From: Calditrichia bacterium
Lineage (GTDB): Bacteria > Calditrichota > Calditrichia > RBG-13-44-9 > J075
Assembly: GCA_028284905.1 (NCBI GenBank)
Contig: JANQQU010000068.1
Location: 1-64,000 of the forward strand
Length of the DNA stretch: 64,000 nt
Reading direction: 5' to 3'
Of the stretch, positions 1-64,000 are shown in pieces. The translations under genes and the position numbers were made by a program. Position 1 is the stretch's first letter. Each line of letters begins with the position of its first letter. The notes under the pieces were generated by a model. It was not told the origin of the DNA and made no database searches. It worked only from the letters and a program-made list of their open reading frames with translations.

Positions 1-93
1 CTTTTTTCTTCGGCATAATATCCTCTGAACATTGTGGTGATTTTATGAATATTATTGATTTCGAAGAAAAATTCAAACTTTCGCACAGCATTG

Positions 94-124
94 ATTCCGC
101 ATTCGCCATTCCGAATTCCAAACC
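94..124. repeat. Intergenic phrase-like repeat, family A
   Basis: A short stretch built from the words TTCCGCATTCGCCATTCCG and GAATTC. The same words return at about 2655-2686 (inverted) and 2858-2890. No gene is visible in bases 1-201. This is a degenerate dispersed repeat seen directly by eye; its origin is unknown. Confidence 0.5.
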
Positions 125-201
125 CATTTGTATTTCTCCCTAAATCTCCTTAAATATCCTCACAAATTCAAAAACGAGCAAAGCCGGATAAAAATCGATA
201 T

Positions 202-957
202 ATGTTACGCAATCATCTGAATCAACGGGTAGAAGCAGATAAAGACTTTCGTTGGCGGGGCGGCGATGTTTCCCGGATCGAGGCGCTTAGTGATGCGGTG
301 TTTGCGATTGCCATTGCCTTGCTGGTGGTCTCGCTGGAAGTGCCGCGCACATTCGAAGATCTGCTGCAAACCGTACAAGGTTTCGTGGCATTTGCCATTA
401 CCCTGACGGCGGTGATTAGTATTTGGTATGGACATTACATCTACTTTCGGCGCTACGGTTTTGAAGATGCAGTCACGATTGTTTTGAATGCGGCACTTCT
501 GTTCGTTGTGCTGTTTTATATTTACCCCTTAAAATTTTTGGCGACAGCGTTGATTACCCACGGCGTTTTGAAGCGTTTAATGGGATTTAATATTACCGGG
601 CATATTTCCATTATGCCCGATCAATGGCCAACCTTGATGATCATTTACTCTGCCGGTTTCATTGCCCTTTTTGTGATTTTTATGCTGCTCTATTATCATG
701 CTTACCGGAAACGGGCAGATTTAAAGCTAAACAAAACGGAAACCTATCTCACCAAAAGCAGTATTCGCAGCTATGGTGTATTAAGTTGTTTTGGTGTCGC
801 TTCGGTAATGATCGCTGCAACTGATATTCCTTTCAATGCTTTTTATGCAGGCATCATTTATTGGCTGGTGGGACCGGTAATGACTGTTTTTGGTATGAAA
901 GCGCGGAAAAGGCTGGAAATACTGCGGGAAGAAGACGCTGCGGATGGAGAGACCTAA
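202..957 (+). CDS. TMEM175-like (DUF1211) potassium channel family protein
   Basis: Probable integral inner-membrane protein of 251 residues. The first helix carries the family signature: R25-I-E-A-L-S-D31 followed by AVFAIAIALLV, close to the RxxxFSD filter motif of bacterial TMEM175 proteins, with Leu in place of Phe. Further hydrophobic segments follow at roughly 60-80, 93-115, 150-172, 190-208 and 215-232, giving the six-helix half-channel expected for bacterial members, which assemble as tetramers. Bacterial homologues conduct K+. A charged tail (RKRLEILREEDAADGE) is cytosolic by inference. The ATG has no clear Shine-Dalgarno. The next gene lies 117 bases downstream on the same strand, but functional linkage is not evident. 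Confidence 0.8.
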   Translation: MLRNHLNQRVEADKDFRWRGGDVSRIEALSDAVFAIAIALLVVSLEVPRTFEDLLQTVQGFVAFAITLTAVISIWYGHYIYFRRYGFEDAVTIVLNAALLFVVLFYIYPLKFLATALITHGVLKRLMGFNITGHISIMPDQWPTLMIIYSAGFIALFVIFMLLYYHAYRKRADLKLNKTETYLTKSSIRSYGVLSCFGVASVMIAATDIPFNAFYAGIIYWLVGPVMTVFGMKARKRLEILREEDAADGET

Positions 958-1074
958 GTCTGGTATCGAATGGCAATCTTCGACAGGAACAGAATGAATT
1001 TAGATAACAGCAACATTTTCTCTTTGATCTAGAAGAATAACTAAAGAATCTAATTTATCAACTTTATAGATGAA

Positions 1075-2634
1075 ATGGTAGACATGACAGATTCCCCGAA
1101 AAAAGTGCGTTGGTGGCCGGCAATCGCCATCGTAGTATTAGCCCTTGGTGGCCTGGTATATTTCTGGACCGCAGATTTCCTTAACCGGCAAATCCCGGTA
1201 ATGGCAACCAGCGGTATTTTTTTGCTGGCAATTATTCTGTTAACATTATGGCTGTTGCTTTTTTCCCGGATGCCCTGGAAGCAGCGCTTCAAATTTTTCG
1301 GTGGCTTCGCCCTTCTACTGGTGCTGTTCTTCTCTATGTTTAAGATTACCGGTGTTAGTGGAGACTTTGCACCGGAATTTGAATGGCGCTGGGGAGATGG
1401 CATTGGTGATGTAGTCGTAACAGGCGATGGCGCTGCAGATGCCAATGCGCTGAACGAAAACTATCCGCAATTTTTAGGACCAGATCGTAATGCCCGCCTG
1501 GCTAATATTTCTCTGGCAACAGATTGGGAAAACAATCCGCCTCAGGAACGCTGGCGCAGAGATATTGGCGCGGGCTGGTCTTCCTTTGCGGTTTATGGGA
1601 ACTCGGCAATTACCCAGGAGCAGCGCGGAGAAAAAGAGGTTGTCGTTAGTTACGATTTAACCACGGGCAATCCTCGCTGGGCCCATGAAGATGAAGCGAG
1701 TTTTGCAAAAGTTCATCCGGGTAATGAAACTATCTCCGGCGAAGGACCGCGTGCCACACCAACGATTTACCAGGGGCGGGTCTACACCATGGGCGCTACC
1801 GGCATCCTTAATTGTCTGGATCTTGCCACTGGTGAAAAGATCTGGGGAAAGAATGCTATCACAGAAAATGGCGCATCAGTAAATGAATGGGGTTTTGCCG
1901 GATCACCACTCGTATACGATAGTCTGGTAGTTGTCTCCAGCGGGGGGAGCGATGGCAACTCTCTCGTTGCTTATCATCAGGCGACCGGTGAAAAACTTTG
2001 GAGTGGTGGGGATGCGAAGACTGGCTACAGCTCTCCACGTCTGGAGACTATCGGAGGTCTGCGGCAGATTGTTATCTTTAATTTCGGTCAGGCGGCTGGC
2101 CATGATGCGCAATCCGGAAAACAGCTTTGGACGGCCGAATGGGTGAAAGAAACTCAGCAAGTGGCAATTCCGTTGGTGCTGGAGGGAGATAAATTGTTTA
2201 TCAGCAGTGGATATGGTGCTGGCGCAAAAATGTTTCAAATTAGTCAGGGGGCAGATAGCAGTTGGTCCACAGAAGAGCTCTGGAAATCCCCCCGTATGAA
2301 AGCGAAATTCACCAATGTCATTCATCGCGATGGCTACATCTACGGACTGGATGACGGCATCCTCGCCTGCATTGATGTCGCTGAAGGCAAGCGCCAATGG
2401 AAAAAAGGCCGCTACGGCCATGGCCAGATAATAATGGTTGGTGATCACCTGCTGATCCAATCCGAAAAAGGATTTGTTGCCCTGGTAGAAGTCAATCCGA
2501 AAAAATATAACGAATTGGCCCGAATAGATGCCCTGAGCAGCAAAACCTGGAACAATCCCGCCCTGGCTAGTCCATATTTGCTGGTGCGAAACGATCGGGA
2601 AGCGATTTGTTTCGAATTACCGTTGGCTGAATAA
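1075..2634 (+). CDS. Membrane-anchored PQQ-like beta-propeller protein
   Basis: 519 residues. Three predicted membrane helices (about 13-36, 42-63, 72-93) precede a long soluble domain with PQQ-type propeller blades: repeated patterns such as GRVYTMGATGILNCLDLATGEKIW, DLTTGNPRWAHE and HQATGEKLWSGG, each ending in a Trp-docking W. These blades resemble BamB and quinoprotein dehydrogenases. No clear PQQ-binding or metal residues were recognised, so a binding or scaffold role in the periplasm is as likely as enzymatic activity. An alternative start is the ATG at 1084. No strong ribosome-binding site distinguishes the two. The 3' end is partly duplicated, in decayed form, 200 bases downstream. 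Confidence 0.75.
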   Translation: MVDMTDSPKKVRWWPAIAIVVLALGGLVYFWTADFLNRQIPVMATSGIFLLAIILLTLWLLLFSRMPWKQRFKFFGGFALLLVLFFSMFKITGVSGDFAPEFEWRWGDGIGDVVVTGDGAADANALNENYPQFLGPDRNARLANISLATDWENNPPQERWRRDIGAGWSSFAVYGNSAITQEQRGEKEVVVSYDLTTGNPRWAHEDEASFAKVHPGNETISGEGPRATPTIYQGRVYTMGATGILNCLDLATGEKIWGKNAITENGASVNEWGFAGSPLVYDSLVVVSSGGSDGNSLVAYHQATGEKLWSGGDAKTGYSSPRLETIGGLRQIVIFNFGQAAGHDAQSGKQLWTAEWVKETQQVAIPLVLEGDKLFISSGYGAGAKMFQISQGADSSWSTEELWKSPRMKAKFTNVIHRDGYIYGLDDGILACIDVAEGKRQWKKGRYGHGQIIMVGDHLLIQSEKGFVALVEVNPKKYNELARIDALSSKTWNNPALASPYLLVRNDREAICFELPLAE

Positions 2635-2654
2635 ATGAAGCAGATAAAATTTGG

Positions 2655-2686
2655 AATGTCGAATGCGGAATTCCGAATTATTGGAA
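2655..2686. repeat. Intergenic phrase-like repeat, family A (inverted copy)
   Basis: Reads GAATGCGGAATTCCGAATTA, the inverted counterpart of the words at 94-124 and 2858-2890. It directly follows the stop codon of the propeller gene. Confidence 0.45.
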
Positions 2687-2762
2687 AAAAAATGTTTTCG
2701 TAGAAATTACGAAGAAAATTTGTCAACTGCGCTAATAGATGTGTAAGCAGAAAAAGCTGAAA

Positions 2763-2828
2763 AACCCCACTCTGGCTAGTCCCTACTTGCTGGTAAGAAA
2801 CGACCGGAAAGCAATCTATTTCGAATAG
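2763..2828 (+). pseudogene. Decayed second copy of the 3' end of the PQQ-like propeller gene
   Basis: Codons from AAC at 2763 read N-P-T-L-A-S-P-Y-L-L-V-R-N-D-R-K-A-I-Y-F-E then TAG at 2826. This aligns with the last residues of the intact gene upstream (NPALASPYLLVRNDREAICFE...). Of the differing codons before the stop, about eight are synonymous and only three change the residue, so the copy diverged while still coding. Nucleotide similarity continues past the stop to about 2850 and then into the family A repeat. No further upstream part of the gene is visible between 2687 and 2762. The most likely reading is the stump of a lost paralogue. Confidence 0.75.
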
Positions 2829-2857
2829 CCGTTAGCTGATTAAATGTGCAAGATAAA

Positions 2858-2890
2858 ATTCCGACTTCCGCATTCGCCATTCCGAATTCG
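2858..2890. repeat. Intergenic phrase-like repeat, family A
   Basis: Direct counterpart of 94-124 (CCGCATTCGCCATTCCGAATTC). It sits just after the propeller-tail remnant, mirroring the position of the copy after the intact gene. Apart from this and the remnant, the 392-base gap 2635-3026 shows no gene. Confidence 0.45.
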
Positions 2891-3026
2891 TAACTTTCCC
2901 TTTTCTCCAACATTTCCAATAATAACCCCACCCCGTCTTGGTTAAATCCTTCGAGTATGGTAAATTGACCTCTTTTAGGTAATTCTTGGTATTTCGATGA
3001 GAGAATCAAAATGAAGGAGGAGTATT

Positions 3027-4742
3027 GTGGCTAGTAATGCACCAGCAGACGGACGGGTCATTCGCCGTGGCCCGTATCCGGAACTAACCTTGCCGGCAAT
3101 TCTGGTCGGTTACTTTTTAGGCGCGATTATCGCAGTGAGTATTGGCTATGCCAGTCTTATTCTTGGCTTTTCGATTGAAGGCTCTGAACTTGCAGCAATT
3201 CTGGGATTTGGCATCCTTCGCGGAATGATGCGCCGGAACAGCATCGTGGAAAATAATATTAACCAAACAATTGCCTCAGGGGTAAATGGCGCTTCCGCAG
3301 GAATGATGTTTTCCGTGCCGGCGTTGTTTATTCTTGGGGAAACCAGTTTTAATCCGGTATTGATGGTCTTCGGCTGTATCGCCGGGGCCGTGCTCGGTAT
3401 TGCTTTTATTATTCCGCTTCGTAAGCAGATGATCGATTTTGAACGTTTGACCTATCCCGGCGGTGTTGCCGTTGCGGCGATTCTGAAATCCCCCGGGGCA
3501 GGCCTTACCAAGGCAAAATTGATGATTGCCGCGGCATTGTTCAGTGGTATTATCCATTTAATCAGCTTGGGGACCGGATTTGGTTACTGGGGACTGGGCG
3601 ACCAAATCGGTTTACCGAGCTATCTGAATGTAACCCTTTATGTCTCTCTGTTAACCGTCGGTGTCGCATACATTGCCGGTAAAGGAGGCTTCTTTTTCAT
3701 TATTGGTGGATATGTCTGTTACTTCTTCCTGGCGCCGCTACTGGCTGCACAGGGATTGATCCCTGTTGATGTTGCCCCGGATTCATTACGGGTAGATCTC
3801 TTTCGCCCGGTTGGTATCGGGATGTTGATTGGTGGCGCGCTAATGGGGATCGTACTTGCACTACCGCTGATCCTTAGCGCGGTTAAAAGTATGCAGAATG
3901 CCGCCAAAACCAAGTCTGCACTTTCCGCAGACGAAATGCCTATCAAGTTGCTTTACATCGCGATTGGTGGCGCAGCCATACTACTTTTTGCAATTGCGAT
4001 AATGTCTACCGAAGAAGTTGGCTTCACGCGCGGCATCCTGATGGCGCTCCTCGGCACCCTCTGGATTTGGATGGCCGGGGTGATTCTCTCCGAGTGTATC
4101 GGGCGTACCAACTGGTCGCCACTCAGTGGTATGACGCTCATCGCGATTACCATTATGATTTTCATCGCCAGTGGTATTGGGGACAGTGCAGCAATTATTT
4201 CCTCTGTAATGGTTGGCGCCGCCGCCTGCGTGGCGATGGCCCAAGCAACAGATTTAATGCTCGATTTAAAGACCGGATATTTGGTAGGAGCAACCCCTCG
4301 TAAACAGCAGTTGGGACAGTTCCTGGGCAGTTGGCTCGGGCCAATTCTGATCATGACTTTAATTTACGTATTGCACAATGCCCACGGTATGGGCAGCGCG
4401 CAGCTTCCTGCACCGCAGGGACAGGCCCTGGCCAGCGTTATTGAGGGTATTCTTGGTGGCGATGTGCCGGTCGAGAAATACATCGCCGGCGCCGGCATGG
4501 GCGCATTGCTTAGTGCCAGTGGTATTGGGGGACTTGGTATTTTGGTTGGATTAGGATTTTATCTTCCCTTCAGTATTGTCATTACTTACAGTTTGGGAAC
4601 CGCCATTCGCCTTTGGGTCGATAAGTATAAAGGCGTTCGCTTCAGTGATGAAGTCGGTATTCCCGTAGCAGCCGGTTTAATCGTTGGGGAAGCATTAATT
4701 GGTGTTGGTTACGCAATGTATCAGGTCTTTGCCGCTTCATAA
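3027..4742 (+). CDS. OPT family oligopeptide/metal-chelate transporter
   Basis: 571-residue polytopic membrane protein, almost wholly hydrophobic, with about 14 helices. The N-terminus has the OPT pattern: a PELTLPAILVGYFLGAII segment, then a GFGILRGMMRR loop and N-x-N-x-x-Q-T-I-A-S-G, followed by FEKLTYPGG-like text (DFERLTYPGGVAVAAILK). OPT proteins import oligopeptides or metal-siderophore complexes with protons. The bacterial substrate is generally unknown. The start is GTG at 3027, chosen because AAGGAGGAG lies 6-14 bases upstream. A small membrane protein gene follows after 58 bases on the same strand and is probably co-transcribed. Confidence 0.85.
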   Translation: MASNAPADGRVIRRGPYPELTLPAILVGYFLGAIIAVSIGYASLILGFSIEGSELAAILGFGILRGMMRRNSIVENNINQTIASGVNGASAGMMFSVPALFILGETSFNPVLMVFGCIAGAVLGIAFIIPLRKQMIDFERLTYPGGVAVAAILKSPGAGLTKAKLMIAAALFSGIIHLISLGTGFGYWGLGDQIGLPSYLNVTLYVSLLTVGVAYIAGKGGFFFIIGGYVCYFFLAPLLAAQGLIPVDVAPDSLRVDLFRPVGIGMLIGGALMGIVLALPLILSAVKSMQNAAKTKSALSADEMPIKLLYIAIGGAAILLFAIAIMSTEEVGFTRGILMALLGTLWIWMAGVILSECIGRTNWSPLSGMTLIAITIMIFIASGIGDSAAIISSVMVGAAACVAMAQATDLMLDLKTGYLVGATPRKQQLGQFLGSWLGPILIMTLIYVLHNAHGMGSAQLPAPQGQALASVIEGILGGDVPVEKYIAGAGMGALLSASGIGGLGILVGLGFYLPFSIVITYSLGTAIRLWVDKYKGVRFSDEVGIPVAAGLIVGEALIGVGYAMYQVFAAS

Positions 4743-4800
4743 GCGCAGACTGCTAACGAATTCGTAATTGATTACCAATTTTGAATGAAAGGAACTTAAA

Positions 4801-5352
4801 ATGAAAAATATTGGATTAGGCATTATAACTGTGGCGTTTCTGGCAGCTGCTTACCTTACCTCGCTGGACCCGCAGCTGGTGAACTGGGCATATTTTATTC
4901 CGGCAATTGTCGTTGGCTTTATTGGTGTGGCATTGGTGCAAGTGGGCGGTAAGCAGGAAGCCACTGAGGAAAGCAAAATGGCTGAAGATATCTCCATCAT
5001 CGAAAACAGTATCCAGAATATCGTGGAGAAATCTTCCCAACTGGATGCGGATAAGGATAAAATCAACACTTACGATATGCTCCACAAAATTGATGATATC
5101 CTATTGGATGATCTCAATGCATTTGTCGCATCGCGGGAGAGCATCAAGCATGTCTATAGTTTACAGGAATATGCCACGGTGATGAGTCATTACGCTGCCG
5201 GCGAGCGCTATCTCAATCGGGTCTGGTCGGCCTCTGCCGATGGCTACATCGACGAAGTGAATGAATACATCGGCCGTGCAAAAGAGCAGTTTATTGAGAC
5301 GCAGAAAGTGCTGCAGTCCCTGAAAGATTCGCAGGCCAGTCGGGTGCAGTAG
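4801..5352 (+). CDS. Small membrane protein with coiled-coil tail, downstream of OPT transporter
   Basis: 183 residues; family not recognised. Two hydrophobic segments (about 4-20 and 27-48) form a hairpin in the membrane, followed by a charged, helical region rich in E, K, D and Q (about 50-180) that looks like a helical bundle or coiled coil, probably cytosolic. A GAAAGGAACTTAAA ribosome-binding stretch precedes the ATG. The gene lies 58 bases behind the OPT transporter and is closed by a strong hairpin, so the two likely form one unit. An accessory or assembly role for the transporter is inference from position only. Confidence 0.65.
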   Translation: MKNIGLGIITVAFLAAAYLTSLDPQLVNWAYFIPAIVVGFIGVALVQVGGKQEATEESKMAEDISIIENSIQNIVEKSSQLDADKDKINTYDMLHKIDDILLDDLNAFVASRESIKHVYSLQEYATVMSHYAAGERYLNRVWSASADGYIDEVNEYIGRAKEQFIETQKVLQSLKDSQASRVQ

Positions 5353-5361
5353 ATAAATATT

Positions 5362-5392
5362 TTACCGGCGGTTAAATATTAACCGCCGGTAA
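5362..5392. terminator. Perfect 14-bp stem hairpin after the OPT unit
   Basis: Left arm 5362-5375 (TTACCGGCGGTTAA) pairs perfectly with 5379-5392, leaving a 3-base loop. It begins ten bases after the stop codon of the 183-residue gene. There is no long T tract on either side, so it may act as a terminator with weak U-run or as an mRNA 3'-end stabiliser. Confidence 0.7.
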
Positions 5393-5593
5393 GCATTGGA
5401 TCTCCGCCGACTGGGTTATCGCAAACCTTGTTAAGGGAAATAGTATACCAATGGCCTTACAGGCCAAAATGTGAGGACGCGTTGTATTCCAGGTGAGTAA
5501 GAATTTTCCGAGTGTCTTTTCGGCAAAAAAAATGGTTCCCTGACATATTTTGTGAAAATGCATTTACTGGCAATATTTAAGATAAAAAATTCT

Positions 5594-5783
5594 GTAACCC
5601 CTTCAGGGTTTGTAAAAATTATCTCTAACCGTGGGGCGCGAAAAAACAACGCCCCACGGTTTAGGTCTGTAACGCCTTTGGCGTATTATTACCGCAAAGC
5701 GGTTATAGGTTTTAACCCTGGGCTGATAGTTTTTTCAGCCCAGGGTTAAAACCCCTAAATAGACTTTACCCTGAAGGGGTTAC
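5594..5783. mobile_element. 190-bp MITE-like element with 16-bp terminal inverted repeats and nested hairpins
   Basis: Ends are perfect inverted repeats: GTAACCCCTTCAGGGT at 5594-5609 and its complement at 5768-5783. Inside lie a 12-bp stem (5627-5638 with 5650-5661), two small hairpins (ACGCC-TTT-GGCGT near 5671 and ACCGC-AAA-GCGGT near 5691) and a perfect 19-bp stem (5708-5726 with 5735-5753). There is no coding capacity. It resembles the structured REP/MITE-type elements mobilised in trans. It sits 209 bases before the CHAT-STAND gene. The rest of 5393-5992 shows no gene. Confidence 0.7.
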
Positions 5784-5992
5784 ATAAGTGGTGCTACAAG
5801 TAATGCGGAATCACAAAATATGTCATAGAACTCAAAAATTTGCGATGAAATATTCCCAACTGTAGAAATCTCAACTTCCCTATTCCCCATTTGCCCCGTT
5901 TTTATGTATTCAAGAGATAATTTCATCAACAATTGTTTAAAAGATTGATAGTTATAAGAGCGACAGTTGACAAATAACAGAGGTAATATTGT

Positions 5993-8900
5993 ATGTCGGC
6001 GAATAACAATCACTCTCCAATCCCGGTGATCTTCCTGGCCTTTGCGAACGATCAGGTGGATACAACCAAATACCTGCGGAAACTTCCGAAAGAGCTGGCA
6101 GGCATTCGCAAAGAATTGAATGCTGCCCGGCAAGCCGGAGTGTGTGAAGTAATAGAACGCGCGAATGTCACCATTGACGACATCTTCGATGTCTTCCAGG
6201 AATACCGCGAGCGTATCGCCATTTTTCACTATGGCGGCCATGCCGGAAGTTATCATCTGCTGCTGGAAGCGCACAGCGGTAAGCATGCAAAGGTGCATAG
6301 TGAGGGGCTGGTAAGTTTCCTCAGTAAGCAGCATGGGCTCCAGCTCACTTTTATCAATGGCTGCTGCAGCCAGCTGCAGGCGGAGGCGTTAGTGAATGCC
6401 GGTATTCCTGCGGTCATCGGCACTTCGGAGAATATCCGGGACGATGTTGCCCAAGACCTCGCTGTTCGTTTTTACAAGGGCCTGGCAACGAAAGAGGGGC
6501 TTACTCTGGAAAATGCCTGGGTAGAAGCCTGTGATCTCATCTTCACTAAAAAGGGCAATGATGGTATTCGGGCCGGCGGGGTCTGGCATCCCAGTGAATC
6601 TACTGATCGGCTTCCCTGGGATATTTACTACAACCCGGATGCCGCGGAAAGTGTGAGAAAATGGAGCCTGGGCCAGGCGGCGAATAATCCGTATTGGGGA
6701 ATGCCGCCCTTGCCGAAAAAATATTATGAGGAGCTCCCCGGGGCACCATTTGTCGGATTGAACCGCTTTACCCGGGAACAGGCCGGGATCTTCTTTGGGA
6801 GAGGCGGGCAGATTCGGGAATTGTATAATCGCCTGAAAAACCCGAAGCATATCATTCTTTTTTGCGGGCAATCCGGGGTGGGAAAATCGTCCCTGCTTTT
6901 TGCCGGTCTGGCCCCGCGAATTGAAGGAGAATTTACGGTGCAATATGCTCGGCGTCTCGCCGGGAAGGGCCTCGCAGCCACGCTGAGGCAGGCATTGCAG
7001 GATGCCCTGACGGCGTATAAGGCTGAAGGGAAAAAAAACAAATCCCTTTTGGAACAGTGGCAGGCGATTGAAAAACAGCTTGAGAAACCTTTCCTGCTCA
7101 TCCTGGACCAGGCCGAGGAAGCTTATACCAATCCTTTGGGAAATAAGAAAGATGGCGAAGCCGAATGGCAGCTGTTCCTGAATGAATTAAGCACGCTTTT
7201 CCCATCCTCCGGACGGTTACTCGAAGGGAAACTAATCCTCAGCTTTCGCAAGGAATATTACCCGGAAATCAGCGCGATGTTTAGTAAGCAGCGCCTCGGT
7301 TTTACTTCGATGTTTTTGCCGCCAATGGATCGGGCCGGTATTATTGAGGCGGTGGAAGGTGTTACTCAAAAATCTGAGCTGCGGGAAAAATACCGCTTAC
7401 AAATCGAACCGCCAGCCGATGGCAATAGTCTCGCAGAAAAGGTCGCTGAAGACCTTGGCAGTAACCCGGAACGTTCCGTGGCTCCGCTGCTGCAAATTCT
7501 ACTGACCAACCTTTGGCAGCAAGTCGCAGAGGACCCGGAACAACGCATCTTTACTTTTGCAGCATACCGGGAATTAGAAGCCCGGGGTTTGGGCATGCAA
7601 GAGTTTCTGGAAAAACAACTGGGTAAGCTTAGAACGTGGCGGAGAGCAGTGGTTGATTCCGGGATGGTGCTCGATCTGCTCCATTTCCATTGCACGGAAT
7701 TATCCACTGCCGGTACCCGCAGCCGGGAAGAGATACGCCAGAAATATGGCGACAGCAAAGAAATAAGCGAGTTAATCGAAAAATGCCAGAACCTCTATCT
7801 CCTCAGAAGCGCGGGAAAGGACAAGCCGGTAAGCCTTGCGCACGACGTCCTCGCCCCGGTAGTCAAACTGCGCTATGACAAGCTGCAGAGCAAACCGGAA
7901 AAGCTGGTAGCATTTTTTGATGAACAACTTACCGCACTCCATGAACAACAACCGGCAGAGGTAGATTCCGGCTTAGTGCTCGACCTCCTGCAATTTTTCT
8001 GCGAAGACGCCACCGGCCAGCAACGCCATAGCCGGGCAGAGATTGATAGCATATTTGGCCGGAAATCGTTAATTGACAGCATCCTCGCCCGGTGCCAGAA
8101 ATTATACCTTCTTGCCAGTTATAAAACAGGAAATAAAACAGAATATTTTCTGGCGAACACCCTCCTTCAACCGGTCATCCTTCGCAAATACACCGATTCC
8201 GAAAAACCCGGGCAGCGATTCACTCGTTTGCTTGAGGAACGGCTGCGCAGCTCCCGGGTGGAGGAAAACAACCTTTATCTTACTTTCCGGGAATTACGCC
8301 TGCTTAAACCCGGAAAAGCCGGCCGGCGCCTGCTGAATGATGTAGAAAATCATTTAGTTAACAACAGCCGTGCCCGGCGGAAGCGCATCTCTGGAATCGG
8401 ATTTATATCAACAGCAATTCTTCTTTTTGTCGCATTCTTTGGGATACAATACCAATTGGATATGGATACCTATCGGGAAGCCCGCAGTGAAATAGCCCCG
8501 GTGCTGGTAGAAAGGAATTACTACGCAAAGGATTTGTATGATAACGGCAACGGGTTTAGCAATTCATTTATTACCTATCGGGACAGCAGTGCGCTAACCG
8601 ATCCAACGCTGTTGCCCGCAGACAGCACAGTGATTTATGATGTTGCCAGCTATCTCTATTGGTCACTAACACCTTCAACAGAGACAATGAATTATGCGAA
8701 AGCAAATGATTACATTACGCAGTTGAACAGCGACTCGGTTGGCGGCTACGGTGACTGGCGGCTGCCATCCTGGGAAGAAGCGATGTCCCTGATGCAGCGC
8801 GACACCACTGCAGCGGGATTACATATCAACTCCACTTTTAGTGCAGCGCCGGCACAAATCTGGACCGGCAGCGAAATTACCGGGCGGCATACCTGGCGGG

Positions 8901-9481
8901 TGGACTTCCGCAGCGGCCGCCTAGACGGTGTCTCTCCGGATAATCGGCACCAGGTCTGGGCAGTGCGCTCGGCAGCAGCACGTCGACCTTTCCAGGGACA
9001 AGAGTTCGCTGTGAAAGCAATGCTGGTGGATAGCAATTATTACGGTAGTGATTATAATCCGGGCGGCAGCGGGATAGACCGTGAAAAATATCACTACGAG
9101 AGACAGGCTGACAGCCAAGTAGTATATGATCGAAAGACTAACCTTTACTGGCAGCGGGAAGGCTCTGACAATGGAATGACTATTTCAAATGCTGCTGAAT
9201 ATATTAACTCTTTGAACAGCGGGAATGGATTCGGTGGCTATAAAGATTGGCGACTGCCCACCCTGGCTGAGGCGATGAGCCTGATGGCACCAGAAAAGAA
9301 TGAGAATGGTCTCCATATCGACGGGATATTTGGCGCGAGGCAACGCTGGATCTGGACCTCCGAACAAGAGCGCGCCTCCCGCGCGTGGACTGTCAATTTC
9401 CTCATCGGTTATTGCGGCAGCAACGTCATCGGTTACAACTTCTATGTGCGCGCTATTCGTTCCGGACAATCATCTCAATAA
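5993..9481 (+). CDS. Transmembrane CHAT protease - nSTAND ATPase receptor with two C-terminal DUF1566 domains
   Basis: 1162 residues. Domains in order: a CHAT caspase-like peptidase (about 1-215) with catalytic His83 in FHYGGHAG and Cys124/125 in INGCCSQ; an nSTAND1-type NTPase opening with FVGLNRFTREQAGIFFGR, P-loop GQSGVGKSS (292-300) and Walker B FLLILDQAEEA near 367-377; two tandem winged-helix-like repeats beginning VDSG-M/L-VLDLL (about 553 and 656), each ending CQ-N/K-LYLL; one membrane helix (about 802-824); then two DUF1566/Lcl domains with DWRLPSWEEAMSLM (about 918) and DWRLPTLAEAMSLM (about 1083). STAND-CHAT proteins are signal-activated proteases of bacterial immunity and cell-death systems. 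Here the sensor would be outside the membrane. An AGAGG sequence 9 bases before the ATG supports the start. Hairpin arrays flank the gene. No partner gene is adjacent. Confidence 0.85.
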   Translation: MSANNNHSPIPVIFLAFANDQVDTTKYLRKLPKELAGIRKELNAARQAGVCEVIERANVTIDDIFDVFQEYRERIAIFHYGGHAGSYHLLLEAHSGKHAKVHSEGLVSFLSKQHGLQLTFINGCCSQLQAEALVNAGIPAVIGTSENIRDDVAQDLAVRFYKGLATKEGLTLENAWVEACDLIFTKKGNDGIRAGGVWHPSESTDRLPWDIYYNPDAAESVRKWSLGQAANNPYWGMPPLPKKYYEELPGAPFVGLNRFTREQAGIFFGRGGQIRELYNRLKNPKHIILFCGQSGVGKSSLLFAGLAPRIEGEFTVQYARRLAGKGLAATLRQALQDALTAYKAEGKKNKSLLEQWQAIEKQLEKPFLLILDQAEEAYTNPLGNKKDGEAEWQLFLNELSTLFPSSGRLLEGKLILSFRKEYYPEISAMFSKQRLGFTSMFLPPMDRAGIIEAVEGVTQKSELREKYRLQIEPPADGNSLAEKVAEDLGSNPERSVAPLLQILLTNLWQQVAEDPEQRIFTFAAYRELEARGLGMQEFLEKQLGKLRTWRRAVVDSGMVLDLLHFHCTELSTAGTRSREEIRQKYGDSKEISELIEKCQNLYLLRSAGKDKPVSLAHDVLAPVVKLRYDKLQSKPEKLVAFFDEQLTALHEQQPAEVDSGLVLDLLQFFCEDATGQQRHSRAEIDSIFGRKSLIDSILARCQKLYLLASYKTGNKTEYFLANTLLQPVILRKYTDSEKPGQRFTRLLEERLRSSRVEENNLYLTFRELRLLKPGKAGRRLLNDVENHLVNNSRARRKRISGIGFISTAILLFVAFFGIQYQLDMDTYREARSEIAPVLVERNYYAKDLYDNGNGFSNSFITYRDSSALTDPTLLPADSTVIYDVASYLYWSLTPSTETMNYAKANDYITQLNSDSVGGYGDWRLPSWEEAMSLMQRDTTAAGLHINSTFSAAPAQIWTGSEITGRHTWRVDFRSGRLDGVSPDNRHQVWAVRSAAARRPFQGQEFAVKAMLVDSNYYGSDYNPGGSGIDREKYHYERQADSQVVYDRKTNLYWQREGSDNGMTISNAAEYINSLNSGNGFGGYKDWRLPTLAEAMSLMAPEKNENGLHIDGIFGARQRWIWTSEQERASRAWTVNFLIGYCGSNVIGYNFYVRAIRSGQSSQ
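9389..9445 (+). other. Run of 19 pyrimidine-ending codons at the receptor C-terminus (DGR variable-region-like)
   Basis: From ACT 9389 to TAT 9445 every codon ends in C or T. From 9395 on, the residues encoded are N, F, L, I, G, Y, C, S and V, all obtainable by substituting adenines in AAY codons. The preceding DUF1566 copy of the same protein does not show this: its matching stretch uses CGG, GTG, CTA, CCG and CAG. The position, between a V-N-F-type strand and the final YVRAIR, matches where diversity-generating retroelements write their variable regions in DUF1566 proteins. No template repeat or reverse transcriptase is in the window, so this is a suggestion only. Confidence 0.4.
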
Positions 9482-9555
9482 TTTGATCATTTGACCCTTT
9501 GCATCTTTTTTGATGACCAATGTTACGCAATTACCGTGTGCTCAAGATAAATGCT

Positions 9556-9722
9556 AAGGCGTCGCCCTTTCCGGGCTCATTTTTACTGAATGTCGATTTT
9601 CCCGATGCTGCGTGCAGCGGGGTAAACGTATGTTAACGGTCCTGCGGACCTTAATAAAACAATCAAACCAACCGGCCCGTTAGGGCCGCCCAAAATAGCC
9701 CGGGATGCGAATCTCGGGCGGA
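9556..9722. repeat. Array of five short stacked hairpins (REP-like) downstream of the CHAT-STAND gene
   Basis: In order: GCCC-TTTCC-GGGC near 9564, GCTGC-GT-GCAGC near 9607, GGTCC-TGC-GGACC near 9638, GGCCC-GTTA-GGGCC near 9674, and CCCGGGAT-GCGA-ATCTCGGG near 9699 (one G-T pair). Each is a tight palindrome separated by AT-rich linkers. The style matches the interior of the element at 5594-5783. The remainder of the 451-base gap 9482-9932 shows no gene. Confidence 0.6.
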
Positions 9723-9932
9723 TAAATGGTGCATAGAAAGCATCGGTCTTCCAGGAAAAATTCCCCCCAGAAATTAATTAATGTTACCTTCCCACAAAAA
9801 AGCAGTTTATTTTTATAATATGTTTCGTAGATGCAATAATATGCCGATTATATGAGATGGCAGCAATGAGTCGAAAAAGCATCTGCAATGGTCAATTCTC
9901 CATTTTTTTAACCCAGATTCCGAGAGGTTTTA

Positions 9933-12857
9933 ATGACGCAGCATCCCGCATTTGATCTGATTCAGGAAGCACATGTTTCCGAAGTAAATTCCCAGGCTTA
10001 TTACTATCACCACAAAAAGACCGGGGCGAAGATTCTCTCCCTGGCGAATGATGATGAAAATAAAGTTTTTGGCATTACCTTTCGCACCCCGCCGGAAGAT
10101 TCCACCGGCATTGCCCACATTATGGAGCATTCCGTGCTCTGCGGCTCCCGGAAATATCCGGTAAAAGAGCCGTTCGTGGAACTGCTGAAAAGCTCGCTCT
10201 ATACCTTTTTGAACGCTTTTACCTATCCGGATAAAACCTGTTACCCGGTGGCCAGCACCAATTTGCAGGATTTTTACAATCTGGTCGACGTGTATCTCGA
10301 TGCGGTGCTTCATCCGCGTATCACCCCGGAAATTCTTCAGCAGGAAGGCTGGCATTATGAACTGGAAAACGCCGATGATCCGATCATCTATAAAGGCGTG
10401 GTTTTTAACGAAATGAAGGGGGCAAATGCCTCGCCATATCGGGCGATTTCCCGGGCATCCACTTCGTCCATTTTTCCCGACAATACCTATCGGGTCGATT
10501 CCGGGGGAGATCCGGCAAATATTCCCGATTTAACCTACGAGCAGTTCAAGACTTTTCACGAGACTTATTATCATCCCTCAAACGCTTACATCTATTTTTA
10601 TGGGGATGACAATCCTGCCCGTCGTCTGGAGTTAATCGACGAATATCTACAGGAATTCGATGAAAAACCGGTCGATTCCCGGGTTGCGTTACAAGCGCGT
10701 TTTGATGAGCATCGCCGCGTGAACACCCGCTATTACTCCGGGGACAATGAGGGAGGCGGCAATAAGGGCGTTGTAACCATTAACTGGCTGATCGGCGATA
10801 CGCTTAACCGGACGGAGCGTTTACGCCTGCGCCTGCTCGATCAGGTGCTGCTGGGAAATCCCGCCGCACCGCTCTGGAAAGCTTTGATTGACAGTGGGCT
10901 GGGGGAAGATTTGTCCGCCACCGGATTGGCTATGAGCCTGCGGCAGTTGGCTTTTTCTACAGGACTGATGGGCATTGATCCCGCCGATGCTGATAAAGTT
11001 GAAAAAGTGGTTTTTGATACCTTGGAAGCTTTGGTGAAGAATGGCATTCCCGCTGATACGCTGGAAGCAGCAATCAACACCATCGAATTTCGCCTGCGGG
11101 AGAACAACACCGGATCCTATCCCCGTGGTCTGGCATTGATGCTCCGGGCGCTTTCCACCTGGCTGCATGACAGTGATCCCATCGAGCCATTAGGATTCGA
11201 AAATGCCTTGAAAACCATCAAGGAAGATCTTGCCGGAAACAAACAATTGCTGGAAGAGATGATCAAAACGCATCTCCTTTCCAACATGCATCGCACAACT
11301 GTCGTCCTGACCCCGGATGCTGCTATCGCCGAAGAAAAAGAAGCGGCAGAAAAAGCGCGCCTGGAAAAAATACAGTCAGGAATGACCCCGGCGGATTTAC
11401 AGCAAATTATCAGCGATACCCAAACATTGAAAGATGCCCAAAAGCAGCCGGATGCTCCGGAAGATCTCGCAAAAATTCCTCGCCTGACCCTGGACGATTT
11501 GGAGAAGAAACATAAGCCGCTGCCATTGGAAGTATTTCGGCATGGGGAAACGGAAATTCTCTACCATGATTTGTTTACCAGTGGTGTGCTCTACCTCGAC
11601 ATCGGTTTTAACCTGAAAAACGTGCCGCAGCGTCTGCTCCCTTACCTGCGCCTCTTTGGCAGGGCAATGTTGGAGATGGGTACCCGGGAAGAGAATTTTG
11701 TCTCTCTCTCGGAAAGAATTGGCAAGCATACCGGAGGCATCTCGCAGTCTGCGGTTACTTCTTTAACCCGGGATGGCCAGGACATCAATGCCTGGCTCTT
11801 CTTCTGGGGAAAATCGATGGTCGGGCAAACTGGAAAACTGTTGGCATTGTTCCGCGATATTTTCCTGCTGCCCAACTTGACTGATCAGGAACGATTTCGC
11901 CAGCTGGTGCTGGATGCAAAATCCAGTAAGGAAAACAGTCTGGGCGCGGCCGGCCATGCCCTGGTGCAATCCCGACTGAAAGCCAGTTTTTCCCCAAGTG
12001 GTTGGTTGGGAGAGCTAACCGGTGGGGTAAACTATCTGAAGTTTCTCCGGAAACTGAGCGAGAAGGTCGATAGCGATTGGGCGTCAGTGCAAGCGGATCT
12101 GGAAGATTTTTATGAGACGCTCTTTCATCGCGGAGGCATGATTTGCAATGTAACTCTGGACGAGGAAAACTGGCGGGTCGTGAAGCCGCAGCTGGAGGAA
12201 TTTCTTGAGGAAATGCCCCGGAAAAATATCGAGCTGCAAACCTGGAAACCGAAGCTGCGTAATGGGTTTGAAGGCTTAGCGGTGCCGGCGAGAATCAATT
12301 ATGTCGGTAAGGCAGCCAATATTTATGACAGTGGTTATCAGTATCACGGCTCGATCGCGGTTATCCAGAAATTCCTGCGCACCAACTGGTTGTGGAATCG
12401 GGTTCGTGTGCAGGGAGGCGCTTACGGGGCATTCTGTAATTTTAGCAAGCGTTCCGGTATCTTTAGCTATGTTTCTTACCGCGACCCCAATTTATTCGAT
12501 ACTTTAAAGAATTATGATGCTGCCGGAGAATATTTACGGAAAGCTGCCCCGGAAGGTGAGGAAATGGTCAAGAGCATCATTGGCGCGATCGGCGATGTCA
12601 GCCCTTATCAATTGCCGGACGAAAAGGGATATACCTCGATGGTCCGGTATCTCTTCGATGAGCGCGATGAAGAAATACAGCAGCTGCGAGACGAAATTCT
12701 CAACACTCGCGCCGAGCATTTCCGGGAGTTTGCCGATATGCTCGATCACGTCCGCGACAATGGCCTGGTAATCGTCGCCGGCAGTGAAGAAGCGCTCCGC
12801 AAAGCGAACGAAACTCAGGGCGATGCAGAGTGGTTAAAGATTAAGAATCTGATGTGA
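9933..12857 (+). CDS. M16C zinc metallopeptidase (presequence protease-like, insulinase family)
   Basis: 974 residues, the usual length for the PreP/M16C subfamily, in which one chain forms both halves of the peptidase chamber. The inverted zinc motif HxxEH is H62-I-M-E65-H66 in GIAHIMEHSVLCGS, and the distal zinc ligand is the Glu of GVVFNEMKGA (about 155). The C-terminal half holds the R/Y-type substrate residues typical of M16 (RVQGGAYGAFC). Family members degrade peptides, including cleaved targeting peptides in organelles. No signal peptide is visible, so a cytosolic peptide-clearing role is likely. GAGAGG lies 8 bases before the ATG. The 3' end and its hairpin are duplicated just downstream. 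Confidence 0.9.
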   Translation: MTQHPAFDLIQEAHVSEVNSQAYYYHHKKTGAKILSLANDDENKVFGITFRTPPEDSTGIAHIMEHSVLCGSRKYPVKEPFVELLKSSLYTFLNAFTYPDKTCYPVASTNLQDFYNLVDVYLDAVLHPRITPEILQQEGWHYELENADDPIIYKGVVFNEMKGANASPYRAISRASTSSIFPDNTYRVDSGGDPANIPDLTYEQFKTFHETYYHPSNAYIYFYGDDNPARRLELIDEYLQEFDEKPVDSRVALQARFDEHRRVNTRYYSGDNEGGGNKGVVTINWLIGDTLNRTERLRLRLLDQVLLGNPAAPLWKALIDSGLGEDLSATGLAMSLRQLAFSTGLMGIDPADADKVEKVVFDTLEALVKNGIPADTLEAAINTIEFRLRENNTGSYPRGLALMLRALSTWLHDSDPIEPLGFENALKTIKEDLAGNKQLLEEMIKTHLLSNMHRTTVVLTPDAAIAEEKEAAEKARLEKIQSGMTPADLQQIISDTQTLKDAQKQPDAPEDLAKIPRLTLDDLEKKHKPLPLEVFRHGETEILYHDLFTSGVLYLDIGFNLKNVPQRLLPYLRLFGRAMLEMGTREENFVSLSERIGKHTGGISQSAVTSLTRDGQDINAWLFFWGKSMVGQTGKLLALFRDIFLLPNLTDQERFRQLVLDAKSSKENSLGAAGHALVQSRLKASFSPSGWLGELTGGVNYLKFLRKLSEKVDSDWASVQADLEDFYETLFHRGGMICNVTLDEENWRVVKPQLEEFLEEMPRKNIELQTWKPKLRNGFEGLAVPARINYVGKAANIYDSGYQYHGSIAVIQKFLRTNWLWNRVRVQGGAYGAFCNFSKRSGIFSYVSYRDPNLFDTLKNYDAAGEYLRKAAPEGEEMVKSIIGAIGDVSPYQLPDEKGYTSMVRYLFDERDEEIQQLRDEILNTRAEHFREFADMLDHVRDNGLVIVAGSEEALRKANETQGDAEWLKIKNLM

Positions 12858-13045
12858 AGATAAGGCTTTAGGCTGTTTAGACCTAAGGCCTTAGGCCTAA
12901 AGCCTGTATTGGCTACAATCTGGCAGTGAAGAAGCGCTCCGCAAAGCGAACGAAACTCAGGGCGATGCAGAGTGGTTAAGATTAAGAATTTAATGTGAAA
13001 ATAAGGCTTTAGGCAGTTAGACCTAAGGCCTTAGGCCTAAAGCCT
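12780..13045. repeat. Tandem duplication of the M16C gene 3' tail plus hairpin
   Basis: Bases 12780-12905 (the last 25 codons, stop and hairpin) recur at 12922-13045, offset 142. The second copy is almost identical but has lost one A in the run before ATTAAGAAT, shifting its frame, and has a few substitutions near the old stop. There is no start codon of its own, so it is noncoding. The near identity indicates a recent event. Confidence 0.85.
12863..12905 (+). terminator. Hairpin after the M16C gene, copy 1
   Basis: Arms AGGCTTTAGGC (12863-12873) and GCCTAAAGCCT (12895-12905) pair perfectly. The loop itself contains the palindrome CCTAAGGCCTTAGG. It begins five bases after the stop codon. 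There is no strong T run, so termination efficiency is uncertain. Confidence 0.55.
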
Positions 13046-13095
13046 TTGGCCTGTATTTACTAAAAAATGTTGAAGAAAGAATTAAGAGAAGATAG

Positions 13096-13518
13096 ATGTT
13101 TGGAAAACTTTTAGCTTTATTTATTGGGCTTCCGCTGATCGAACTGATTATTTTGGTGAAATTAGGTGAAGTGTTTGGATTTTGGCCGACGATCGGCTTG
13201 GTTGTTATTACCGGTATTGTTGGTGCCTCTCTGGCGAAAGCACAGGGATTTATGGTGTATAACCGTATTCAGCAGGAATTATCCGTTGGTCGCATTCCTA
13301 CCGATCAATTAGTAGATGGGTTATTAGTGTTGATCGGCGGTGTCGTTCTCTTAACTCCCGGCTTGCTGACAGACGTTTTTGGATTCTGTATGCTGATTCC
13401 CCCGGTGCGAAATTTTGCCAAAGGGATATTGAAGAAGAGATTCTCCGGCATGGTGCAGCGGGGACAGGCCAATGTTGTTTATCGGAACATCGGCACCATA
13501 CCCCCTGATGGTGAATAG
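13096..13518 (+). CDS. fxsA: FxsA family membrane protein
   Basis: 140 residues with the FxsA layout: N-terminal MFGKLLALFIGLPLIELIIL, then GxxxTIGLVVITGIVGASLAKAQG, and a third segment LLVLIGGVVLLTPGLLTDVFGFCMLIPPVR. These give three to four membrane segments and a short basic cytosolic tail. The E. coli protein is a cytoplasmic-membrane protein whose overproduction relieves F-plasmid exclusion of phage T7; its normal function is unknown. AGAGAAGATAG precedes the ATG. The gene follows the duplicated M16C tail and has no evident operon partner. Confidence 0.85.
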   Translation: MFGKLLALFIGLPLIELIILVKLGEVFGFWPTIGLVVITGIVGASLAKAQGFMVYNRIQQELSVGRIPTDQLVDGLLVLIGGVVLLTPGLLTDVFGFCMLIPPVRNFAKGILKKRFSGMVQRGQANVVYRNIGTIPPDGE

Positions 13519-13551
13519 ATTGTAAAAGTGCGCGGTATGCGTTGAAAAAAT

Positions 13552-13659
13552 TAATGTCCAATGTCCAATACTCAATTTAGAATTTCGAAGTATTGGACGG
13601 ATTCGGTACTTACTTCAGCATTGGGCGTTGAAAATTGGATATTGGACATTGAAAAATAA
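13552..13659. repeat. Intergenic phrase-like repeat, family B
   Basis: Built from AATGTCCAATGTCCAATACTCAA at the left and its loose complement ATTGGATATTGGACATTG at the right, so the stretch can fold on itself. The same words appear at 16751-16787 and 30124-30160. Confidence 0.5.
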
Positions 13660-13667
13660 TTCTGCTT

Positions 13668-14357
13668 ATGAGTGAAATCCTACAAACCGTCTGGCGTATC
13701 CTGACTTTCCGGTTTACCCGCGAAGATATCGACCGTCTGGATAATCGCTATCTTACTTTTGGCGTTATCGCTACCTGGATTGTCGGGATGGGGCGTTATT
13801 GGGATAATACCCGGGCGGAGTTTTTGCAGCATCTCGGGGTGGGGTCGGTTGTTTACATTTTTATTCTGGCGCTGTATCTGTTTTTGATCCTCTGGCCGTT
13901 GCGCCCGCAAAACTGGTCGTATAAAAATTTACTCATCTTTATTTCCTTGACAGCACCGCCAGCCATTCTTTATGCAATCCCTATCGAAATGTTTATGCCT
14001 TTAGCGCTGGCACAATCGGTTAATGCAATATTTCTGGGAATTGTTGCCGTGTGGCGGGTCGCTTTGCTGGGGCGTTATCTTTATGTCTATTGTGAAATGC
14101 GCGGGCTGGGGATTCTCGTCGCTTTGCTGTTTCCACTAACCGGACTTGTTTCCGCATTGGCCGCGCTAAACCTGGAACATGCGGTTTTCCAGGTCATGGC
14201 CGGGATAAATGATAATCCTGAATCTTCCGCTGATGTCGCCTACCAGGTATTGTTCGTAATTACCTTAATCTCCTGGCTGCTCTTTCCCATCTTAGCGTTC
14301 CTGTATGTCGTGGAAATTGCTCGCCAGCGTGATAAGAGAAAAACTTTGCCTTCCTGA
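13668..14357 (+). CDS. Uncharacterised polytopic membrane protein
   Basis: 229 residues; family not recognised. An amphipathic N-terminus (ILQTVWRILTFRFTREDIDRL) leads into about six hydrophobic segments near 28-40, 60-80, 90-110, 113-135, 145-165 and 195-220, ending in a basic tail (RQRDKRKTLPS). No transport or catalytic motif is visible. The pattern vaguely recalls Yip1-domain proteins but is not convincing. The ATG has no clear ribosome-binding site. Neighbours give no functional hint. Confidence 0.6.
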   Translation: MSEILQTVWRILTFRFTREDIDRLDNRYLTFGVIATWIVGMGRYWDNTRAEFLQHLGVGSVVYIFILALYLFLILWPLRPQNWSYKNLLIFISLTAPPAILYAIPIEMFMPLALAQSVNAIFLGIVAVWRVALLGRYLYVYCEMRGLGILVALLFPLTGLVSALAALNLEHAVFQVMAGINDNPESSADVAYQVLFVITLISWLLFPILAFLYVVEIARQRDKRKTLPS

Positions 14358-14369
14358 TGAATGTTTTTT

Positions 14370-14523
14370 TGCCACGGATGCACACTGATTCTCACGGATA
14401 GAAAAATTATATGTTCAATATCCATTCATCCTAAGCTTGTCGAAGTGTGAATAGATATTTCAAAATATAGAGTGTATTGGTAATTTTAATCCGTGTGTAT
14501 CGGTGTTTATCCGTGGCAAAAAT
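14370..14523. repeat. Intergenic phrase-like repeats, families C and F
   Basis: The spacer 14358-14533 is filled by TTGCCACGGATGCACACTGATTC-like text (14370-14401), a CATTCATCCTAAGCTTGTCGAAGTG word (about 14425-14450, related to the repeats at 44264-44508) and AATCCGTGTGTATCGGTGTTTATCCGTGGC-like text (14490-14519), inverted relative to the first. A related stretch occurs at 21596-21688. No gene is present. Confidence 0.5.
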
Positions 14524-14533
14524 TAAAAAACCA

Positions 14534-15112
14534 TCACCGATAAAAATCGATCCAGGAAATTTTCAGACTATCGGCGTTCTGATGAAGTGCTGTCGGAATA
14601 AGCAGGGAAAAGTATCCGCTTTTCAGGGGAATGATTGGTCCATCCTTTCCCGAACCTTCAACTTTTAAGGGCAAATAATTTGGGTGATCTGCTGGTAATT
14701 CTTTTGGCGAATTATTCTTGATGCTCATAAATGTACGGGGAATTTGCAAGCTACCGGCGGTGCTGCTGTAAGCGGTCTGCAGGCTCTTTTCGCCATCGGA
14801 TATCGTTAGTTGTTCCAACCCTTTTGTATGCAACACTATTTGAATGCGTTGTGAATTGCCGGAACTGTCAAAATGTAATATTGCGCTGCCAATACCGCTG
14901 GCACTATGGATTCCAACTCGATAAATATTCTGGGACGATGAACAATTTGCGCTATCTGCAGCCTTGCCTAAAGTAATTGTGAAAGGGCAGCTTTCCTGCT
15001 TTTGTTTGTTCTTCATTCCACAACTATTGAAAAAAAGCGCCAGAAAAACGCCACAAGTTAAACGCAATAAAAATTTGTATTTAACGAAGCAGAACCATCC
15101 TTTTCGCCTCAT
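14534..15112 (-). CDS. Putative lipoprotein of unknown function
   Basis: 192 residues. The N-terminus is a lipoprotein signal: basic MRRKGWFCFVKYK, a hydrophobic stretch and a lipobox-like LFFNSC with the acylated Cys at about residue 30. The mature part is small, polar and probably beta-rich, with no motif recognised. The start overlaps the end of the upstream T9SS gene by 32 bases in another frame, which suggests translational coupling and co-expression. It could be a surface or periplasmic partner of that exported propeller protein, but this is inference from position only. Confidence 0.65.
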   Translation of the reverse strand: MRRKGWFCFVKYKFLLRLTCGVFLALFFNSCGMKNKQKQESCPFTITLGKAADSANCSSSQNIYRVGIHSASGIGSAILHFDSSGNSQRIQIVLHTKGLEQLTISDGEKSLQTAYSSTAGSLQIPRTFMSIKNNSPKELPADHPNYLPLKVEGSGKDGPIIPLKSGYFSLLIPTALHQNADSLKISWIDFYR

Positions 15113-16622
15113 AAAAATCTCCGCTCTTCAATCGATAGATGTAAATACCGCTGGACACTTTCTTACCACTATCATCCGTACCATTCCAAACCACAGAATA
15201 TTCTCCAGCCGGCCTGTTTTCATTAATCAAGGTTGCTACCAACCGCCCACTAACATCATATATTTTCAAATCAACCATTCCAAAATCGGAAATCCGAAAT
15301 CCGATATGCGTCGTTGGATTAAAAGGGTTCGGATAATTTTGCTCAAGGAGGAAAGTGCCCGGTTCAATTAGCTGCTCATCAATAGCAGTTAATTGAGAGA
15401 CCAAATTAATTTTCAGCAAATAGGCATCAAAATCATCGGTGGCGTTGAAGGATTTACTTTTGCCGGTCAGATACATCAGGTCGCCCTGAATTTCAATATC
15501 CAGGGTTTGATCCTCTGCACTGTGGCCCCAGGTTTTTGCATTCAGTAAATTACCATCTGGTGAATACTTCAGTACAATAACGTCTACTTCCCCGGCACCA
15601 AAACTATCAGTGTTGCCACCGATATAAATATTACCATCATCACCGACAGCAATAGCCCGGGCAGTTTCCGTTGCGGCGCCTCCCCAATTCCGTAACCAGA
15701 TCTGATTAAGGTTTTTGTCATATTTAGCGATAAAAATATTGTTGTCGTTATTCGCTACGGTGGTGATGCCGGTGAGATAGAGATATTCACCATCGGAAGC
15801 CATCCCCAGGGCATTTTCAAAATTGCACCAGCTGTCGTCCCGCCCAAAGGTCGTATGAGAGATATAGCTGCCATCTGCCTTGGAAAATTTTGCCAGCAAT
15901 GCCTGTCCATCAAGATCCGGTAGCAGGCAGGGACCTCCAATTTCCGAACCACCGTACAAACCGGCAACATAGATGATCGAATCATCAATGACGATATGGC
16001 CATCCTGATGCTCGCGCATCTCTGTGCCCCAGGTGTTGCTCCAGAGAACCTCGCCGTTAAGGTCCATTTTGAGTAGTGCGATATCCATGCCGGTAGTGTC
16101 GCCCCTTGTCCAGCCGGTGACATAAATGCCGTCATCTTCAATCACCAGACCATCGACTTCTTCGTAGCCGAAACCCTGGTCCCAGGTCGTGCTCCAAAGC
16201 GTGTCCCCAGTTAGCGGATCGACCGCCAGAATTAGCATATCACAAAAGGGAAGATTGGGATCCAGCGTGAATTCGAAACAATCTCTGCCACCGAGATAGA
16301 CAACATTCTCGGTCTGGGTTACAATATAGGTTTGTTGGGCATGTAAATCTCCGTAAAGAGTTGGGCTACCCCATATTTCATTACTGTCTGCATCTATTTT
16401 ATACAGCAATACATCCAAACCTTGAAATATACCCGGTTGGGTGAGATTCGGTGCCCAATAGATGTTGCCGGCATCATCAGTATCAATCCCCCAGGCTTCG
16501 CCGTCGCCGCCATTTACCGGGCTGCTGCGGACGATCAGCCATTCCGGAGTCAGCGCCTCTTGTGCAGATAACGAAACCGTTAAAATTATCCAAAGATGTA
16601 TTAAGCGAAATAATGCTGGCAT
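15081..16622 (-). CDS. T9SS-exported SBBP-type beta-propeller protein
   Basis: 513 residues. The start at 16622 is chosen because AAAGGAGG lies just upstream and the protein then begins with a proper signal peptide (MPALFRLIHLWIILTVSLSAQ). The body is a chain of propeller repeats such as DDGNIYIGGNTDSFGAGEVDV, with alternating D-x-x-G-x-x-Y-x-x-G patterns. The last 90 residues are a type IX secretion sorting domain: QNYPNPFNPTT, then LKIYDVSGRLVATL, WNGTDDSGKKVSSGIYIYRL and a final AKRMVLLR. Such proteins are secreted or surface-attached. The gene overlaps the downstream lipoprotein gene. Function beyond surface binding is unknown. Confidence 0.85.
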   Translation of the reverse strand: MPALFRLIHLWIILTVSLSAQEALTPEWLIVRSSPVNGGDGEAWGIDTDDAGNIYWAPNLTQPGIFQGLDVLLYKIDADSNEIWGSPTLYGDLHAQQTYIVTQTENVVYLGGRDCFEFTLDPNLPFCDMLILAVDPLTGDTLWSTTWDQGFGYEEVDGLVIEDDGIYVTGWTRGDTTGMDIALLKMDLNGEVLWSNTWGTEMREHQDGHIVIDDSIIYVAGLYGGSEIGGPCLLPDLDGQALLAKFSKADGSYISHTTFGRDDSWCNFENALGMASDGEYLYLTGITTVANNDNNIFIAKYDKNLNQIWLRNWGGAATETARAIAVGDDGNIYIGGNTDSFGAGEVDVIVLKYSPDGNLLNAKTWGHSAEDQTLDIEIQGDLMYLTGKSKSFNATDDFDAYLLKINLVSQLTAIDEQLIEPGTFLLEQNYPNPFNPTTHIGFRISDFGMVDLKIYDVSGRLVATLINENRPAGEYSVVWNGTDDSGKKVSSGIYIYRLKSGDFYEAKRMVLLR

Positions 16623-16750
16623 CCTGAACCTCCTTTTGGTTGGCCGCTCGTCTGCCAGAAGCAGGATCGCCGGAGTAGAGAATTGCACACAGGATTCATT
16701 TCAACTAATGAGCGGTAAATCCGGTAATTTTAAAGAATTATAAGGAAATA

Positions 16751-16787
16751 AATGTCCAATGTCCAATTTTCAATCTTGAATGTAAAA
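16751..16787. repeat. Intergenic phrase-like repeat, family B
   Basis: AATGTCCAATGTCCAATTTTCAATC-like text identical in style to 13552-13577. It lies between the T9SS gene start and the next gene. Confidence 0.45.
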
Positions 16788-16801
16788 GTTTGGAAGGAGG
16801 T

Positions 16802-17281
16802 TTAGCGGGTAATTTCTTTTTGGCGGGCAAAATAGAAACGTTGTTTGTAATCCCAGAGAAGTACCCAGGACTCATCTACTGGCCAGATAACTACGTCTTC
16901 GACGGGATAGAGAAAATCATCCCAAAAACGGATGAATGTGTCCGAATCTGTCGCGACTGCCCAATTTTTTGACCAGGAAATGAAAATCGGCAAGGGTTTT
17001 TTTCCGAGAAGACCGATTAACCAATCGCGGACATTTTCCCCTTCAGGATTGTCTCCCCGCACTTCCACCGGGTATTCATCAATCTCTTCGAATTTTTCCC
17101 GGTAATTTTTCCCCTGAAAATTTTCGCTGTATTTATACGCAGCGCCTGCTTTGTCCGGCGTAAAGGGGTGGATTTTTGCCAGATCCGCATCGGAGAGACG
17201 ATTATGTTTTTCGCTACGCCAGCGCCAGCTGAGTGAGAAATTATCGAGGGAAACGATATCAGAGTCTGAAAAAGTAAACAT
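16802..17281 (-). CDS. Small conserved hypothetical protein (DUF2947-like)
   Basis: 159 residues, soluble and rich in Trp and acidic residues. The opening S-L-D-N-F-S-L-S-W-R-W-R-S, followed by N-R-L-S-D-A-D-L-A-K-I-H-P, and the end with I-x-W-P...W-V-L-L-W-D-Y recall the small DUF2947 family, but this is a memory-based resemblance and not certain. No catalytic motif is visible. It sits upstream of nothing obvious: idi lies beyond it on the same strand, separated by a family D repeat. The start lacks a clear ribosome-binding site. Confidence 0.55.
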   Translation of the reverse strand: MFTFSDSDIVSLDNFSLSWRWRSEKHNRLSDADLAKIHPFTPDKAGAAYKYSENFQGKNYREKFEEIDEYPVEVRGDNPEGENVRDWLIGLLGKKPLPIFISWSKNWAVATDSDTFIRFWDDFLYPVEDVVIWPVDESWVLLWDYKQRFYFARQKEITR

Positions 17282-17330
17282 GTGATTGCATCAAAATATT
17301 ATGTGGTGAGGTAAATAGATTGCTTTAAAA

Positions 17331-17417
17331 TGGGCAAATTTGCAAATGGGCAAAACTGCATATTTGCAAATTTGGCTATTGGGGGATTCTCAATTACCCA
17401 TTTGCCCATTTGCATAT
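17331..17417. repeat. Intergenic phrase-like repeat, family D
   Basis: Words GGGCAAATTTGCAAATGGGCAAAA on the left and TTACCCATTTGCCCATTTGC on the right are inverted copies, so the spacer can fold into a long imperfect hairpin. The same arrangement is at 49247-49342. It directly abuts the idi stop codon and may serve as its transcript end. Confidence 0.55.
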
Positions 17418-17975
17418 TTAAAGTGCCTTTATATCCGCCATGTGCTCCAGCATCAACCGCTCCCATTCCATTTTAAACCAGGGAGAATAACTCTCAGGAT
17501 TTTTGGCGATTGCACTGGTGACGTCATTAATGGAGAGATATTTCCATTCGGCGACTTCATTTGGATTTACTTGAATGGGATCATTGCTTTTGCCGATAAA
17601 AACCGCACACATTTCATGCTCGGAGCCGACTGTTTCATAACGGGCATGATATTGAAAAGTATAAAGATGTTTTAGCGGTGTGCTAATCCCCAATTCTTCA
17701 GCGAGACGGCGGGTGGTGGCATTCTCCAGATCTTCACCTTTGCGAGGATGGCTGCAGCAGCTGTTCGACCAAAATAATGGCCAGAGTGGCTTCTGATCAC
17801 TGCGTTGTTGAATCAGTAATTCACCGGTATCATTAAAAATAAAAATCGAGAAGGCCCGATGCAGAATGCCATCGCCTCTATGGCAGTCTACTTTGTCTTT
17901 ATAATCAATAATATTATCGTTTTCGTCAACCACGATCAGCATTTCATCATCAAAAGAAACTTGCGCATCATTCAT
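17418..17975 (-). CDS. idi: Isopentenyl-diphosphate delta-isomerase, type I (Nudix)
   Basis: 185 residues, the normal length for the type I enzyme, which interconverts isopentenyl and dimethylallyl diphosphate. Active-site Cys lies in SNSCCSHP and the metal/proton Glu in GSEHEM. The Nudix region reads RKGEDLENATTRRLAEELG, and the family opening DCHRGDGILHRAFSIFIF is intact. AGGAG lies upstream of the ATG. It is the last gene of the mevalonate group on this strand, 218 bases behind the reductase/kinase fusion, and completes the route to both C5 units. Confidence 0.93.
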   Translation of the reverse strand: MNDAQVSFDDEMLIVVDENDNIIDYKDKVDCHRGDGILHRAFSIFIFNDTGELLIQQRSDQKPLWPLFWSNSCCSHPRKGEDLENATTRRLAEELGISTPLKHLYTFQYHARYETVGSEHEMCAVFIGKSNDPIQVNPNEVAEWKYLSINDVTSAIAKNPESYSPWFKMEWERLMLEHMADIKAL

Positions 17976-18193
17976 TCTTGGTTCTGTCTCCTAAATCATC
18001 AATTGAAATCATACCGGTATCGACATCGGCAGATACGGTAATGCATCTCTAAATTTGGTATTTTACATTGCGAGCATTTTGCGTTAGCCCCACGCAATAT
18101 ATCTATGCATTATAAAGCGTAAAGAAAGGCCCTCAAAGTAAAAAGTGAAATGCGTATTTAACTGATTTATAAGTGAAGCTCAGTCAAATTATT

Positions 18194-20443
18194 TTAGCCA
18201 ATCTGGGTAATCATCGAACGATAACCGGAACGCCGCATTGCTTCGGCAACATCCTCGGCATTGTCCGGGCATAAGGCGATCATGGCGCCGCCACCGCCGC
18301 CACCGGTCAATTTTGCCCCGAGGGCACCGGCGTTACGAGCGATCTGGATCATCTCTTCCAGCTCCCAGCTCGATACCTGCAAGGCATTTAACAAACCTTG
18401 GTTTATGTTCATCAAATCGCCAAGGGTTGTCAGATCATGATTCTTGATCGCTTTTACCGCCCGCAGGGTTAATGCATTCATCTCCGTGAATATTCGGTCA
18501 TACATCATCTTGTTGTTTTCCCAGGCTTTACGGACATTGGCGACCATCTTCGCGGTTAAACTTTCCACCCCGGTAATCCCGATAACAATCGGAATTGGTT
18601 GCGGGCATTCCAGAGTTTTCATCATGGGAGGATCGCCCTTCTTAAAGAGAATGAATTTACCATAGGTCGCCATCGTGTTGTCGATACCGGACGGTGTGCC
18701 ATGGACAATCTCTTCCGAACGGAAAGCGAGCTTGTTGATCGTTGCATCATCCAGGTTGAGCTTGTAGTGTTCGGAAAGCGCCCGAATAATTGCCACCGCC
18801 AGCGCAGCCGAACCACCGAGTCCCATTGCACGGGGAATATGCGGGAAGATCTCGATGCGCATATTCCGGTCGCGCAATTCCAGTGTGTCGAGAATGAGCG
18901 TCAGAGAATCGTAAATCGAATATTTGTATTGAGTGCCAAAGTGCACCCGCTCTTCCACGCCCCAACGAGGAATGACTAGATGAACGCCATTTTCCACGTC
19001 CTTGACCTTTGCCTGAATGGCAATAGGAATCGGTGCAGAGATAACATGACTGCCATATACCGCCGCATGTTCCCCGAAGAGAATGATCTTTCCAAAGCCG
19101 GCCGGCAGCTTTTCCTTTTTCGGTGCTGTTTTTGGCTTGGCACCGCCGGCAGCAACATGCTTTTTCAAATCCTTGACGATTTCCTCTGCTTTCCAAACTT
19201 TGATTTCTCCGCTGTCAATCAAGCGATCTACTACTTCGTCAAAAATGTCCGGGGTCGCACCAGCAGCATTGGCAACGGTGCGGGCATGCAGGGTCATGTG
19301 TCCCTGCTGGATGCCCTCAGTGGAAAGCGCTTTGATTGCGGAGAAATTCTGTGCCAGTCCCACAGCACCCATCACGGCCATCAGTTCGGTGGCGCTTTCT
19401 ACATTGAGGATGCGATGGAGGATGGCAACGGAAGGATTAGATTGCAAAGGTCCACCCACCGTGCCCACTTTCATCGGCAGCTTCAGGCGACCGACCAGAT
19501 CGCCGTCATCATTTTTTGTCCATTGCGTCATGGAGGTATACCGTTTGCCGCGAGCGGCATAGGCATGAGCAGCGGATTCGATTGCGCGCCAATCGTTACC
19601 AGTGGCAATTGCGACAGCGTCGATGCCGTTCATGATGCCTTTGTTGTGGGTGGTTGCCCGGTAAGGATCGGCAAGGGCAAACTCGTTGGCGAGGATAATA
19701 CCATCCCGCACTTCTTCGCCGTCAAAGCCTTTGCCGGAAAGAAATTTGGTGGGGATGACGCATTCGGTTTTCACCAAAGCCCGGTCGCTGAGGTTGGAAA
19801 GAATTCGCAGAAAAACCTTGCCTCCGGAAATGTTCTCTACTAGCGAGGCAACCCCTTCACACATCGTATTTACCAGATTTGCACCCATGGCATCCCGGGT
19901 GTCCACCAGCAGGTGAACGATGAGCATATCGCCGCGATGAGAGGAATTGGGATGAATGATCACTTCCACATCCTTAGCCCCGCCGCCGCGCGCGACCATT
20001 TTCGGGTGAAAGCTATTGGCGAGGTTGATAATTTCTTCCTTATTCTGCAGCAATGCTTTTTTCGCATGGGAAGGATGTTCCAGATCGACCACCTGAATTT
20101 GCCCAATCAACAATGGCTCACTCGCTTCGCTGTGGAAACCGCCAGCCTGACGGACAATCTTTGCCGCCGAGCTAACCGCGGCAATAATTGAGGGTTCTTC
20201 GACCACCATCGGCACGATATAGTCTTTCTCATTGATTTGAAAGTTCAGCCCCAGACCGATCGGGAGACCAAATACACCGATGACGTTCTCCACCATGGTA
20301 TCCGCTTCATCCGCCGAAAAAACATTCGTGCTGTTTGTCAGCATTTTGAAATCTTCATTGGAAAGAATACCTCTTTCCTGCAGCAATTCCAGGCGTTCCT
20401 GAACACTGAATTTGTAAAACTGGGGAATGCGGGATCGATCCAT
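18194..20443 (-). CDS. HMG-CoA reductase (class II) - mevalonate kinase fusion protein
   Basis: 749 residues, two enzymes in one chain. Residues 1 to about 425 are a class II HMG-CoA reductase: ENVIGVFGLPIGLGLNF, the catalytic Lys loop THNKGIMNGIDAVAIATGND, the nucleotide-binding DAMGANLVNTMCEG and the catalytic His in GHMTLHARTVA. An Ala/Lys/Pro linker (AAGGAKPKTAPKKEK, about 432-446) leads into a mevalonate kinase: GKIILFGEHAAVYGS, the GHMP motif PRAMGLGGSAAL (about 540-551), HGTPSGIDN and LTGGGGGGAMIAL. It would carry out two pathway steps, HMG-CoA to mevalonate to mevalonate 5-phosphate. No frameshift or internal stop is seen, and all key motifs look intact. Its ATG directly abuts the TAA of the upstream kinase gene. 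Confidence 0.92.
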   Translation of the reverse strand: MDRSRIPQFYKFSVQERLELLQERGILSNEDFKMLTNSTNVFSADEADTMVENVIGVFGLPIGLGLNFQINEKDYIVPMVVEEPSIIAAVSSAAKIVRQAGGFHSEASEPLLIGQIQVVDLEHPSHAKKALLQNKEEIINLANSFHPKMVARGGGAKDVEVIIHPNSSHRGDMLIVHLLVDTRDAMGANLVNTMCEGVASLVENISGGKVFLRILSNLSDRALVKTECVIPTKFLSGKGFDGEEVRDGIILANEFALADPYRATTHNKGIMNGIDAVAIATGNDWRAIESAAHAYAARGKRYTSMTQWTKNDDGDLVGRLKLPMKVGTVGGPLQSNPSVAILHRILNVESATELMAVMGAVGLAQNFSAIKALSTEGIQQGHMTLHARTVANAAGATPDIFDEVVDRLIDSGEIKVWKAEEIVKDLKKHVAAGGAKPKTAPKKEKLPAGFGKIILFGEHAAVYGSHVISAPIPIAIQAKVKDVENGVHLVIPRWGVEERVHFGTQYKYSIYDSLTLILDTLELRDRNMRIEIFPHIPRAMGLGGSAALAVAIIRALSEHYKLNLDDATINKLAFRSEEIVHGTPSGIDNTMATYGKFILFKKGDPPMMKTLECPQPIPIVIGITGVESLTAKMVANVRKAWENNKMMYDRIFTEMNALTLRAVKAIKNHDLTTLGDLMNINQGLLNALQVSSWELEEMIQIARNAGALGAKLTGGGGGGAMIALCPDNAEDVAEAMRRSGYRSMITQIG

Positions 20444-21523
20444 TTATGCGTCCTTTTCATGATAAGTTTGCAAGCCATTGGCTGTAATATCTATTTGAAT
20501 GATGGTGTACGGCGTTTCCGCTACCTGGAGGGCAACATCTTCCAGAACTTCCGGGGAATCGCTAAAGAAGATGCCGAGATCACCTCCACCAGCGCCGGAA
20601 GGTTTATAAGCAGCGTTACAATCACGGGCGATCGTCGCTAACGCTTGATGTTCCTGGGAAATAATCGGTGCTTCGCTTTGCTGCCCGAGTTGCGCCATTG
20701 CGGCGTGATAACGTTCGACTGCATCGAGAAAGGCGGGCACGTCGTTATTCATCAGGGCATGGCATCCGGAAAAAGAAATGTCGGTCATTTCAGTCATTAG
20801 TTGCTGAAAACCATTGGGCGAATGATCGCGGAATTTATGTACCTGCCGCACCAGTTTCCGGGTAGATGCCGGCACGCCGGTCCAGATGGTAAGCAAATAC
20901 AATCCTTCAGGGTAATCCATTGTTTCAATCATTGCTTCATGAGAAGTAGGATCCGGATTGATCTGGTATTGCAGAATGCCACCAAAGCAGCTGGCGGCAA
21001 CGTCGATGCCGCTGCCAAGCTTGCCCTGTGCAAATCGGTGCGTTTTTAAAGCGTGTTGGAAGAAACTGTACTGAGCATCATTATCTTTATAAAAATGTTC
21101 ATTTTTACTGGCGGCGATAGCACCCAATAATGACACTGTTAGTGCGGCGCTGGAACCAAAGCCAATCTTCCCGTAATCACCATGGTAAAACCCGGAAGTG
21201 TCGATAGTAACCTCCCATTTTTCCGGAGATGTTTCCAGCTTTTCCAGACCCGCTTCAAAGGTAGTCGTAAAAAATTTCAGGCGTTGCTGTAATTCTTCGC
21301 TTAAAGCGGTAATGAATTGAATATTATTCTGCTCGTCCAATTGAAAAGAGAGTGCATCTGAACACATGACCGGCGCCTGCAGTTGAAAACTGTCGTTTCC
21401 GGGAGGCAATAGCGTAACTTCGGCAGTGCGGTTGATGGCAGCCACCAGGGCTGGTGCGCCTTCCATCACTGCATACTCTCCCAGCAGAATCAATTTTCCC
21501 GGTGCTTGTGCACGAATTCCCAT
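20444..21523 (-). CDS. Phosphomevalonate kinase (GHMP family)
   Basis: 359 residues. N-terminal APGKLILLGEYAVMEGAPALVAAINR is the GHMP substrate/fold signature of phosphomevalonate kinases. The ATP loop is KIGFGSSAALTVSLLGA, and KLGSGIDVAASCFGG and SGAGGGDLGIFF are the second and third motifs. It phosphorylates mevalonate 5-phosphate to the diphosphate. The stop codon is immediately followed by the start of the reductase/kinase fusion, so translation is coupled. The upstream neighbour is the diphosphomevalonate decarboxylase, separated by 168 bases that contain a family C repeat. Confidence 0.88.
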   Translation of the reverse strand: MGIRAQAPGKLILLGEYAVMEGAPALVAAINRTAEVTLLPPGNDSFQLQAPVMCSDALSFQLDEQNNIQFITALSEELQQRLKFFTTTFEAGLEKLETSPEKWEVTIDTSGFYHGDYGKIGFGSSAALTVSLLGAIAASKNEHFYKDNDAQYSFFQHALKTHRFAQGKLGSGIDVAASCFGGILQYQINPDPTSHEAMIETMDYPEGLYLLTIWTGVPASTRKLVRQVHKFRDHSPNGFQQLMTEMTDISFSGCHALMNNDVPAFLDAVERYHAAMAQLGQQSEAPIISQEHQALATIARDCNAAYKPSGAGGGDLGIFFSDSPEVLEDVALQVAETPYTIIQIDITANGLQTYHEKDA

Positions 21524-21595
21524 CTAGTCGCCTCTCAGCTGCATCTATTTGATTTTATCTAAATTTCAAATACTTTTTTAATTTCTTTATTTTTA

Positions 21596-21688
21596 ACCAC
21601 CGATAACCGGATAAAAAACAACAATCTAATTGATAGGTTTAATCTGTGTAAATCTGTGTAAATCCGTGTTCATCCGTGGCAAAACAAT
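21596..21688. repeat. Intergenic phrase-like repeat, family C
   Basis: Text of the type CACCGATAACCGGATAAAA, then TAATCTGTGTAAATCTGTGTAAATCCGTGTTCATCCGTGGCA, a near-tandem series of an 11-13 base unit. It is related to 14370-14401 and 14490-14519. It separates mvaD from the downstream kinase gene. Confidence 0.55.
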
Positions 21689-21691
21689 TTA

Positions 21692-22675
21692 TTACTCCGG
21701 CAAAATACGAGCGTCGCCACCGAGCTCAGTGCTGATAATTTGCCGGATACCTTTAATCTCGGAAAGCAAACCTGTCAGCTTCTCAACATATTCAGGTAGT
21801 GTCAATACTTTAACCTGCGGGCCGGCATCCATAGTAACATAAGCGGGAATTCCCTGCGCGCGTAGCCGTCGAACTTCATGGATCAGGGTGACGCTTAAGC
21901 CATTCCAGTAGATAATCGCCGGATTGGCAGACATCGCCAGGCCGTGCATCTTAAAACAGCTGAATTCACTGATTTCCCCAAGCTTCTCAATATCCCGGGC
22001 GACAATTGCTTCCCTGGCGATGGCAATATCATCCGGAGAAGTGTCTACCCAGGCCGGATAGTATGGAGAGGTTTCCGCGGTCAGGTTCATCCCTTCCGTG
22101 GAACCGATCGGTTTTTCTGCTTCGGAGGTGATAAGTATAAGCATTGCCAACGGCCAATGCTCGGCAGGATGAAGTGGCACTGCAATCGAATCAGAACCGT
22201 CGGCTTTTTCTCCCAGCTTCATTTCTACGAACCCCCCAAAAATGGAACGCGCGGCGGATCCTGAGCCTTGCCGGGATAGTTCGGAAAGACGGGTAGGGGA
22301 GAGGTCCAAACCAGCGGCATTCGCAGCAGCAACGGTGAGTGCGGCAAATCCGGAAGCCGAGGACGCTAGGCCGGCACCGGTAGGGAAATTATTCACACTT
22401 TCGATAATGGCACCATGCTGAATGCCGGCATCTTTCCGAATCAAGTCGAGAAATGCCGAAGCGCGGCGGGTTTGTTTTTCACCGGCATCGCTGCCATTGA
22501 TGGAAAGCGTGTCAATGGATAAGCCTTCCTGAAATTCCACGCTGGTTGTGGTCGAAAGGGCTTTCAGCGTCATGGAAAGGGAGCCCACTGCTGGTAAATT
22601 CAGACGGCTGTCGCGTTTTCCCCAATATTTAACCAAAGCAATATTAGCATGTGCCAGAGCAGTTGTTTTCTTCAA
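21692..22675 (-). CDS. mvaD: Diphosphomevalonate decarboxylase
   Basis: 327 residues, standard for the family. The N-terminal AHANIALVKYWGKRD and LPAVGSLSMTL substrate motifs, GAGLASSASGFAALTVAAA (phosphate loop) and SGSAARSIFGGFVEM, are all present, as is the C-terminal TMDAGPQVKVL with the catalytic Asp. It converts mevalonate 5-diphosphate to isopentenyl diphosphate with ATP. It starts 32 bases after the end of selD and stands at the head of the mevalonate genes. It is probably co-transcribed with both sides. Confidence 0.93.
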   Translation of the reverse strand: MKKTTALAHANIALVKYWGKRDSRLNLPAVGSLSMTLKALSTTTSVEFQEGLSIDTLSINGSDAGEKQTRRASAFLDLIRKDAGIQHGAIIESVNNFPTGAGLASSASGFAALTVAAANAAGLDLSPTRLSELSRQGSGSAARSIFGGFVEMKLGEKADGSDSIAVPLHPAEHWPLAMLILITSEAEKPIGSTEGMNLTAETSPYYPAWVDTSPDDIAIAREAIVARDIEKLGEISEFSCFKMHGLAMSANPAIIYWNGLSVTLIHEVRRLRAQGIPAYVTMDAGPQVKVLTLPEYVEKLTGLLSEIKGIRQIISTELGGDARILPE

Positions 22676-22707
22676 AAATAAAAATTCCTTCTATATCTAA
22701 GGCTGTT

Positions 22708-23760
22708 TTAGACAATTTCAATGGTTGTTTCCGCTGCTGGTTTTATTTCTCCTATCAGCGCGGCTTTTATCTGGGAATTTTTGTTGAATTTCGCCATAAA
22801 GCTTTTTGCTTCATCGAGTGGTAGCGATATCAGCAGTCCGCCGGAAGTTTGTGGATCGAAAAGCACCTGCCGGGCAATTTCCGAAACGTTATCGGTGATG
22901 TGAACATGGTTGGCGAGATAGCGTTCATTTTCTTTAGCGCCGCCGGTAAGATGACCCTCCCTGGCAAAGAAACCGACATCCGGTAACAAGGGCAGATAGT
23001 CCGAAAAAATTCGTGCGGATACCTTGCTGCCATTAGCAACTTCATACAAGTGGCCAAGCAGGCCGAAACCGGTGACGTCCGTACAGGCATTCACTGTAAA
23101 TTGCTGCATTATTTCTGATGCCTGCCTGTTTAGAGTGCTCATTATCATAGTGACGTGAGCAAGAATATCATCCGGCAGCGCTTCATTTTTAAGTGCGGTG
23201 GTGAGAATGCCGGTGCCCAGCGGTTTGGTTAAAACCAATGCATCACCCGCTTGCGCGGTAGAGTTGCGGCGAATATCGTCGGGATCGATAAAACCGGTCA
23301 CTGACATACCAAACTTCAGTTCCGGATCTTTCACAGAATGGCCGCCAAGGATGGTGACACCGGCTTCCGTCGCTTTATCATAACCGCCTTCAATAATACG
23401 GGCGATAATCCGTTTGCTGATCGTCTTTTCCGGAAAACCGAGAATATTCAATGCTGTGCGCGGTGTGCCGCCCATGGCGTAAATATCACTCAGCGAATTC
23501 GCCGCTGCAATTTGACCATATGCATACGGATCATCCACAATCGGCGTAAAGAAATCGACGGTCTGTATCATGGCGAGACTATCGCTAACTTTAATAATAC
23601 CAGCATCATCGCGAGTATCCAGGCCGACAAGGACAGCCGGATTCTCCGTCTCTTTCGGCAAATGTTGTAATACTTCCCCAAGGTCACCCGGACCTATTTT
23701 GGACGCTCAGCCAGCGCAGGTAACCAGATGGGTCAGTTTTGTTATTTCTTCTTTAGTCAT
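22708..23760 (-). CDS. selD: Selenide, water dikinase SelD, a selenoprotein with in-frame UGA
   Basis: 350 residues when the TGA at 23707-23709 is read as selenocysteine (residue 18). From ATG 23760 the protein reads M-T-K-E-E-I-T-K-L-T-H-L-V-T-C-A-G-U-A-S-K-I, then GPGDLGEVLQHLPKETE, the exact context of the catalytic Cys/Sec of SelD. Downstream motifs are VGLDTRDDAGIIKV and IYAMGGTPRTALNILGFP. The enzyme makes selenophosphate from selenide and ATP for selenocysteine and selenouridine synthesis. A conventional gene call would start after the UGA and lose the active site. A SECIS-like hairpin follows the UGA. selD is the first gene of the isoprenoid group. Confidence 0.93.
23681..23695 (-). 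promoter_or_regulatory. Candidate SECIS hairpin of selD
   Basis: In the transcript, AGGUC-CGGGU-GACCU forms a 5-bp stem with a 5-base loop, beginning 11 bases after the UGA. A lower CCA/UGG pairing with a bulge is possible. Distance and small apical loop agree with bacterial SECIS elements that recruit SelB. The exact loop sequence differs from the E. coli one, as is usual between lineages. Confidence 0.6.
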
Positions 23761-24114
23761 GGGAGATATATCCGTTGATTGGTTGACAATTTTGGATCAT
23801 GGTGGTGGTGTGGTGAATTAAAATAGGGGTTTAGGGGCTTAGGGATTTAAGGACTTAGGTTGTCTGGTATTGATTGGATAATCTTTTTATTCCTAATTCC
23901 CTGATACCTGTGCTTTCTCCAAAATAAATAATTTAATTTTCTAAAAATCCGCGACAAATTTAAAACTGAAAATAGATTGTTCCAAACAAAACCTCGAAAG
24001 GAATGCGTGAATATACGTTTACTAAAATTACCATTTTTTATTTGAAATTTACAATAGTTCGGTATTAAATTCAGCACGCTGAAACGACTGAGGTTCAGGA
24101 AGGATATAGCAGAT
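23761..24114. other. Divergent spacer between selD and recN
   Basis: 354 bases without a gene, holding the promoters of both divergent units by position. No confident -35/-10 pair was found. A purine-rich phrase-like stretch of the form GGGGTTTAGGGGCTTAGGGATTTAAGGACTTAGG occupies about 23826-23861, and the rest is AT-rich. GGAAGGA lies just before the recN start. Confidence 0.5.
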
Positions 24115-25824
24115 ATGTTAAAATCGTTGCAAATTCGTAATTTCGCTCTGGCGGAAAATTTACAGATAGAGTTCCTCCCGGGGTTAAATATCATCACCGG
24201 GGAAACCGGCACTGGAAAGTCCATCCTGGTTGGGGCTATTTCCGCATTGCTGGGGGGGCGCGTATATACGGAAGTTGTGCGCACCGGTGCCGACAGGGCA
24301 TTGGTGGAAGCGGTACTCGATGTGCGTAAGCTGCCGCGCCTGCGGAAATTCCTAGATGAGCGCGGTATTGATGCCGATGAAGAACTGTTTATTCGCCGGG
24401 AAATTTCTGTGAAGAGTAGTTCTCGTGCGTTTATCAACGATTCTCCGGTAACGATTTCTACATTAGCAGACCTGGGGAATTTCCTCATCGATGTTCACGG
24501 GCAGCACGAGCATCAAAGCCTGCTGCGCAAAGAAACCCACCGGCATTTCCTGGATGCACTGGGACAATCTGAACAATACTTGCAAAACACTGCGAAAGCA
24601 TACCGGGCGGTACGAGATATCCAAAAAGAATTAAAAGGGTTAGCGGAAAAGCAGGCCGAATTGAGCAGTCAGGCGGAATTACATCGTTTTCAATTACAGG
24701 AAATTGTTGCCGCTGAATTACAAGCTGACGAGGAAGAAGGCTTGCTCGATGAAAAGAAAATTCTTGGCAACATGGAAAAGCTCTTCAGCCTTTCCGCCCA
24801 ACTGTCTGCGTTGTTTGACGGGGAAGATCATCAAATTCTCGCCGATATCGCCAGCGCGGAAGAACGCTTGAAGGAACTGGGGAATTTTTCCAAAGAGATG
24901 GAAAAGCTTTCCGGGGAATTTTCCAGTGCGCGCATTATTATTGAAGAAACGGCACGTAGCGTGGAAGGCTATCAAAGTCAGCTGGAGTTTGATCCGCAGC
25001 GTCTGGAAGTGGTGGAGGCCCGCCTTAATGAGATCAATCAACTAAAGAAAAAATACGGTGCGACAGTCGCCGATATTCTTGATTATCAGGCAGAGATTGA
25101 AAAGCAGCTTAGCCTGCAGGAAAATTTTGAGTTCGAGATCGAAAAATTGAATGAAGCGCTCGATACCGCGCTGGATAAATACCGGGAAGAAGCACAGGCA
25201 CTCTCGAATCATCGCCAAACGATTGCAACTGGCATGGAAAAAAAGGTGCAGGAATTGTTATCCCTGGTGGGAATGCCAAACATGCGATTTCAGGCCAGTT
25301 TAACCCGGCAGGAAGCTGCGGACGGCGTTTTCCGGGAAGGGGATAGCCGCTATGCCGGAGACGAAAATGGCGTTGATTTGGTCGAATTCTTCATTTCTCC
25401 CAATCCCGGAGAGGATTTCAAGCCGTTAAGTAAAATCGCTTCCGGTGGAGAAATGTCACGCATTATGCTCGCCTTAAAAAGTATTCTCGCAGAAATTGAC
25501 GAGGTGCCGACGCTGGTTTTTGATGAAATCGATGCCGGTATCTCCGGGCGCATCGCCCAGGCGGTTGGTCGTAGTATTTATCAACTGAGCAAAAGCCATC
25601 AAATTCTCTGTATCACCCACCTGCCGCAAATCGCCTCTTATGGTGAATCGCATTTTGCCGTAGAGAAATTTGTAGAAGAAGGGCGCACATTTACCAGTAT
25701 TACGCCTCTGGAAGCAGATCGCCGGGTAGAAGAAGTCGCTCGCCTGATGGCCGGAGAGAAAATTTCCGAGACCGTGCTGGATTCAGCAAGGCAGCTCATC
25801 GAAGAAGGCCGAAACGGGAAGTAA
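24115..25824 (+). CDS. recN: DNA repair protein RecN
   Basis: 569 residues. SMC-like architecture: N-terminal Walker A GETGTGKS (29-36) after MLKSLQIRNFALAENLQIEF; a long coiled-coil centre (about 150-370) rich in E, K, Q and L; and a C-terminal ABC half with GGEMSRIMLALKSIL (signature), TLVFDEIDAGISGRIAQAVG (Walker B and D-loop) and ILCITHLPQIASYG (His switch). It binds DNA ends and helps cohesion during double-strand break repair. GGAAGGA precedes the ATG. It converges with the DUF72 gene across a family E repeat. Confidence 0.95.
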   Translation: MLKSLQIRNFALAENLQIEFLPGLNIITGETGTGKSILVGAISALLGGRVYTEVVRTGADRALVEAVLDVRKLPRLRKFLDERGIDADEELFIRREISVKSSSRAFINDSPVTISTLADLGNFLIDVHGQHEHQSLLRKETHRHFLDALGQSEQYLQNTAKAYRAVRDIQKELKGLAEKQAELSSQAELHRFQLQEIVAAELQADEEEGLLDEKKILGNMEKLFSLSAQLSALFDGEDHQILADIASAEERLKELGNFSKEMEKLSGEFSSARIIIEETARSVEGYQSQLEFDPQRLEVVEARLNEINQLKKKYGATVADILDYQAEIEKQLSLQENFEFEIEKLNEALDTALDKYREEAQALSNHRQTIATGMEKKVQELLSLVGMPNMRFQASLTRQEAADGVFREGDSRYAGDENGVDLVEFFISPNPGEDFKPLSKIASGGEMSRIMLALKSILAEIDEVPTLVFDEIDAGISGRIAQAVGRSIYQLSKSHQILCITHLPQIASYGESHFAVEKFVEEGRTFTSITPLEADRRVEEVARLMAGEKISETVLDSARQLIEEGRNGK

Positions 25825-25870
25825 AAAAAGTAGCACGAGCAGTAGCACTAGGCAGGAAACCCCGAATGAT

Positions 25871-25924
25871 AGCTGTAAACTGATAACTGATTACTGATAA
25901 CTGATAACTGACAACTGACAACTG
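25871..25924. repeat. Tandem ACTGATA/ACTGACA repeat, family E
   Basis: Near-tandem copies of an octamer-like unit (GATAACTGATTACTGATAACTGATAACTGACAACTGACA). The same unit is repeated at 31294-31352. It lies between the convergent recN and DUF72 genes. Confidence 0.7.
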
Positions 25925-25925
25925 T

Positions 25926-26822
25926 CTAAAATAAACTCATCTGCTCACCGGTATTCGCACGCTCAATCTCACCGGGAAAAGCCGGCACTTCCCCAATCAT
26001 CCCTGCCGTTAATTCTTGCTTCAACAACTGATGAAACTCCCGGGCAATTTCCGGCGCTAACTGATCGCCAGGTGAATGTATGAACACATACGGCTGTTTG
26101 CCCTGCCCAATCCATCCGGCGACAATAGCGGCGATTTCCGTCAAGCGGGGGATGTTTTCCTGGACTGTCTTGTGCCCGACATAGCGCAAAAACGGTTTGT
26201 TGGCAGTCACCCCAAAATACGCAGGCATTTTCGGCTTCTTGCGCTGTGCTTCTAATACATCAGAATCGGATGCGTTTTTGATATTATAAAGCGTGCCGGT
26301 ATCAAAAATCGCCCGGTTAACGTGATGGCGTTCTAATATTTCATTCAGTCGCTGCGAGGCATCAGCATCATCAAAAAATGCCCGATGGCGTACTTCCACG
26401 GCATAGTCAAAAGTTTGCGGGAGTCCCGCCAGAAACTTGTCCAACAGGGATAGGGCCGGTGGGGAAAAAGAGGGCGGCAACTGCAGAAAATAAACGCCGA
26501 TATTGGTTGACAATGGGGCCATTGCTTCGAAAAATGCCCGGGTTTCCTCCTGACAATATTGCAACGCCATTTCATGACTGATCTTACGGGGAAATTTAAA
26601 ACTGAAACGAAAATTTTCCGGGATATCCTCGCGCCAGCGTTCTATCGCCGTTGGTTTTGGCAATCCGTAAAAAGTATTATTCCCTTCAACTGTATTGAAC
26701 ACCCGGGCATATTGTTTTAAATAATCCGGCTGCCGGGCAGTGCTGGTAAATAAACTGCCCAGCCAGTCTTTGTTGCCCCAAATCGGGCAACCGAGAAAAT
26801 ATGTTTTAATAGCGTCACTCAT
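25926..26822 (-). CDS. DUF72 (YecE-like) family protein
   Basis: 298 residues, a predicted TIM-barrel protein. Typical family text: GCPIWGNKDWLGSLF near the start, YARVFNTVEGNNTFYGLP, FRFSFKFPRKISHEM, and YFLQLPPSFSP in place of the usual LxQLPPxF. The ending PYVFIHSPGD matches the family's final strand. The biochemical function is unknown, although iron-sulfur and nucleic-acid links have been proposed. The start overlaps the end of the histidine phosphatase gene by 8 bases, so it is the last gene of the radC-radA unit. Confidence 0.85.
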   Translation of the reverse strand: MSDAIKTYFLGCPIWGNKDWLGSLFTSTARQPDYLKQYARVFNTVEGNNTFYGLPKPTAIERWREDIPENFRFSFKFPRKISHEMALQYCQEETRAFFEAMAPLSTNIGVYFLQLPPSFSPPALSLLDKFLAGLPQTFDYAVEVRHRAFFDDADASQRLNEILERHHVNRAIFDTGTLYNIKNASDSDVLEAQRKKPKMPAYFGVTANKPFLRYVGHKTVQENIPRLTEIAAIVAGWIGQGKQPYVFIHSPGDQLAPEIAREFHQLLKQELTAGMIGEVPAFPGEIERANTGEQMSLF

Positions 26823-27453
26823 GATCGTTCGTCTCTCTCAGGTCGGCCGGTTGTAGTCCCAGCAAATCCAGTTTCCAAAACTGACCATTGTGCACGAATG
26901 TATTAATCGCGGCATTCTTAATATCAAAACGACGGGGAATCCCCTGGGAAATTCCCAGCACATGGCGAAGAAACCGGTTGATTATACCGCCATGGGAGAC
27001 AATTACGTAAGTGCCGCCATTGTGCTCTTCTGCGATTTCATCAACACAGGCAATCAACCGGTCTAATACTGCATTTGCACTCTCACCACCGGGAACGGCG
27101 TAGTCCGCCTTGCGCTGGCGATATTCCTTATAGATATCCGGATATTTACTGGCCAGTTCGCTGGGAGAATGTCCTTCGAAAATACCGTATTTTCGCTCAC
27201 GGAGCCGTGCATCGGTAATAATATCGTGACCGGTACGCTCGGCGATTGCTTTTGCGGTTTGATGCGCACGCCCCAAATCGCTGGAATAAAGGTGAGAAAA
27301 TTCAAAGTTTTCCATCACCCGCGCCAGGGCTACAACCTGCTGCATACCTTCAGTTGAAAGCGGACTGTCCTGGTGCCCCTGAAAACGCCCTAAAGCATTC
27401 CATTCTGTTTGACCATGCCGGATGAAAAACATTTTTGTCGCTCGATTACTCAT
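26815..27453 (-). CDS. Histidine phosphatase family protein (phosphoglycerate mutase-like)
   Basis: 212 residues. The phosphate-accepting RHG motif is F-I-R12-H13-G-Q-T-E-W-N, followed by GRFQGHQDSPLSTEG, the usual pattern of cofactor-independent-of-mutase acid phosphatases such as CobC and PhoE. The second catalytic His is in YVIVSHGGIINRFL, and the Glu/Arg region is RERKYGIFEGHSPSEL. The substrate is undetermined: a role as alpha-ribazole phosphatase or a broad phosphatase cannot be separated by sequence. It overlaps the downstream DUF72 gene and follows the nitrobindin-like gene by 12 bases. Confidence 0.85.
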   Translation of the reverse strand: MSNRATKMFFIRHGQTEWNALGRFQGHQDSPLSTEGMQQVVALARVMENFEFSHLYSSDLGRAHQTAKAIAERTGHDIITDARLRERKYGIFEGHSPSELASKYPDIYKEYRQRKADYAVPGGESANAVLDRLIACVDEIAEEHNGGTYVIVSHGGIINRFLRHVLGISQGIPRRFDIKNAAINTFVHNGQFWKLDLLGLQPADLRETNDHE

Positions 27454-27465
27454 TGGAGAAAGCCT

Positions 27466-27984
27466 CTATTTGCGCTGGTTGTTTCTGCTTAGCTGGCAGT
27501 TTAAGTGAGATTGTATCTCCGCCACTTTATCTGTTGCCATATTAACGCTGTAAGTCAGCTGATTTTCCTGAAATGTGAAAATACGGCGGGACTGGCGCAT
27601 TTGTGGATCATGTGCCAGGACGACGCTGCTCAGATCAAGTGTAAAAGCATTGAGAGTGGTGTCCAGCATTGACATCTCTCCACTCAGCACCTCAACGCGG
27701 CCGGAGTTCTGAGCATTGAGCAAGTCGATTTTTCCATCATCGCGTACCAGGAAAAAACCGGATTCCCAGTGCAGTGGCGCTTCGGGAGAACCATCGTCAA
27801 AGAGTTTCCAGGTGATTTGTTCAAATGCGATGCCCGGCTCCGCAGCATTAGTGCTGATTCGTAATATTTCCCGATATCGGAAGGCATCAATTGTGGGAAA
27901 TTGTCCGCTGCCATTACCTTCCCAAACGCCGGTAAGCAGCTTCAAGTAACGGATCTTATTTTCTACGGATAAAGCTGTTGTCAT
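27466..27984 (-). CDS. Nitrobindin-like heme-binding beta-barrel protein
   Basis: 172 residues. The first strand pair reads LKLLTGVWEGNGSGQFPTID, followed by AFRYREILRIS, the nitrobindin/THAP4 opening (G-x-W-x-G-x-G-x-x-x-x-P-T-I). A His at about 160 near the end, in the final strand SHLNCQLSR, matches the position of the heme axial ligand of nitrobindins. Family members bind ferric heme and handle NO or peroxynitrite. The ATG overlaps the radA stop codon (ATGA), so translation is coupled to a recombination protein, which is unusual for this family. Confidence 0.72.
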   Translation of the reverse strand: MTTALSVENKIRYLKLLTGVWEGNGSGQFPTIDAFRYREILRISTNAAEPGIAFEQITWKLFDDGSPEAPLHWESGFFLVRDDGKIDLLNAQNSGRVEVLSGEMSMLDTTLNAFTLDLSSVVLAHDPQMRQSRRIFTFQENQLTYSVNMATDKVAEIQSHLNCQLSRNNQRK

Positions 27985-29336
27985 GTAATATCTACCGGTA
28001 AAAGTAACTCGTTCAGGGCGCGCACCGGGGAAAGGAGCAGTTTCCCTTTCTTCTCCGGAAGATTGGGTGGTGGGAGATAGATCTGTTTGAATCCGAGCTT
28101 TTCCGCTTCGCGCATTCGTTGCTCAGCGAAGGATACCGGCCGAACTTCCCCGCCCAGTCCCAATTCGCCGATGTAAACGGCATCTCCGTCCAGCTTTTGT
28201 TCTAAGCGGCTGGAATAAAGTGCGGCGGCTACTCCGAGATCGATCCCAGGATCGTTGATCTTGAGACCACCGGCGACTTTTACAAAGACGTCGTGAATAC
28301 CAAAGGGGAGGTTGCAGTATTTTTCCAAAATGGCCAGTATCAGGGAGAGGCGGCGATGATCGAAGCCACTGACAGTGCGTTGTGGCGTGCCATAATTGGA
28401 ACGATTGACCAGCGCCTGCACTTCCACCAGCAGCGGACGACTGCCTTCGTAGCTGCAGACAATGCTGCTGCCGGTTTGCGGACGCTGATCGGGATTGAGA
28501 AACAGGGCGGAAAGATCGGCGATTTCCCGCAGTCCCTGTTGATGCATTTCGAAAACGCCCAGCTCATTGGCTGCGCCAAAGCGGTTTTTAATCGCACGGA
28601 CAATGCGATGCTGCAGGGTATTGCCTTCAAAGTAAATGACGACATCAACAAGATGTTCAAGAATCTTTGGACCGGCAACAGAACCTTCCTTGTTGACGTG
28701 ACCGATGATAAACAGGGTAAACGGCGCCGTTTTCGCGATGCGGAAAAGACGGGCGGCGCATTCTCTCACCTGACCAACATTGCCCGGCGCGCCGGAGAGT
28801 TCCGGGTTATAAATTGCCTGCACGGAATCCACAACGACAACATCCGGCTTCACATCGTTGATATGATATTCGATCGCCTCAACATCTGTTTCCGAAAGGA
28901 CCAGCAATTCATCCGTCGAAGAACGGAGACGAATCGCCCGGTTTTTAATCTGTTGCAGGGACTCTTCCCCGCTAACATAGAGCGTTTTTTGTCCGCGGTG
29001 CTGAAGTTGCAGGAGCATTTGCAGCATCAGGGTGGATTTGCCGATGCCCGGTTCTCCGGCAAGCAACACTACCGAAGCCGGAAAAATGCCGCCTCCCAAA
29101 ACCCGGTCAAACTCTTTGCTGCCGGTGGCCAGGCGTTTTTGGGAATCCTCGGTTTTTACTTCTCCCAGTGGCAGGGGGACAGACTTGGGGCGATAGCTGC
29201 TGCCTTGTTTCGGAATTCGCGCGATTGTTTCCTCGACCAGGGTGTTGAACTGACCGCAATCCGGGCACTTCCCCAGCCATTTACTGGTTTGGTAGCCGCA
29301 TTCCTGACAAAGAAATATTGATTTTGATTTCGCCAT
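27981..29336 (-). CDS. radA: DNA repair protein RadA
   Basis: 451 residues, full length. N-terminal C4 zinc finger CQECGYQTSKWLGKCPDCG; RecA-like core with Walker A GEPGIGKST and VVVDSVQAIYNPE as Walker B; the RadA-specific KNRFGAANELGVFEM motif; and a C-terminal Lon-protease-like domain (HDVFVKVAGGLKINDPGIDL...). It drives branch migration of recombination intermediates. It lies 32 bases behind radC and overlaps the nitrobindin-like gene by four bases. Confidence 0.95.
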   Translation of the reverse strand: MAKSKSIFLCQECGYQTSKWLGKCPDCGQFNTLVEETIARIPKQGSSYRPKSVPLPLGEVKTEDSQKRLATGSKEFDRVLGGGIFPASVVLLAGEPGIGKSTLMLQMLLQLQHRGQKTLYVSGEESLQQIKNRAIRLRSSTDELLVLSETDVEAIEYHINDVKPDVVVVDSVQAIYNPELSGAPGNVGQVRECAARLFRIAKTAPFTLFIIGHVNKEGSVAGPKILEHLVDVVIYFEGNTLQHRIVRAIKNRFGAANELGVFEMHQQGLREIADLSALFLNPDQRPQTGSSIVCSYEGSRPLLVEVQALVNRSNYGTPQRTVSGFDHRRLSLILAILEKYCNLPFGIHDVFVKVAGGLKINDPGIDLGVAAALYSSRLEQKLDGDAVYIGELGLGGEVRPVSFAEQRMREAEKLGFKQIYLPPPNLPEKKGKLLLSPVRALNELLLPVDIT

Positions 29337-29368
29337 TTTTTGAAAGTCTCTTTAAGCAGTTTTTATTC

Positions 29369-30079
29369 TCATTCTTCAATCATTCCCGCTTCCCGGAAGC
29401 TGAAATATTTACCTGCGCCTATAATAATATGATCCAAAACCGGTATATCCAATAATTTTCCTGCGGCAGTCAGACGATCGGTAATTCCCCGGTCTTCCGG
29501 TGATGGTTGTACTTCCCCGGAAGGATGATTGTGGAGCAAAATGACACTGGCAGCAGATTCCAAAATCGCTGCCTTGAATACTTCCCGGGGATGAACGAGT
29601 GAAGCATTCAGGGTGCCTTCGCTAATGCGGATATCGCGGATTAGCAAATTGGCAGTATTCAACGCCAGGAGCATAAAAACTTCTTTCTTCAAATGTTGCA
29701 GCATCGGACCATAGCGCTGAAAAACGACTTCCGGATCGCTGACTTTAAACTTTTGCTGAGCCGGAATACTGGCAATTCTTCGTCCGGCCTCGAACGCGGC
29801 AGCAAGGGTAACAGCTTTTACGGTGCCGATCCCTTTGATACGGCAGATGTGCCGATAATTTAATGTGGATAATTCAAACAGATTGCCGCAACGGGCGACG
29901 ATGGTTTTTGCGAGATCCACGGCAGTTTGCGTGCGGCTGCCAGTGCGGAGCAAAATGGCCAGCAATTCCGATTCGCTGAGGTGTTCCGGGCCCAGCTGCA
30001 TCAGCTTCTCCCGGGGCCGTTCCCCTTCCGGCCAATCTTTGATTTTGGTATGATAGTAGGCTGGTTCCTGAATTTTCAT
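29369..30079 (-). CDS. radC: RadC family JAB-domain protein
   Basis: 236 residues. A helix-hairpin-helix-like N-terminus (LSESELLAILLRTGS, ICRIKGIGTVKAVTL) precedes the JAMM metalloprotease-like domain, with H183-N-H185-P-S-G-E-V-Q-P-S-P-E-D196 as metal ligands and an upstream Glu in the ISEGTLNASLVHPREVFK segment. The molecular function of RadC is unresolved despite its repair-derived name. The gene heads a run radC-radA-nitrobindin-phosphatase-DUF72 on this strand. Confidence 0.92.
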   Translation of the reverse strand: MKIQEPAYYHTKIKDWPEGERPREKLMQLGPEHLSESELLAILLRTGSRTQTAVDLAKTIVARCGNLFELSTLNYRHICRIKGIGTVKAVTLAAAFEAGRRIASIPAQQKFKVSDPEVVFQRYGPMLQHLKKEVFMLLALNTANLLIRDIRISEGTLNASLVHPREVFKAAILESAASVILLHNHPSGEVQPSPEDRGITDRLTAAGKLLDIPVLDHIIIGAGKYFSFREAGMIEE

Positions 30080-30123
30080 ATTTTCCCCCTATGAAAATCA
30101 TGATTAAAGTTTGTTTCTATTAA

Positions 30124-30160
30124 AACTTCAAAATTGGATATTAATTATTCGACATTGGAA
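30124..30160. repeat. Intergenic phrase-like repeat, family B
   Basis: AAAATTGGATATTAATTATTCGACATTGGAAATTC, a loose copy of the 13626-13655 text, lies between radC and the glycosyltransferase and runs into the latter's last codons. Confidence 0.35.
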
Positions 30161-31272
30161 ATTCTATCTCCCCCGGCTTTCTGCACTATTAACAATTTTA
30201 GATAATTCTCAAAATCATTTACCATTTTCTCCAGCGAAAAGTTCGCCCGGATACGTGCTTGTGCCTGCTCGCCCAGTGTTTTACAAGTGGCTTCATCTTC
30301 CAAAAGTGCGATGGTTTCCCGGGTCATTGCAGAAACATCGTCCGCATCTACCACTTTGCCAAAACGGTCATCGGGAAGCAGTTCCCGCACACCACCAACA
30401 TCAAAAGCGACAATCGGTTTTGCGGAAAGCATTGCCTCCATTACTACATTAGGCATGCCTTCATCGGAAGAAGTGAGCAGGACGATATCGCTGGCAACTT
30501 GTAAAGGAATGATGTTTTCCTGAAATCCGACGATATGCACATTATCGGAAATGCCCAGATTCGTGACATTCCTGGATATCTCATCTTTTAGCGGCCCATC
30601 ACCCACAATCAGGAAATGCGTATCCGGACGGCTATCAAGAATATTCTTCGCGACCTGCAAAAAAAGGTGATGCTGTTTTTGCGGCACCATTCGTCCAAAA
30701 AGAGAAATTAGTTTCTTTTCAACTGGTAAATTGAATTGCCGGCGGACATCTGCAGGGGAATAATCAACAGATATACTGGTATCAATGCCGTTATAAATAA
30801 CTTTGATGAAATCGTCCTGAAGCCAGGAATATTCCAGGTATTTATTTTTGATCGCGGCGGTATTGGTAACAATGCCATCGGCGAGATGCTTATAGGTGAG
30901 ACGGTATTTGGCATTGTCCGGCAATATGGCCAAACCGGCTCTGGCAACCAGCGGCGGATTGCCCGCCAACCAGGCGGCAATGCCAGCCATGCGGACATCT
31001 TTGTTCAGGTTGGCAACAATGGCATCAATCTTATGCTTGCGAAAAATTGCGGCCATCCGGGCAATATTGATCGGGCCAAAGTCGATGCCAATTTTCAGGG
31101 GGAATGATTCGAAGCCAGCGGCTGCACAGCGCTCTATGAAGATCGAATCCGGCCGGGCACCTGCAAATATACGATGGCCCCGGGACTGTAGCCCAGCAGC
31201 GGAAAGCAGCATCCATTTTTCCACCCCACCCCAGGTTGCCTGCCGAACACTATTCATATAAAAAACATTCAT
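30145..31272 (-). CDS. Glycosyltransferase family 4 (GT-B) protein
   Basis: 375 residues. The start at 31272 (MNVFYMNSVRQATWGGVEKW) is preferred over the in-frame ATG at 31293 because GAGAAG precedes it, whereas the upstream one lies in a repeat. The N-terminal domain carries the acceptor-side GGVEKWML loop; the C-terminal Glycos_transf_1 domain has LFGRMVPQKQHHLFLQVA, FLIVGDGPLKDEI and the nucleotide-sugar motif SSDEGMPNVVMEAMLSAKPIVAFDVGG (E-x7-E). It transfers an unknown sugar, probably to a surface glycan or lipid. The neighbouring MsbA-like exporter on the same strand fits an envelope role. Confidence 0.85.
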   Translation of the reverse strand: MNVFYMNSVRQATWGGVEKWMLLSAAGLQSRGHRIFAGARPDSIFIERCAAAGFESFPLKIGIDFGPINIARMAAIFRKHKIDAIVANLNKDVRMAGIAAWLAGNPPLVARAGLAILPDNAKYRLTYKHLADGIVTNTAAIKNKYLEYSWLQDDFIKVIYNGIDTSISVDYSPADVRRQFNLPVEKKLISLFGRMVPQKQHHLFLQVAKNILDSRPDTHFLIVGDGPLKDEISRNVTNLGISDNVHIVGFQENIIPLQVASDIVLLTSSDEGMPNVVMEAMLSAKPIVAFDVGGVRELLPDDRFGKVVDADDVSAMTRETIALLEDEATCKTLGEQAQARIRANFSLEKMVNDFENYLKLLIVQKAGGDRISNVE

Positions 31273-31293
31273 CCAACACTTCTCAATCAACAT

Positions 31294-31352
31294 CTGACAA
31301 CTGTAAATTGATAACTGATAACTGATAACTGATAACTGATAACTGATAACTG
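31294..31352. repeat. Tandem ATAACTG repeat, family E
   Basis: At least five consecutive 8-base units (GATAACTGATAACTGATAACTGAT) preceded by CTGACAACTGTAAATTG. Same unit as 25871-25924. It abuts the stop codon of the ABC transporter gene and spans the gap to the glycosyltransferase. Confidence 0.75.
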
Positions 31353-33230
31353 TTATCCATTAAACTGTAGCTCACAAAGTCGCCGATAGCGATCAGAGCG
31401 TTCCAATAATTCGGAATGGCTGCCTTCATCCATCACCCGTCCGTCTTCCATCAGAAAAATCTTGTCGGAATTCATAATGGAAGAAAGCCGGTGCGCAATC
31501 ATCAGCACTGTTCGTTCTTTCATTAAATTCTCAATTGCCTCCTGAATTAAGAATTCTGATTCAGAATCCAACGAAGACGTCGCTTCATCGAAAATGAGGA
31601 TCGGCGGGTTTTTTAGGATCGCCCGGGCAATGGAGAGGCGTTGGCGCTGGCCGCCGGAAAGCAAAATGCCCCGCTCACCGACCTGGGTATCGAAGCCTTC
31701 CGGGAGCTGCATAATAAAGTCGTAGGCATTTGCCAGCTTTGCGGCAGTTTCGATTTCTGCCTGAGAATAATTACTGCCGCCATAGGAAATATTATTGCGC
31801 ACAGTGTCATTAAATAGAATGACTTCCTGGGTGACGATACCCATCAATTGCCGCAAGCTGTTTAAGGTCATATAGCGAATGTCGGTGCCATCAATCTGAA
31901 TGCTGCCGGCCTGAACATCATAGAAGCGGGGGAGGAGATTGACCATGGTTGTTTTTCCCGCACCGCTGCTGCCAACAAAGGCAATCTTTTGATTCTTCTC
32001 GATGCGGATACTGACCTGTTTTAAAATTGCCTCACCGCCTTCGTTGTAGCGGAAGTTAACATCTTTATACTCAATCGCGTTTTCGAAAGACTTTTGGGTG
32101 ATTGCATCCGCTTTGTTAACAATCGTATTCGGTGTGTCAAGCAATTGAAAGATGCGATGTCCGGAGGCGAGGGCAATCTGAATATTGTTGTTTAATTCAC
32201 CAAGACTTTTGATCGGCTCCATCATCATAAAGAGGAAAATGACAAAGCGCATAAAGTCTTCCGAGTCTAGCGATTGACCGGTTAAAACCATATTCCCGCC
32301 ATACCAGAGAACCAGGGTCATGACGGCAACACCAAGGGTTTCCGAAAGGGGAGAGGAGAGACGATTGAGGCGAACCTGTCGCAGGGTCGCTTTAAAGTGC
32401 TGCATGGTTTCGCCATTGAATTTCCGGCTTTCATAGTTTTCCATTCCAAAAGCCTTAACCACTTTGATGCCGGAAATTGTCTCCTGCAATATGCCGGTTA
32501 AATTGGCAATTTTCTCCTGCACGCGCCGGCTCTTCCGTTTCAGACTTCGTCCGATATTCTGAATGACCGCCGTTGATATCGGGAAGACAATCAAGGCTGT
32601 TAGCGTTAGTTGCCAGCTAATATTGAAGAGAATGAATACATAGAGGAAGATTAACACCGGATCGCGGATAATTTTGGTAAAACTACGATTGATGGCAACA
32701 TTTACGGCATTAATGTCATTGGTGATCAGGGAAATTAACTTCCCGGTTTCATTTCGATTGAAAAAGCTAAGCGGTTGGTTGATGACATGTTGATAAACCT
32801 CTTCCCGCAGGGTTTTGATCACCCGTTGTTCGATGTAGCTGACCCAAAAGAATTCCGCAAATGCAAAACAGTTTTTTAAGGTAAAAGTAATAATCACGAA
32901 GATACAGAGCAGCTTGAGCATTTCCCGGGGATCATCCCGATGCAGCCATTGACGCATCTCCTTTTTCAACCAGGCATTGATATCAAGACTACTGGGTGCC
33001 TCTTCGGTAGTTTCTACATTTTCCTGACCTGGTGTAACCGTAGACTCAACTTGCTTCTCGGTATTAAAAATCGTTTGTATAACCGGTGCGACCATCCAGG
33101 CGGAGAGTGCATTGAGAATGACATAGCAAAAATTGAATACCAGTACCAATATAATATGTTTAATATAGGGACGCAGATATCCTATTAATCTGATATAGAG
33201 GGAAAGGTTGCCGGATGATTCTTTTTTCAT
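31353..33230 (-). CDS. MsbA-like ABC exporter, fused permease and ATPase
   Basis: 625 residues. The N-terminal half has six membrane helices (first at about 20-45) with a polar insertion (about 75-105). The C-terminal ATPase contains Walker A AFVGSSGAGKTTMVN, Q-loop GIVTQEVILFND, signature LLSGGQRQRLSIARA, Walker B PILIFDEATSSLD and the His switch VLMIAHRLSSI. The whole resembles lipid A/multidrug exporters of the MsbA/BmrA type, which work as homodimers. Proximity to a glycosyltransferase suggests export of a glycolipid; the substrate is not determined. It is transcribed away from the tRNA-bL25 unit. Confidence 0.88.
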   Translation of the reverse strand: MKKESSGNLSLYIRLIGYLRPYIKHIILVLVFNFCYVILNALSAWMVAPVIQTIFNTEKQVESTVTPGQENVETTEEAPSSLDINAWLKKEMRQWLHRDDPREMLKLLCIFVIITFTLKNCFAFAEFFWVSYIEQRVIKTLREEVYQHVINQPLSFFNRNETGKLISLITNDINAVNVAINRSFTKIIRDPVLIFLYVFILFNISWQLTLTALIVFPISTAVIQNIGRSLKRKSRRVQEKIANLTGILQETISGIKVVKAFGMENYESRKFNGETMQHFKATLRQVRLNRLSSPLSETLGVAVMTLVLWYGGNMVLTGQSLDSEDFMRFVIFLFMMMEPIKSLGELNNNIQIALASGHRIFQLLDTPNTIVNKADAITQKSFENAIEYKDVNFRYNEGGEAILKQVSIRIEKNQKIAFVGSSGAGKTTMVNLLPRFYDVQAGSIQIDGTDIRYMTLNSLRQLMGIVTQEVILFNDTVRNNISYGGSNYSQAEIETAAKLANAYDFIMQLPEGFDTQVGERGILLSGGQRQRLSIARAILKNPPILIFDEATSSLDSESEFLIQEAIENLMKERTVLMIAHRLSSIMNSDKIFLMEDGRVMDEGSHSELLERSDRYRRLCELQFNG

Positions 33231-33467
33231 TTAAGGCCTGAAATAATTGAGAAAACGAAATAGCGATAATAAGGCGCGTATTTTACTAAATAAATGTGCT
33301 AAATACAAACCACGTGCTAATTATAAAATTTGCTTAATTAGCTACATCAAATTAGCTCACTCCATAAACTATACGCTCCTGACTGGTTCGTATATTGTCT
33401 TTAAACACGGATCAAAAAAATGAAATTTTCCGCAGCATTTTTTGGAAATACTATTTTCATTATTGGC
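33231..33467. other. AT-rich divergent spacer before tRNA-Gln
   Basis: No gene, repeat family or riboswitch-like structure is seen here. It must hold the promoter of the ABC exporter on the minus strand, but no clear match was found. Confidence 0.4.
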
Positions 33468-33496
33468 TTGACAACCCGGCAATGTCATATTATATT
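33468..33496 (+). promoter_or_regulatory. Strong sigma70-type promoter for tRNA-Gln
   Basis: TTGACA at 33468-33473 and TATATT at 33491-33496 are separated by exactly 17 bases. Predicted transcription begins near 33503, about 36 bases before the tRNA. It may also read through to bL25 and pth. Confidence 0.85.
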
Positions 33497-33538
33497 CGTG
33501 CCGTTTCTATGATTGCATCGCAATCATGTTGTTTGAAC

Positions 33539-33610
33539 TGGGGTATAGCCAAGTGGTAAGGCACCGGGTTTTGGTCTCGGCACTCCTAGGTTCGAATCCT
33601 AGTACCCCAG
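33539..33610 (+). tRNA. tRNA-Gln (anticodon TTG)
   Basis: Acceptor stem TGGGGTA (33539-33545) pairs with TACCCCA (33603-33609), discriminator G at 33610. The anticodon arm is CCGGG-TTTTGGT-CTCGG, giving anticodon TTG, and the T arm reads CTAGG-TTCGAAT-CCTAG. The D arm GCCAAGTGGTAAGGC is typical of tRNA-Gln. CCA is not encoded. It lies directly upstream of the bL25 gene. Confidence 0.97.
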
Positions 33611-33700
33611 CTACTTTTTAATAAGCTGTTTCAACGCGAATTAAAATGTGCAAGTAGAGTTTCTGCTTGCATTTTTTTAATTTAGTCACAAGGAGTAATC

Positions 33701-34336
33701 ATGTCTAATGTTGTATTAGAAGCGAAAAAAAGAGAAGCCCTGGGGACATCTAACTCTCGCCGTTTCCGCCGTGACGGCATGACCCCTGGCATTTTTTACC
33801 ATCACGGTGAAGATGCAATGCCACTGGTTTTTGATTCGAAAGCACTGACTAGTTTTGTAAACCATGCCCGTGGTTTGGTTGATCTTGCCGTAGACAGTGC
33901 AAAAAAACCACTAAAGTGCGTTGTAAAAGATATTCAATATCACCCTATTACCGAGGAAGTAATTCATATTGATTTGCTCGGTGTCAAAATGGGCGAGAAA
34001 TTGCAAATTTCTGTGCCGATTATTCTTGATGGCACTCCGGCCGGTTTAAAACAAGGTGGTGTTTTACAGCAGATTCTGCGCGAACTGAATATCGAATGCT
34101 TGCCGAAAAATATTCCTGACAATCTTCACATTGATATTAGCGAACTGGGTATTGGTGATTCGATTCATATCTCTGACCTGTCTTTCGATAATGTCGAAAT
34201 CTTAAACGATCCTTCTGAGGCCGTTGTCTTGGTTGAGCTTGCGAAAGCTGCAATGTCTGAGGCCGACGAAAGTGCTGATGATGAAGATGAAGCTGTTGCT
34301 GAAGATGGTGAAGAAACCGAAGAGTCAGCAGAATAA
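33701..34336 (+). CDS. rplY: 50S ribosomal protein bL25 (CTC type)
   Basis: 211 residues: an N-terminal 5S-rRNA-binding L25 domain (about 1-95, with LGTSNSRRFRRDGMTPGIFY and VKDIQYHPITEEVIHIDLL) plus the TL5/CTC-type second domain (about 96-185, KLQISVPIILDGTPAGLKQGGVLQQILRELNIECLP). The tail is strongly acidic (EADESADDEDEAVAEDGEETEE). AAGGAG precedes the ATG. It stands between tRNA-Gln and pth, an order common in bacteria. Confidence 0.95.
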   Translation: MSNVVLEAKKREALGTSNSRRFRRDGMTPGIFYHHGEDAMPLVFDSKALTSFVNHARGLVDLAVDSAKKPLKCVVKDIQYHPITEEVIHIDLLGVKMGEKLQISVPIILDGTPAGLKQGGVLQQILRELNIECLPKNIPDNLHIDISELGIGDSIHISDLSFDNVEILNDPSEAVVLVELAKAAMSEADESADDEDEAVAEDGEETEESAE

Positions 34337-34379
34337 CAAATGCCATGTTGGTGGCTTGCTTAATGTTGTAGGATAGCCG

Positions 34380-34949
34380 TTGTTTATCGTTGTAGGACTT
34401 GGAAACCCAGGAGAGCAGTATAATAAGACCCGTCATAATGTTGGATTTATGGCGGTTGATCGGGTAAACGAACGTGCCAACGGAGATTTTCGAAAAGGCC
34501 GGGGCGCCTATTTTCTTTCCAAGATTCAAATTCAATCATCTCCGGTTCTACTAGTCAAGCCGACCACATATATGAATTTAAGTGGCCGGGCAGTTCAGGA
34601 AGTTTTATCCTTTTATAAAATTGACGATCTGTCCGGTTTACTGGTTGTAGTCGACGACTTTAATATCCCTTTTGGAACCTTACGGATGCGCCCTTCCGGT
34701 AGTGCCGGAGGACAAAATGGCTTGGTTTCAATTATCGAAAGCCTGCAGACCAAAGATTTCTCACGCCTGCGCATCGGAATTGGCAATCAGTTCAAGGTTG
34801 CCAGATCATTCGTTTTATCCCCATTCAATAGAAGCGAACAAAAATATTTACCGGATGTCATAGATGGAGCCGCTGACGCTATTGAATCTTTTATTGTGAA
34901 TGGTATCACGAAGTCGATGAATATATATAATAAAAATCTCATAGATTAA
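34380..34949 (+). CDS. pth: Peptidyl-tRNA hydrolase
   Basis: 189 residues. It starts with TTG at 34380, as AGGA lies eight bases upstream and no in-frame ATG fits the conserved N-terminus F-I-V-V-G-L-G-N-P-G-E-Q-Y-N-K-T-R-H-N-V-G. The catalytic His is in TRHNVGF, and KPTTYMNLSG and DDFNIPFGTLRMRPSGSAGGQNG follow. The enzyme releases tRNA from stalled peptidyl-tRNA. It follows bL25 by 43 bases and precedes the pyrophosphatase gene by 30. Confidence 0.95.
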   Translation: MFIVVGLGNPGEQYNKTRHNVGFMAVDRVNERANGDFRKGRGAYFLSKIQIQSSPVLLVKPTTYMNLSGRAVQEVLSFYKIDDLSGLLVVVDDFNIPFGTLRMRPSGSAGGQNGLVSIIESLQTKDFSRLRIGIGNQFKVARSFVLSPFNRSEQKYLPDVIDGAADAIESFIVNGITKSMNIYNKNLID

Positions 34950-34979
34950 CCTTAACTAAAGATTGTCACAGGAGGTAAA

Positions 34980-37178
34980 ATGACAGCAGATACGATGATT
35001 TATCTGAGTTTAGGGGCTGGAGTGCTTGCGCTTCTCTATACCTTCTGGAAATCCGCATGGGTTGGAAAGCAGGAAATCGGAACAGAAAGAATGGACCGGA
35101 TTTCCAAACATATCGCTGAGGGTGCGATGGCTTTTCTGAAAGCGGAATACCGGATTCTTTCTATTTTTGTCGTGTGTGTCGCAGTTCTTTTATTCTTAGC
35201 CAATGAAGGCAGCGGCCGTTTTGTGGTAGTCGCCTTTGTTACCGGTGCTTTGTGTTCCGGACTGGCCGGATTTATTGGAATGAAGGTCGCTACAAAAGCA
35301 AATGTGCGCACAACTAACGCCGCTCGTAATGGGCTGGGTCAGGCACTGGAAATCGCCTTTGCCGGCGGGTCAGTGATGGGCCTTGGCGTTGTTGGACTGG
35401 GTGTATTAGGCCTGAGCTTACTATTTATGATTTTCAGTAATGTGGTTTCCGGCGTAACAGATGTTATTGAAATTATCACCGGATTCTCCTTCGGCGCTTC
35501 TTCAATTGCGCTGTTTGCCCGTGTTGGCGGTGGTATTTATACCAAGGCTGCTGATGTTGGTGCAGACCTCGTTGGGAAAGTCGAAGCCGGTATCCCGGAA
35601 GATCATCCGCTGAACCCCGCAACGATTGCTGATAACGTTGGTGATAACGTTGGTGATGTTGCCGGAATGGGCGCAGATCTTTTCGAATCCTATGTTGGAT
35701 CTATCATTGGAACCATGGTTCTTGGCGCTGCTTTTATGGGACTCGCCCCATTTCAGGGCGATGGCTTTGGTGGCTTAAGTGCAGTTCTTTTACCGCTCGC
35801 ATTGGCCAGTATGGGAATCGTAACTTCGATTCTCGGCACTTTCTTTGTGAAAGTTAAAGAAGGCGGCGATCCGCATAAAGCCCTGAATAAAGGTGAATTT
35901 GGTTCTGCCCTGGTATTGCTGGTGGCCACTTATTTTGCTGTTAAAGGCATGCTGCCGGAATCCTGGACAGTTGCTGGCGCTGAAAATGCTTATACTTCTA
36001 ATGGCGTTTTCATTTCTATCCTTATCGGCCTCGCTTCTGGTTTAGCGATTGGTAAAATTACCGAATATTACACCGGCACCGGCACTGGTCCGGTAACTTC
36101 AATCGTAAAGCAGTCGGTGACTGGTTCTGCGACAAATATTATTGCTGGCCTTGGTGTTGGGATGATTTCTACCGCTATCCCGATTGTCATTATCGCAGTA
36201 GCAATTCTTGCTGCTTTCAGCCTGGCAGGATTATATGGTGTCGCCATCGCCGCAGTTGGTATGCTCTCCAATACAGGTATTCAGCTGGCTGTTGATGCTT
36301 ACGGGCCGATCTCCGACAACGCCGGTGGTATTGCGGAAATGAGTGAGCTGCCTAAAGAGGTTCGTCAAAGAACAGACAAACTGGACGCAGTGGGTAACAC
36401 TACCGCAGCGATCGGAAAAGGTTTTGCAATCGGCTCCGCAGCTTTGACTGCATTGGCACTGTTTGCTGCTTTCCTGACTTCCTTTGAGGTTGCATTCAAG
36501 GAAAAATATGGCGCAGATGCCGTTGTCGATAACATTATCATTACTGATCCGAAGGTGATGGCTGCCCTGTTTATCGGCGGTATGTTACCTTTCCTCTTCT
36601 CGGCACTCTCCATGCAGGCCGTTGGCCGTGCGGCAATGGCGATGATCGAAGAAGTACGTCGTCAGTTCAAGTCCATCCCGGAGCTGAAAGCAGCCCTTGA
36701 TGTAATGAACAAGAATGAAGGCAAAGACTTCGAAAAATGGTCGAAAGCGGATCAGAAGACTTTCGAAGCTGCTGATGGAAAAGCTGAGTATGGCAAGTGT
36801 GTCGAAATCTCTACAACCTCATCCATTAAAGAAATGGTTGTTCCCGGCTTGATCGCCGTAACTGTTCCTGTCCTGATGGGCTTCCTCGGCGGCTACCAGA
36901 TGCTCGGTGGATTGCTGGCCGGCGTTACCGTTGCCGGGGTCTTGATGGCGCTCTTCCAGTCCAATGCCGGTGGCGCATGGGACAATGCCAAGAAAATGAT
37001 CGAAGAAGGTTTTGATGATGGTACTACGAAGCTGGTAAAAGGATCAGACGCGCATAAAGCTGCCGTTGTTGGCGATACCGTTGGCGATCCTTTTAAAGAT
37101 ACTTCCGGTCCGTCTCTGAACATCCTTATCAAGCTTATGAGTGTGGTCGCTTTGGTAATTGCACCGCTGTTGCCATAA
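34980..37178 (+). CDS. hppA: K+-dependent membrane-bound pyrophosphatase (ion pump)
   Basis: 732 residues, about 16 membrane helices. The pyrophosphate site is [20 protein letters not shown] with [19 protein letters not shown] and, near the end, [19 protein letters not shown]. The [10 protein letters not shown] motif has Ala where K+-independent enzymes have Lys, so K+ is required. Whether it pumps protons or Na+ cannot be decided from the text alone. It couples PPi hydrolysis to ion export and recycles PPi from biosynthesis. AGGAGG lies before the ATG. It is inserted between pth and rpsF, in a translation gene run. Confidence 0.95.
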
Positions 37179-37198
37179 GCAATAAAAAGATTTTCAAT

Positions 37199-37227
37199 TT
37201 GCACCAGGCGGCGAGTGATGTTATATT
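37199..37227 (+). promoter_or_regulatory. Promoter of the bS6-bS18-bL9 operon
   Basis: TTGCAC at 37199-37204 and TATATT at 37222-37227, spacing 17. Predicted start near 37234, giving a leader of about 65 bases before rpsF. Confidence 0.75.
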
Positions 37228-37235
37228 CTCGCCGC
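37208..37235. terminator. Inverted repeat enclosing the rpsF -10 box
   Basis: GCGGCGAG (37208-37215) pairs with CTCGCCGC (37228-37235), and the 12-base loop contains the -10 box TATATT. It starts 30 bases after the hppA stop, so it may end the hppA transcript while its DNA also serves as promoter. No T run follows. Confidence 0.5.
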
Positions 37236-37255
37236 TTGACTAAATAATTAATCCT

Positions 37256-37277
37256 GCTCCGTCATTGGCGACGGGGC
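37256..37277 (+). promoter_or_regulatory. Leader hairpin before rpsF (possible bS6:bS18 autoregulatory site)
   Basis: GCTCCGTC (37256-37263) pairs with GACGGGGC (37270-37277), one G-U pair, with loop ATTGGC. It lies in the untranslated leader about 21 bases before the start codon. Leaders of rpsF operons in many bacteria carry a hairpin bound by the bS6:bS18 complex. The match to that motif has not been verified. Confidence 0.4.
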
Positions 37278-37298
37278 CAACAGACCAAAGGAGAAATT

Positions 37299-37856
37299 AT
37301 GGAAAACTTATATTGTACGATTTATATCGTAGATGTTTCTCATAATCCTGAAGAAGTAGAAACGGTTAACAGCCGTATCAACCAGCTCATTGAAGATCAC
37401 GGCGGCGTGATCAAAAAACATAATCCCTGGGGTAAGCGTCGTTTAGCTTATCCGATCAATAAGAAGAACAGCGGATTTTATGTAGAGCTGGAATTTACCG
37501 CCCAAAGCCGCCTGAATATTCCCCAAATTATCGAAAAAGAATTCAGCCTGAACGACCGTGTATTGCGTCATCTGACCTACGTGGTTACCAAGGATGAGCT
37601 GAAGCAGCGCGAGCGTAATGCAAAAGTCGCTAATCGTGCAGTTGCCGCAGAAGCAACAAAGGCTTCCGAAGCTAAAAAGGACGATGCACCGGCGAAGCCA
37701 GCTGCCAAGGAAGCACCTGCTGAAGCAGCGGCACCGGCGAAAGATGCAGATACTGTAGAAAAGCCTGCAACTGAAGAAGCACCGGCTGAAAATGGCGCGG
37801 AAGAAACCGCTGATGCGGCAGAAACCGCTAAAGAAGAAACTGAAGAAACCAAATAG
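37299..37856 (+). CDS. rpsF: 30S ribosomal protein bS6 with long Ala/Glu-rich tail
   Basis: 185 residues. Residues 1-100 form the normal bS6 fold ([52 protein letters not shown]). The remaining 80 or so are low-complexity A, E, K, P and T text ([19 protein letters not shown] and similar), well beyond the usual length. The tail is probably disordered. bS6 binds 16S rRNA together with bS18. AAGGAG lies upstream. No ssb gene separates it from rpsR, unlike many bacteria. Confidence 0.95.
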
Positions 37857-37867
37857 GGGAAAACATC

Positions 37868-38134
37868 ATGCAAAATAGAGGCAGACGTGGTAAAGGCAGA
37901 AGACGCGGTACCAAGCAGCGTAAAAAACGCATCAGCCGTTTAAGTGAAAATGGGATTATGTTTATCGATTTCCGTGATACCAAATTGCTGGTAAGATATC
38001 TCACGGAGCAAGGTAAAATAGTTCCGCGCCGGACTTCCGGTAACACCGTTCAACAACAAAGTCAATTGGCTCAGGCAATCAAACGAGCTCGCCATCTGGC
38101 ACTGTTACCTTTCGTGTCGGACATTCAGCGTTAA
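37868..38134 (+). CDS. rpsR: 30S ribosomal protein bS18
   Basis: 88 residues. Basic N-terminus ([18 protein letters not shown]) followed by the bS18 core [28 protein letters not shown], then [20 protein letters not shown]. No zinc-binding Cys cluster, so the C-minus form. It starts 11 bases after rpsF and partners bS6 on the small subunit. Confidence 0.96.
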
Positions 38135-38180
38135 TGTAAAAAGTTAGAAAATGATTTTTTAGCCATGAGGTATTAATAAA

Positions 38181-38624
38181 ATGAAAATTATCCTTCGTCA
38201 AGATTATGAAAACCTCGGTAACGCCGGCGATATCGTAAATGTTAAACCTGGTTACGCCAGAAATTTTCTGTTACCGAAAAAAATCGCTTATCCGGCAAAA
38301 CCGAATTATGTTCGGATGATCGAAGAAGAAAAACGTCAAAAAGAACAACGCGCCAGAAAAGAGAAGAAATTAGCGGAAGAATTAGCAACCAAGCTGAGCA
38401 GTGTTTCCGTTACAATTTCTGTCTCCGTTGGTGAAGAAGATAAGATGTTTGGTTCCGTTACCAGTCAGGACATTGCTGCCGAGCTGGAAAAGCAGGGACA
38501 CGAAGTCGATCGTCGTAAAATTGTTCTGGAAGAGCCGATCAAAGCATTGGGTATTTACTCTGTGCCGATCAAGCTATTTCCGGAAGTCGAAGCGAATATT
38601 AAAGTTTGGGTTGTTAAAGAGTAG
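38181..38624 (+). CDS. rplI: 50S ribosomal protein bL9
   Basis: 147 residues. N-terminal domain MKIILRQDYENLGNAGDIVNVKPGYARNFLLPKKIAYPA, a long connecting helix rich in K, R and E (about 45-75) and the C-terminal domain (FGSVTSQDIAAELEKQGHEVDRRKIVLEEPIKALG). It binds 23S rRNA and stretches between ribosomes. Last gene of the operon, followed by a strong terminator. Confidence 0.96.
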   Translation: MKIILRQDYENLGNAGDIVNVKPGYARNFLLPKKIAYPAKPNYVRMIEEEKRQKEQRARKEKKLAEELATKLSSVSVTISVSVGEEDKMFGSVTSQDIAAELEKQGHEVDRRKIVLEEPIKALGIYSVPIKLFPEVEANIKVWVVKE

Positions 38625-38667
38625 TCAATATCCGATAAAGAATATTCGATCGAAAAATTACTTTAAA

Positions 38668-38696
38668 AGCCTGTTCATTATGGACAGGCTTTTTTT
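38668..38696 (+). terminator. Rho-independent terminator of the bS6-bL9 operon
   Basis: AGCCTGTTC pairs with GGACAGGCT (9 bp, one G-U) around a 4-base loop, followed by seven T. It sits 44 bases after the rplI stop. Clear canonical terminator. Confidence 0.92.
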
Positions 38697-38741
38697 ATGC
38701 ATTTTTCTAAATTTAGGCTTCCCGGGACAATATAGAAATAG

Positions 38742-38776
38742 TAATGCCATTCGCTGAACCCAACGATGAATGGGCT
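38742..38776 (+). terminator. Second candidate terminator
   Basis: GCCATTC and GAATGGGC (one bulged G) can pair, with an alternative CCCA/TGGG stem inside, followed by eight T. It is about 75 bases past the first terminator with no gene between. Either a back-up terminator or the end of an unrecognised small RNA. The rest of 38625-38952 shows no gene. Confidence 0.55.
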
Positions 38777-38952
38777 TTTTTTTGCCCACTGTTCCGGGAA
38801 AAATTAATTGGAATTAGTAGTGAATGAGTGTATACTTGTTTTATTTGTTTAATATCGATGATTTTTCCAAGGGACTATTGATTCTCTAGTCCTGATTGAT
38901 TGCATGAATTTTCAGAATATCCTTGAAATGAACCCCTTTTGTTTAAGGTGAT

Positions 38953-41430
38953 ATGACCGACTTTACAGCGAAAAAAATAGCCCGGGTCATCGTCCCTATT
39001 CCGGTTGATGAGCCTTTTTCTTACCTGATTCCTGAAGAATTGGATGATTTGATTGTGCCGGGCGTTCAGGTGATTGTGCCATTTGGGGAGCGCTACAAAG
39101 GAGGAATTGTTACCGAACTGGGGATGCAGGAAGAAGCACCAACTTACGAGATCAAATATATTCATGATGTCGTTAATCCGCGGCGCTTTATTCAAAGTGA
39201 TTTACTGCAGCTGCTTCATTGGATCTCGGATTATTATGTCTGTAATTTGGGGGAAAGCTTTCGTCTGGTTAATCCGGAAGTGAATCTCAGTAAAGCCAAT
39301 TATGAAGTTCAAAAGCTGACTGATGGCACTAATGAAAAAGTAACGCCTGCATTAAATGAACTGCTGGATGCACTTCCTGGCGATGAGTGGACATCCCTGA
39401 AAAAGCTTGAGAAAAAACTTAATAAAAACAATCTCTTGTATCGCATCCAGCGATTGAAATCCCTCGATTTACTTAACACACGTTACGTCCCTCCCGGTGC
39501 CAAGAAAATCTACCAGATAAAAGAGTCCTTTCAATTACTTCCAAATGAGGGATGGCATGAGGATATTCGTAATAAATATCTGGTTCAGAAACATAAACGG
39601 CAGGAGAATGCCCGGGCGCTGATTACCTATCTGGAAAGCAATGGGTTAACGCCGAAAGAGACCTTGAAAGAAGCCGGATTTTCCACTGCGTTACTGCGGC
39701 GTTTGAAGGAAGAAGGGGTGATTGCCGTTGAGGAAACGAAGGCTTTCCGCAAGCAGGAAAGACGGTTTAAGGAGGGGCAGAAAAATATTACCCTCAACGA
39801 TTCACAAAATGAATTTATCTCCAAGGTGGAACCGTTTATCGATGCGGCGGATTACCGAACTTTTTTGTTACATGGCGTTACCGGTAGTGGAAAAACCCAA
39901 ATATATATTGAACTGATACGCAAAGTGTTAGCCCAGGGGAAACAGGCGATCGTGCTTATTCCGGAGATCGTTCTGACGCCGCAAACGATGGCCCGCTTTT
40001 ATAATTATTTTCAGGATGACGTTGCGGTTATCCATAGCCGGATTTCTCCCGGGGAAAAGCTGGAAGTGCTGGATAAAGTTCGTGACGGTAAATTCCGGAT
40101 CGTGATTGGCCCGCGCTCCGCGATTTTTGCCCCATTTGATAATCTTGGTCTGATCATCGTCGATGAAGAGCATGAGAGCAGCTATAAGCAATCGGATATG
40201 GTGCCGCGTTACCATGCCCGGGATGTCGCGCTTTATCGGGCCTATCTCAACAAAATTCCGGTCGTGCTTGGTTCTGCTACACCCGGCCTGGAAACGCTGC
40301 ATAATGCTAAGACTGGCAAATACGAGTATTATTATCTCGCAGAGCGTGCTACAGAACGAAAGATGCCCCGCATTCAATTAGTGAATTTTAAAGAGGAATG
40401 GCGGAAGTCCGGGGAATTTCAATTGTTCTCGGAAACGATGCTCCTGAAGCTGGAATCCCGCATTGTAACCAAAGAACAGGCAATGCTGCTGCAAAATCGA
40501 CGGGGCTTTTCCCCCTATATTCAATGCCATGAATGCGGCCATGTAGAGAGCTGCCCGAATTGTGATATCACCCTGACCTACCACTATGTCGGGAAAATAC
40601 TGCGCTGTCATTATTGCGGATATTCCCAATCCGCGCCGGATTTTTGCGTAAAATGCAAAGGGTTTGACATTCTATACAAGGGCGTTGGCACTCAAAAAAT
40701 AGAAGAGGATACCCGTCTGCATTTTCCCTATGCTCGGCTTTTGCGGATGGATCAAGATACCACTCGCCGCAAAGGGGAGCACAGTAACATTCTCGAGAAA
40801 TTTCGTAATTACGAAGCGGATTTCCTTATCGGCACAAAAATGATTGCGAAAGGTCTGGATTTTGAACGAGTCACTTTGGTCGCTGTTATGAATGCCGATC
40901 AGGGGCTGCAATTTCCGGATTTCCGTTCTTCTGAGAAGGTCTTCCAGCTATTGGTGCAGGCAGCTGGCCGCGCCGGTAGGGGAGATTACAGCGGTGAAGT
41001 AATAATTCAGACGTTTGATCCTGAACACTTTATTTTTAACTTCCTGATGTCGCACGATTACCTGGGATTTTATGAACGTGAAGTCGAAACCCGGAAGTCG
41101 TTGAATTATCCCCCCTTCTCCCGCTTATGCCTGATTCGAATTATCGGCGATGATGAAGAACGCGTCCATCATTATGGAAAGGAAATCGTTAAGTATCTCT
41201 GGAAAGGAAATAAGGAGAAAACATTCGGCGTACTGGGGCCGGCGCCGGCACCACTGGTGAAGATTAATAATCGCTATCGCTATCATATTTTGATAAAGCA
41301 GGGGAGAGATAAAGATCCTTCGATGAGCTACGTGCGGGGGTTGCTGCGGAAGGGACTGCTCCATAATAGCGAGATTAAAAAATGGCCGGTAGATGTTCAG
41401 ATTGATGTTGATCCGGTGGAGATATTGTAG
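38953..41430 (+). CDS. priA: Primosomal replication helicase PriA
   Basis: 825 residues. N-terminal 3'-DNA-end-binding region (PIPVDEPFSYLIPEEL, PGVQVIVPFGERYKGGIV), winged helix, then a DEAD-like helicase with Walker A LLHGVTGSGKTQIY (about 304-317), IIVDEEHESSYKQ, and the PriA zinc-binding region with paired CxxC clusters (CHECGHVESCPNCD, CHYCG, CVKCKG). Helicase motif V/VI text is GTKMIAKGLDFERV and QAAGRAGRG. It restarts collapsed replication forks. It is followed by fpg 82 bases on. Confidence 0.96.
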   Translation: MTDFTAKKIARVIVPIPVDEPFSYLIPEELDDLIVPGVQVIVPFGERYKGGIVTELGMQEEAPTYEIKYIHDVVNPRRFIQSDLLQLLHWISDYYVCNLGESFRLVNPEVNLSKANYEVQKLTDGTNEKVTPALNELLDALPGDEWTSLKKLEKKLNKNNLLYRIQRLKSLDLLNTRYVPPGAKKIYQIKESFQLLPNEGWHEDIRNKYLVQKHKRQENARALITYLESNGLTPKETLKEAGFSTALLRRLKEEGVIAVEETKAFRKQERRFKEGQKNITLNDSQNEFISKVEPFIDAADYRTFLLHGVTGSGKTQIYIELIRKVLAQGKQAIVLIPEIVLTPQTMARFYNYFQDDVAVIHSRISPGEKLEVLDKVRDGKFRIVIGPRSAIFAPFDNLGLIIVDEEHESSYKQSDMVPRYHARDVALYRAYLNKIPVVLGSATPGLETLHNAKTGKYEYYYLAERATERKMPRIQLVNFKEEWRKSGEFQLFSETMLLKLESRIVTKEQAMLLQNRRGFSPYIQCHECGHVESCPNCDITLTYHYVGKILRCHYCGYSQSAPDFCVKCKGFDILYKGVGTQKIEEDTRLHFPYARLLRMDQDTTRRKGEHSNILEKFRNYEADFLIGTKMIAKGLDFERVTLVAVMNADQGLQFPDFRSSEKVFQLLVQAAGRAGRGDYSGEVIIQTFDPEHFIFNFLMSHDYLGFYEREVETRKSLNYPPFSRLCLIRIIGDDEERVHHYGKEIVKYLWKGNKEKTFGVLGPAPAPLVKINNRYRYHILIKQGRDKDPSMSYVRGLLRKGLLHNSEIKKWPVDVQIDVDPVEIL

Positions 41431-41512
41431 TTTGGCGATTGTTCTTCGATTTTACATTATTTCGTGACTTTTCAGGTTGATTATCGGTCTTTAGATTAAA
41501 ACAGAGGAAGCA

Positions 41513-42319
41513 ATGCCAGAATTACCGGAAGTGGAAACGATTCGACGGCAACTTTTACCCTTGTATCGGGGGAAAGAGATTGCTGACGTCAGATTGAAAA
41601 CGCCTCAGCTACTTAAAAATTGTGAGCCGGCTTTTTTTGCTGATGCTTTGCGCGGTCAAACAATTGAAAATATGAGCAGAAAGGGGAAGTTCCTGATTGT
41701 TGAGTGTTCACATGCTTTTCCGGTATTTCACCTGGGGATGTCCGGCATCTTTTTGAAAGACCCTGCAGAATCCCGCTATCCGCAGCATATTCATCTGGAT
41801 ATCGATTTTACTGATGGCAGTGCGCTTTATTTCCAGGATATGCGGAAGTTCGGGAAGATCTGGTTGTATCAGGAATATCCGGATTTGCCAAACCTGGGAA
41901 TTGATCCGATTATCGGAGAGTTAAGTGAAGCGCAATTGAAAGAATTCTTGGGTAAACGCAGTATTGGTATGAAAAACTTCCTGATGAATCAAAAACCGAT
42001 TACCGGCATCGGGAATATTTACGCCAGCGAAATTCTCTTTCGCTCTGGAATATCGCCTTACCGGAGGACAGATGAAGTGAATGCTGGTGAAGTAAAAGCT
42101 TTGCATGAATCGATCCATACGATTCTTGAAGATGCCATTGAGCGTTTTGGCACAACCTACAGTGCATACCGAACCGTTGAAGGGGAAAGCGGTACTAATC
42201 AGGATTTTCTGAAGGTGTATCAACGGGAAGGGCTTCCCTGCACGAAATGTGGTAGCAGTATTCTAAAAAGTGTGATTGGCAGTCGTTCAACATTTTTTTG
42301 CGATAATTGTCAACAGTGA
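41513..42319 (+). CDS. fpg: Formamidopyrimidine-DNA glycosylase
   Basis: 268 residues. The mature N-terminal catalytic Pro-Glu is present (M-P-E-L-P-E-V-E-T), with Lys in SRKGKFLIVE and GNIYASEILFRSGISPYR as the helix-two-turn-helix. The C-terminal zinc finger has four Cys (CTKCGSSIL and FFCDNCQ). It removes oxidised purines such as 8-oxoguanine and cuts the strand. It follows priA on the same strand, so both genome-maintenance genes may be co-expressed. Confidence 0.95.
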   Translation: MPELPEVETIRRQLLPLYRGKEIADVRLKTPQLLKNCEPAFFADALRGQTIENMSRKGKFLIVECSHAFPVFHLGMSGIFLKDPAESRYPQHIHLDIDFTDGSALYFQDMRKFGKIWLYQEYPDLPNLGIDPIIGELSEAQLKEFLGKRSIGMKNFLMNQKPITGIGNIYASEILFRSGISPYRRTDEVNAGEVKALHESIHTILEDAIERFGTTYSAYRTVEGESGTNQDFLKVYQREGLPCTKCGSSILKSVIGSRSTFFCDNCQQ

Positions 42320-42431
42320 GTAAAATCAATGCAAAAAACTGTGTTATATTGTATTTAATAATGATATACTAAAGTCTATCCCGGATGGATAGCAGCGTTC
42401 TTTGTAACAGGGATCGATAGAGAGAGGGTAT

Positions 42432-44165
42432 ATGTCAGGTCAAGTCAAATACTCATTACCGATAGGCACTAATCTGCGGGAATATCTGATTCAGGATGTC
42501 CTCGGGGTCGGTGGCTTTGGTATTACCTATTTAGCTGAGGATACGCATCTGAAGCGGAAGGTAGCTATCAAAGAATATTTTCCGGTAGAAATTGCCTGGC
42601 GAGACCATGATACCACAGTTATTCCCAAATCGAAAAATTTTGAGATACCGTATTCCGTCGGCGTCGATCGCTTCTTGCGGGAAGCGCGGTCGCTGGCGCA
42701 ATTCGTTCACCCGAATATTGTTCAGGTAATGAACTTCTTCCCGGCCAATGGCACCGCCTACTTTGTCATGAATTACGTCGAAGGGGAGAGCCTGGCGGAT
42801 TATTTGAAACGGGAAGGCCCTCTGAAAGATGATCAATCGGTCCTGGATATTTTCCTGCCAATTATTAAAGGCTTGCAGGCCGTACATCATAAAAATATTC
42901 TGCATCGCGACATCAAACCGGATAATATTTATCTCTGGAAGTTCGGAGATCCGATTCTCATCGACTTTGGCGCCTCCAGGCATGCCGTAGGGCATATTAG
43001 CAACCGAAGCCTTACACTGGTGCTTACAGAGGGATATGCGCCGTATGAACAATATCAGACCGATAGCAATAAGCAAGGGCCCTGGACAGACATTTATGCG
43101 CTTGGGGCAACGATTTACAAAACCATCACCGGCACCCACCCTCCGAAAGCACCGGACCGCCTCGGGCTGGATGGTGATAATGACCCGTTAGTGCCCCTGA
43201 TTGAGTGCGCCACCGGGCGATTTAGCAAGAAGCTCCTGAAAGCTATCGACAAATGCCTGGAAGTTTCTATCAAAAAACGTCCGCAGAATGTGGCTGAGCT
43301 GGAAACACTTATCCAGGGTAATAAAAACAAACCATACATTCCCGTCGATAAACAGGTTACCCGCATCAATGTGCAGGCACGGCCGGTACCTGATGTGACT
43401 GTGGAAGAGACCAAGGCGATTCAGGAACCGCGCTCCGTCTCTATCCGGCGTATTCTGGTAAAAGGCGGCACCTTCTGGATGGGCGAAAAGAATGCCATTG
43501 GTTCGGACCGCCGGGCGCACCGAGTTCGCTTGCGCGATTTTTTTATGAGCCCCACGCTGGTCACCAATCATCAGTATGCGGCATTTCTGAATAACGCTGG
43601 CAATCATAAAGAAGGCGGCCGCTATTGGGTCAATCTCGATATGCCCGGGTGTGGTATCAAATGTTTGGACGATAAATTCATTCCCAATCCCAATCTGGTT
43701 GATTCACCGATCGTGAATGTGACCTGGTATGGCGCCCAGGCATTCTGCGAGTGGGCCGGAGGTCGTTTACCGACGGAAGCGGAATGGGAATTTGCTGCCA
43801 GAAGCGGTGGTAAAAGTGAAGTTTGGGCCGGTGTCAGCAACGAAGATGAGCTGGACGAATATGCCTGGTATTACAAGAATTCCGGCGGCAAGGTACATCC
43901 GGTTGGGCTGAAACGCCCGAACAGTCTCGGACTGTATGATATGAGCGGTAATGTTGGTGAATGGTGTCTGGACTGGTATAACCGCGGATACTATCGCTGG
44001 TCTTCCGAGATGAACCCGATCAATACTGAAAAAGCGACTGATAAAGTGGTGCGTGGCGGTTCCTGGAATAATAATCCCCTGGGCATTCGCACCTTTTTCC
44101 GTGGGTTTATGGTGCCGAATAGCGGTTCCGGACGGATTGGCTTTCGGATTGTTTTTGATAAGTGA
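42432..44165 (+). CDS. Soluble Ser/Thr protein kinase fused to an FGE/SUMF1 domain
   Basis: 577 residues without a membrane helix. Kinase domain 18-290: glycine loop VLGVGGFGITYLA, Lys47 in KVAIKEYF, Glu84, catalytic HRDIKPDN (Asp160) and LIDFGASR (Asp178), all intact. A Pro/Val-rich linker (about 300-338) precedes a formylglycine-generating-enzyme-like domain (340-577): VKGGTFWMG, GGRLPTEAEWEFAARSGG, NVGEWCLDWY and VVRGGSWNNNP. In such fusions the FGE part usually serves as a ligand-binding C-lectin-like fold, not as an oxidase; the Cys pair of true FGE is not evident. It stands alone between fpg and the catabolic cluster. GAGAGGG precedes the ATG. Confidence 0.88.
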   Translation: MSGQVKYSLPIGTNLREYLIQDVLGVGGFGITYLAEDTHLKRKVAIKEYFPVEIAWRDHDTTVIPKSKNFEIPYSVGVDRFLREARSLAQFVHPNIVQVMNFFPANGTAYFVMNYVEGESLADYLKREGPLKDDQSVLDIFLPIIKGLQAVHHKNILHRDIKPDNIYLWKFGDPILIDFGASRHAVGHISNRSLTLVLTEGYAPYEQYQTDSNKQGPWTDIYALGATIYKTITGTHPPKAPDRLGLDGDNDPLVPLIECATGRFSKKLLKAIDKCLEVSIKKRPQNVAELETLIQGNKNKPYIPVDKQVTRINVQARPVPDVTVEETKAIQEPRSVSIRRILVKGGTFWMGEKNAIGSDRRAHRVRLRDFFMSPTLVTNHQYAAFLNNAGNHKEGGRYWVNLDMPGCGIKCLDDKFIPNPNLVDSPIVNVTWYGAQAFCEWAGGRLPTEAEWEFAARSGGKSEVWAGVSNEDELDEYAWYYKNSGGKVHPVGLKRPNSLGLYDMSGNVGEWCLDWYNRGYYRWSSEMNPINTEKATDKVVRGGSWNNNPLGIRTFFRGFMVPNSGSGRIGFRIVFDK

Positions 44166-44263
44166 TTTTTCAGCACTGACAATACTTGCCAGCCTTTTCA
44201 CCCTTCGACAAGTACATCCTGCTTACTTCCCTCCAATTTTACGTTGACACTAAATGCTTTACC

Positions 44264-44508
44264 CCCAATCATGCTGAGCCTGTCGAAGTATGATTCCTGA
44301 TGGAGGCCGTTTCGGGTGATTGATTCACCCTTCGACAAGCTCAGGATGAATGGAGGTTCTTGTTCTGGCTTAAAATCGTTTTTCTGGAAAATATTCAAAA
44401 TGATGCAGTATCTTAGACCCCAATCATGCTGAGCCTGTCGAAGTATGATTCCTGATGGAGGCCGTTACGGGTGAGCGATTCACCCTTCGACAAGCTCAGG
44501 ATGAATGG
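44264..44508. repeat. Two 90-bp direct copies of a self-complementary repeat, family F
   Basis: Copies at about 44264-44353 and 44419-44508, almost identical (differences near TTTCGGGTGATTG versus TACGGGTGAGCG). Within each, CATGCTGAGCCTGTCGAAG at the left and CTTCGACAAGCTCAGGATG at the right are inverted with two mismatches, so each copy can form a long hairpin. A worn third piece is at about 44197-44222, and a fragment at 14425-14450. The 383-base gap 44166-44548 holds no gene. Confidence 0.85.
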
Positions 44509-44548
44509 TAATGAAAACATCATTTTGAAAAAACTGTAATTTCCAAAA

Positions 44549-45925
44549 TCATACCAAATAAAAGGTTAGATAAGGCTCATCATTTATCACCCGTTGCAGA
44601 TAGAGCGCTAGCTCGCGAGCGTGATAGTCTCCCCACATTGTCGATTCTCCACAGGCAATCTTTTTTCCAGCAGGCACGTGATCCCAGCGGTTTGGCCAGT
44701 GGTAGACAGAATGGAGGAGTAAGCCATGATGACTGGTGTCGCTGCTTAGATAAGGTTCATCGAAGAGCGTATCGAGAATTTTGAGCCCCGTCTGCCAATA
44801 ACGCTCTCCATTAACATCTCCTGCAGCTTGCAGGTATTTCCCCAGGCGTAAGAATCCTTGCGCTACGATGGCTGCAGCGGAACTGTCGACCGGCTCGTAA
44901 TCATTGTAGGGATCGGCCGGGCGATCGAGATAGTCGCCCAGTTTATGAAGGGTCGGTGCGCCGGTATCCCAGTATGGAATACCACATGTCGGTGTGTTCT
45001 CTATGTAATAATCCGCAGCTGCGCATGCCGCTTCCCGCATCATTGCCTCGATTGAGGTCCTTCCGCCGAAAGGTTCCAGTTCATTGTCGTCAAGTGTGGT
45101 AATGAACTCCAATTCTTCCGCATAGCCGCTTAAACACCAGGCCAGGCCGCGCGTCCAGGTAGTAAATGGGGAATAGCCCTGCTGGCTGCTCGGGCAGCGA
45201 AAATTGCCATCATTGAGGCTGAAAATCGCTTCGTGAACGACCCGTCCACGAACATCGGCGCCATCCCTGTTTTTACCATAAAAAACGATATAATCCGCCG
45301 TTGCCGCCATATGTTGAATCATTCGGTCTAACAGTGAAATTCGCCGGTCATTTTCGCCGGAAAGGGCATGTCCGAGCTGATGCGCCACTGCCAGGGAACG
45401 GAGGGAACGAATAGTATCCACAAATAACGATTGCGGGCCATTGAAGGAATAAATATAGCCCCGATTGTTTCCCAGATCTGTCCAGCGATGTGCCTGCACC
45501 GCCCCGGAGCATTTCAGGGCGAGTTCGTAAAATGCCCGCTCCCATTGGTTTTCGGGAATACGCAATTCGTTCATCAATCTAAGCAGGTTGCCATAAGTGC
45601 TTACGTTGTTAAACCCATGATCATGAACGCCAGTATGTGTTACGTGAGATGCCATTCTTTCCAGGGTATGCTGACGTCCAATCTCCAGAAATTTTTCATC
45701 CTCGGTGGCATCAAATTGCAAAATGGCGCTGCCGAACTGGAATCCCTGCGTCCATTCCGTCCAGCCCCTGGTGCTATATTTGCCGTCGACAGTAAAAACC
45801 GGCGCTCCTTTGCTGATATCAAACTCTTTTTCAATGCGGAGAATTTTTTCTGTGGAGAGTTGCCAAACCCGTTCTATTTTCGGTTTTAGATTTTCCGGTG
45901 TGTATTTCTGGCTAAGATCAATCAT
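44549..45925 (-). CDS. GH88-type unsaturated glucuronyl hydrolase
   Basis: 458 residues. The start MIDLSQKYTPENL (ATG 45925) lies just behind the GMC gene stop; an upstream in-frame ATG would overlap it. An (alpha/alpha)6 barrel is expected. Family text includes GVHDHGFNNVSTYG (catalytic Asp), a second Asp in NDGNFRCPSSQ, GYSPFTTWTRGLAWCLSGYA, GIPYWDTGAP, SSAAAIVAQGFLRLG and ESTMWGDYHARELAL. These enzymes hydrate the double bond of unsaturated uronic acids left by polysaccharide lyases. No signal peptide, so cytosolic. Last gene of the LacI cluster. Confidence 0.82.
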   Translation of the reverse strand: MIDLSQKYTPENLKPKIERVWQLSTEKILRIEKEFDISKGAPVFTVDGKYSTRGWTEWTQGFQFGSAILQFDATEDEKFLEIGRQHTLERMASHVTHTGVHDHGFNNVSTYGNLLRLMNELRIPENQWERAFYELALKCSGAVQAHRWTDLGNNRGYIYSFNGPQSLFVDTIRSLRSLAVAHQLGHALSGENDRRISLLDRMIQHMAATADYIVFYGKNRDGADVRGRVVHEAIFSLNDGNFRCPSSQQGYSPFTTWTRGLAWCLSGYAEELEFITTLDDNELEPFGGRTSIEAMMREAACAAADYYIENTPTCGIPYWDTGAPTLHKLGDYLDRPADPYNDYEPVDSSAAAIVAQGFLRLGKYLQAAGDVNGERYWQTGLKILDTLFDEPYLSSDTSHHGLLLHSVYHWPNRWDHVPAGKKIACGESTMWGDYHARELALYLQRVINDEPYLTFYLV

Positions 45926-45935
45926 GATTTTTCCG

Positions 45936-47435
45936 TTAGTTTTTTTGTAGGTGATCGGCGACCCGCAGCGCCTGTGCAGCAATTGTTAATGCTGGATTGA
46001 CGGCGGTCGATGAAGGGAAAAACGAAGCATCAACAACGTAAAGATTCTCAATATCATGAGAGCGGCAATGCTGATCGAGCACTGATGTTTTCGGATCATT
46101 TCCAAAGCGAAGCGTGCCGCATTGATGGGAGTTCGTTTCAATACCCATTGTTTCCACGAAGACAATTGGATATCCGGCCGCTTTCATCATTTCTTTCGCT
46201 ACTTTAATCAGGCGGTAATGGGATGCCATATTGTTGAATTTGCGATGCACCTGAATCCGCCCATTTGATGATAGGGTGACGCGGTTTTCCATTTCGGGAA
46301 GGTCTTCCGACATTACCCACCAGTCGACGCTACGGTTGGCCATCGCCTGTAAAATCGAATTCGGAACAAAAGGGCGGGCAGCGGTTAACATGCCGGCTTG
46401 CAACTTGCCGATCAATTGCAGGTTGCCCAGCGGAAATGGCCAGTCCGGGCCCTTTAAATAAAAATCATTTACTGATAATGTTTTCTGAAAGACGACATCA
46501 TTTTTTCGAATTGGATCAATGGCCATCATCGCTGAGTTGTTATGCGCCATATAATTCCTGGCAGCTTGTCCGGAAGAATTAGCGATTGGTACATCACTGC
46601 CATTGCCGGAACGGAGCAATAAGGCGGCAGAATTCACCGCGCCACAGGAAACAACATAAGTCCCTGCCTTTAGTTGAATAATTTCGCCATCCTTTTCGAT
46701 TTCCAAGCCGACAATTTGTTTACCGGCGCCATCAGTCAGCAGGCGTCGGGCAAATGCGTTAGTCATTATGGAAACGTCCGGACTTTCCAGGGCAGGACGC
46801 ACACAGCAGGTATCCGCGTCGCTTTTCGCGAGAATTTTGCAGGGGAAGCCGTCGCAGGTTTTGCAGCGAATGCATTTACCACCTTCCCGTAAATCGATAC
46901 CAATTGGCAGATAGAAGGGATGTAAACCCTGTTTCGAGAGACGCTGCCGTAAATCGCTGATATAAGGTTCATCCGCAATTGGTGGAAAAGGATAGGGGGC
47001 AGCATGCGCCGGTTCGCTGGGATCATCGGTATGATTGCCATGTACCCGATAGATTTTTTCTGCCTGGTCGTAATAAGGCGCAAATGTTTCATAATCAACC
47101 GGCCAGGCGGGGGCAGTGCCGCCTTCATGTTCGAGGGCTGCAAAATCTTCTTTACGCAGGCGGGGGAAGGCAGCGCCAAAGACTTTCGTATTGCCTCCGA
47201 CATAATAATGCACCCCGGGGCGATAAGTCGAACCGTCTGTGTTTTCCCAGGTCTCCTGCGTCTTGTAGCGTTTGTGCTTAAAGACAGCTGCCGGTTGCCA
47301 ATTTTCCGATTCCTGGGGGAGGTAATCCCCTCGCTCAATCAGGAGAATCTTTGCGCCAGCATTGCGGAGTGCATATGCCAGGGTGCCTCCACCGGCGCCA
47401 GTGCCGATGATTATGATGTCGTAATTGTCTGTCAT
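45936..47435 (-). CDS. GMC family FAD-dependent oxidoreductase (sugar/alcohol type)
   Basis: 499 residues. N-terminal FAD site IIGTGAGGGTLAYALRNAGAKILLIERGD; ring-binding AHNNSAMMAI; the active-site His in ETNSHQCGTLRFG; and the family end YVVDASFFPSSTAVNPALTIAAQAL. A Cys-rich piece CIRCKTCDGFPC is typical of the sub-group that includes gluconate 2-dehydrogenase and fructose dehydrogenase subunits. It probably oxidises a sugar or polyol at a secondary alcohol. No Tat signal, so it may need a partner or act in the cytosol. It follows the symporter gene by 117 bases and abuts the GH88 gene. Confidence 0.82.
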   Translation of the reverse strand: MTDNYDIIIIGTGAGGGTLAYALRNAGAKILLIERGDYLPQESENWQPAAVFKHKRYKTQETWENTDGSTYRPGVHYYVGGNTKVFGAAFPRLRKEDFAALEHEGGTAPAWPVDYETFAPYYDQAEKIYRVHGNHTDDPSEPAHAAPYPFPPIADEPYISDLRQRLSKQGLHPFYLPIGIDLREGGKCIRCKTCDGFPCKILAKSDADTCCVRPALESPDVSIMTNAFARRLLTDGAGKQIVGLEIEKDGEIIQLKAGTYVVSCGAVNSAALLLRSGNGSDVPIANSSGQAARNYMAHNNSAMMAIDPIRKNDVVFQKTLSVNDFYLKGPDWPFPLGNLQLIGKLQAGMLTAARPFVPNSILQAMANRSVDWWVMSEDLPEMENRVTLSSNGRIQVHRKFNNMASHYRLIKVAKEMMKAAGYPIVFVETMGIETNSHQCGTLRFGNDPKTSVLDQHCRSHDIENLYVVDASFFPSSTAVNPALTIAAQALRVADHLQKN

Positions 47436-47477
47436 TTTTTATCTATTTCATCTCTTCGATGATTTGATTTGTAGGAA

Positions 47478-47533
47478 GCATACCCTGGGGATAAAAAACA
47501 TCCCCAGGGTATGCTCTGAAACCGCTTTGCGGT
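47478..47533. repeat. Hairpin pair between symporter and GMC genes
   Basis: A perfect 15-bp stem (GCATACCCTGGGGAT at 47478-47492 with 47500-47514, loop of seven) is followed by ACCGCTTTGCGGT (47521-47533). The second hairpin is the same module as ACCGCAAAGCGGT inside the 5594-5783 element, so this is probably a fragment of the same family. It may reduce read-through or stabilise the mRNA in this operon. Confidence 0.6.
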
Positions 47534-47552
47534 AAATGGATTACTCGCTTTG

Positions 47553-49187
47553 TCAGCTGAAGACGATCCAAACTACTACCACGATCAGAACGAGAACGAT
47601 ACTGAGCCAAAGATCTTTTCTTGCCCAGGCAGGATCGGCAATGGGAAGCGCGCTGTCTGTAGTTTTACCGGCATCCGCTGTTGCATAGGTAAGTCCGGCT
47701 ATTTGTTCATCCGAAGGTGGGGGTGTCAGCAGACTTACTCCGATCAATACAGCGGTACAAACAACGAACAGGAAGAATGCAAAGTGGAGAAAATTAATAT
47801 CAGCATAAGCGTAGAGAAAACCACTGAGGGAATCTTTACTTAATTCTGCCAGTAAACGTCCCATGCCGAGCACAAATCCAACAATCAGGGAGGCTATCGC
47901 ACCCTGAGCATTTACCCGTTTATAGAACAGGCCGATAAGAAAAACGGCGGCAATCGGTGGTGAGATGTAGGCCTGTACGCTTTGGATGTAGACAAATAGC
48001 TGTCCGGATATAACTTTGATGAGCGGAATCCAGAGAAGGCTGACACCGACGAGCAGAACCGTTGCAACCTGTCCGACCCGCACCAGTTGCTTCTCGCTGG
48101 CATCCGGGTGAAACTTGCGGTAAATATCCCAGGTGAAGAGCGTGGAGCAGGAGTTGAACATTGAGGATAGCGAGCTCATCAAGGCCGCCAGCAAGCCGGC
48201 GACAACTAATCCGCGAATCCCTACCGGTAACAAGGTGCCGATAAGCGCCGGAAGTGCTTGGTCGGGTACATCATAATCCAGCACACCTTTTTGCAACAGA
48301 CCAAATGCTACCATGCCCGGTACCACAAAAATAAAAAGGGGCAACTGTTTTAGTAAGCCGCCGAAAATAGTGCCACGCCGGGCCTGGTCGATATCTGCAG
48401 CAGCGAGCACTCTTTGCACGATAAACTGATCCGTACACCAATACCAAACACCGAGGATTGGTGCGCCGAAGACAATACCGGTCCAGGGGAAATCCGGATC
48501 GCTCATCGGTTTCCAGACGCTAAAGAAACCTTCCCCGGCAGAAACGACCATTGCATCCCAGCCGCCAAGTGCGGAGAGGCCAAACATTGTTACGGTAATG
48601 GCACCGCCCACTAGAACGAACATCTGAAGGAGGTCGGTATAAAGCACTGCCCGAAGGCCACCAAAAATTGTGTAGATGCCGGTTGCGATGATAACCAATA
48701 AAGCTCCGGTCCAGAAATCTATGCCCATAAGGGTTTCAAAGATGATACCGCCGGCGGCAATAGTAACGGAAATTTTAGTGATGACATAACCGACGATAGA
48801 GATGATCGCCAGATACCAGCGGGCGCCGGAAGAATAACGACGTTCGAGAAATTCCGGCATGGTAAATACGCCACTTTTCAGATAGAAGGGGACAAACACC
48901 CAACCGAGTAAGAGGAGCACCAGTGAGGCAAGAATTTCAAACTGCCCAACTGCCATCCCGCTGGCAGCACCGGTTCCGGCCAGACCAACAATGTGCTCGG
49001 CGCCGATATTGGAGGCAAATAGTGATGCGCCAATGACAAACCAGCCGGCATGGCGCCCGGCGAGAAAGTAATCTGCCGAAGATTTAAGGGCGGAATCTCT
49101 ACCGCGTCCCACACCGAAAGCGACAGCAAATACCAGCATAAAATATATCGCGATAAATAACCAATCGAGGAATTGAAAAGCCTGCAT
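47553..49187 (-). CDS. Sodium:solute symporter (SSS family, SGLT type)
   Basis: 544 residues with about 14 membrane helices. Typical opening: DYFLAGRHAGWFVIGASLFASNIGAEHIVGLAGTGAASG, then FYLKSGVFTMPEFLERRYSSGARW. WYWCTDQFIVQRVLAAADIDQARRG and GLVVAGLLAALMSSLSSMFNSCSTLFTWDIY are SGLT signatures, with conserved Ser/Thr for Na+ binding. It would import a sugar, uronate or related solute with Na+. The location in the LacI cluster ties it to the substrate of the oxidoreductases and the hydrolase. Confidence 0.9.
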   Translation of the reverse strand: MQAFQFLDWLFIAIYFMLVFAVAFGVGRGRDSALKSSADYFLAGRHAGWFVIGASLFASNIGAEHIVGLAGTGAASGMAVGQFEILASLVLLLLGWVFVPFYLKSGVFTMPEFLERRYSSGARWYLAIISIVGYVITKISVTIAAGGIIFETLMGIDFWTGALLVIIATGIYTIFGGLRAVLYTDLLQMFVLVGGAITVTMFGLSALGGWDAMVVSAGEGFFSVWKPMSDPDFPWTGIVFGAPILGVWYWCTDQFIVQRVLAAADIDQARRGTIFGGLLKQLPLFIFVVPGMVAFGLLQKGVLDYDVPDQALPALIGTLLPVGIRGLVVAGLLAALMSSLSSMFNSCSTLFTWDIYRKFHPDASEKQLVRVGQVATVLLVGVSLLWIPLIKVISGQLFVYIQSVQAYISPPIAAVFLIGLFYKRVNAQGAIASLIVGFVLGMGRLLAELSKDSLSGFLYAYADINFLHFAFFLFVVCTAVLIGVSLLTPPPSDEQIAGLTYATADAGKTTDSALPIADPAWARKDLWLSIVLVLIVVVVWIVFS

Positions 49188-49246
49188 ACTATAGTCCCTT
49201 CTGGAAACAATCAGTTTGTGTTAAACGGAAGTGTAAAGCGTTGTTT

Positions 49247-49342
49247 AAATGGGCAAATGGGCAAATCTGCAAACTTGCAAATTCTGAGAGACTTAATCAA
49301 TCTCTGTTTGCTCATTTGCCCATTTGCATATTTGCCCATTTA
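49247..49342. repeat. Intergenic phrase-like repeat, family D
   Basis: AAATGGGCAAATGGGCAAATCTGCAAAC on the left and GCTCATTTGCCCATTTGCATATTTGCCCATTT on the right, inverted to each other as at 17331-17417. It lies between the aldehyde dehydrogenase and symporter genes within the operon. Confidence 0.6.
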
Positions 49343-49344
49343 CC

Positions 49345-50826
49345 TCATCGATGCCACCAGTTGGTGCGTGGACCGAGATGTAATTGAACAGTTTTTAATT
49401 CGGTGAACTCATCGAGAGAAAATCTGCCTAATTCGCGACCCAGTCCGCTTTCTTTGTAGCCGCCGAAAGGCAGCTCCGGGTAGCCATCCATAAAGCAATT
49501 GATCCAGACAGTGCCGGCCCGTACCCCACGGGTAACCCGGAAGGCATTATCGATGTCGCGGGTCCAAACCCCGGCAGAGAGGCCGTAGAGCGTATTGTTG
49601 GCGATCTCAATAGCTTCTTCGGTGCTATCAAAGGTTAGCACGGAAAGCACCGGGCCGAAAATCTCTTCCTTCGCGATTTGCATCTCTGGGGTAACACCTT
49701 TAAAAACAGTTGGCTCTATAAAACGCCCGCTCTCAGTGTTCATTTGGTTGCCACCCAACTGTAGCGAGGCGCCTTCTTTTTGTCCATTGTCGATATAAGC
49801 CATAATTTTATCGAATTGATTCTCGTTGATAATCGCACCGACCTTGGTGGCCTCATCCAGTGGGTCGCCAACCGGAACTGTTTTTGCGCGCTCAATAATT
49901 TGTTCCAGAAAACTGTCGGCGACTTTCTTCTCGACTAAAATTCGGCTGCCGCTATTACAGCATTCACCCATATTGAAGTAGACCCCGAAAACGACAGCGT
50001 CCAGTGCTGCTTCCAGGTCTGCATCTGCGAAAACGATCTGCGGGTTTTTACCACCGAGTTCTAAGGAAACTTTCTTCAGATTGCCCTGTGATGCTGCAAC
50101 GATGTGCTTTCCGACGGCAGTAGAACCGGTAAAGGAAATCATATCCACATCGCGATGCGCGGCCATGGGCGCGCCAACCGGCAGGCCATAGCCACTGACA
50201 ATGTTCACAACACCATCCGGCAGACCGGCATCCTGCAAAAATTGTCCGAGACGCAGCGTCGTGCCCGGCGTTAATTCGCTTGGCTTGATCACCGCTGTGC
50301 AACCGGCGGCGAGTGCAAAAGGTAGTTTCTGGCTGATAATCAACAGCGGGAAATTCCAGGGGGTAATCATTCCGACGACACCGATCGGTTCGCGGAAAAC
50401 GAAACCGAGCTTATCCTGCCCAAGGGTGTTATAAGAGTCGCCATACAGGTGACGGCACAAGGTCGCAGCATATTCCCAGAGACCGGCAACACCATCCATT
50501 TCTCCTTTCGCCTGGGAGATCGGTTTGCCGCTCTCCAGGGTTTCCAGGTAGGCGAGATTGTCGATATTTTCCCGGACGATACCGGCAACCCGATTGAGAA
50601 TCTCCGCACGCTCCGCACCGCTCATTCGCGGCCAGGGGCCTTTGTCAAATGCTTGTCGGGCTGCCCGGACAGCGGCAGCGACATCATGGCCATCTCCATT
50701 GGGATAGTCGCCTACCGGCACATCATGGGCGGGACTAATGGTTTGGAAGCGTTTCCCGCTGGCTGCGGTCACCCATTTGCCGTTAATAAGCATTTGAAAT
50801 GTTTCGGTAGATGTCGGAAGATTCAT
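49345..50826 (-). CDS. Aldehyde dehydrogenase (NAD(P)+-dependent, betaine-aldehyde type)
   Basis: 493 residues. Substrate and cofactor motifs are intact: TPWNFPLLIISQKLPFALAAG, FTGSTAVGKHI (nucleotide loop), the general-base Glu in SLELGGKNPQIVF, the catalytic Cys in FNMGECCNSGSRI (about 286), KEEIFGPVLSVLTF and PFGGYKESGLGRELG. It oxidises an aldehyde to the acid. It is paired with the choline-dehydrogenase-like GMC gene 31 bases upstream, a natural alcohol-aldehyde-acid couple. Confidence 0.92.
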   Translation of the reverse strand: MNLPTSTETFQMLINGKWVTAASGKRFQTISPAHDVPVGDYPNGDGHDVAAAVRAARQAFDKGPWPRMSGAERAEILNRVAGIVRENIDNLAYLETLESGKPISQAKGEMDGVAGLWEYAATLCRHLYGDSYNTLGQDKLGFVFREPIGVVGMITPWNFPLLIISQKLPFALAAGCTAVIKPSELTPGTTLRLGQFLQDAGLPDGVVNIVSGYGLPVGAPMAAHRDVDMISFTGSTAVGKHIVAASQGNLKKVSLELGGKNPQIVFADADLEAALDAVVFGVYFNMGECCNSGSRILVEKKVADSFLEQIIERAKTVPVGDPLDEATKVGAIINENQFDKIMAYIDNGQKEGASLQLGGNQMNTESGRFIEPTVFKGVTPEMQIAKEEIFGPVLSVLTFDSTEEAIEIANNTLYGLSAGVWTRDIDNAFRVTRGVRAGTVWINCFMDGYPELPFGGYKESGLGRELGRFSLDEFTELKTVQLHLGPRTNWWHR

Positions 50827-50857
50827 GCCTTACTCCTTTACTGCAGTTAAATTTTTA

Positions 50858-52447
50858 TCAAACAACCTTGCCGGCTTTGACGATTGCCGCACCCTTTTCC
50901 CCAATCATGATCGAGGGCGCCTGAGTATTGCCACTGATGAGCGTCGGCATAATCGAGGCATCAATTACCCGCAGGCCTTCCATACCATGCACCCGTAATT
51001 GCGTATCGACCACGGCCATCTTATCATCGCCCATTTTACAGGAGCCAACCGGGTGATAATCGGTCTTTGACCATTTCTTCATATACTCGATCAGTTCTTC
51101 ATCACTTTGCTTGTCTTCTCCGGGGAGATATTCACCCTTGATGTATTGCTGAAAAGATGGCGATGCGAGGATTTTTCTTCCCCAACGAACACCGGCGAGA
51201 TGCACCTGGATGTCATAAGGATCAGCAAGGAAATTGGGGTTGATTGCCGGCGCTTCACCGGGGTCTTTTGATTTCAGGGTCACATCGCCAATGCTTTTCG
51301 GACGCAGGTTGCAGGTGTTGATAGTAACGCCATGTCCTTTGATGCGCATCCGGCCATGATCGACGACGTAGGCAGGGAGGCAGTGGATCTGGATATCCGG
51401 GGAAACAACATCTTCCCGGCTGCGAATAAAACAACCTGCTTCCGCCACACAAGCGGTAACCGGGCCGGTTTTTGTGGTGAGATACTGAATACCATTGCGG
51501 ATCATTCGCCAACCAACATCTTCCCCGTTGTAGCTCACCGGCTGACTGCATTCCGCGGCGATGTAGACATCCATATGATCCTGGAAATTTTTCCCAACAC
51601 CGGGAAGATCATGAACAACATCAATACCAAGGGCCTTTAGCTCTTTTCCCGGACCGATGCCGGAAAGAAGCATCAATCGCGGGGAGTTTACTGCACCGCC
51701 GCTAAGAATGACTTCACGATTTGCCCGAGCCGTTTCTGTGCTGCGGCCATTACGGAGATATTCGATACCGACAGCCTTTTTCCCTTCAACAATGATTTTT
51801 ATCGCCTGGGCTTTGGTTATTACCGTAAGATTCTTTCGATCCATAATTGGCTTGATAAACGCAGTTGCGGCACTTTCCCGGCGGACGTTGCGCTGCGTTA
51901 CCTGGTAGAATGTCACACCATCCTGCTCGGCACCGTTTACGTCCGGGTTGTAGGCGAGGCCGGCTTCCTGGGCGGAACGGACAAATGCTTTGGTCAAAGG
52001 ATTATATTGGGTTTGTTCAGCGACATTTAAGGGACCACCGCTGCCATGATATTCATCGAAAAGCCGTTCATTATTCTCGGATACTTTGAAGTAGGGAAGG
52101 ACATCATCATAGCCCCAGCCAGCATTGCCAATATCCCGCCAATGGTCATAATCTGCGCGATGGCCGCGGATGTAAATCATTGCATTAATCGAGGTACTGC
52201 CTCCCATTGTGCGCCCCTGGGGATAGTGCATCTCACGATTATTGACATGTTTTTGCGGCGCAGTTTTGAAACACCAGTTTACCTTCTCGCCAACCAATTT
52301 GGTAAAACCGGCGGGCATATGAATCAGGGGATTTTTATCCGGGCCTCCGGCTTCAAGTAATAAAACATTAACATCCGGATCTTCGCTCAGGCGATGCGCA
52401 ACGGCGCAACCGGCTGCACCGGCACCAACGATGATATAATCGTACAT
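50858..52447 (-). CDS. GMC oxidoreductase (choline dehydrogenase-like)
   Basis: 529 residues. FAD-binding N-terminus YIIVGAGAAGCAVAHRLSEDP, GMC signature 1 GRTMGGSTSINAMIYIRG, signature 2 VILSGGAVNSPRLMLLSGIGP, and catalytic His in the end part TDYHPVGSCKMG. The ending TLISGNTQAPSIMIGEKGA is typical of the BetA/alcohol dehydrogenase branch. It would oxidise a primary alcohol to an aldehyde, passing electrons to a membrane acceptor. AAGGAGG lies seven bases before the ATG. True choline specificity is not shown: no bet regulators or BCCT transporter are nearby. Confidence 0.9.
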   Translation of the reverse strand: MYDYIIVGAGAAGCAVAHRLSEDPDVNVLLLEAGGPDKNPLIHMPAGFTKLVGEKVNWCFKTAPQKHVNNREMHYPQGRTMGGSTSINAMIYIRGHRADYDHWRDIGNAGWGYDDVLPYFKVSENNERLFDEYHGSGGPLNVAEQTQYNPLTKAFVRSAQEAGLAYNPDVNGAEQDGVTFYQVTQRNVRRESAATAFIKPIMDRKNLTVITKAQAIKIIVEGKKAVGIEYLRNGRSTETARANREVILSGGAVNSPRLMLLSGIGPGKELKALGIDVVHDLPGVGKNFQDHMDVYIAAECSQPVSYNGEDVGWRMIRNGIQYLTTKTGPVTACVAEAGCFIRSREDVVSPDIQIHCLPAYVVDHGRMRIKGHGVTINTCNLRPKSIGDVTLKSKDPGEAPAINPNFLADPYDIQVHLAGVRWGRKILASPSFQQYIKGEYLPGEDKQSDEELIEYMKKWSKTDYHPVGSCKMGDDKMAVVDTQLRVHGMEGLRVIDASIMPTLISGNTQAPSIMIGEKGAAIVKAGKVV

Positions 52448-52657
52448 AAAAGACCTCCTTGGGATAAATCGGGATATTTAAAAGACCGAATTCTTGCAAA
52501 CTATTGTGGCTGTCATTGCTCCATAGGAGTTCCTTTGGGGCGAGGAGTGAAGCAGCAAAGCAATCTGTAAGTTAAGAAGAGTCTCTGAGATTGCTTCGGC
52601 AAAAAAATGCCCGCAATGACATTAATGATAACACAATATTTTATTTCAACACGGATG

Positions 52658-53440
52658 TCACTCCCCACTATATTTCGGTGGACGCTTTTCCTGAAAGGAG
52701 CGAATCCCTTCTTTGCCGTCGCTGGTAGACGCGGCTAATGCGCCGGCCAGTGCTTCCAGGGCCATTGCACTGCTGGTTTGCCCACTGGCAGCATTCACCA
52801 GTTGTTTGGTAATTTGAACGGATATTGGGGCGTTGGCCGCAATTTCTTCCGCCATTTTTTTCCCGGCATTTTCCAACGCTTCTGCAGGAACCAATTCGTT
52901 TACCAGTCCCCACTGCTCAGCTTTGCTGGCGGGAATTCTGCTACCGGTAAAGATCATTTGTTTGGCCCGGGAAGCACCGATTAATGCCGGTAATCGTTGG
53001 GAGCCGGCCCAGCCGGGGGCAGTCGCGATCTTTACTTCCGGCATTGCAAATTCGGCGGTATCGACAGACAGACGAATATCTGCCGCCAGCGCCAGTTCCA
53101 GGCCGCCACCGAAAGTGTAACCATTGATCAGGGCGATTACCGGTTGTGGCAGATTGGCAATTCGCCCGAACACCCGATGGCCGTCCCGCACCCACTGACG
53201 CCACATATCCAATGGATCTAAGGCAGACCAAGCGTTGATGTCAGCGCCAACACAAAATGCTTTTGCTCCGGCGGCGCATAGGAGCACAACGCGGATGTCA
53301 CTTAACTGCTCTATCGTTTCTGCCGCTTTTTCCAACTCCTTTAACATTGCCGGATCAAGAGCGTTAAGTTTTTCCGGACGGTTCAGTGTAATCGTAGCAA
53401 TGTGTTGGTCGTGGGAAAATAATATTTTTGCTTCGCTCAT
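52658..53440 (-). CDS. Enoyl-CoA hydratase/isomerase family protein
   Basis: 260 residues, start MSEAKILFSHDQ at 53440, preferred since GAGAG lies upstream and an earlier ATG adds a non-conserved stub. Crotonase motifs: IATITLNRPEKLNALD, CVGADINA (oxyanion region), ALINGYTFGGGLELALAADIRL and AEFAMPEVKIATAPGWAGSQRL. It adds water to, or isomerises, an enoyl-CoA. Together with the CoA-transferase upstream it could process the acid made by the dehydrogenases. It is separated from the GMC gene by 210 bases that show no gene. Confidence 0.88.
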   Translation of the reverse strand: MSEAKILFSHDQHIATITLNRPEKLNALDPAMLKELEKAAETIEQLSDIRVVLLCAAGAKAFCVGADINAWSALDPLDMWRQWVRDGHRVFGRIANLPQPVIALINGYTFGGGLELALAADIRLSVDTAEFAMPEVKIATAPGWAGSQRLPALIGASRAKQMIFTGSRIPASKAEQWGLVNELVPAEALENAGKKMAEEIAANAPISVQITKQLVNAASGQTSSAMALEALAGALAASTSDGKEGIRSFQEKRPPKYSGE

Positions 53441-53514
53441 AATTTCTCTCGATTGATACATTGTGAATTATCAGTGAAGGAGAATAAATGTCTGTTTGGT
53501 CTGCCAGGCAGGGT

Positions 53515-55101
53515 TTATTTCGCCGGCAGTGTCAACCCCATCTTCTCCGGGTGAAAGATGCGGGCATCCATTGTCTTCAAATCGGAACTAACTTGCAGCG
53601 TCAGATCGGTTTGGGAAAGCACGTCCCGCTCAAGATCAATGCCCGGTGCAATTTCAATCACGGTGAGTCCCGCCGGCAGGAGGCGCAAAACGCATCGCTC
53701 GGTAACGTATGTGATGTTTTGTCCGGTCTGCAGCGCCCGCCGTCCGCTAAAGGTGACATGTTCAACATCTTCTACGAATTTCGCAACTTTTCCTTCCTGG
53801 AGAATTTTCAGCTGTCCATCTTCCAGGGAAAGGCGCAGTCCGCCGGTTTTAAAATAGCCGCTAAAAATGATATTTCTTGCATTGGCGGTAATGTCGATAA
53901 AACCACCGACGCCGGCGGTAATATGCGGACGGGCGGATAGTCGGGAGACATTGACATTGCCATATTTATCTACTTCCAGAAAAGAGAGCATGCTACGGTC
54001 AAATCCACCTCCCTGAAAGTAAGTGAATTGATCCGGGGAGGGGACAATCGCAGCGGCATTCGCGGCACAGCCGAATTGAAAATTAAGCAGGGGAATTCCG
54101 CCGACCGCACCCTGTTCTATCACCCAGGTAACTGCATCAGCAAGCCCTTCTTCCAGAAGAATGCGCGGCACCAATGCGGAAATGCCAAATCCCAGATTGA
54201 CAGCTTCGCCAGCCATTAAAGCCATGGCGGCCCGCCGGGCGATCGCTTTCTCCGGGCCCCAGTCAGCGTTTTCAAAGATTGATTCCGGATGACGGATTTC
54301 TCCGCTAATTGCCGGATTATACTGGGTTTGGGTGGTCTGTTTCTGTGCTTCATCGACGACGATATGATCTACCAGAACGCCAGGAATACGGACTTGCTGC
54401 GGTGCCAGCGATCCGGCACTAACCACGCGCTTTACCTGGGCAATCACGATGCCGCCGTTATTATGCGCGGCCAGGGCCTGGTCGTATGCGCCAAGGTAGG
54501 CGCCTTCATGTTCCATGGAAATATTGCCATTTTCATCGGCGGTAGTGCCACGAATGATGGCAACATCGCTCTGGATTGAACGGAAGTAAAGCCAATCCCG
54601 GCCATCAAATTCAACCCGGGTGATAAGATCTTCCCTGGTGGCATCGTTCATTTTCCCACCGAGCTGTTCGGGATCGAGGTAAGTATCCATGCCAACGGTC
54701 GTTAGAACACCGGGACGTTTCGCAGCTGCTTCCCGGTGCATGTGGAAAATCAGGCCGCTGGGAAAATTATAGGCCTCAATCTGATTCTCATAAATCATCC
54801 GCCATATTTTTGGTGAAGGGGCGGAGGAAGGACCGCTGGGAAGGGAACCGGCGATTACCCGGCGCAATAATCCCGGCTCGGCAATATGATCGATGCCGTC
54901 AATCCCATACATGTCGCCAGCGGCAATCGGATGGATCGTCGTGATGTTTTTTGGCGATGCGCTTTCCCGGAATCGCTCACCGATCGCTTTCAGAGTGGCG
55001 TCCGGACAACCGAGCCCACTGGAAGAACTAACGGTTACGACTGCATTGTCAGGAATTAACGCTGCGGCATCCTGGAGAGAAATTGTCTTGTTTGCTGGCA
55101 T
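53515..55101 (-). CDS. Family I CoA-transferase (fused alpha-beta, propionate/acetate type)
   Basis: 528 residues holding both halves of a family I CoA-transferase. The N-terminal half has DAAALIPDNAVVTVSSSSGLGCPD and the C-terminal half the catalytic Glu329 in VIEQGAVGGIPL, followed by FQGGGFDRSMLSFLEVDKYGNVNVS and GGFIDITANARNIIFSGYF. It resembles YdiF and propionate CoA-transferase. It moves CoA from a donor to a short organic acid. Likely role here is activating the acid produced by the aldehyde dehydrogenase. The upstream Gfo/Idh gene ends 40 bases away. Confidence 0.88.
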   Translation of the reverse strand: MPANKTISLQDAAALIPDNAVVTVSSSSGLGCPDATLKAIGERFRESASPKNITTIHPIAAGDMYGIDGIDHIAEPGLLRRVIAGSLPSGPSSAPSPKIWRMIYENQIEAYNFPSGLIFHMHREAAAKRPGVLTTVGMDTYLDPEQLGGKMNDATREDLITRVEFDGRDWLYFRSIQSDVAIIRGTTADENGNISMEHEGAYLGAYDQALAAHNNGGIVIAQVKRVVSAGSLAPQQVRIPGVLVDHIVVDEAQKQTTQTQYNPAISGEIRHPESIFENADWGPEKAIARRAAMALMAGEAVNLGFGISALVPRILLEEGLADAVTWVIEQGAVGGIPLLNFQFGCAANAAAIVPSPDQFTYFQGGGFDRSMLSFLEVDKYGNVNVSRLSARPHITAGVGGFIDITANARNIIFSGYFKTGGLRLSLEDGQLKILQEGKVAKFVEDVEHVTFSGRRALQTGQNITYVTERCVLRLLPAGLTVIEIAPGIDLERDVLSQTDLTLQVSSDLKTMDARIFHPEKMGLTLPAK

Positions 55102-55141
55102 GATTTCACCGATTTGTTTTGAAAGCAGAAAGAAATTAGGA

Positions 55142-56164
55142 TTACTGGTATTTTACAATGACCCGTTTACCGGTTTCCGCGGCTTCCGCGACAGCCAGGG
55201 CAACTGCGAGAGAGCGAATACCATCCTCTGCTGTTGCTGCCGGTTCACCATTGCCAAATACGGCAGCATTAAATTTACCAATTGCCCGGGTATATAAGTC
55301 GTAATGCGGTTCCAGCACTACGGCTTCAGTTTTGTCTTTACGGCGAATACGGATAGAACCAATCGGCTGCTGCGTCAAAACATCTTCGGCAAAAAGCGAC
55401 CCTTCAGTGCCATGCACTTCCAATCCAGTATTGGTATGGGCAATGGTAAAAGCGTCATGAAATTGTGCGAGCGTGCCTTTTTCGAATTCCATAATACCCA
55501 TCACTGTATCTTCGACATTGCCTTCTCCCATGCCATGGCAGGCCGATACCGCGCTAACAGCGCTCACTTCGTCATCAAGAATAAAGCGCAGAGTGTCGGT
55601 ATCATGAACAGTGATGTCGAGAATAACCCCGGCCCCGGCGGCAGGGTTATTGATCCGCCAGGTTTGCAGGAAAGGGGGAAGGTCGACAGCATGGAATACC
55701 CGCACTGCTAACGGTTTGCCTATCGCCCCGTCAGCGATGAGTTGGCGAATGGTGCGATGCGTAATTGCGTTACGAAGATGATGGTTTGTGCCCATAACCA
55801 CGCCTGCATTTGCACAGACTGCGACCATCTCCCGGGCATCGGCCAGGGTGAGCGCCAGTGGCTTTTCGCAAAGCACATGTTTGCCGGCGGCAGCAGCGGC
55901 AAGTGTTTCCGCCTTGTGTTTTTCATTGGTGGTGCTGATGTAAACGACATCAACGCCGGGATCGGCCAGGAGGGCGTCGACAGAGCTGTAAGCATTGGGA
56001 ATGCCATTTTCCCGGGCGTAATTTTCCGCCCGTTCTGCGGAGCTGCTCATCACGGCAACCACATGGCTGTCCGGTTGATTGTTAATCGCGGGAATGACAT
56101 ATTGCCGGGCAATATTACTGGCGCCAATTAGCCCCCATCCCAGACTCTTTTTTCCATCAGCCAT
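55142..56164 (-). CDS. Gfo/Idh/MocA family oxidoreductase
   Basis: 340 residues. N-terminal Rossmann fold WGLIGASNIARQYVIPAI, followed by VYISTTNEKHKAETLAAAAAGKHVLCEKPLALT with the conserved E-K-P Lys, and the C-terminal alpha/beta domain with DITVHDTDTLRFIL (catalytic Asp/His region). Such enzymes oxidise or reduce sugars and cyclitols with NAD(P). First structural gene after the LacI regulator, with a palindromic operator-like site just upstream, so probably the promoter-proximal gene of the cluster. Confidence 0.9.
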   Translation of the reverse strand: MADGKKSLGWGLIGASNIARQYVIPAINNQPDSHVVAVMSSSAERAENYARENGIPNAYSSVDALLADPGVDVVYISTTNEKHKAETLAAAAAGKHVLCEKPLALTLADAREMVAVCANAGVVMGTNHHLRNAITHRTIRQLIADGAIGKPLAVRVFHAVDLPPFLQTWRINNPAAGAGVILDITVHDTDTLRFILDDEVSAVSAVSACHGMGEGNVEDTVMGIMEFEKGTLAQFHDAFTIAHTNTGLEVHGTEGSLFAEDVLTQQPIGSIRIRRKDKTEAVVLEPHYDLYTRAIGKFNAAVFGNGEPAATAEDGIRSLAVALAVAEAAETGKRVIVKYQ

Positions 56165-56213
56165 GGTGATTAACTCCTTTGCATGAAGAGAAACAGGCAG
56201 AAATAAATGTTTT

Positions 56214-56227
56214 TTAGATCGATCTAA
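56214..56227. promoter_or_regulatory. Candidate LacI-family operator
   Basis: TTAGATCGATCTAA is a perfect 14-bp palindrome with a central CG, the form bound by LacI-type dimers. It lies 50 bases upstream of the Gfo/Idh start and next to the divergent end of the LacI gene's transcription unit. No second copy was found near other cluster promoters. Confidence 0.55.
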
Positions 56228-56327
56228 TTTTTAGAAAACATACGATGCTGGCCGAACTAATTCAAGTAAAAAATGGTGGAAATAATTTTTTTAGTCCACT
56301 AAGAGTGTTCAATTCTAATTGGACTAA

Positions 56328-57368
56328 TTAACGGTGAAATCCACAGGAATTGCGGATTACCAACTCCGGTTGAAGAATAATGCGCTGAACGGGCATTGCC
56401 GGATCACCGATTCGCGCCAGGAGCAACCGGGCCGCAGCTTCACCAATTTGCGCCGGGGGAATGGAGATGGAGGACAGGGCCGGGCGGACCAATGCCGCAT
56501 CCGCAATGTTGTCAAAGCCGACGATGCCAAAATCTACCCCGGGCTGGCGTGATTCCGACTGTAAACCGAGCATGGCACCAAAGGCGACCACATCGTTATA
56601 GCAGATCGCAGCAGTTGGCGGTGCCGATAGTTGCAGCAGTTCCTTCACAGCTGCAAAACCACCATCGCGTGAAACAGGACTCTCTACAGTTAAAGATGGA
56701 TCAAATTCAATGTTATTGCCCTGCAAGGTCTTTTTATAGCCGGTCAGGCGTTCCTGCCGGGCAGATGATTGCGCTGAGCCACCCAAAAAGGCAATCCGTT
56801 GATGACCAATGCTCAACAGATGTTCAACAGCCATAGTGGTGCCGGCAATGTTATCCGCGCCGACATAATCATAATCAGTATCCGGAACATGCCGGGCAAT
56901 CAAAACGCAGGGCAGCTGCCACAGCTTTAACTGTTCGATAGTATCCTGCGAGGTGCCGGGTGCGGGACATAACAACAAACCGTCCGCCTGGTAACCATGC
57001 ATCGACTGAAGAAAACGTTCCTGTTTATCGAGATCCTCCGAGGTGTTCATCATCAGCACCGAATAATTTTTTTCATCCATACGGGCTTCGATACTAATAA
57101 CCAATTCGGCAAAAAAGGGATTGGTTATATCCGTCACTGCTAACCCGATGGCATGTGAACTTTGCGCTCGTAAACTGGCTGCGGCGCGGTTATACACATA
57201 GCCAAGTTTTTTCATGGAGGCGTGAACCCGATCCCGGGTGGCGCTGGAAACCAGCGAACTTCCTCGTAGCACCAAAGATGCCGTCGCCCGGGACACTTCC
57301 GCATCTTTGGCAACATCAATCAGGGTGATACGCTTTTTGCTAACGTTTTTTTTCGGCTGATTTGACAT
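56328..57368 (-). CDS. LacI family transcriptional regulator
   Basis: 346 residues. The N-terminal helix-turn-helix reads ITLIDVAKDAEVSRATASLVLRG with hinge text VHASMKKLGYVYNRAAASLRA. The rest is a periplasmic-binding-protein-like effector domain (AIGLAVTDITNPFFAELVISIE, LLSIGHQRIAFLGGSAQSSARQERLTGY). It likely represses the downstream cluster until a sugar-related inducer binds. The gene lies upstream of, and in the same direction as, the cluster, with 163 bases before the first structural gene. Confidence 0.92.
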   Translation of the reverse strand: MSNQPKKNVSKKRITLIDVAKDAEVSRATASLVLRGSSLVSSATRDRVHASMKKLGYVYNRAAASLRAQSSHAIGLAVTDITNPFFAELVISIEARMDEKNYSVLMMNTSEDLDKQERFLQSMHGYQADGLLLCPAPGTSQDTIEQLKLWQLPCVLIARHVPDTDYDYVGADNIAGTTMAVEHLLSIGHQRIAFLGGSAQSSARQERLTGYKKTLQGNNIEFDPSLTVESPVSRDGGFAAVKELLQLSAPPTAAICYNDVVAFGAMLGLQSESRQPGVDFGIVGFDNIADAALVRPALSSISIPPAQIGEAAARLLLARIGDPAMPVQRIILQPELVIRNSCGFHR

Positions 57369-57846
57369 AATTCAACAATCGTTTCAGGATCAGAAAACGA
57401 TCCGAACTTTTTGAAAAACTTTGCTATTTAATGAGCATCTCTGAATGGCTGCTATTATTGTTGCGACTTATATGATAATCAAGTCTTTCCGCTGTGTCAC
57501 CTTTTTTCTTGCAAAAATTAAATAATATAGATAAAACCCCGGGCAATTGTGCCGCAACAAAGTGCTTGATAAGCGCAGTCAAGTCCCTTACATTTATGCG
57601 TTTTAGTGGATCGACTTTTAGAACTGAATGCCCGGAAATTATTTCTCAATCGATCCTGCTTTTCCGGGTAAATAATAGAGAACCTGGCGCGTGAATTTAC
57701 TGTTTTTCGAAATAGTTTTTAAAAATATAACTGCAAGATTAACCAGAACTTATCCCGTTAGAAAATACTGATAAGCCACTGCTCTTTTCGTCCAGTTTTG
57801 TGATGCCTGCTCTTGATGATATTAAAATGAAAAGCTCAGGTGAGAG
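57369..57846. other. Divergent spacer between lacI-type regulator and SAM hydrolase
   Basis: 478 bases with no convincing gene. A 66-residue open frame at 57494-57694 lacks a ribosome-binding site and any protein-like pattern. It must carry promoters for both divergent units, but no clear -35/-10 pair or repeat family was recognised. Confidence 0.45.
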
Positions 57847-58632
57847 ATGAACAAATCACCCATATTTGCCTTGTTGACGGATTTTGGTACGGAAGATGGT
57901 TATGTCGGTGCGATGAAAGGGCGGATCCAGAGCGCTCACCCCTCAGCAAAAATTATCGATATCAGTCATAGCATTCAAGCGTTTGATGTACGTCAGGCAG
58001 CATTTTGCTTAAGTAACAGCTATCCTTTTTTCCCGGAAAAAACGATTTTTGTTGTGGTTGTAGATCCGGGAGTCGGTCCCGCGCGTAACGGAATTGTTGT
58101 TAAGACCAGCCAGCATTATTTTGTCGGCCCGGATAATGGTGTCTTCAGTTATGTTTATCGTCGCGAGGGTCATCAGTTGACGGAGATTCAGGTAGACTCG
58201 CTGGAAACCCACATTTCCCCGGCGTTTCGCGGGCGGGATGTTTTTTCTTACGTTGCAGCGATGTTAGCTGCCGGTGCCGATACCAGTCAGTATTTGTCCC
58301 CGACAAAATCAAGCGTTTCATTCCTGAAATCACCGGCGGAAATTAATGAGAATGAATTCTTACTGGAAGTGATACATATCGATCATTTTGGAAATTTAAT
58401 ACTCAACTTTCACAAGAATGATCTAATGAATCTTAAGAATGTTACCGATGAAAGCCTCGATATAAAGGGCGTTAAAATTCGTGATATCAACATTACTTTC
58501 GGGGAAGTTCCGGAAGGTGAGCATTTGTTAGTTTGGGGAACTTCCGGTTTTCTGCAAATCGTCCGCAATATGGGGAGTGCGGCAAAAACATTGGCCGTGC
58601 AAACCGGCGAACAGGTACAATTAACTTTATGA
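57847..58632 (+). CDS. SAM hydroxide adenosyltransferase (DUF62 family)
   Basis: 261 residues. Family motifs: FALLTDFGTEDGYVGAMKG (Asp for ribose hydroxyls), IIDISHSIQAFDVRQAAFCL, FVVVVDPGVGPARNGIVVKT and FVGPDNGVFSYV, then ESLDIKGVKIRDINITFGEV in the C-terminal barrel. These enzymes hydrolyse S-adenosylmethionine to adenosine and methionine. No fluorinase- or chlorinase-specific loop is evident. Its TGA overlaps the start of the YbbR gene (ATGA). Confidence 0.9.
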   Translation: MNKSPIFALLTDFGTEDGYVGAMKGRIQSAHPSAKIIDISHSIQAFDVRQAAFCLSNSYPFFPEKTIFVVVVDPGVGPARNGIVVKTSQHYFVGPDNGVFSYVYRREGHQLTEIQVDSLETHISPAFRGRDVFSYVAAMLAAGADTSQYLSPTKSSVSFLKSPAEINENEFLLEVIHIDHFGNLILNFHKNDLMNLKNVTDESLDIKGVKIRDINITFGEVPEGEHLLVWGTSGFLQIVRNMGSAAKTLAVQTGEQVQLTL

Positions 58633-59570
58633 GTTCAGAAAAAAGCATAAAAAATTACCGGGTGCATATCGGTGTGTTGATTTTGGCGATCATCTTCTGG
58701 TTTATGGTGAAGATGAATAAGGAATACGATTATGCCCTGGATATTCCCTTGAAGGTTATCATCAACAATGAGGAGATATGCCTGAAATATCCTGCGCCAG
58801 AAAATGTGCTGGTAGAATTCATGGGACGAGGTATCGACCTTTTCCAGTTAAATTTTTATGACACTGCTTATGAGGTAGATCTATCCGAAGAACGGGATAA
58901 ATTTACGCTTAATCTGAGTGAGCATCGGGAATACGTGAAGTTCTCCGACGATCTGGATCTCCAGGTAAAATCTGTTGTTCGTCCCCATGAGCTGGATTTC
59001 GAACTGGATACTCGTCGGGAGCAGAAGTTTCCGGTAAAAGTTCTCTCTACTGTAGACACAGAAGATGGCTTTATTATTTGTGGTACTTATGCCCGGCCAG
59101 ATTCCATCGTTATTAGTGGGCCGGCTACATTTCTGGATACTCTGAAGTATATAAATACCGAAAGAAGAGATTATGAAGCAGCAAACCTGGCCTTTCATGA
59201 CCAGTTGAGCATCGCTAAAAATGATCATTTTTTCGGTGAGTATTCACCGGGGATTGTTGAAGTTTTTTTCGATGTTCAGCGTCTGGCAGAAAAAGAAATC
59301 GAACGCGTGCCAGTAAAAGTAATTAATGTGCCAGCGGTTTATGAGGTGGTGCCATTGCCGGCAATGGCGACCGTTTATGTAAAAGGCGGGGAGAAGATTT
59401 TAGGGGAAGCAGAAGAAGAAAATTTTGAAGTGCTGATCGACTTCGAAAAAGAATGGGAGCCGGGCATTACCCATGTGAAGGCATTTGTAAAAACAGACAT
59501 GAATGTCTCCTTTGTTGAATGTCGCCCGGCACAGTTCGAATTGCTGGTGCAAAAGAAAAGGAATCAATAG
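58629..59570 (+). CDS. YbbR/CdaR-like membrane-anchored protein
   Basis: 313 residues from the ATG at 58629, which overlaps the upstream stop codon; a longer in-frame extension would lie inside the SAM hydrolase gene. One N-terminal membrane helix (about 14-30, VHIGVLILAIIFWFMVKM) then extracytoplasmic YbbR-like repeats (DIPLKVIINNEEICLKYPAPENVLVEFMGRG and PDSIVISGPATFLDTLKYINTE). In Firmicutes YbbR (CdaR) regulates the cyclic di-AMP synthase CdaA, but no cdaA gene is in view. It lies between SAM hydrolase and tsaD. Confidence 0.8.
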   Translation: MSSEKSIKNYRVHIGVLILAIIFWFMVKMNKEYDYALDIPLKVIINNEEICLKYPAPENVLVEFMGRGIDLFQLNFYDTAYEVDLSEERDKFTLNLSEHREYVKFSDDLDLQVKSVVRPHELDFELDTRREQKFPVKVLSTVDTEDGFIICGTYARPDSIVISGPATFLDTLKYINTERRDYEAANLAFHDQLSIAKNDHFFGEYSPGIVEVFFDVQRLAEKEIERVPVKVINVPAVYEVVPLPAMATVYVKGGEKILGEAEEENFEVLIDFEKEWEPGITHVKAFVKTDMNVSFVECRPAQFELLVQKKRNQ

Positions 59571-59576
59571 CTTATC

Positions 59577-60593
59577 ATGCTTGTTTTAGGATTGGAAACT
59601 TCCTGCGACGAAACTTCGGCCGCAGTGATTGATGACAACAAAGTGCTCTCCAATGTGATTTCCTCCCAGATGGTTCATTTGCAATTTGGAGGCGTTGTGC
59701 CGGAGCTGGCGTCCCGGGCACATCTGCGCAAGGTGATTCCGGTTGCGGAGGAAACGTTGGAAAAAGCAGGTAAATCTCTGGCAGATATGGATGGATTTGC
59801 CGTAACCTATGGACCGGGATTAATCGGTGCATTGCTGGTTGGGGTAAATTACATCAAGGGCGTTGCGGCAGTTTTGGAAAAACCGTTCATCGGCGTCAAT
59901 CATATCGAAGGGCATGTATATTCCAACTTCCTGGATGATGCGCCGGTCAAGTTCCCGTTACTCTGTCTGATTGTCTCCGGCGGACATACCCAAATCGTAG
60001 TCATGAAAGATCACCTCAATTACAAATTAATCGGTAAAACCCGTGATGATGCCGTCGGGGAAGCATTCGATAAGGTTGCGAAACTGCTGGGATTGCCCTA
60101 TCCGGGTGGACCGGAGGTAGACAAACTGGCACGCCAGGGAGATGAAAAATTTACCCGTTTTCCCATCGGGCTTTCCCGTGAAAAAACCTTCGACTTTAGC
60201 TACAGTGGTTTGAAAACAGCGGTATTAAATTTCGCCAACAAGCTGGGGCCGGCAGAAAAAGACGCGCATCTCGCAGATATCTGCGCCTCTTTTCAAAAAG
60301 CAGCGGTAGATGCGCTTGTTGAGAGAACTATTCGGGCGGCACGGACGTATCAAATTCGACAGATTGCAGTTGCCGGTGGCGTGGCGGCAAACTCCGGCTT
60401 ACGTGCTGCAATGAAGGCTGCCGGTGCCGACTATAACATTGATGTTTTTTTCCCGGCAATGGAATATTGTACTGATAATGCCGCAATGATTGCTCGTGCC
60501 GGATTGCAACGCCTACAGCATGGCCATCGTTCGAATTTATTGTTGAATGCCTATCCATCACTAAAATTGGAAGAAGAAAGACATCAGGAATGA
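59577..60593 (+). CDS. tsaD: tRNA threonylcarbamoyladenosine transferase TsaD
   Basis: 338 residues. MLVLGLETSCDETSAAVID starts the ASKHA ATPase fold; iron/zinc ligands H109 and H113 lie in VNHIEGHVYSN; LIVSGGHTQIV and FDKVAKLLGLPYPGGPEVD follow, with CTDNAAMIARAG at the end. It transfers the threonylcarbamoyl group to A37 of tRNAs reading ANN codons, with TsaB and TsaE, which are not in the window. Starts 6 bases after the YbbR gene and overlaps the next gene by 4 (ATGA). Confidence 0.96.
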   Translation: MLVLGLETSCDETSAAVIDDNKVLSNVISSQMVHLQFGGVVPELASRAHLRKVIPVAEETLEKAGKSLADMDGFAVTYGPGLIGALLVGVNYIKGVAAVLEKPFIGVNHIEGHVYSNFLDDAPVKFPLLCLIVSGGHTQIVVMKDHLNYKLIGKTRDDAVGEAFDKVAKLLGLPYPGGPEVDKLARQGDEKFTRFPIGLSREKTFDFSYSGLKTAVLNFANKLGPAEKDAHLADICASFQKAAVDALVERTIRAARTYQIRQIAVAGGVAANSGLRAAMKAAGADYNIDVFFPAMEYCTDNAAMIARAGLQRLQHGHRSNLLLNAYPSLKLEEERHQE

Positions 60594-62755
60594 TTCAGGA
60601 AATTCTGCTTAAGTTAATCTGGCCCAACTGGCTGTTCGCGCTGACGGTTGTAGTGATCGTGTTGCTGGCTTATTTTTTCTATCGGAAAACATTACCTCCG
60701 CTCTCTGCTTTCCGGCGCGGATTTGCCTTCGTGCTTCGTGCGCTTAGCCTCGCCATCATTCTTTTTCTTATTCTCGAGCCGGTGATTCGAACAATTTTTC
60801 AACAAAATGAAAAACCGGTTGTTGCTGTTCTGGCGGATAACTCTGCCAGTATGAATATCAAGGAAAGTTATGGCGCCCGGGGAGATTCCCTGAAATACGT
60901 GCTGGCCCGTTTACCGGAATTGTCCGGACTTGATTCGGTTGATCTGGTGCCTTTTCAGTTCGACCTGGCGCATCGGATGGCAGATAGTGATACAATGCAC
61001 TTCGATATTGATGGCAGTGATATTACCCAGGCTATTACCGCCACGCTCGATAGTCTCTCCGGTAAAAACCTGCAGGCGATGATTCTCCTCAGCGATGGGA
61101 ATTACAATAAAGGGACCAACCCGTTTCTCACTGTTCAGGGGAGCCCTGTTCCGATCTATTCTGTTCTTGTTGGTGATTCCAGCTTACCCAGGGATATTGC
61201 TGTAAGACGCGTGCAAACCAATCAAATTACTTATGTGAATAAAAAACTGCCGGTAGAAATTACTTTCTGGCAAAATGGATTTGACGGCAAACAGGCCCTG
61301 GTTTCCATGCGGCGAAATGGCCGGCAAGTTGCCCAGCAAGTTGTAACCCTGGGGAAATCTGGTTTTGAACAAAAAGTCTCGTTGGAGCTGGTGGCACAGA
61401 CTGCCGGCGATTTTAACTATGAAGTTGCCATCCAGCAATTTGACGAGGAAGTTACCACCCGGAACAATCAGCAAAATGTGCGTATTCGGGTATTGAAAAG
61501 TAAGATTAAGGTGCTGGTAATTAGCGGCCTGCCGAATTTCGATCGTCACTCATTTTCCTTTGCCGGCAGCCAGCTGGAAGATTATGAATTTTCTTTCCTC
61601 ACTGAAAAACGGCGCGGTCAGTATTTTGAAGCACCATTTCGGGAGGCAATGATTGACTCGCAGGACATTTTTATGTTCTACGGCTTTCCAACGGCGATAA
61701 GCGAAGAAGCACATCTCGATCAAATCATGAAAACGGTTGAAAACCGTCAGATTCCGGTGTTCTGGGTTGCCTCGCAAAAGGCGAATTATCAACGACTTAA
61801 CCGCTACGAACGGTTGCTGCCATTTCAGCTGGTGGCACAGCTTACCCCGCTGGAAAATCAATTTGTGCAATTGACGAATGGCGGCCGTGTACATCCGATT
61901 ACCCGCCTGGATGAAAATGAATCCGCCAATGCGTTGCTCTGGAAAGAGCTACCTCCCCTGGAAATTTATCGCCAGATCAAATCCCGGGAAGGATCACAGG
62001 TTTTGCTGGAAGCCGGTAACCGGGATGAGGACAGTCGCCGTAATCCGGATAACCAGGTGATTTGTTATGTCTACCGCCAGAATGAAATCAAGCATCTGGT
62101 TTTTAACGGGACGAACATTAGCAACTGGCATTTTCAACTGCAGGAAGATCCACTGCGGGAACAGTTCTTTGTGCAGTTTATGGATCGGGCAATTCGCTGG
62201 CTGGTGAATCGGGATGATATTCATCAGATTCAAATTAAGCCTCTGCAGCCTGTTTACAATGTCGGGGAAGCCATTACATTTTCCGGACAGGTGTATGACG
62301 ATTTCTATCAGCCCCTGAGCGATGCACAGGTAAATATTTCCGTTAGTGGGGACACAGCAAAGTTTGCAGATGAAATGATCGCGGAGGGAAATGGTTTTTA
62401 CCGTCAATCATTTTCCGGATTGCCGGAAGGGGAATATCAGTATCGCTTGGACGCGCAACGGAATGGACAGACAATCGGCCAGCGGACCGGTAAATTTACG
62501 GTAAAACCATTTTTTCTGGAATTCCAGCAAATACCGGCCAACTACAGTCTGATGAAACAGATCGCCGATGAAACCGGCGGGGCGATATATTCTCCGCAAA
62601 ATTTTCTGAATAATTTCCCTCCCGGGCAATTGGAGAGCCGTACACAATATTCCTCCTTCGAATATTTTCTCTGGAGTTACTGGCATTGGCTGGTATTGTT
62701 GATATTGTTATTGGGGACGGAATGGTTTCTGCGGAAACGCTGGGGATTGTTGTAA
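60590..62755 (+). CDS. Large membrane protein with vWA-like domain
   Basis: 721 residues. Two N-terminal helices (about 14-32 and 44-66) and a C-terminal one (about 695-715) bracket a large periplasmic part. After the second helix comes PVVAVLADNSASMNIKES, with the DxSxS metal-site motif of von Willebrand A domains, and a beta-sandwich-like end (YNVGEAITFSGQVYDDFYQ). Similar proteins stand near BatA/aerotolerance-type and glutamine-amidotransferase-like membrane families of the FCB group; the function is unknown. Translationally coupled to tsaD by ATGA. Its end faces the convergent minus-strand pair across a strong hairpin. Confidence 0.72.
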   Translation: MIQEILLKLIWPNWLFALTVVVIVLLAYFFYRKTLPPLSAFRRGFAFVLRALSLAIILFLILEPVIRTIFQQNEKPVVAVLADNSASMNIKESYGARGDSLKYVLARLPELSGLDSVDLVPFQFDLAHRMADSDTMHFDIDGSDITQAITATLDSLSGKNLQAMILLSDGNYNKGTNPFLTVQGSPVPIYSVLVGDSSLPRDIAVRRVQTNQITYVNKKLPVEITFWQNGFDGKQALVSMRRNGRQVAQQVVTLGKSGFEQKVSLELVAQTAGDFNYEVAIQQFDEEVTTRNNQQNVRIRVLKSKIKVLVISGLPNFDRHSFSFAGSQLEDYEFSFLTEKRRGQYFEAPFREAMIDSQDIFMFYGFPTAISEEAHLDQIMKTVENRQIPVFWVASQKANYQRLNRYERLLPFQLVAQLTPLENQFVQLTNGGRVHPITRLDENESANALLWKELPPLEIYRQIKSREGSQVLLEAGNRDEDSRRNPDNQVICYVYRQNEIKHLVFNGTNISNWHFQLQEDPLREQFFVQFMDRAIRWLVNRDDIHQIQIKPLQPVYNVGEAITFSGQVYDDFYQPLSDAQVNISVSGDTAKFADEMIAEGNGFYRQSFSGLPEGEYQYRLDAQRNGQTIGQRTGKFTVKPFFLEFQQIPANYSLMKQIADETGGAIYSPQNFLNNFPPGQLESRTQYSSFEYFLWSYWHWLVLLILLLGTEWFLRKRWGLL

Positions 62756-62791
62756 AACGACGGCCGATGTCGTATTTCGATAAATTGTATG

Positions 62792-62833
62792 ATTATCCGT
62801 AGAGAAAGTTCATGAATTTTCTCTACGGATAAT
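62792..62833. terminator. Perfect 16-bp bidirectional hairpin
   Basis: ATTATCCGTAGAGAAA (62792-62807) pairs perfectly with 62818-62833, loop GTTCATGAAT. It lies between two convergent genes, 37 bases after one stop and 11 before the other's stop, so it can end transcripts from both sides. Confidence 0.8.
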
Positions 62834-62843
62834 TGTCAAATGG

Positions 62844-63353
62844 TTATCCCAATATTCTCACCAATTGATTGATCAAATCTTCAAATGCATCTGTCGTTAA
62901 TTGCGAGGTGATTTTCCCATATCGTTTTTTCTCACGGGAAAATTGATATCGCTGAAAATGCGATTTCGTACCTTCATCCAATACAATCTCAAAATAATAT
63001 TTTGAGCCATCGTCGGTTCTCGGAGGATAGCTGCGCAGTTGGACACGCTTGTTCTGGCGATCCATCTCGATCAGGCGGAAGCTTTCCGGCAAACAATCGA
63101 CATTCTTCTGGATATCATCCGCTTGCTTTTCCAGGGCTTCATTCAATTGATTAACGTCCATAATTGGCGTCATATTAGTAATAGATAGATAATCGAGAAC
63201 AACGCCATATTTCTCAATGTCCTTAAACTTAATCTGAAACTGGTAGTTGTCCTCTTTGTGTTGAATGTAAAAATACTTCTGCTTCGCATCAGGCTGTTGA
63301 GAATTAGATCGGGCATTCCGCATCAATGTGAGTATTTTCTTGCCATAATTCAT
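62844..63353 (-). CDS. Unknown protein encoded after SpoVR
   Basis: 169 residues, family not recognised. Soluble, charged, with predicted alternating strands and helices (YFYIQHKEDNYQFQIKF, VVLDYLSITNM, QRYQFSREKKRYGKITSQL). No signal peptide, membrane segment or catalytic motif is visible. It lies 24 bases after the SpoVR gene on the same strand, so it is probably co-transcribed and may work with SpoVR. It converges on the vWA-type gene. Confidence 0.6.
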   Translation of the reverse strand: MNYGKKILTLMRNARSNSQQPDAKQKYFYIQHKEDNYQFQIKFKDIEKYGVVLDYLSITNMTPIMDVNQLNEALEKQADDIQKNVDCLPESFRLIEMDRQNKRVQLRSYPPRTDDGSKYYFEIVLDEGTKSHFQRYQFSREKKRYGKITSQLTTDAFEDLINQLVRILG

Positions 63354-63377
63354 CGGTAATACATCCCTTATTAAGAA

Positions 63378-64000
63378 TTAGTTATTAGAGATTCGCGTCT
63401 GTTTGAAATCTTTTCCGTCATAGTCCCAGGTGATATCCTTGTCGTCTAATTTGGTCTGAATATGCACTGGTCGTTTCCATAATTTATAAAGGTTTCTCAG
63501 GGTTTCCGAGGCATAGTTTTTATCGAGTTCTACCGACTCAAATTCATGGAGCAGTAGTAATTCTCCCCGATTGGCATAATTACCGTTTAATACCCGGATA
63601 ATCGGTTGTCCCAGATTGGTTAAACTTTGCAACAGGCGTTGTTTGATGTAATGGAATTCCCGGGACTCAATTTCATAACGCTTGTTGCCTTTATTGTACG
63701 CAAAAGAGAAGAGGTTTTGTTCCCGGCAAAATTCTTCCGTTAAAAAAGTATCGATGAAAGTGACGTCATTATAATGCTGGCGTACTTCAAATATCTTTTC
63801 CCGTCCGAGGCCCAGGTTTTTATTCCAATTCTTCTTTACGGTGTAATCATCGCACTCATCATATTTTTTGCCAAACTGCCCTTTGTTCCAGCGTTCTTCA
63901 ATATTCTGAAAGAGCAAAACGCCCATCCGGTAAGGGTTTAAACGTCCGGGATGATTGGCAATGGTCCCGGAGTGGTGTTCGGCATAATCGATAACTTCCG
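63378..64000 (-). CDS. SpoVR family protein, 3' part (runs off the window)
   Basis: The frame stays open to the window edge. The visible C-terminal 206 residues or so read EVIDYAEHHSGTIANHPGRLNPYRMG, then GREKIFEVRQHYNDVTFIDTFLTEEF and YEIESREFHYIKQRLL, matching the second half of SpoVR proteins (H-x-G-x-x-x-x-x-P...NPY-x-x-G pattern, then F-I-x-x-x-L-T). The conserved protein is of unknown biochemical role, linked to spore cortex formation in Bacillus but also wide-spread in non-sporulating bacteria, often beside a PrkA kinase and YeaH/YhbH. Those partners, if present, would lie outside. Confidence 0.85.
   Translation of the reverse strand, partial: EVIDYAEHHSGTIANHPGRLNPYRMGVLLFQNIEERWNKGQFGKKYDECDDYTVKKNWNKNLGLGREKIFEVRQHYNDVTFIDTFLTEEFCREQNLFSFAYNKGNKRYEIESREFHYIKQRLLQSLTNLGQPIIRVLNGNYANRGELLLLHEFESVELDKNYASETLRNLYKLWKRPVHIQTKLDDKDITWDYDGKDFKQTRISNN

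Follow-up and report, generated by a model that had tools for sequence, protein, structure and literature searches.

A CHAT-nSTAND1 protein with a predicted membrane helix and a DGR-type variable region in its C-terminal lectin-fold domain, from a Calditrichia bacterium

Described relatives of the receptor

DGR-diversified STAND/CLec antigen sensors have been published for multicellular bacteria, some with CHAT domains or transmembrane (TM) segments (PMC10907252; statements on the DGR literature here refer to the available parts of the sources). In the sensors described by Dore et al. (PMC10907252), a central STAND NTPase, either nSTAND1 or NACHT, precedes a C-terminal CLec domain that carries a variable region (VR) at its 3' end. 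Some of their targets have CHAT, TIR or TM segments; remote (trans) targets occur, and a genome may hold several VR genes. The authors propose that multicellular bacteria owe to DGRs a kind of adaptive sensing, and they note that the CLec sensors of STAND proteins have not been characterised by experiment. Such built-in hypermutation of alarm receptors is known from a few multicellular bacteria. Remote DGR targets with CHAT or TM segments are also published from cyanobacteria (PMC7517822). There, targets are scattered in the genome, a few have TM segments, and the C-terminal CLec domain sits on orthocaspase-, kinase- or CHAT-like N-termini. Among DGR targets, DUF1566 is reported to be the Pfam domain that occurs most often (PMC6642488).

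Three other groups of proteins share parts of this design. Avs and other bacterial NLR proteins have the same tripartite order of effector, STAND module and sensor. The CRISPR proteases SAVED-CHAT and TPR-CHAT (Craspase) have a CHAT protease domain. The C-terminal domains of Legionella Lcl and Bdellovibrio Bd2740 (8q4e, 8oks) have the Lcl_C fold; to our knowledge, none of these is attached to a STAND-CHAT chassis.

The window, that is, the whole 64,000-nucleotide stretch analysed here, encodes a protein of 1162 residues that combines these elements (Table 1). In contrast to the sensors of Dore et al. (PMC10907252), as far as these are described in the available text, it holds CHAT, nSTAND1, a predicted TM segment and two DUF1566-type lectin domains in one chain; its lectin is of the Lcl_C/DUF1566 type, whereas theirs for DGR 6 is of the FGE type; and the gene stands alone, in an assembly without RT or TR. 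It also differs from the cyanobacterial proteins, among which kinases dominate and no nSTAND1-TM link is named in the part of that work available (PMC7517822). Unlike Avs and bacterial NLR proteins it has a protease effector, a predicted membrane span and a lectin sensor, and the known defence models of PADLOC gave no hit for it. Compared with SAVED-CHAT and Craspase, it has another sensor and another trigger, and neither a SAVED nor a CRISPR component.

The literature already describes CLec-STAND sensors, DGR targets of the DUF1566 type, remote targets, and targets that have CHAT or TM segments (PMC6642488, PMC7517822, PMC10907252). The combination of CHAT, nSTAND1, a predicted membrane span and two Lcl_C domains in a single chain is not named in the available passages of that literature and is new as far as we found, though an identical architecture may be present in the supplementary figures of Dore et al. 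With sensor, switch and protease in one chain, the idea of adaptive sensing by DGRs becomes directly testable: a ligand outside can be set against proteolysis inside, and one can ask whether the VR sets specificity.

Table 1 Features of the CHAT-nSTAND1-Lcl_C gene (window positions)
Feature	Positions	Strand	Basis or remark
Whole gene: CHAT - nSTAND1 - duplicated winged-helix-like segment - TM - Lcl_C - Lcl_C(VR)	5993..9481	+	1162 aa ORF
CHAT caspase-like protease domain, aa 10-169	6020..6499	+	Pfam PF12770, E 5e-7, above cut-off
Predicted catalytic His83 codon	6239..6241	+	invariant in 18 homologues
Predicted catalytic Cys124 codon (not Cys125)	6362..6364	+	invariant in 18 homologues; C125 varies
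nSTAND1 NTPase domain, aa 252-620	6746..7852	+	PF20703, E 9e-37
Winged-helix-like segment, copy 1, aa 538-628	7604..7876	+	internal alignment z=27
Winged-helix-like segment, copy 2, aa 641-733	7913..8191	+	absent from paralogues P0002, P0003
Predicted transmembrane helix, aa 799-817, N-in / C-out	8387..8443	+	hydropathy 2.16
First Lcl_C (DUF1566) domain	8630..8968	+	13/17 NNY, no clear VR
Second Lcl_C domain, C-type-lectin fold, holds the VR	9116..9460	+	Pfam, sensor model, fold search
DGR-type variable region, aa 1132-1156, WTVNFLIGYCGSNVIGYNFYVRAIR	9386..9460	+	variable codons 9395-9445, 17/17 NNY
IMH-like conserved 3' block, reaching past the stop codon (9479-9481)	9443..9514	+	88% identical to paralogue-derived query

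Protease and switch on a shared chassis

The reading frame starts with ATG, and a ribosome-binding-like AGAGGT lies upstream. A Pfam scan of the protein identifies CHAT, nSTAND1 and two Lcl_C domains (formerly DUF1566), so the single-chain combination proposed in the original prediction is borne out as a predicted architecture. The neighbouring genes are one without a Pfam match (4801-5352) and one for an M16-type peptidase, read by eye (9933-12857). No partner gene adjoins at this locus, as had been claimed, but the same cannot be said of the paralogue P0003, which belongs to a C14 caspase gene array. Nested inverted repeats lie upstream of the gene, at 5535-5831; some 200 bases within them are 80% similar to contig C64 (L042, 15098-15305), and they are probably a dispersed non-coding repeat.

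Both H83 and C124 are invariant across 18 CHAT-nSTAND1 homologues. The earlier choice between Cys124 and Cys125 is thereby narrowed: C125 is not conserved, so the catalytic nucleophile should be C124. Judged by its sequence, the CHAT domain is a putative protease with a His-Cys dyad, H83/C124. The nSTAND1 module, placed between effector and sensor, keeps its Walker A residues (G292, G295 and G297-K298-S299-S300) and acidic Walker B residues (D372/E375), all invariant in the same 18 proteins. A full-length AF2 model is confident over CHAT and nSTAND1 (pLDDT about 90 in the latter) and poor beyond the membrane helix, where it is unusable for the sensor half. Its best fold match is the SAVED-CHAT filament 8tl0, the closest solved relative of the CHAT domain by both sequence and fold, followed by AAA/Orc-type ATPases; a wheat resistosome comes at rank 23. 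A single-sequence PDB search of the protein was informative for the CHAT domain only.

Residues 538-628 and 641-733 align with a local score of 150, against a maximum of 53 for shuffled sequences (z=27). This is a true tandem duplication, as had been proposed; the putative winged-helix fold ascribed to it is suggested by the predicted order of helices and strands. The second copy is private to the window protein when compared with its two closest paralogues, P0002 and P0003.

The architecture does not stand by itself. The genome (8.55 Mb in 93 contigs) encodes seven further CHAT-nSTAND1 proteins, with a shared chassis and differing C-terminal parts: Lcl_C in P0002 and P0003, WD40 in P0007 and P0009, HEAT in P0008, CHASE2 in P0006 and HATPase in P0005. 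Planctomycetes, Bacteroidota and Chloroflexota also have this chassis, in most cases with a membrane helix, and there it bears WD40, LRR or TPR repeats. The CHAT-nSTAND1 chassis itself is therefore ordinary and widespread, and it is the attached C-terminal domain that varies. That one genome pairs this chassis with different sensors supports the split into sensor and effector. A single protease-STAND chassis thus comes with many sensors, of which one is hypervariable. A gene of a relative (L118, G002:C112, 4453-7725) encodes a CHAT-NACHT-Lcl_C protein with a VR (18/19 NNY), which is the same logic with a different STAND module.

Variable lectin domain and the template of a relative

The Lcl_C match has an E of 1e-39, and the two domains form a true internal repeat (z=38). 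Modelled alone, the last 166 residues reach a pLDDT of 92; their closest folds are the C-terminal domains of Legionella Lcl and Bd2740 (8q4e, 8oks), then C-type lectins, whose fold DGR targets use. The doubled sensor of the original prediction thus stands as far as the two domains go, but it is not a fixed one: its C-terminal copy ends in a DGR-type VR, the most informative feature of the gene and absent from that prediction. The first Lcl_C domain was rejected as a second VR, with 13/17 NNY codons and the codons CTA, CCG, CGG and CAG among them.

The VR lies at the 3' end of the CLec-fold domain and varies at codon positions 1 and 2, in NNY codons. Within its 25 codons, the last of the domain, every one of the 17 variable codons ends in C or T. 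Taken together, the eight VRs of this genome have 127 NNY codons out of 134, where the genes as a whole give a background of 0.528 (binomial p=4e-27). With the amino acids held fixed, 61/64 codons are NNY and 40.1 are expected (z=5.8). Pairwise differences fall on codon positions 1 and 2 in 73% of cases inside the VR versus 55% upstream, with a p of 5e-17 that is indicative, as pairs of copies are not independent. Such a pattern is what adenine-specific mutagenesis of AAY codons would leave behind. For an internal negative control there is the Lcl_C gene on contig C9 of this genome, which has 10/18 NNY in both domains. The gene at 42432-44165 of the window encodes a Ser/Thr kinase with an FGE-sulfatase-like C-terminus (by eye), an architecture that resembles cyanobacterial DGR targets; at 27/39 NNY, it was rejected as another VR gene.

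While the VR itself diverges, nucleotide similarity among the paralogues runs 33-77 nt past the stop codon, and the block through and past the stop is conserved in five copies of this genome. Protein homology does not explain DNA similarity after the stop among Lcl_C paralogues; it is what is expected of a DGR homing site. At E<=1e-15, the Lcl_C/VR family occurs in five of seven genomes of the taxonomic family (this one included) and in none of the 33 other genomes of the phylum examined. The viral contigs contained only distant Lcl_C relatives, 31-42% identical.

A DGR template is present in a relative, G006, of the same taxonomic family and a different genus. Its contig C586 carries a complete DGR with a bAvd-like protein, TR, RT and target; its TR and VR show 13 mismatches over 87 positions, 13/13 of them at TR adenines. 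The AAC-rich TR reads ASRAWVVNFNNGNCNHNDLNNNNYVRAVR and aligns residue for residue with ASRAWTVNFLIGYCGSNVIGYNFYVRAIR of the window protein. Compared across genera, 14/24 adenines of this TR are mismatched in the window VR versus 9/51 other bases (p=6e-4), the template of this test being the TR of the related genus and not the gene's own. The RT of C586 (L099, 7057-8559, minus strand) has a C-terminal match to MutS domain I (PF01624, E 1e-5); the available part of the literature on DGR and MutS makes no mention of such a fusion. Pairs of an Avd-like gene (by eye) and an RT gene also occur at L107 (G005:C121, 8537-9983), L100 (G006:C420, 220-1665) and L101 (G006:C596, 6804-8679). Two of these pairs adjoin NADH dehydrogenase-type genes, and no TR or target was noticed near them; they are possibly trans-acting DGR machinery or another class of RT.

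We consider that the gene encodes a membrane-anchored, single-chain STAND-CHAT receptor whose lectin VR is rewritten from an AAC-rich template, as a present or recent remote DGR target, and which would turn binding of a ligand outside into proteolysis inside (probability about 0.6). The domains, the intact catalytic and Walker residues, the VR signature, the homing-site-like block and the co-linearity with the G006 TR are the observed parts of this explanation.

It is also possible, though somewhat unlikely, that the receptor is intact and its DGR lost; the VR would then be a remnant of earlier diversification, in a sensor that no longer changes. An assembly whose completeness is given as 100% yielded no DGR RT (Pfam RVT_1 profile, DGR RT query), no TR (homing-site query, degenerate AAY pattern, G006 TR) and no accessory protein, all of which G006 has. 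The only RT hit, a 664-aa frame on contig C62, was rejected as a DGR RT, being group-II-intron-like by its end (by eye). Against such a loss, the 17/17 NNY codons of this VR and the 127/134 of the eight copies indicate little decay. Moreover, assemblies of this family break at VR and TR repeats, which makes a missing cassette plausible: contig C92 stops 142 bp beyond the VR gene P0003 and shares an exact 93-base overlap with contig C50, a (GACAAT)n microsatellite terminates C50, and in G006 the contigs C381 and C586 each stop within a VR. The window gene would be the remote (trans) target of a DGR missing from the assembly, or else an orphan of recent origin.

Proposed working and membrane topology

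In the diversified receptor that we favour, CHAT and nSTAND1 would form the conserved cytoplasmic chassis, and the exported half, with its two C-type-lectin-fold Lcl_C domains, the sensor. Adenine-specific mutagenic retrohoming from the AAC-rich template would rewrite the C-terminal 25 codons of the sensor. A ligand at the outer face may then bind the variable lectin surface and release nSTAND1 for nucleotide exchange and oligomerisation; the CHAT proteases, once clustered, would be activated and cleave cytoplasmic substrates, with defence or cell death as the end result. STAND receptors and the DGR-diversified sensors of Dore et al. (PMC10907252) are the models for this scheme. Its topology in the membrane, the present activity of the DGR, the ligand, the oligomerisation step, the substrate and the outcome are inferred. 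Candidate substrates are C14 caspases encoded elsewhere in the genome, and the locus of P0003, rich in such genes, is a lead to them. Two C14 caspase genes precede P0003 on C92 and, if the 93-base overlap with C50 is real, three caspase genes with Lcl_C VRs follow it. The whole would be a hypervariable caspase array (L035, 905-8359, on C92 and L041, 1-6540, on C50), the three caspase-Lcl_C genes having five VR-like ends. Tentatively, and with the odds somewhat against it, the protein could be a bacterial analogue of a death receptor that hypermutates: a membrane-spanning chain with a lectin ectodomain rewritten by a DGR in trans, in which a ligand bound outside would directly activate the caspase-like protease inside by way of the STAND switch, its chassis reused in this genome with four other kinds of C-terminal domain and its variable lectin shared with C14 caspases.

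The same receptor might instead serve kin or surface recognition, adhesion or development, and not antiviral defence or death. The sensor is predicted to face the exterior, which holds neither phage DNA nor most Avs ligands; adhesins have Lcl_C domains, as weak NCBIfam matches indicate; and kin recognition is raised as an alternative in the available text of Dore et al. (PMC10907252). We regard such a role as unlikely, since an intact caspase-like effector and a paralogue locus rich in caspases are more in keeping with a destructive response.

The topology on which the proposed receptor depends is a prediction. A single hydrophobic helix is found at residues 799-817, in agreement with the span originally placed near residue 810, and AF2 draws a continuous helix over 783-816. 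The net charge of its flanks is +4 N-terminally and -1 C-terminally, which predicts the protease inside and the sensor outside; the opposite-face arrangement first proposed thus holds in this predicted form. The position of the helix is kept in P0002 and in most CHAT-nSTAND1 homologues. In the VR paralogue P0003 the alignment shows no such hydrophobic segment by eye, so the family can do without an exported sensor. We infer a single-pass membrane receptor with a cytoplasmic effector and an external sensor. It seems quite improbable that the helix stays out of the membrane and that the protein lies entirely in the cytoplasm, as classical Avs proteins do. Some homologues do have WD40, HEAT or LRR repeats after the same helix, and such repeats are usually cytoplasmic; but the hydropathy and the strong positive-inside bias of the helix, its presence at the same place in most homologues, and a paralogue ending in CHASE2, usually an extracytoplasmic domain, speak against it.

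It is hardly credible that no DGR was involved and that ordinary positive selection or gene conversion among the several paralogous Lcl_C genes of the genome made the C-terminal variation, because neither process limits variation to AAC-derived NNY codons or conserves non-coding DNA after a stop, and the C9 Lcl_C gene lacks the signature.

Elsewhere in the window, positions 17418-22675 hold a mevalonate-pathway cluster (by eye). Within it, a 749-aa ORF at 18194-20443 seems to join HMG-CoA reductase and a mevalonate-kinase-like domain in one protein, also read by eye.
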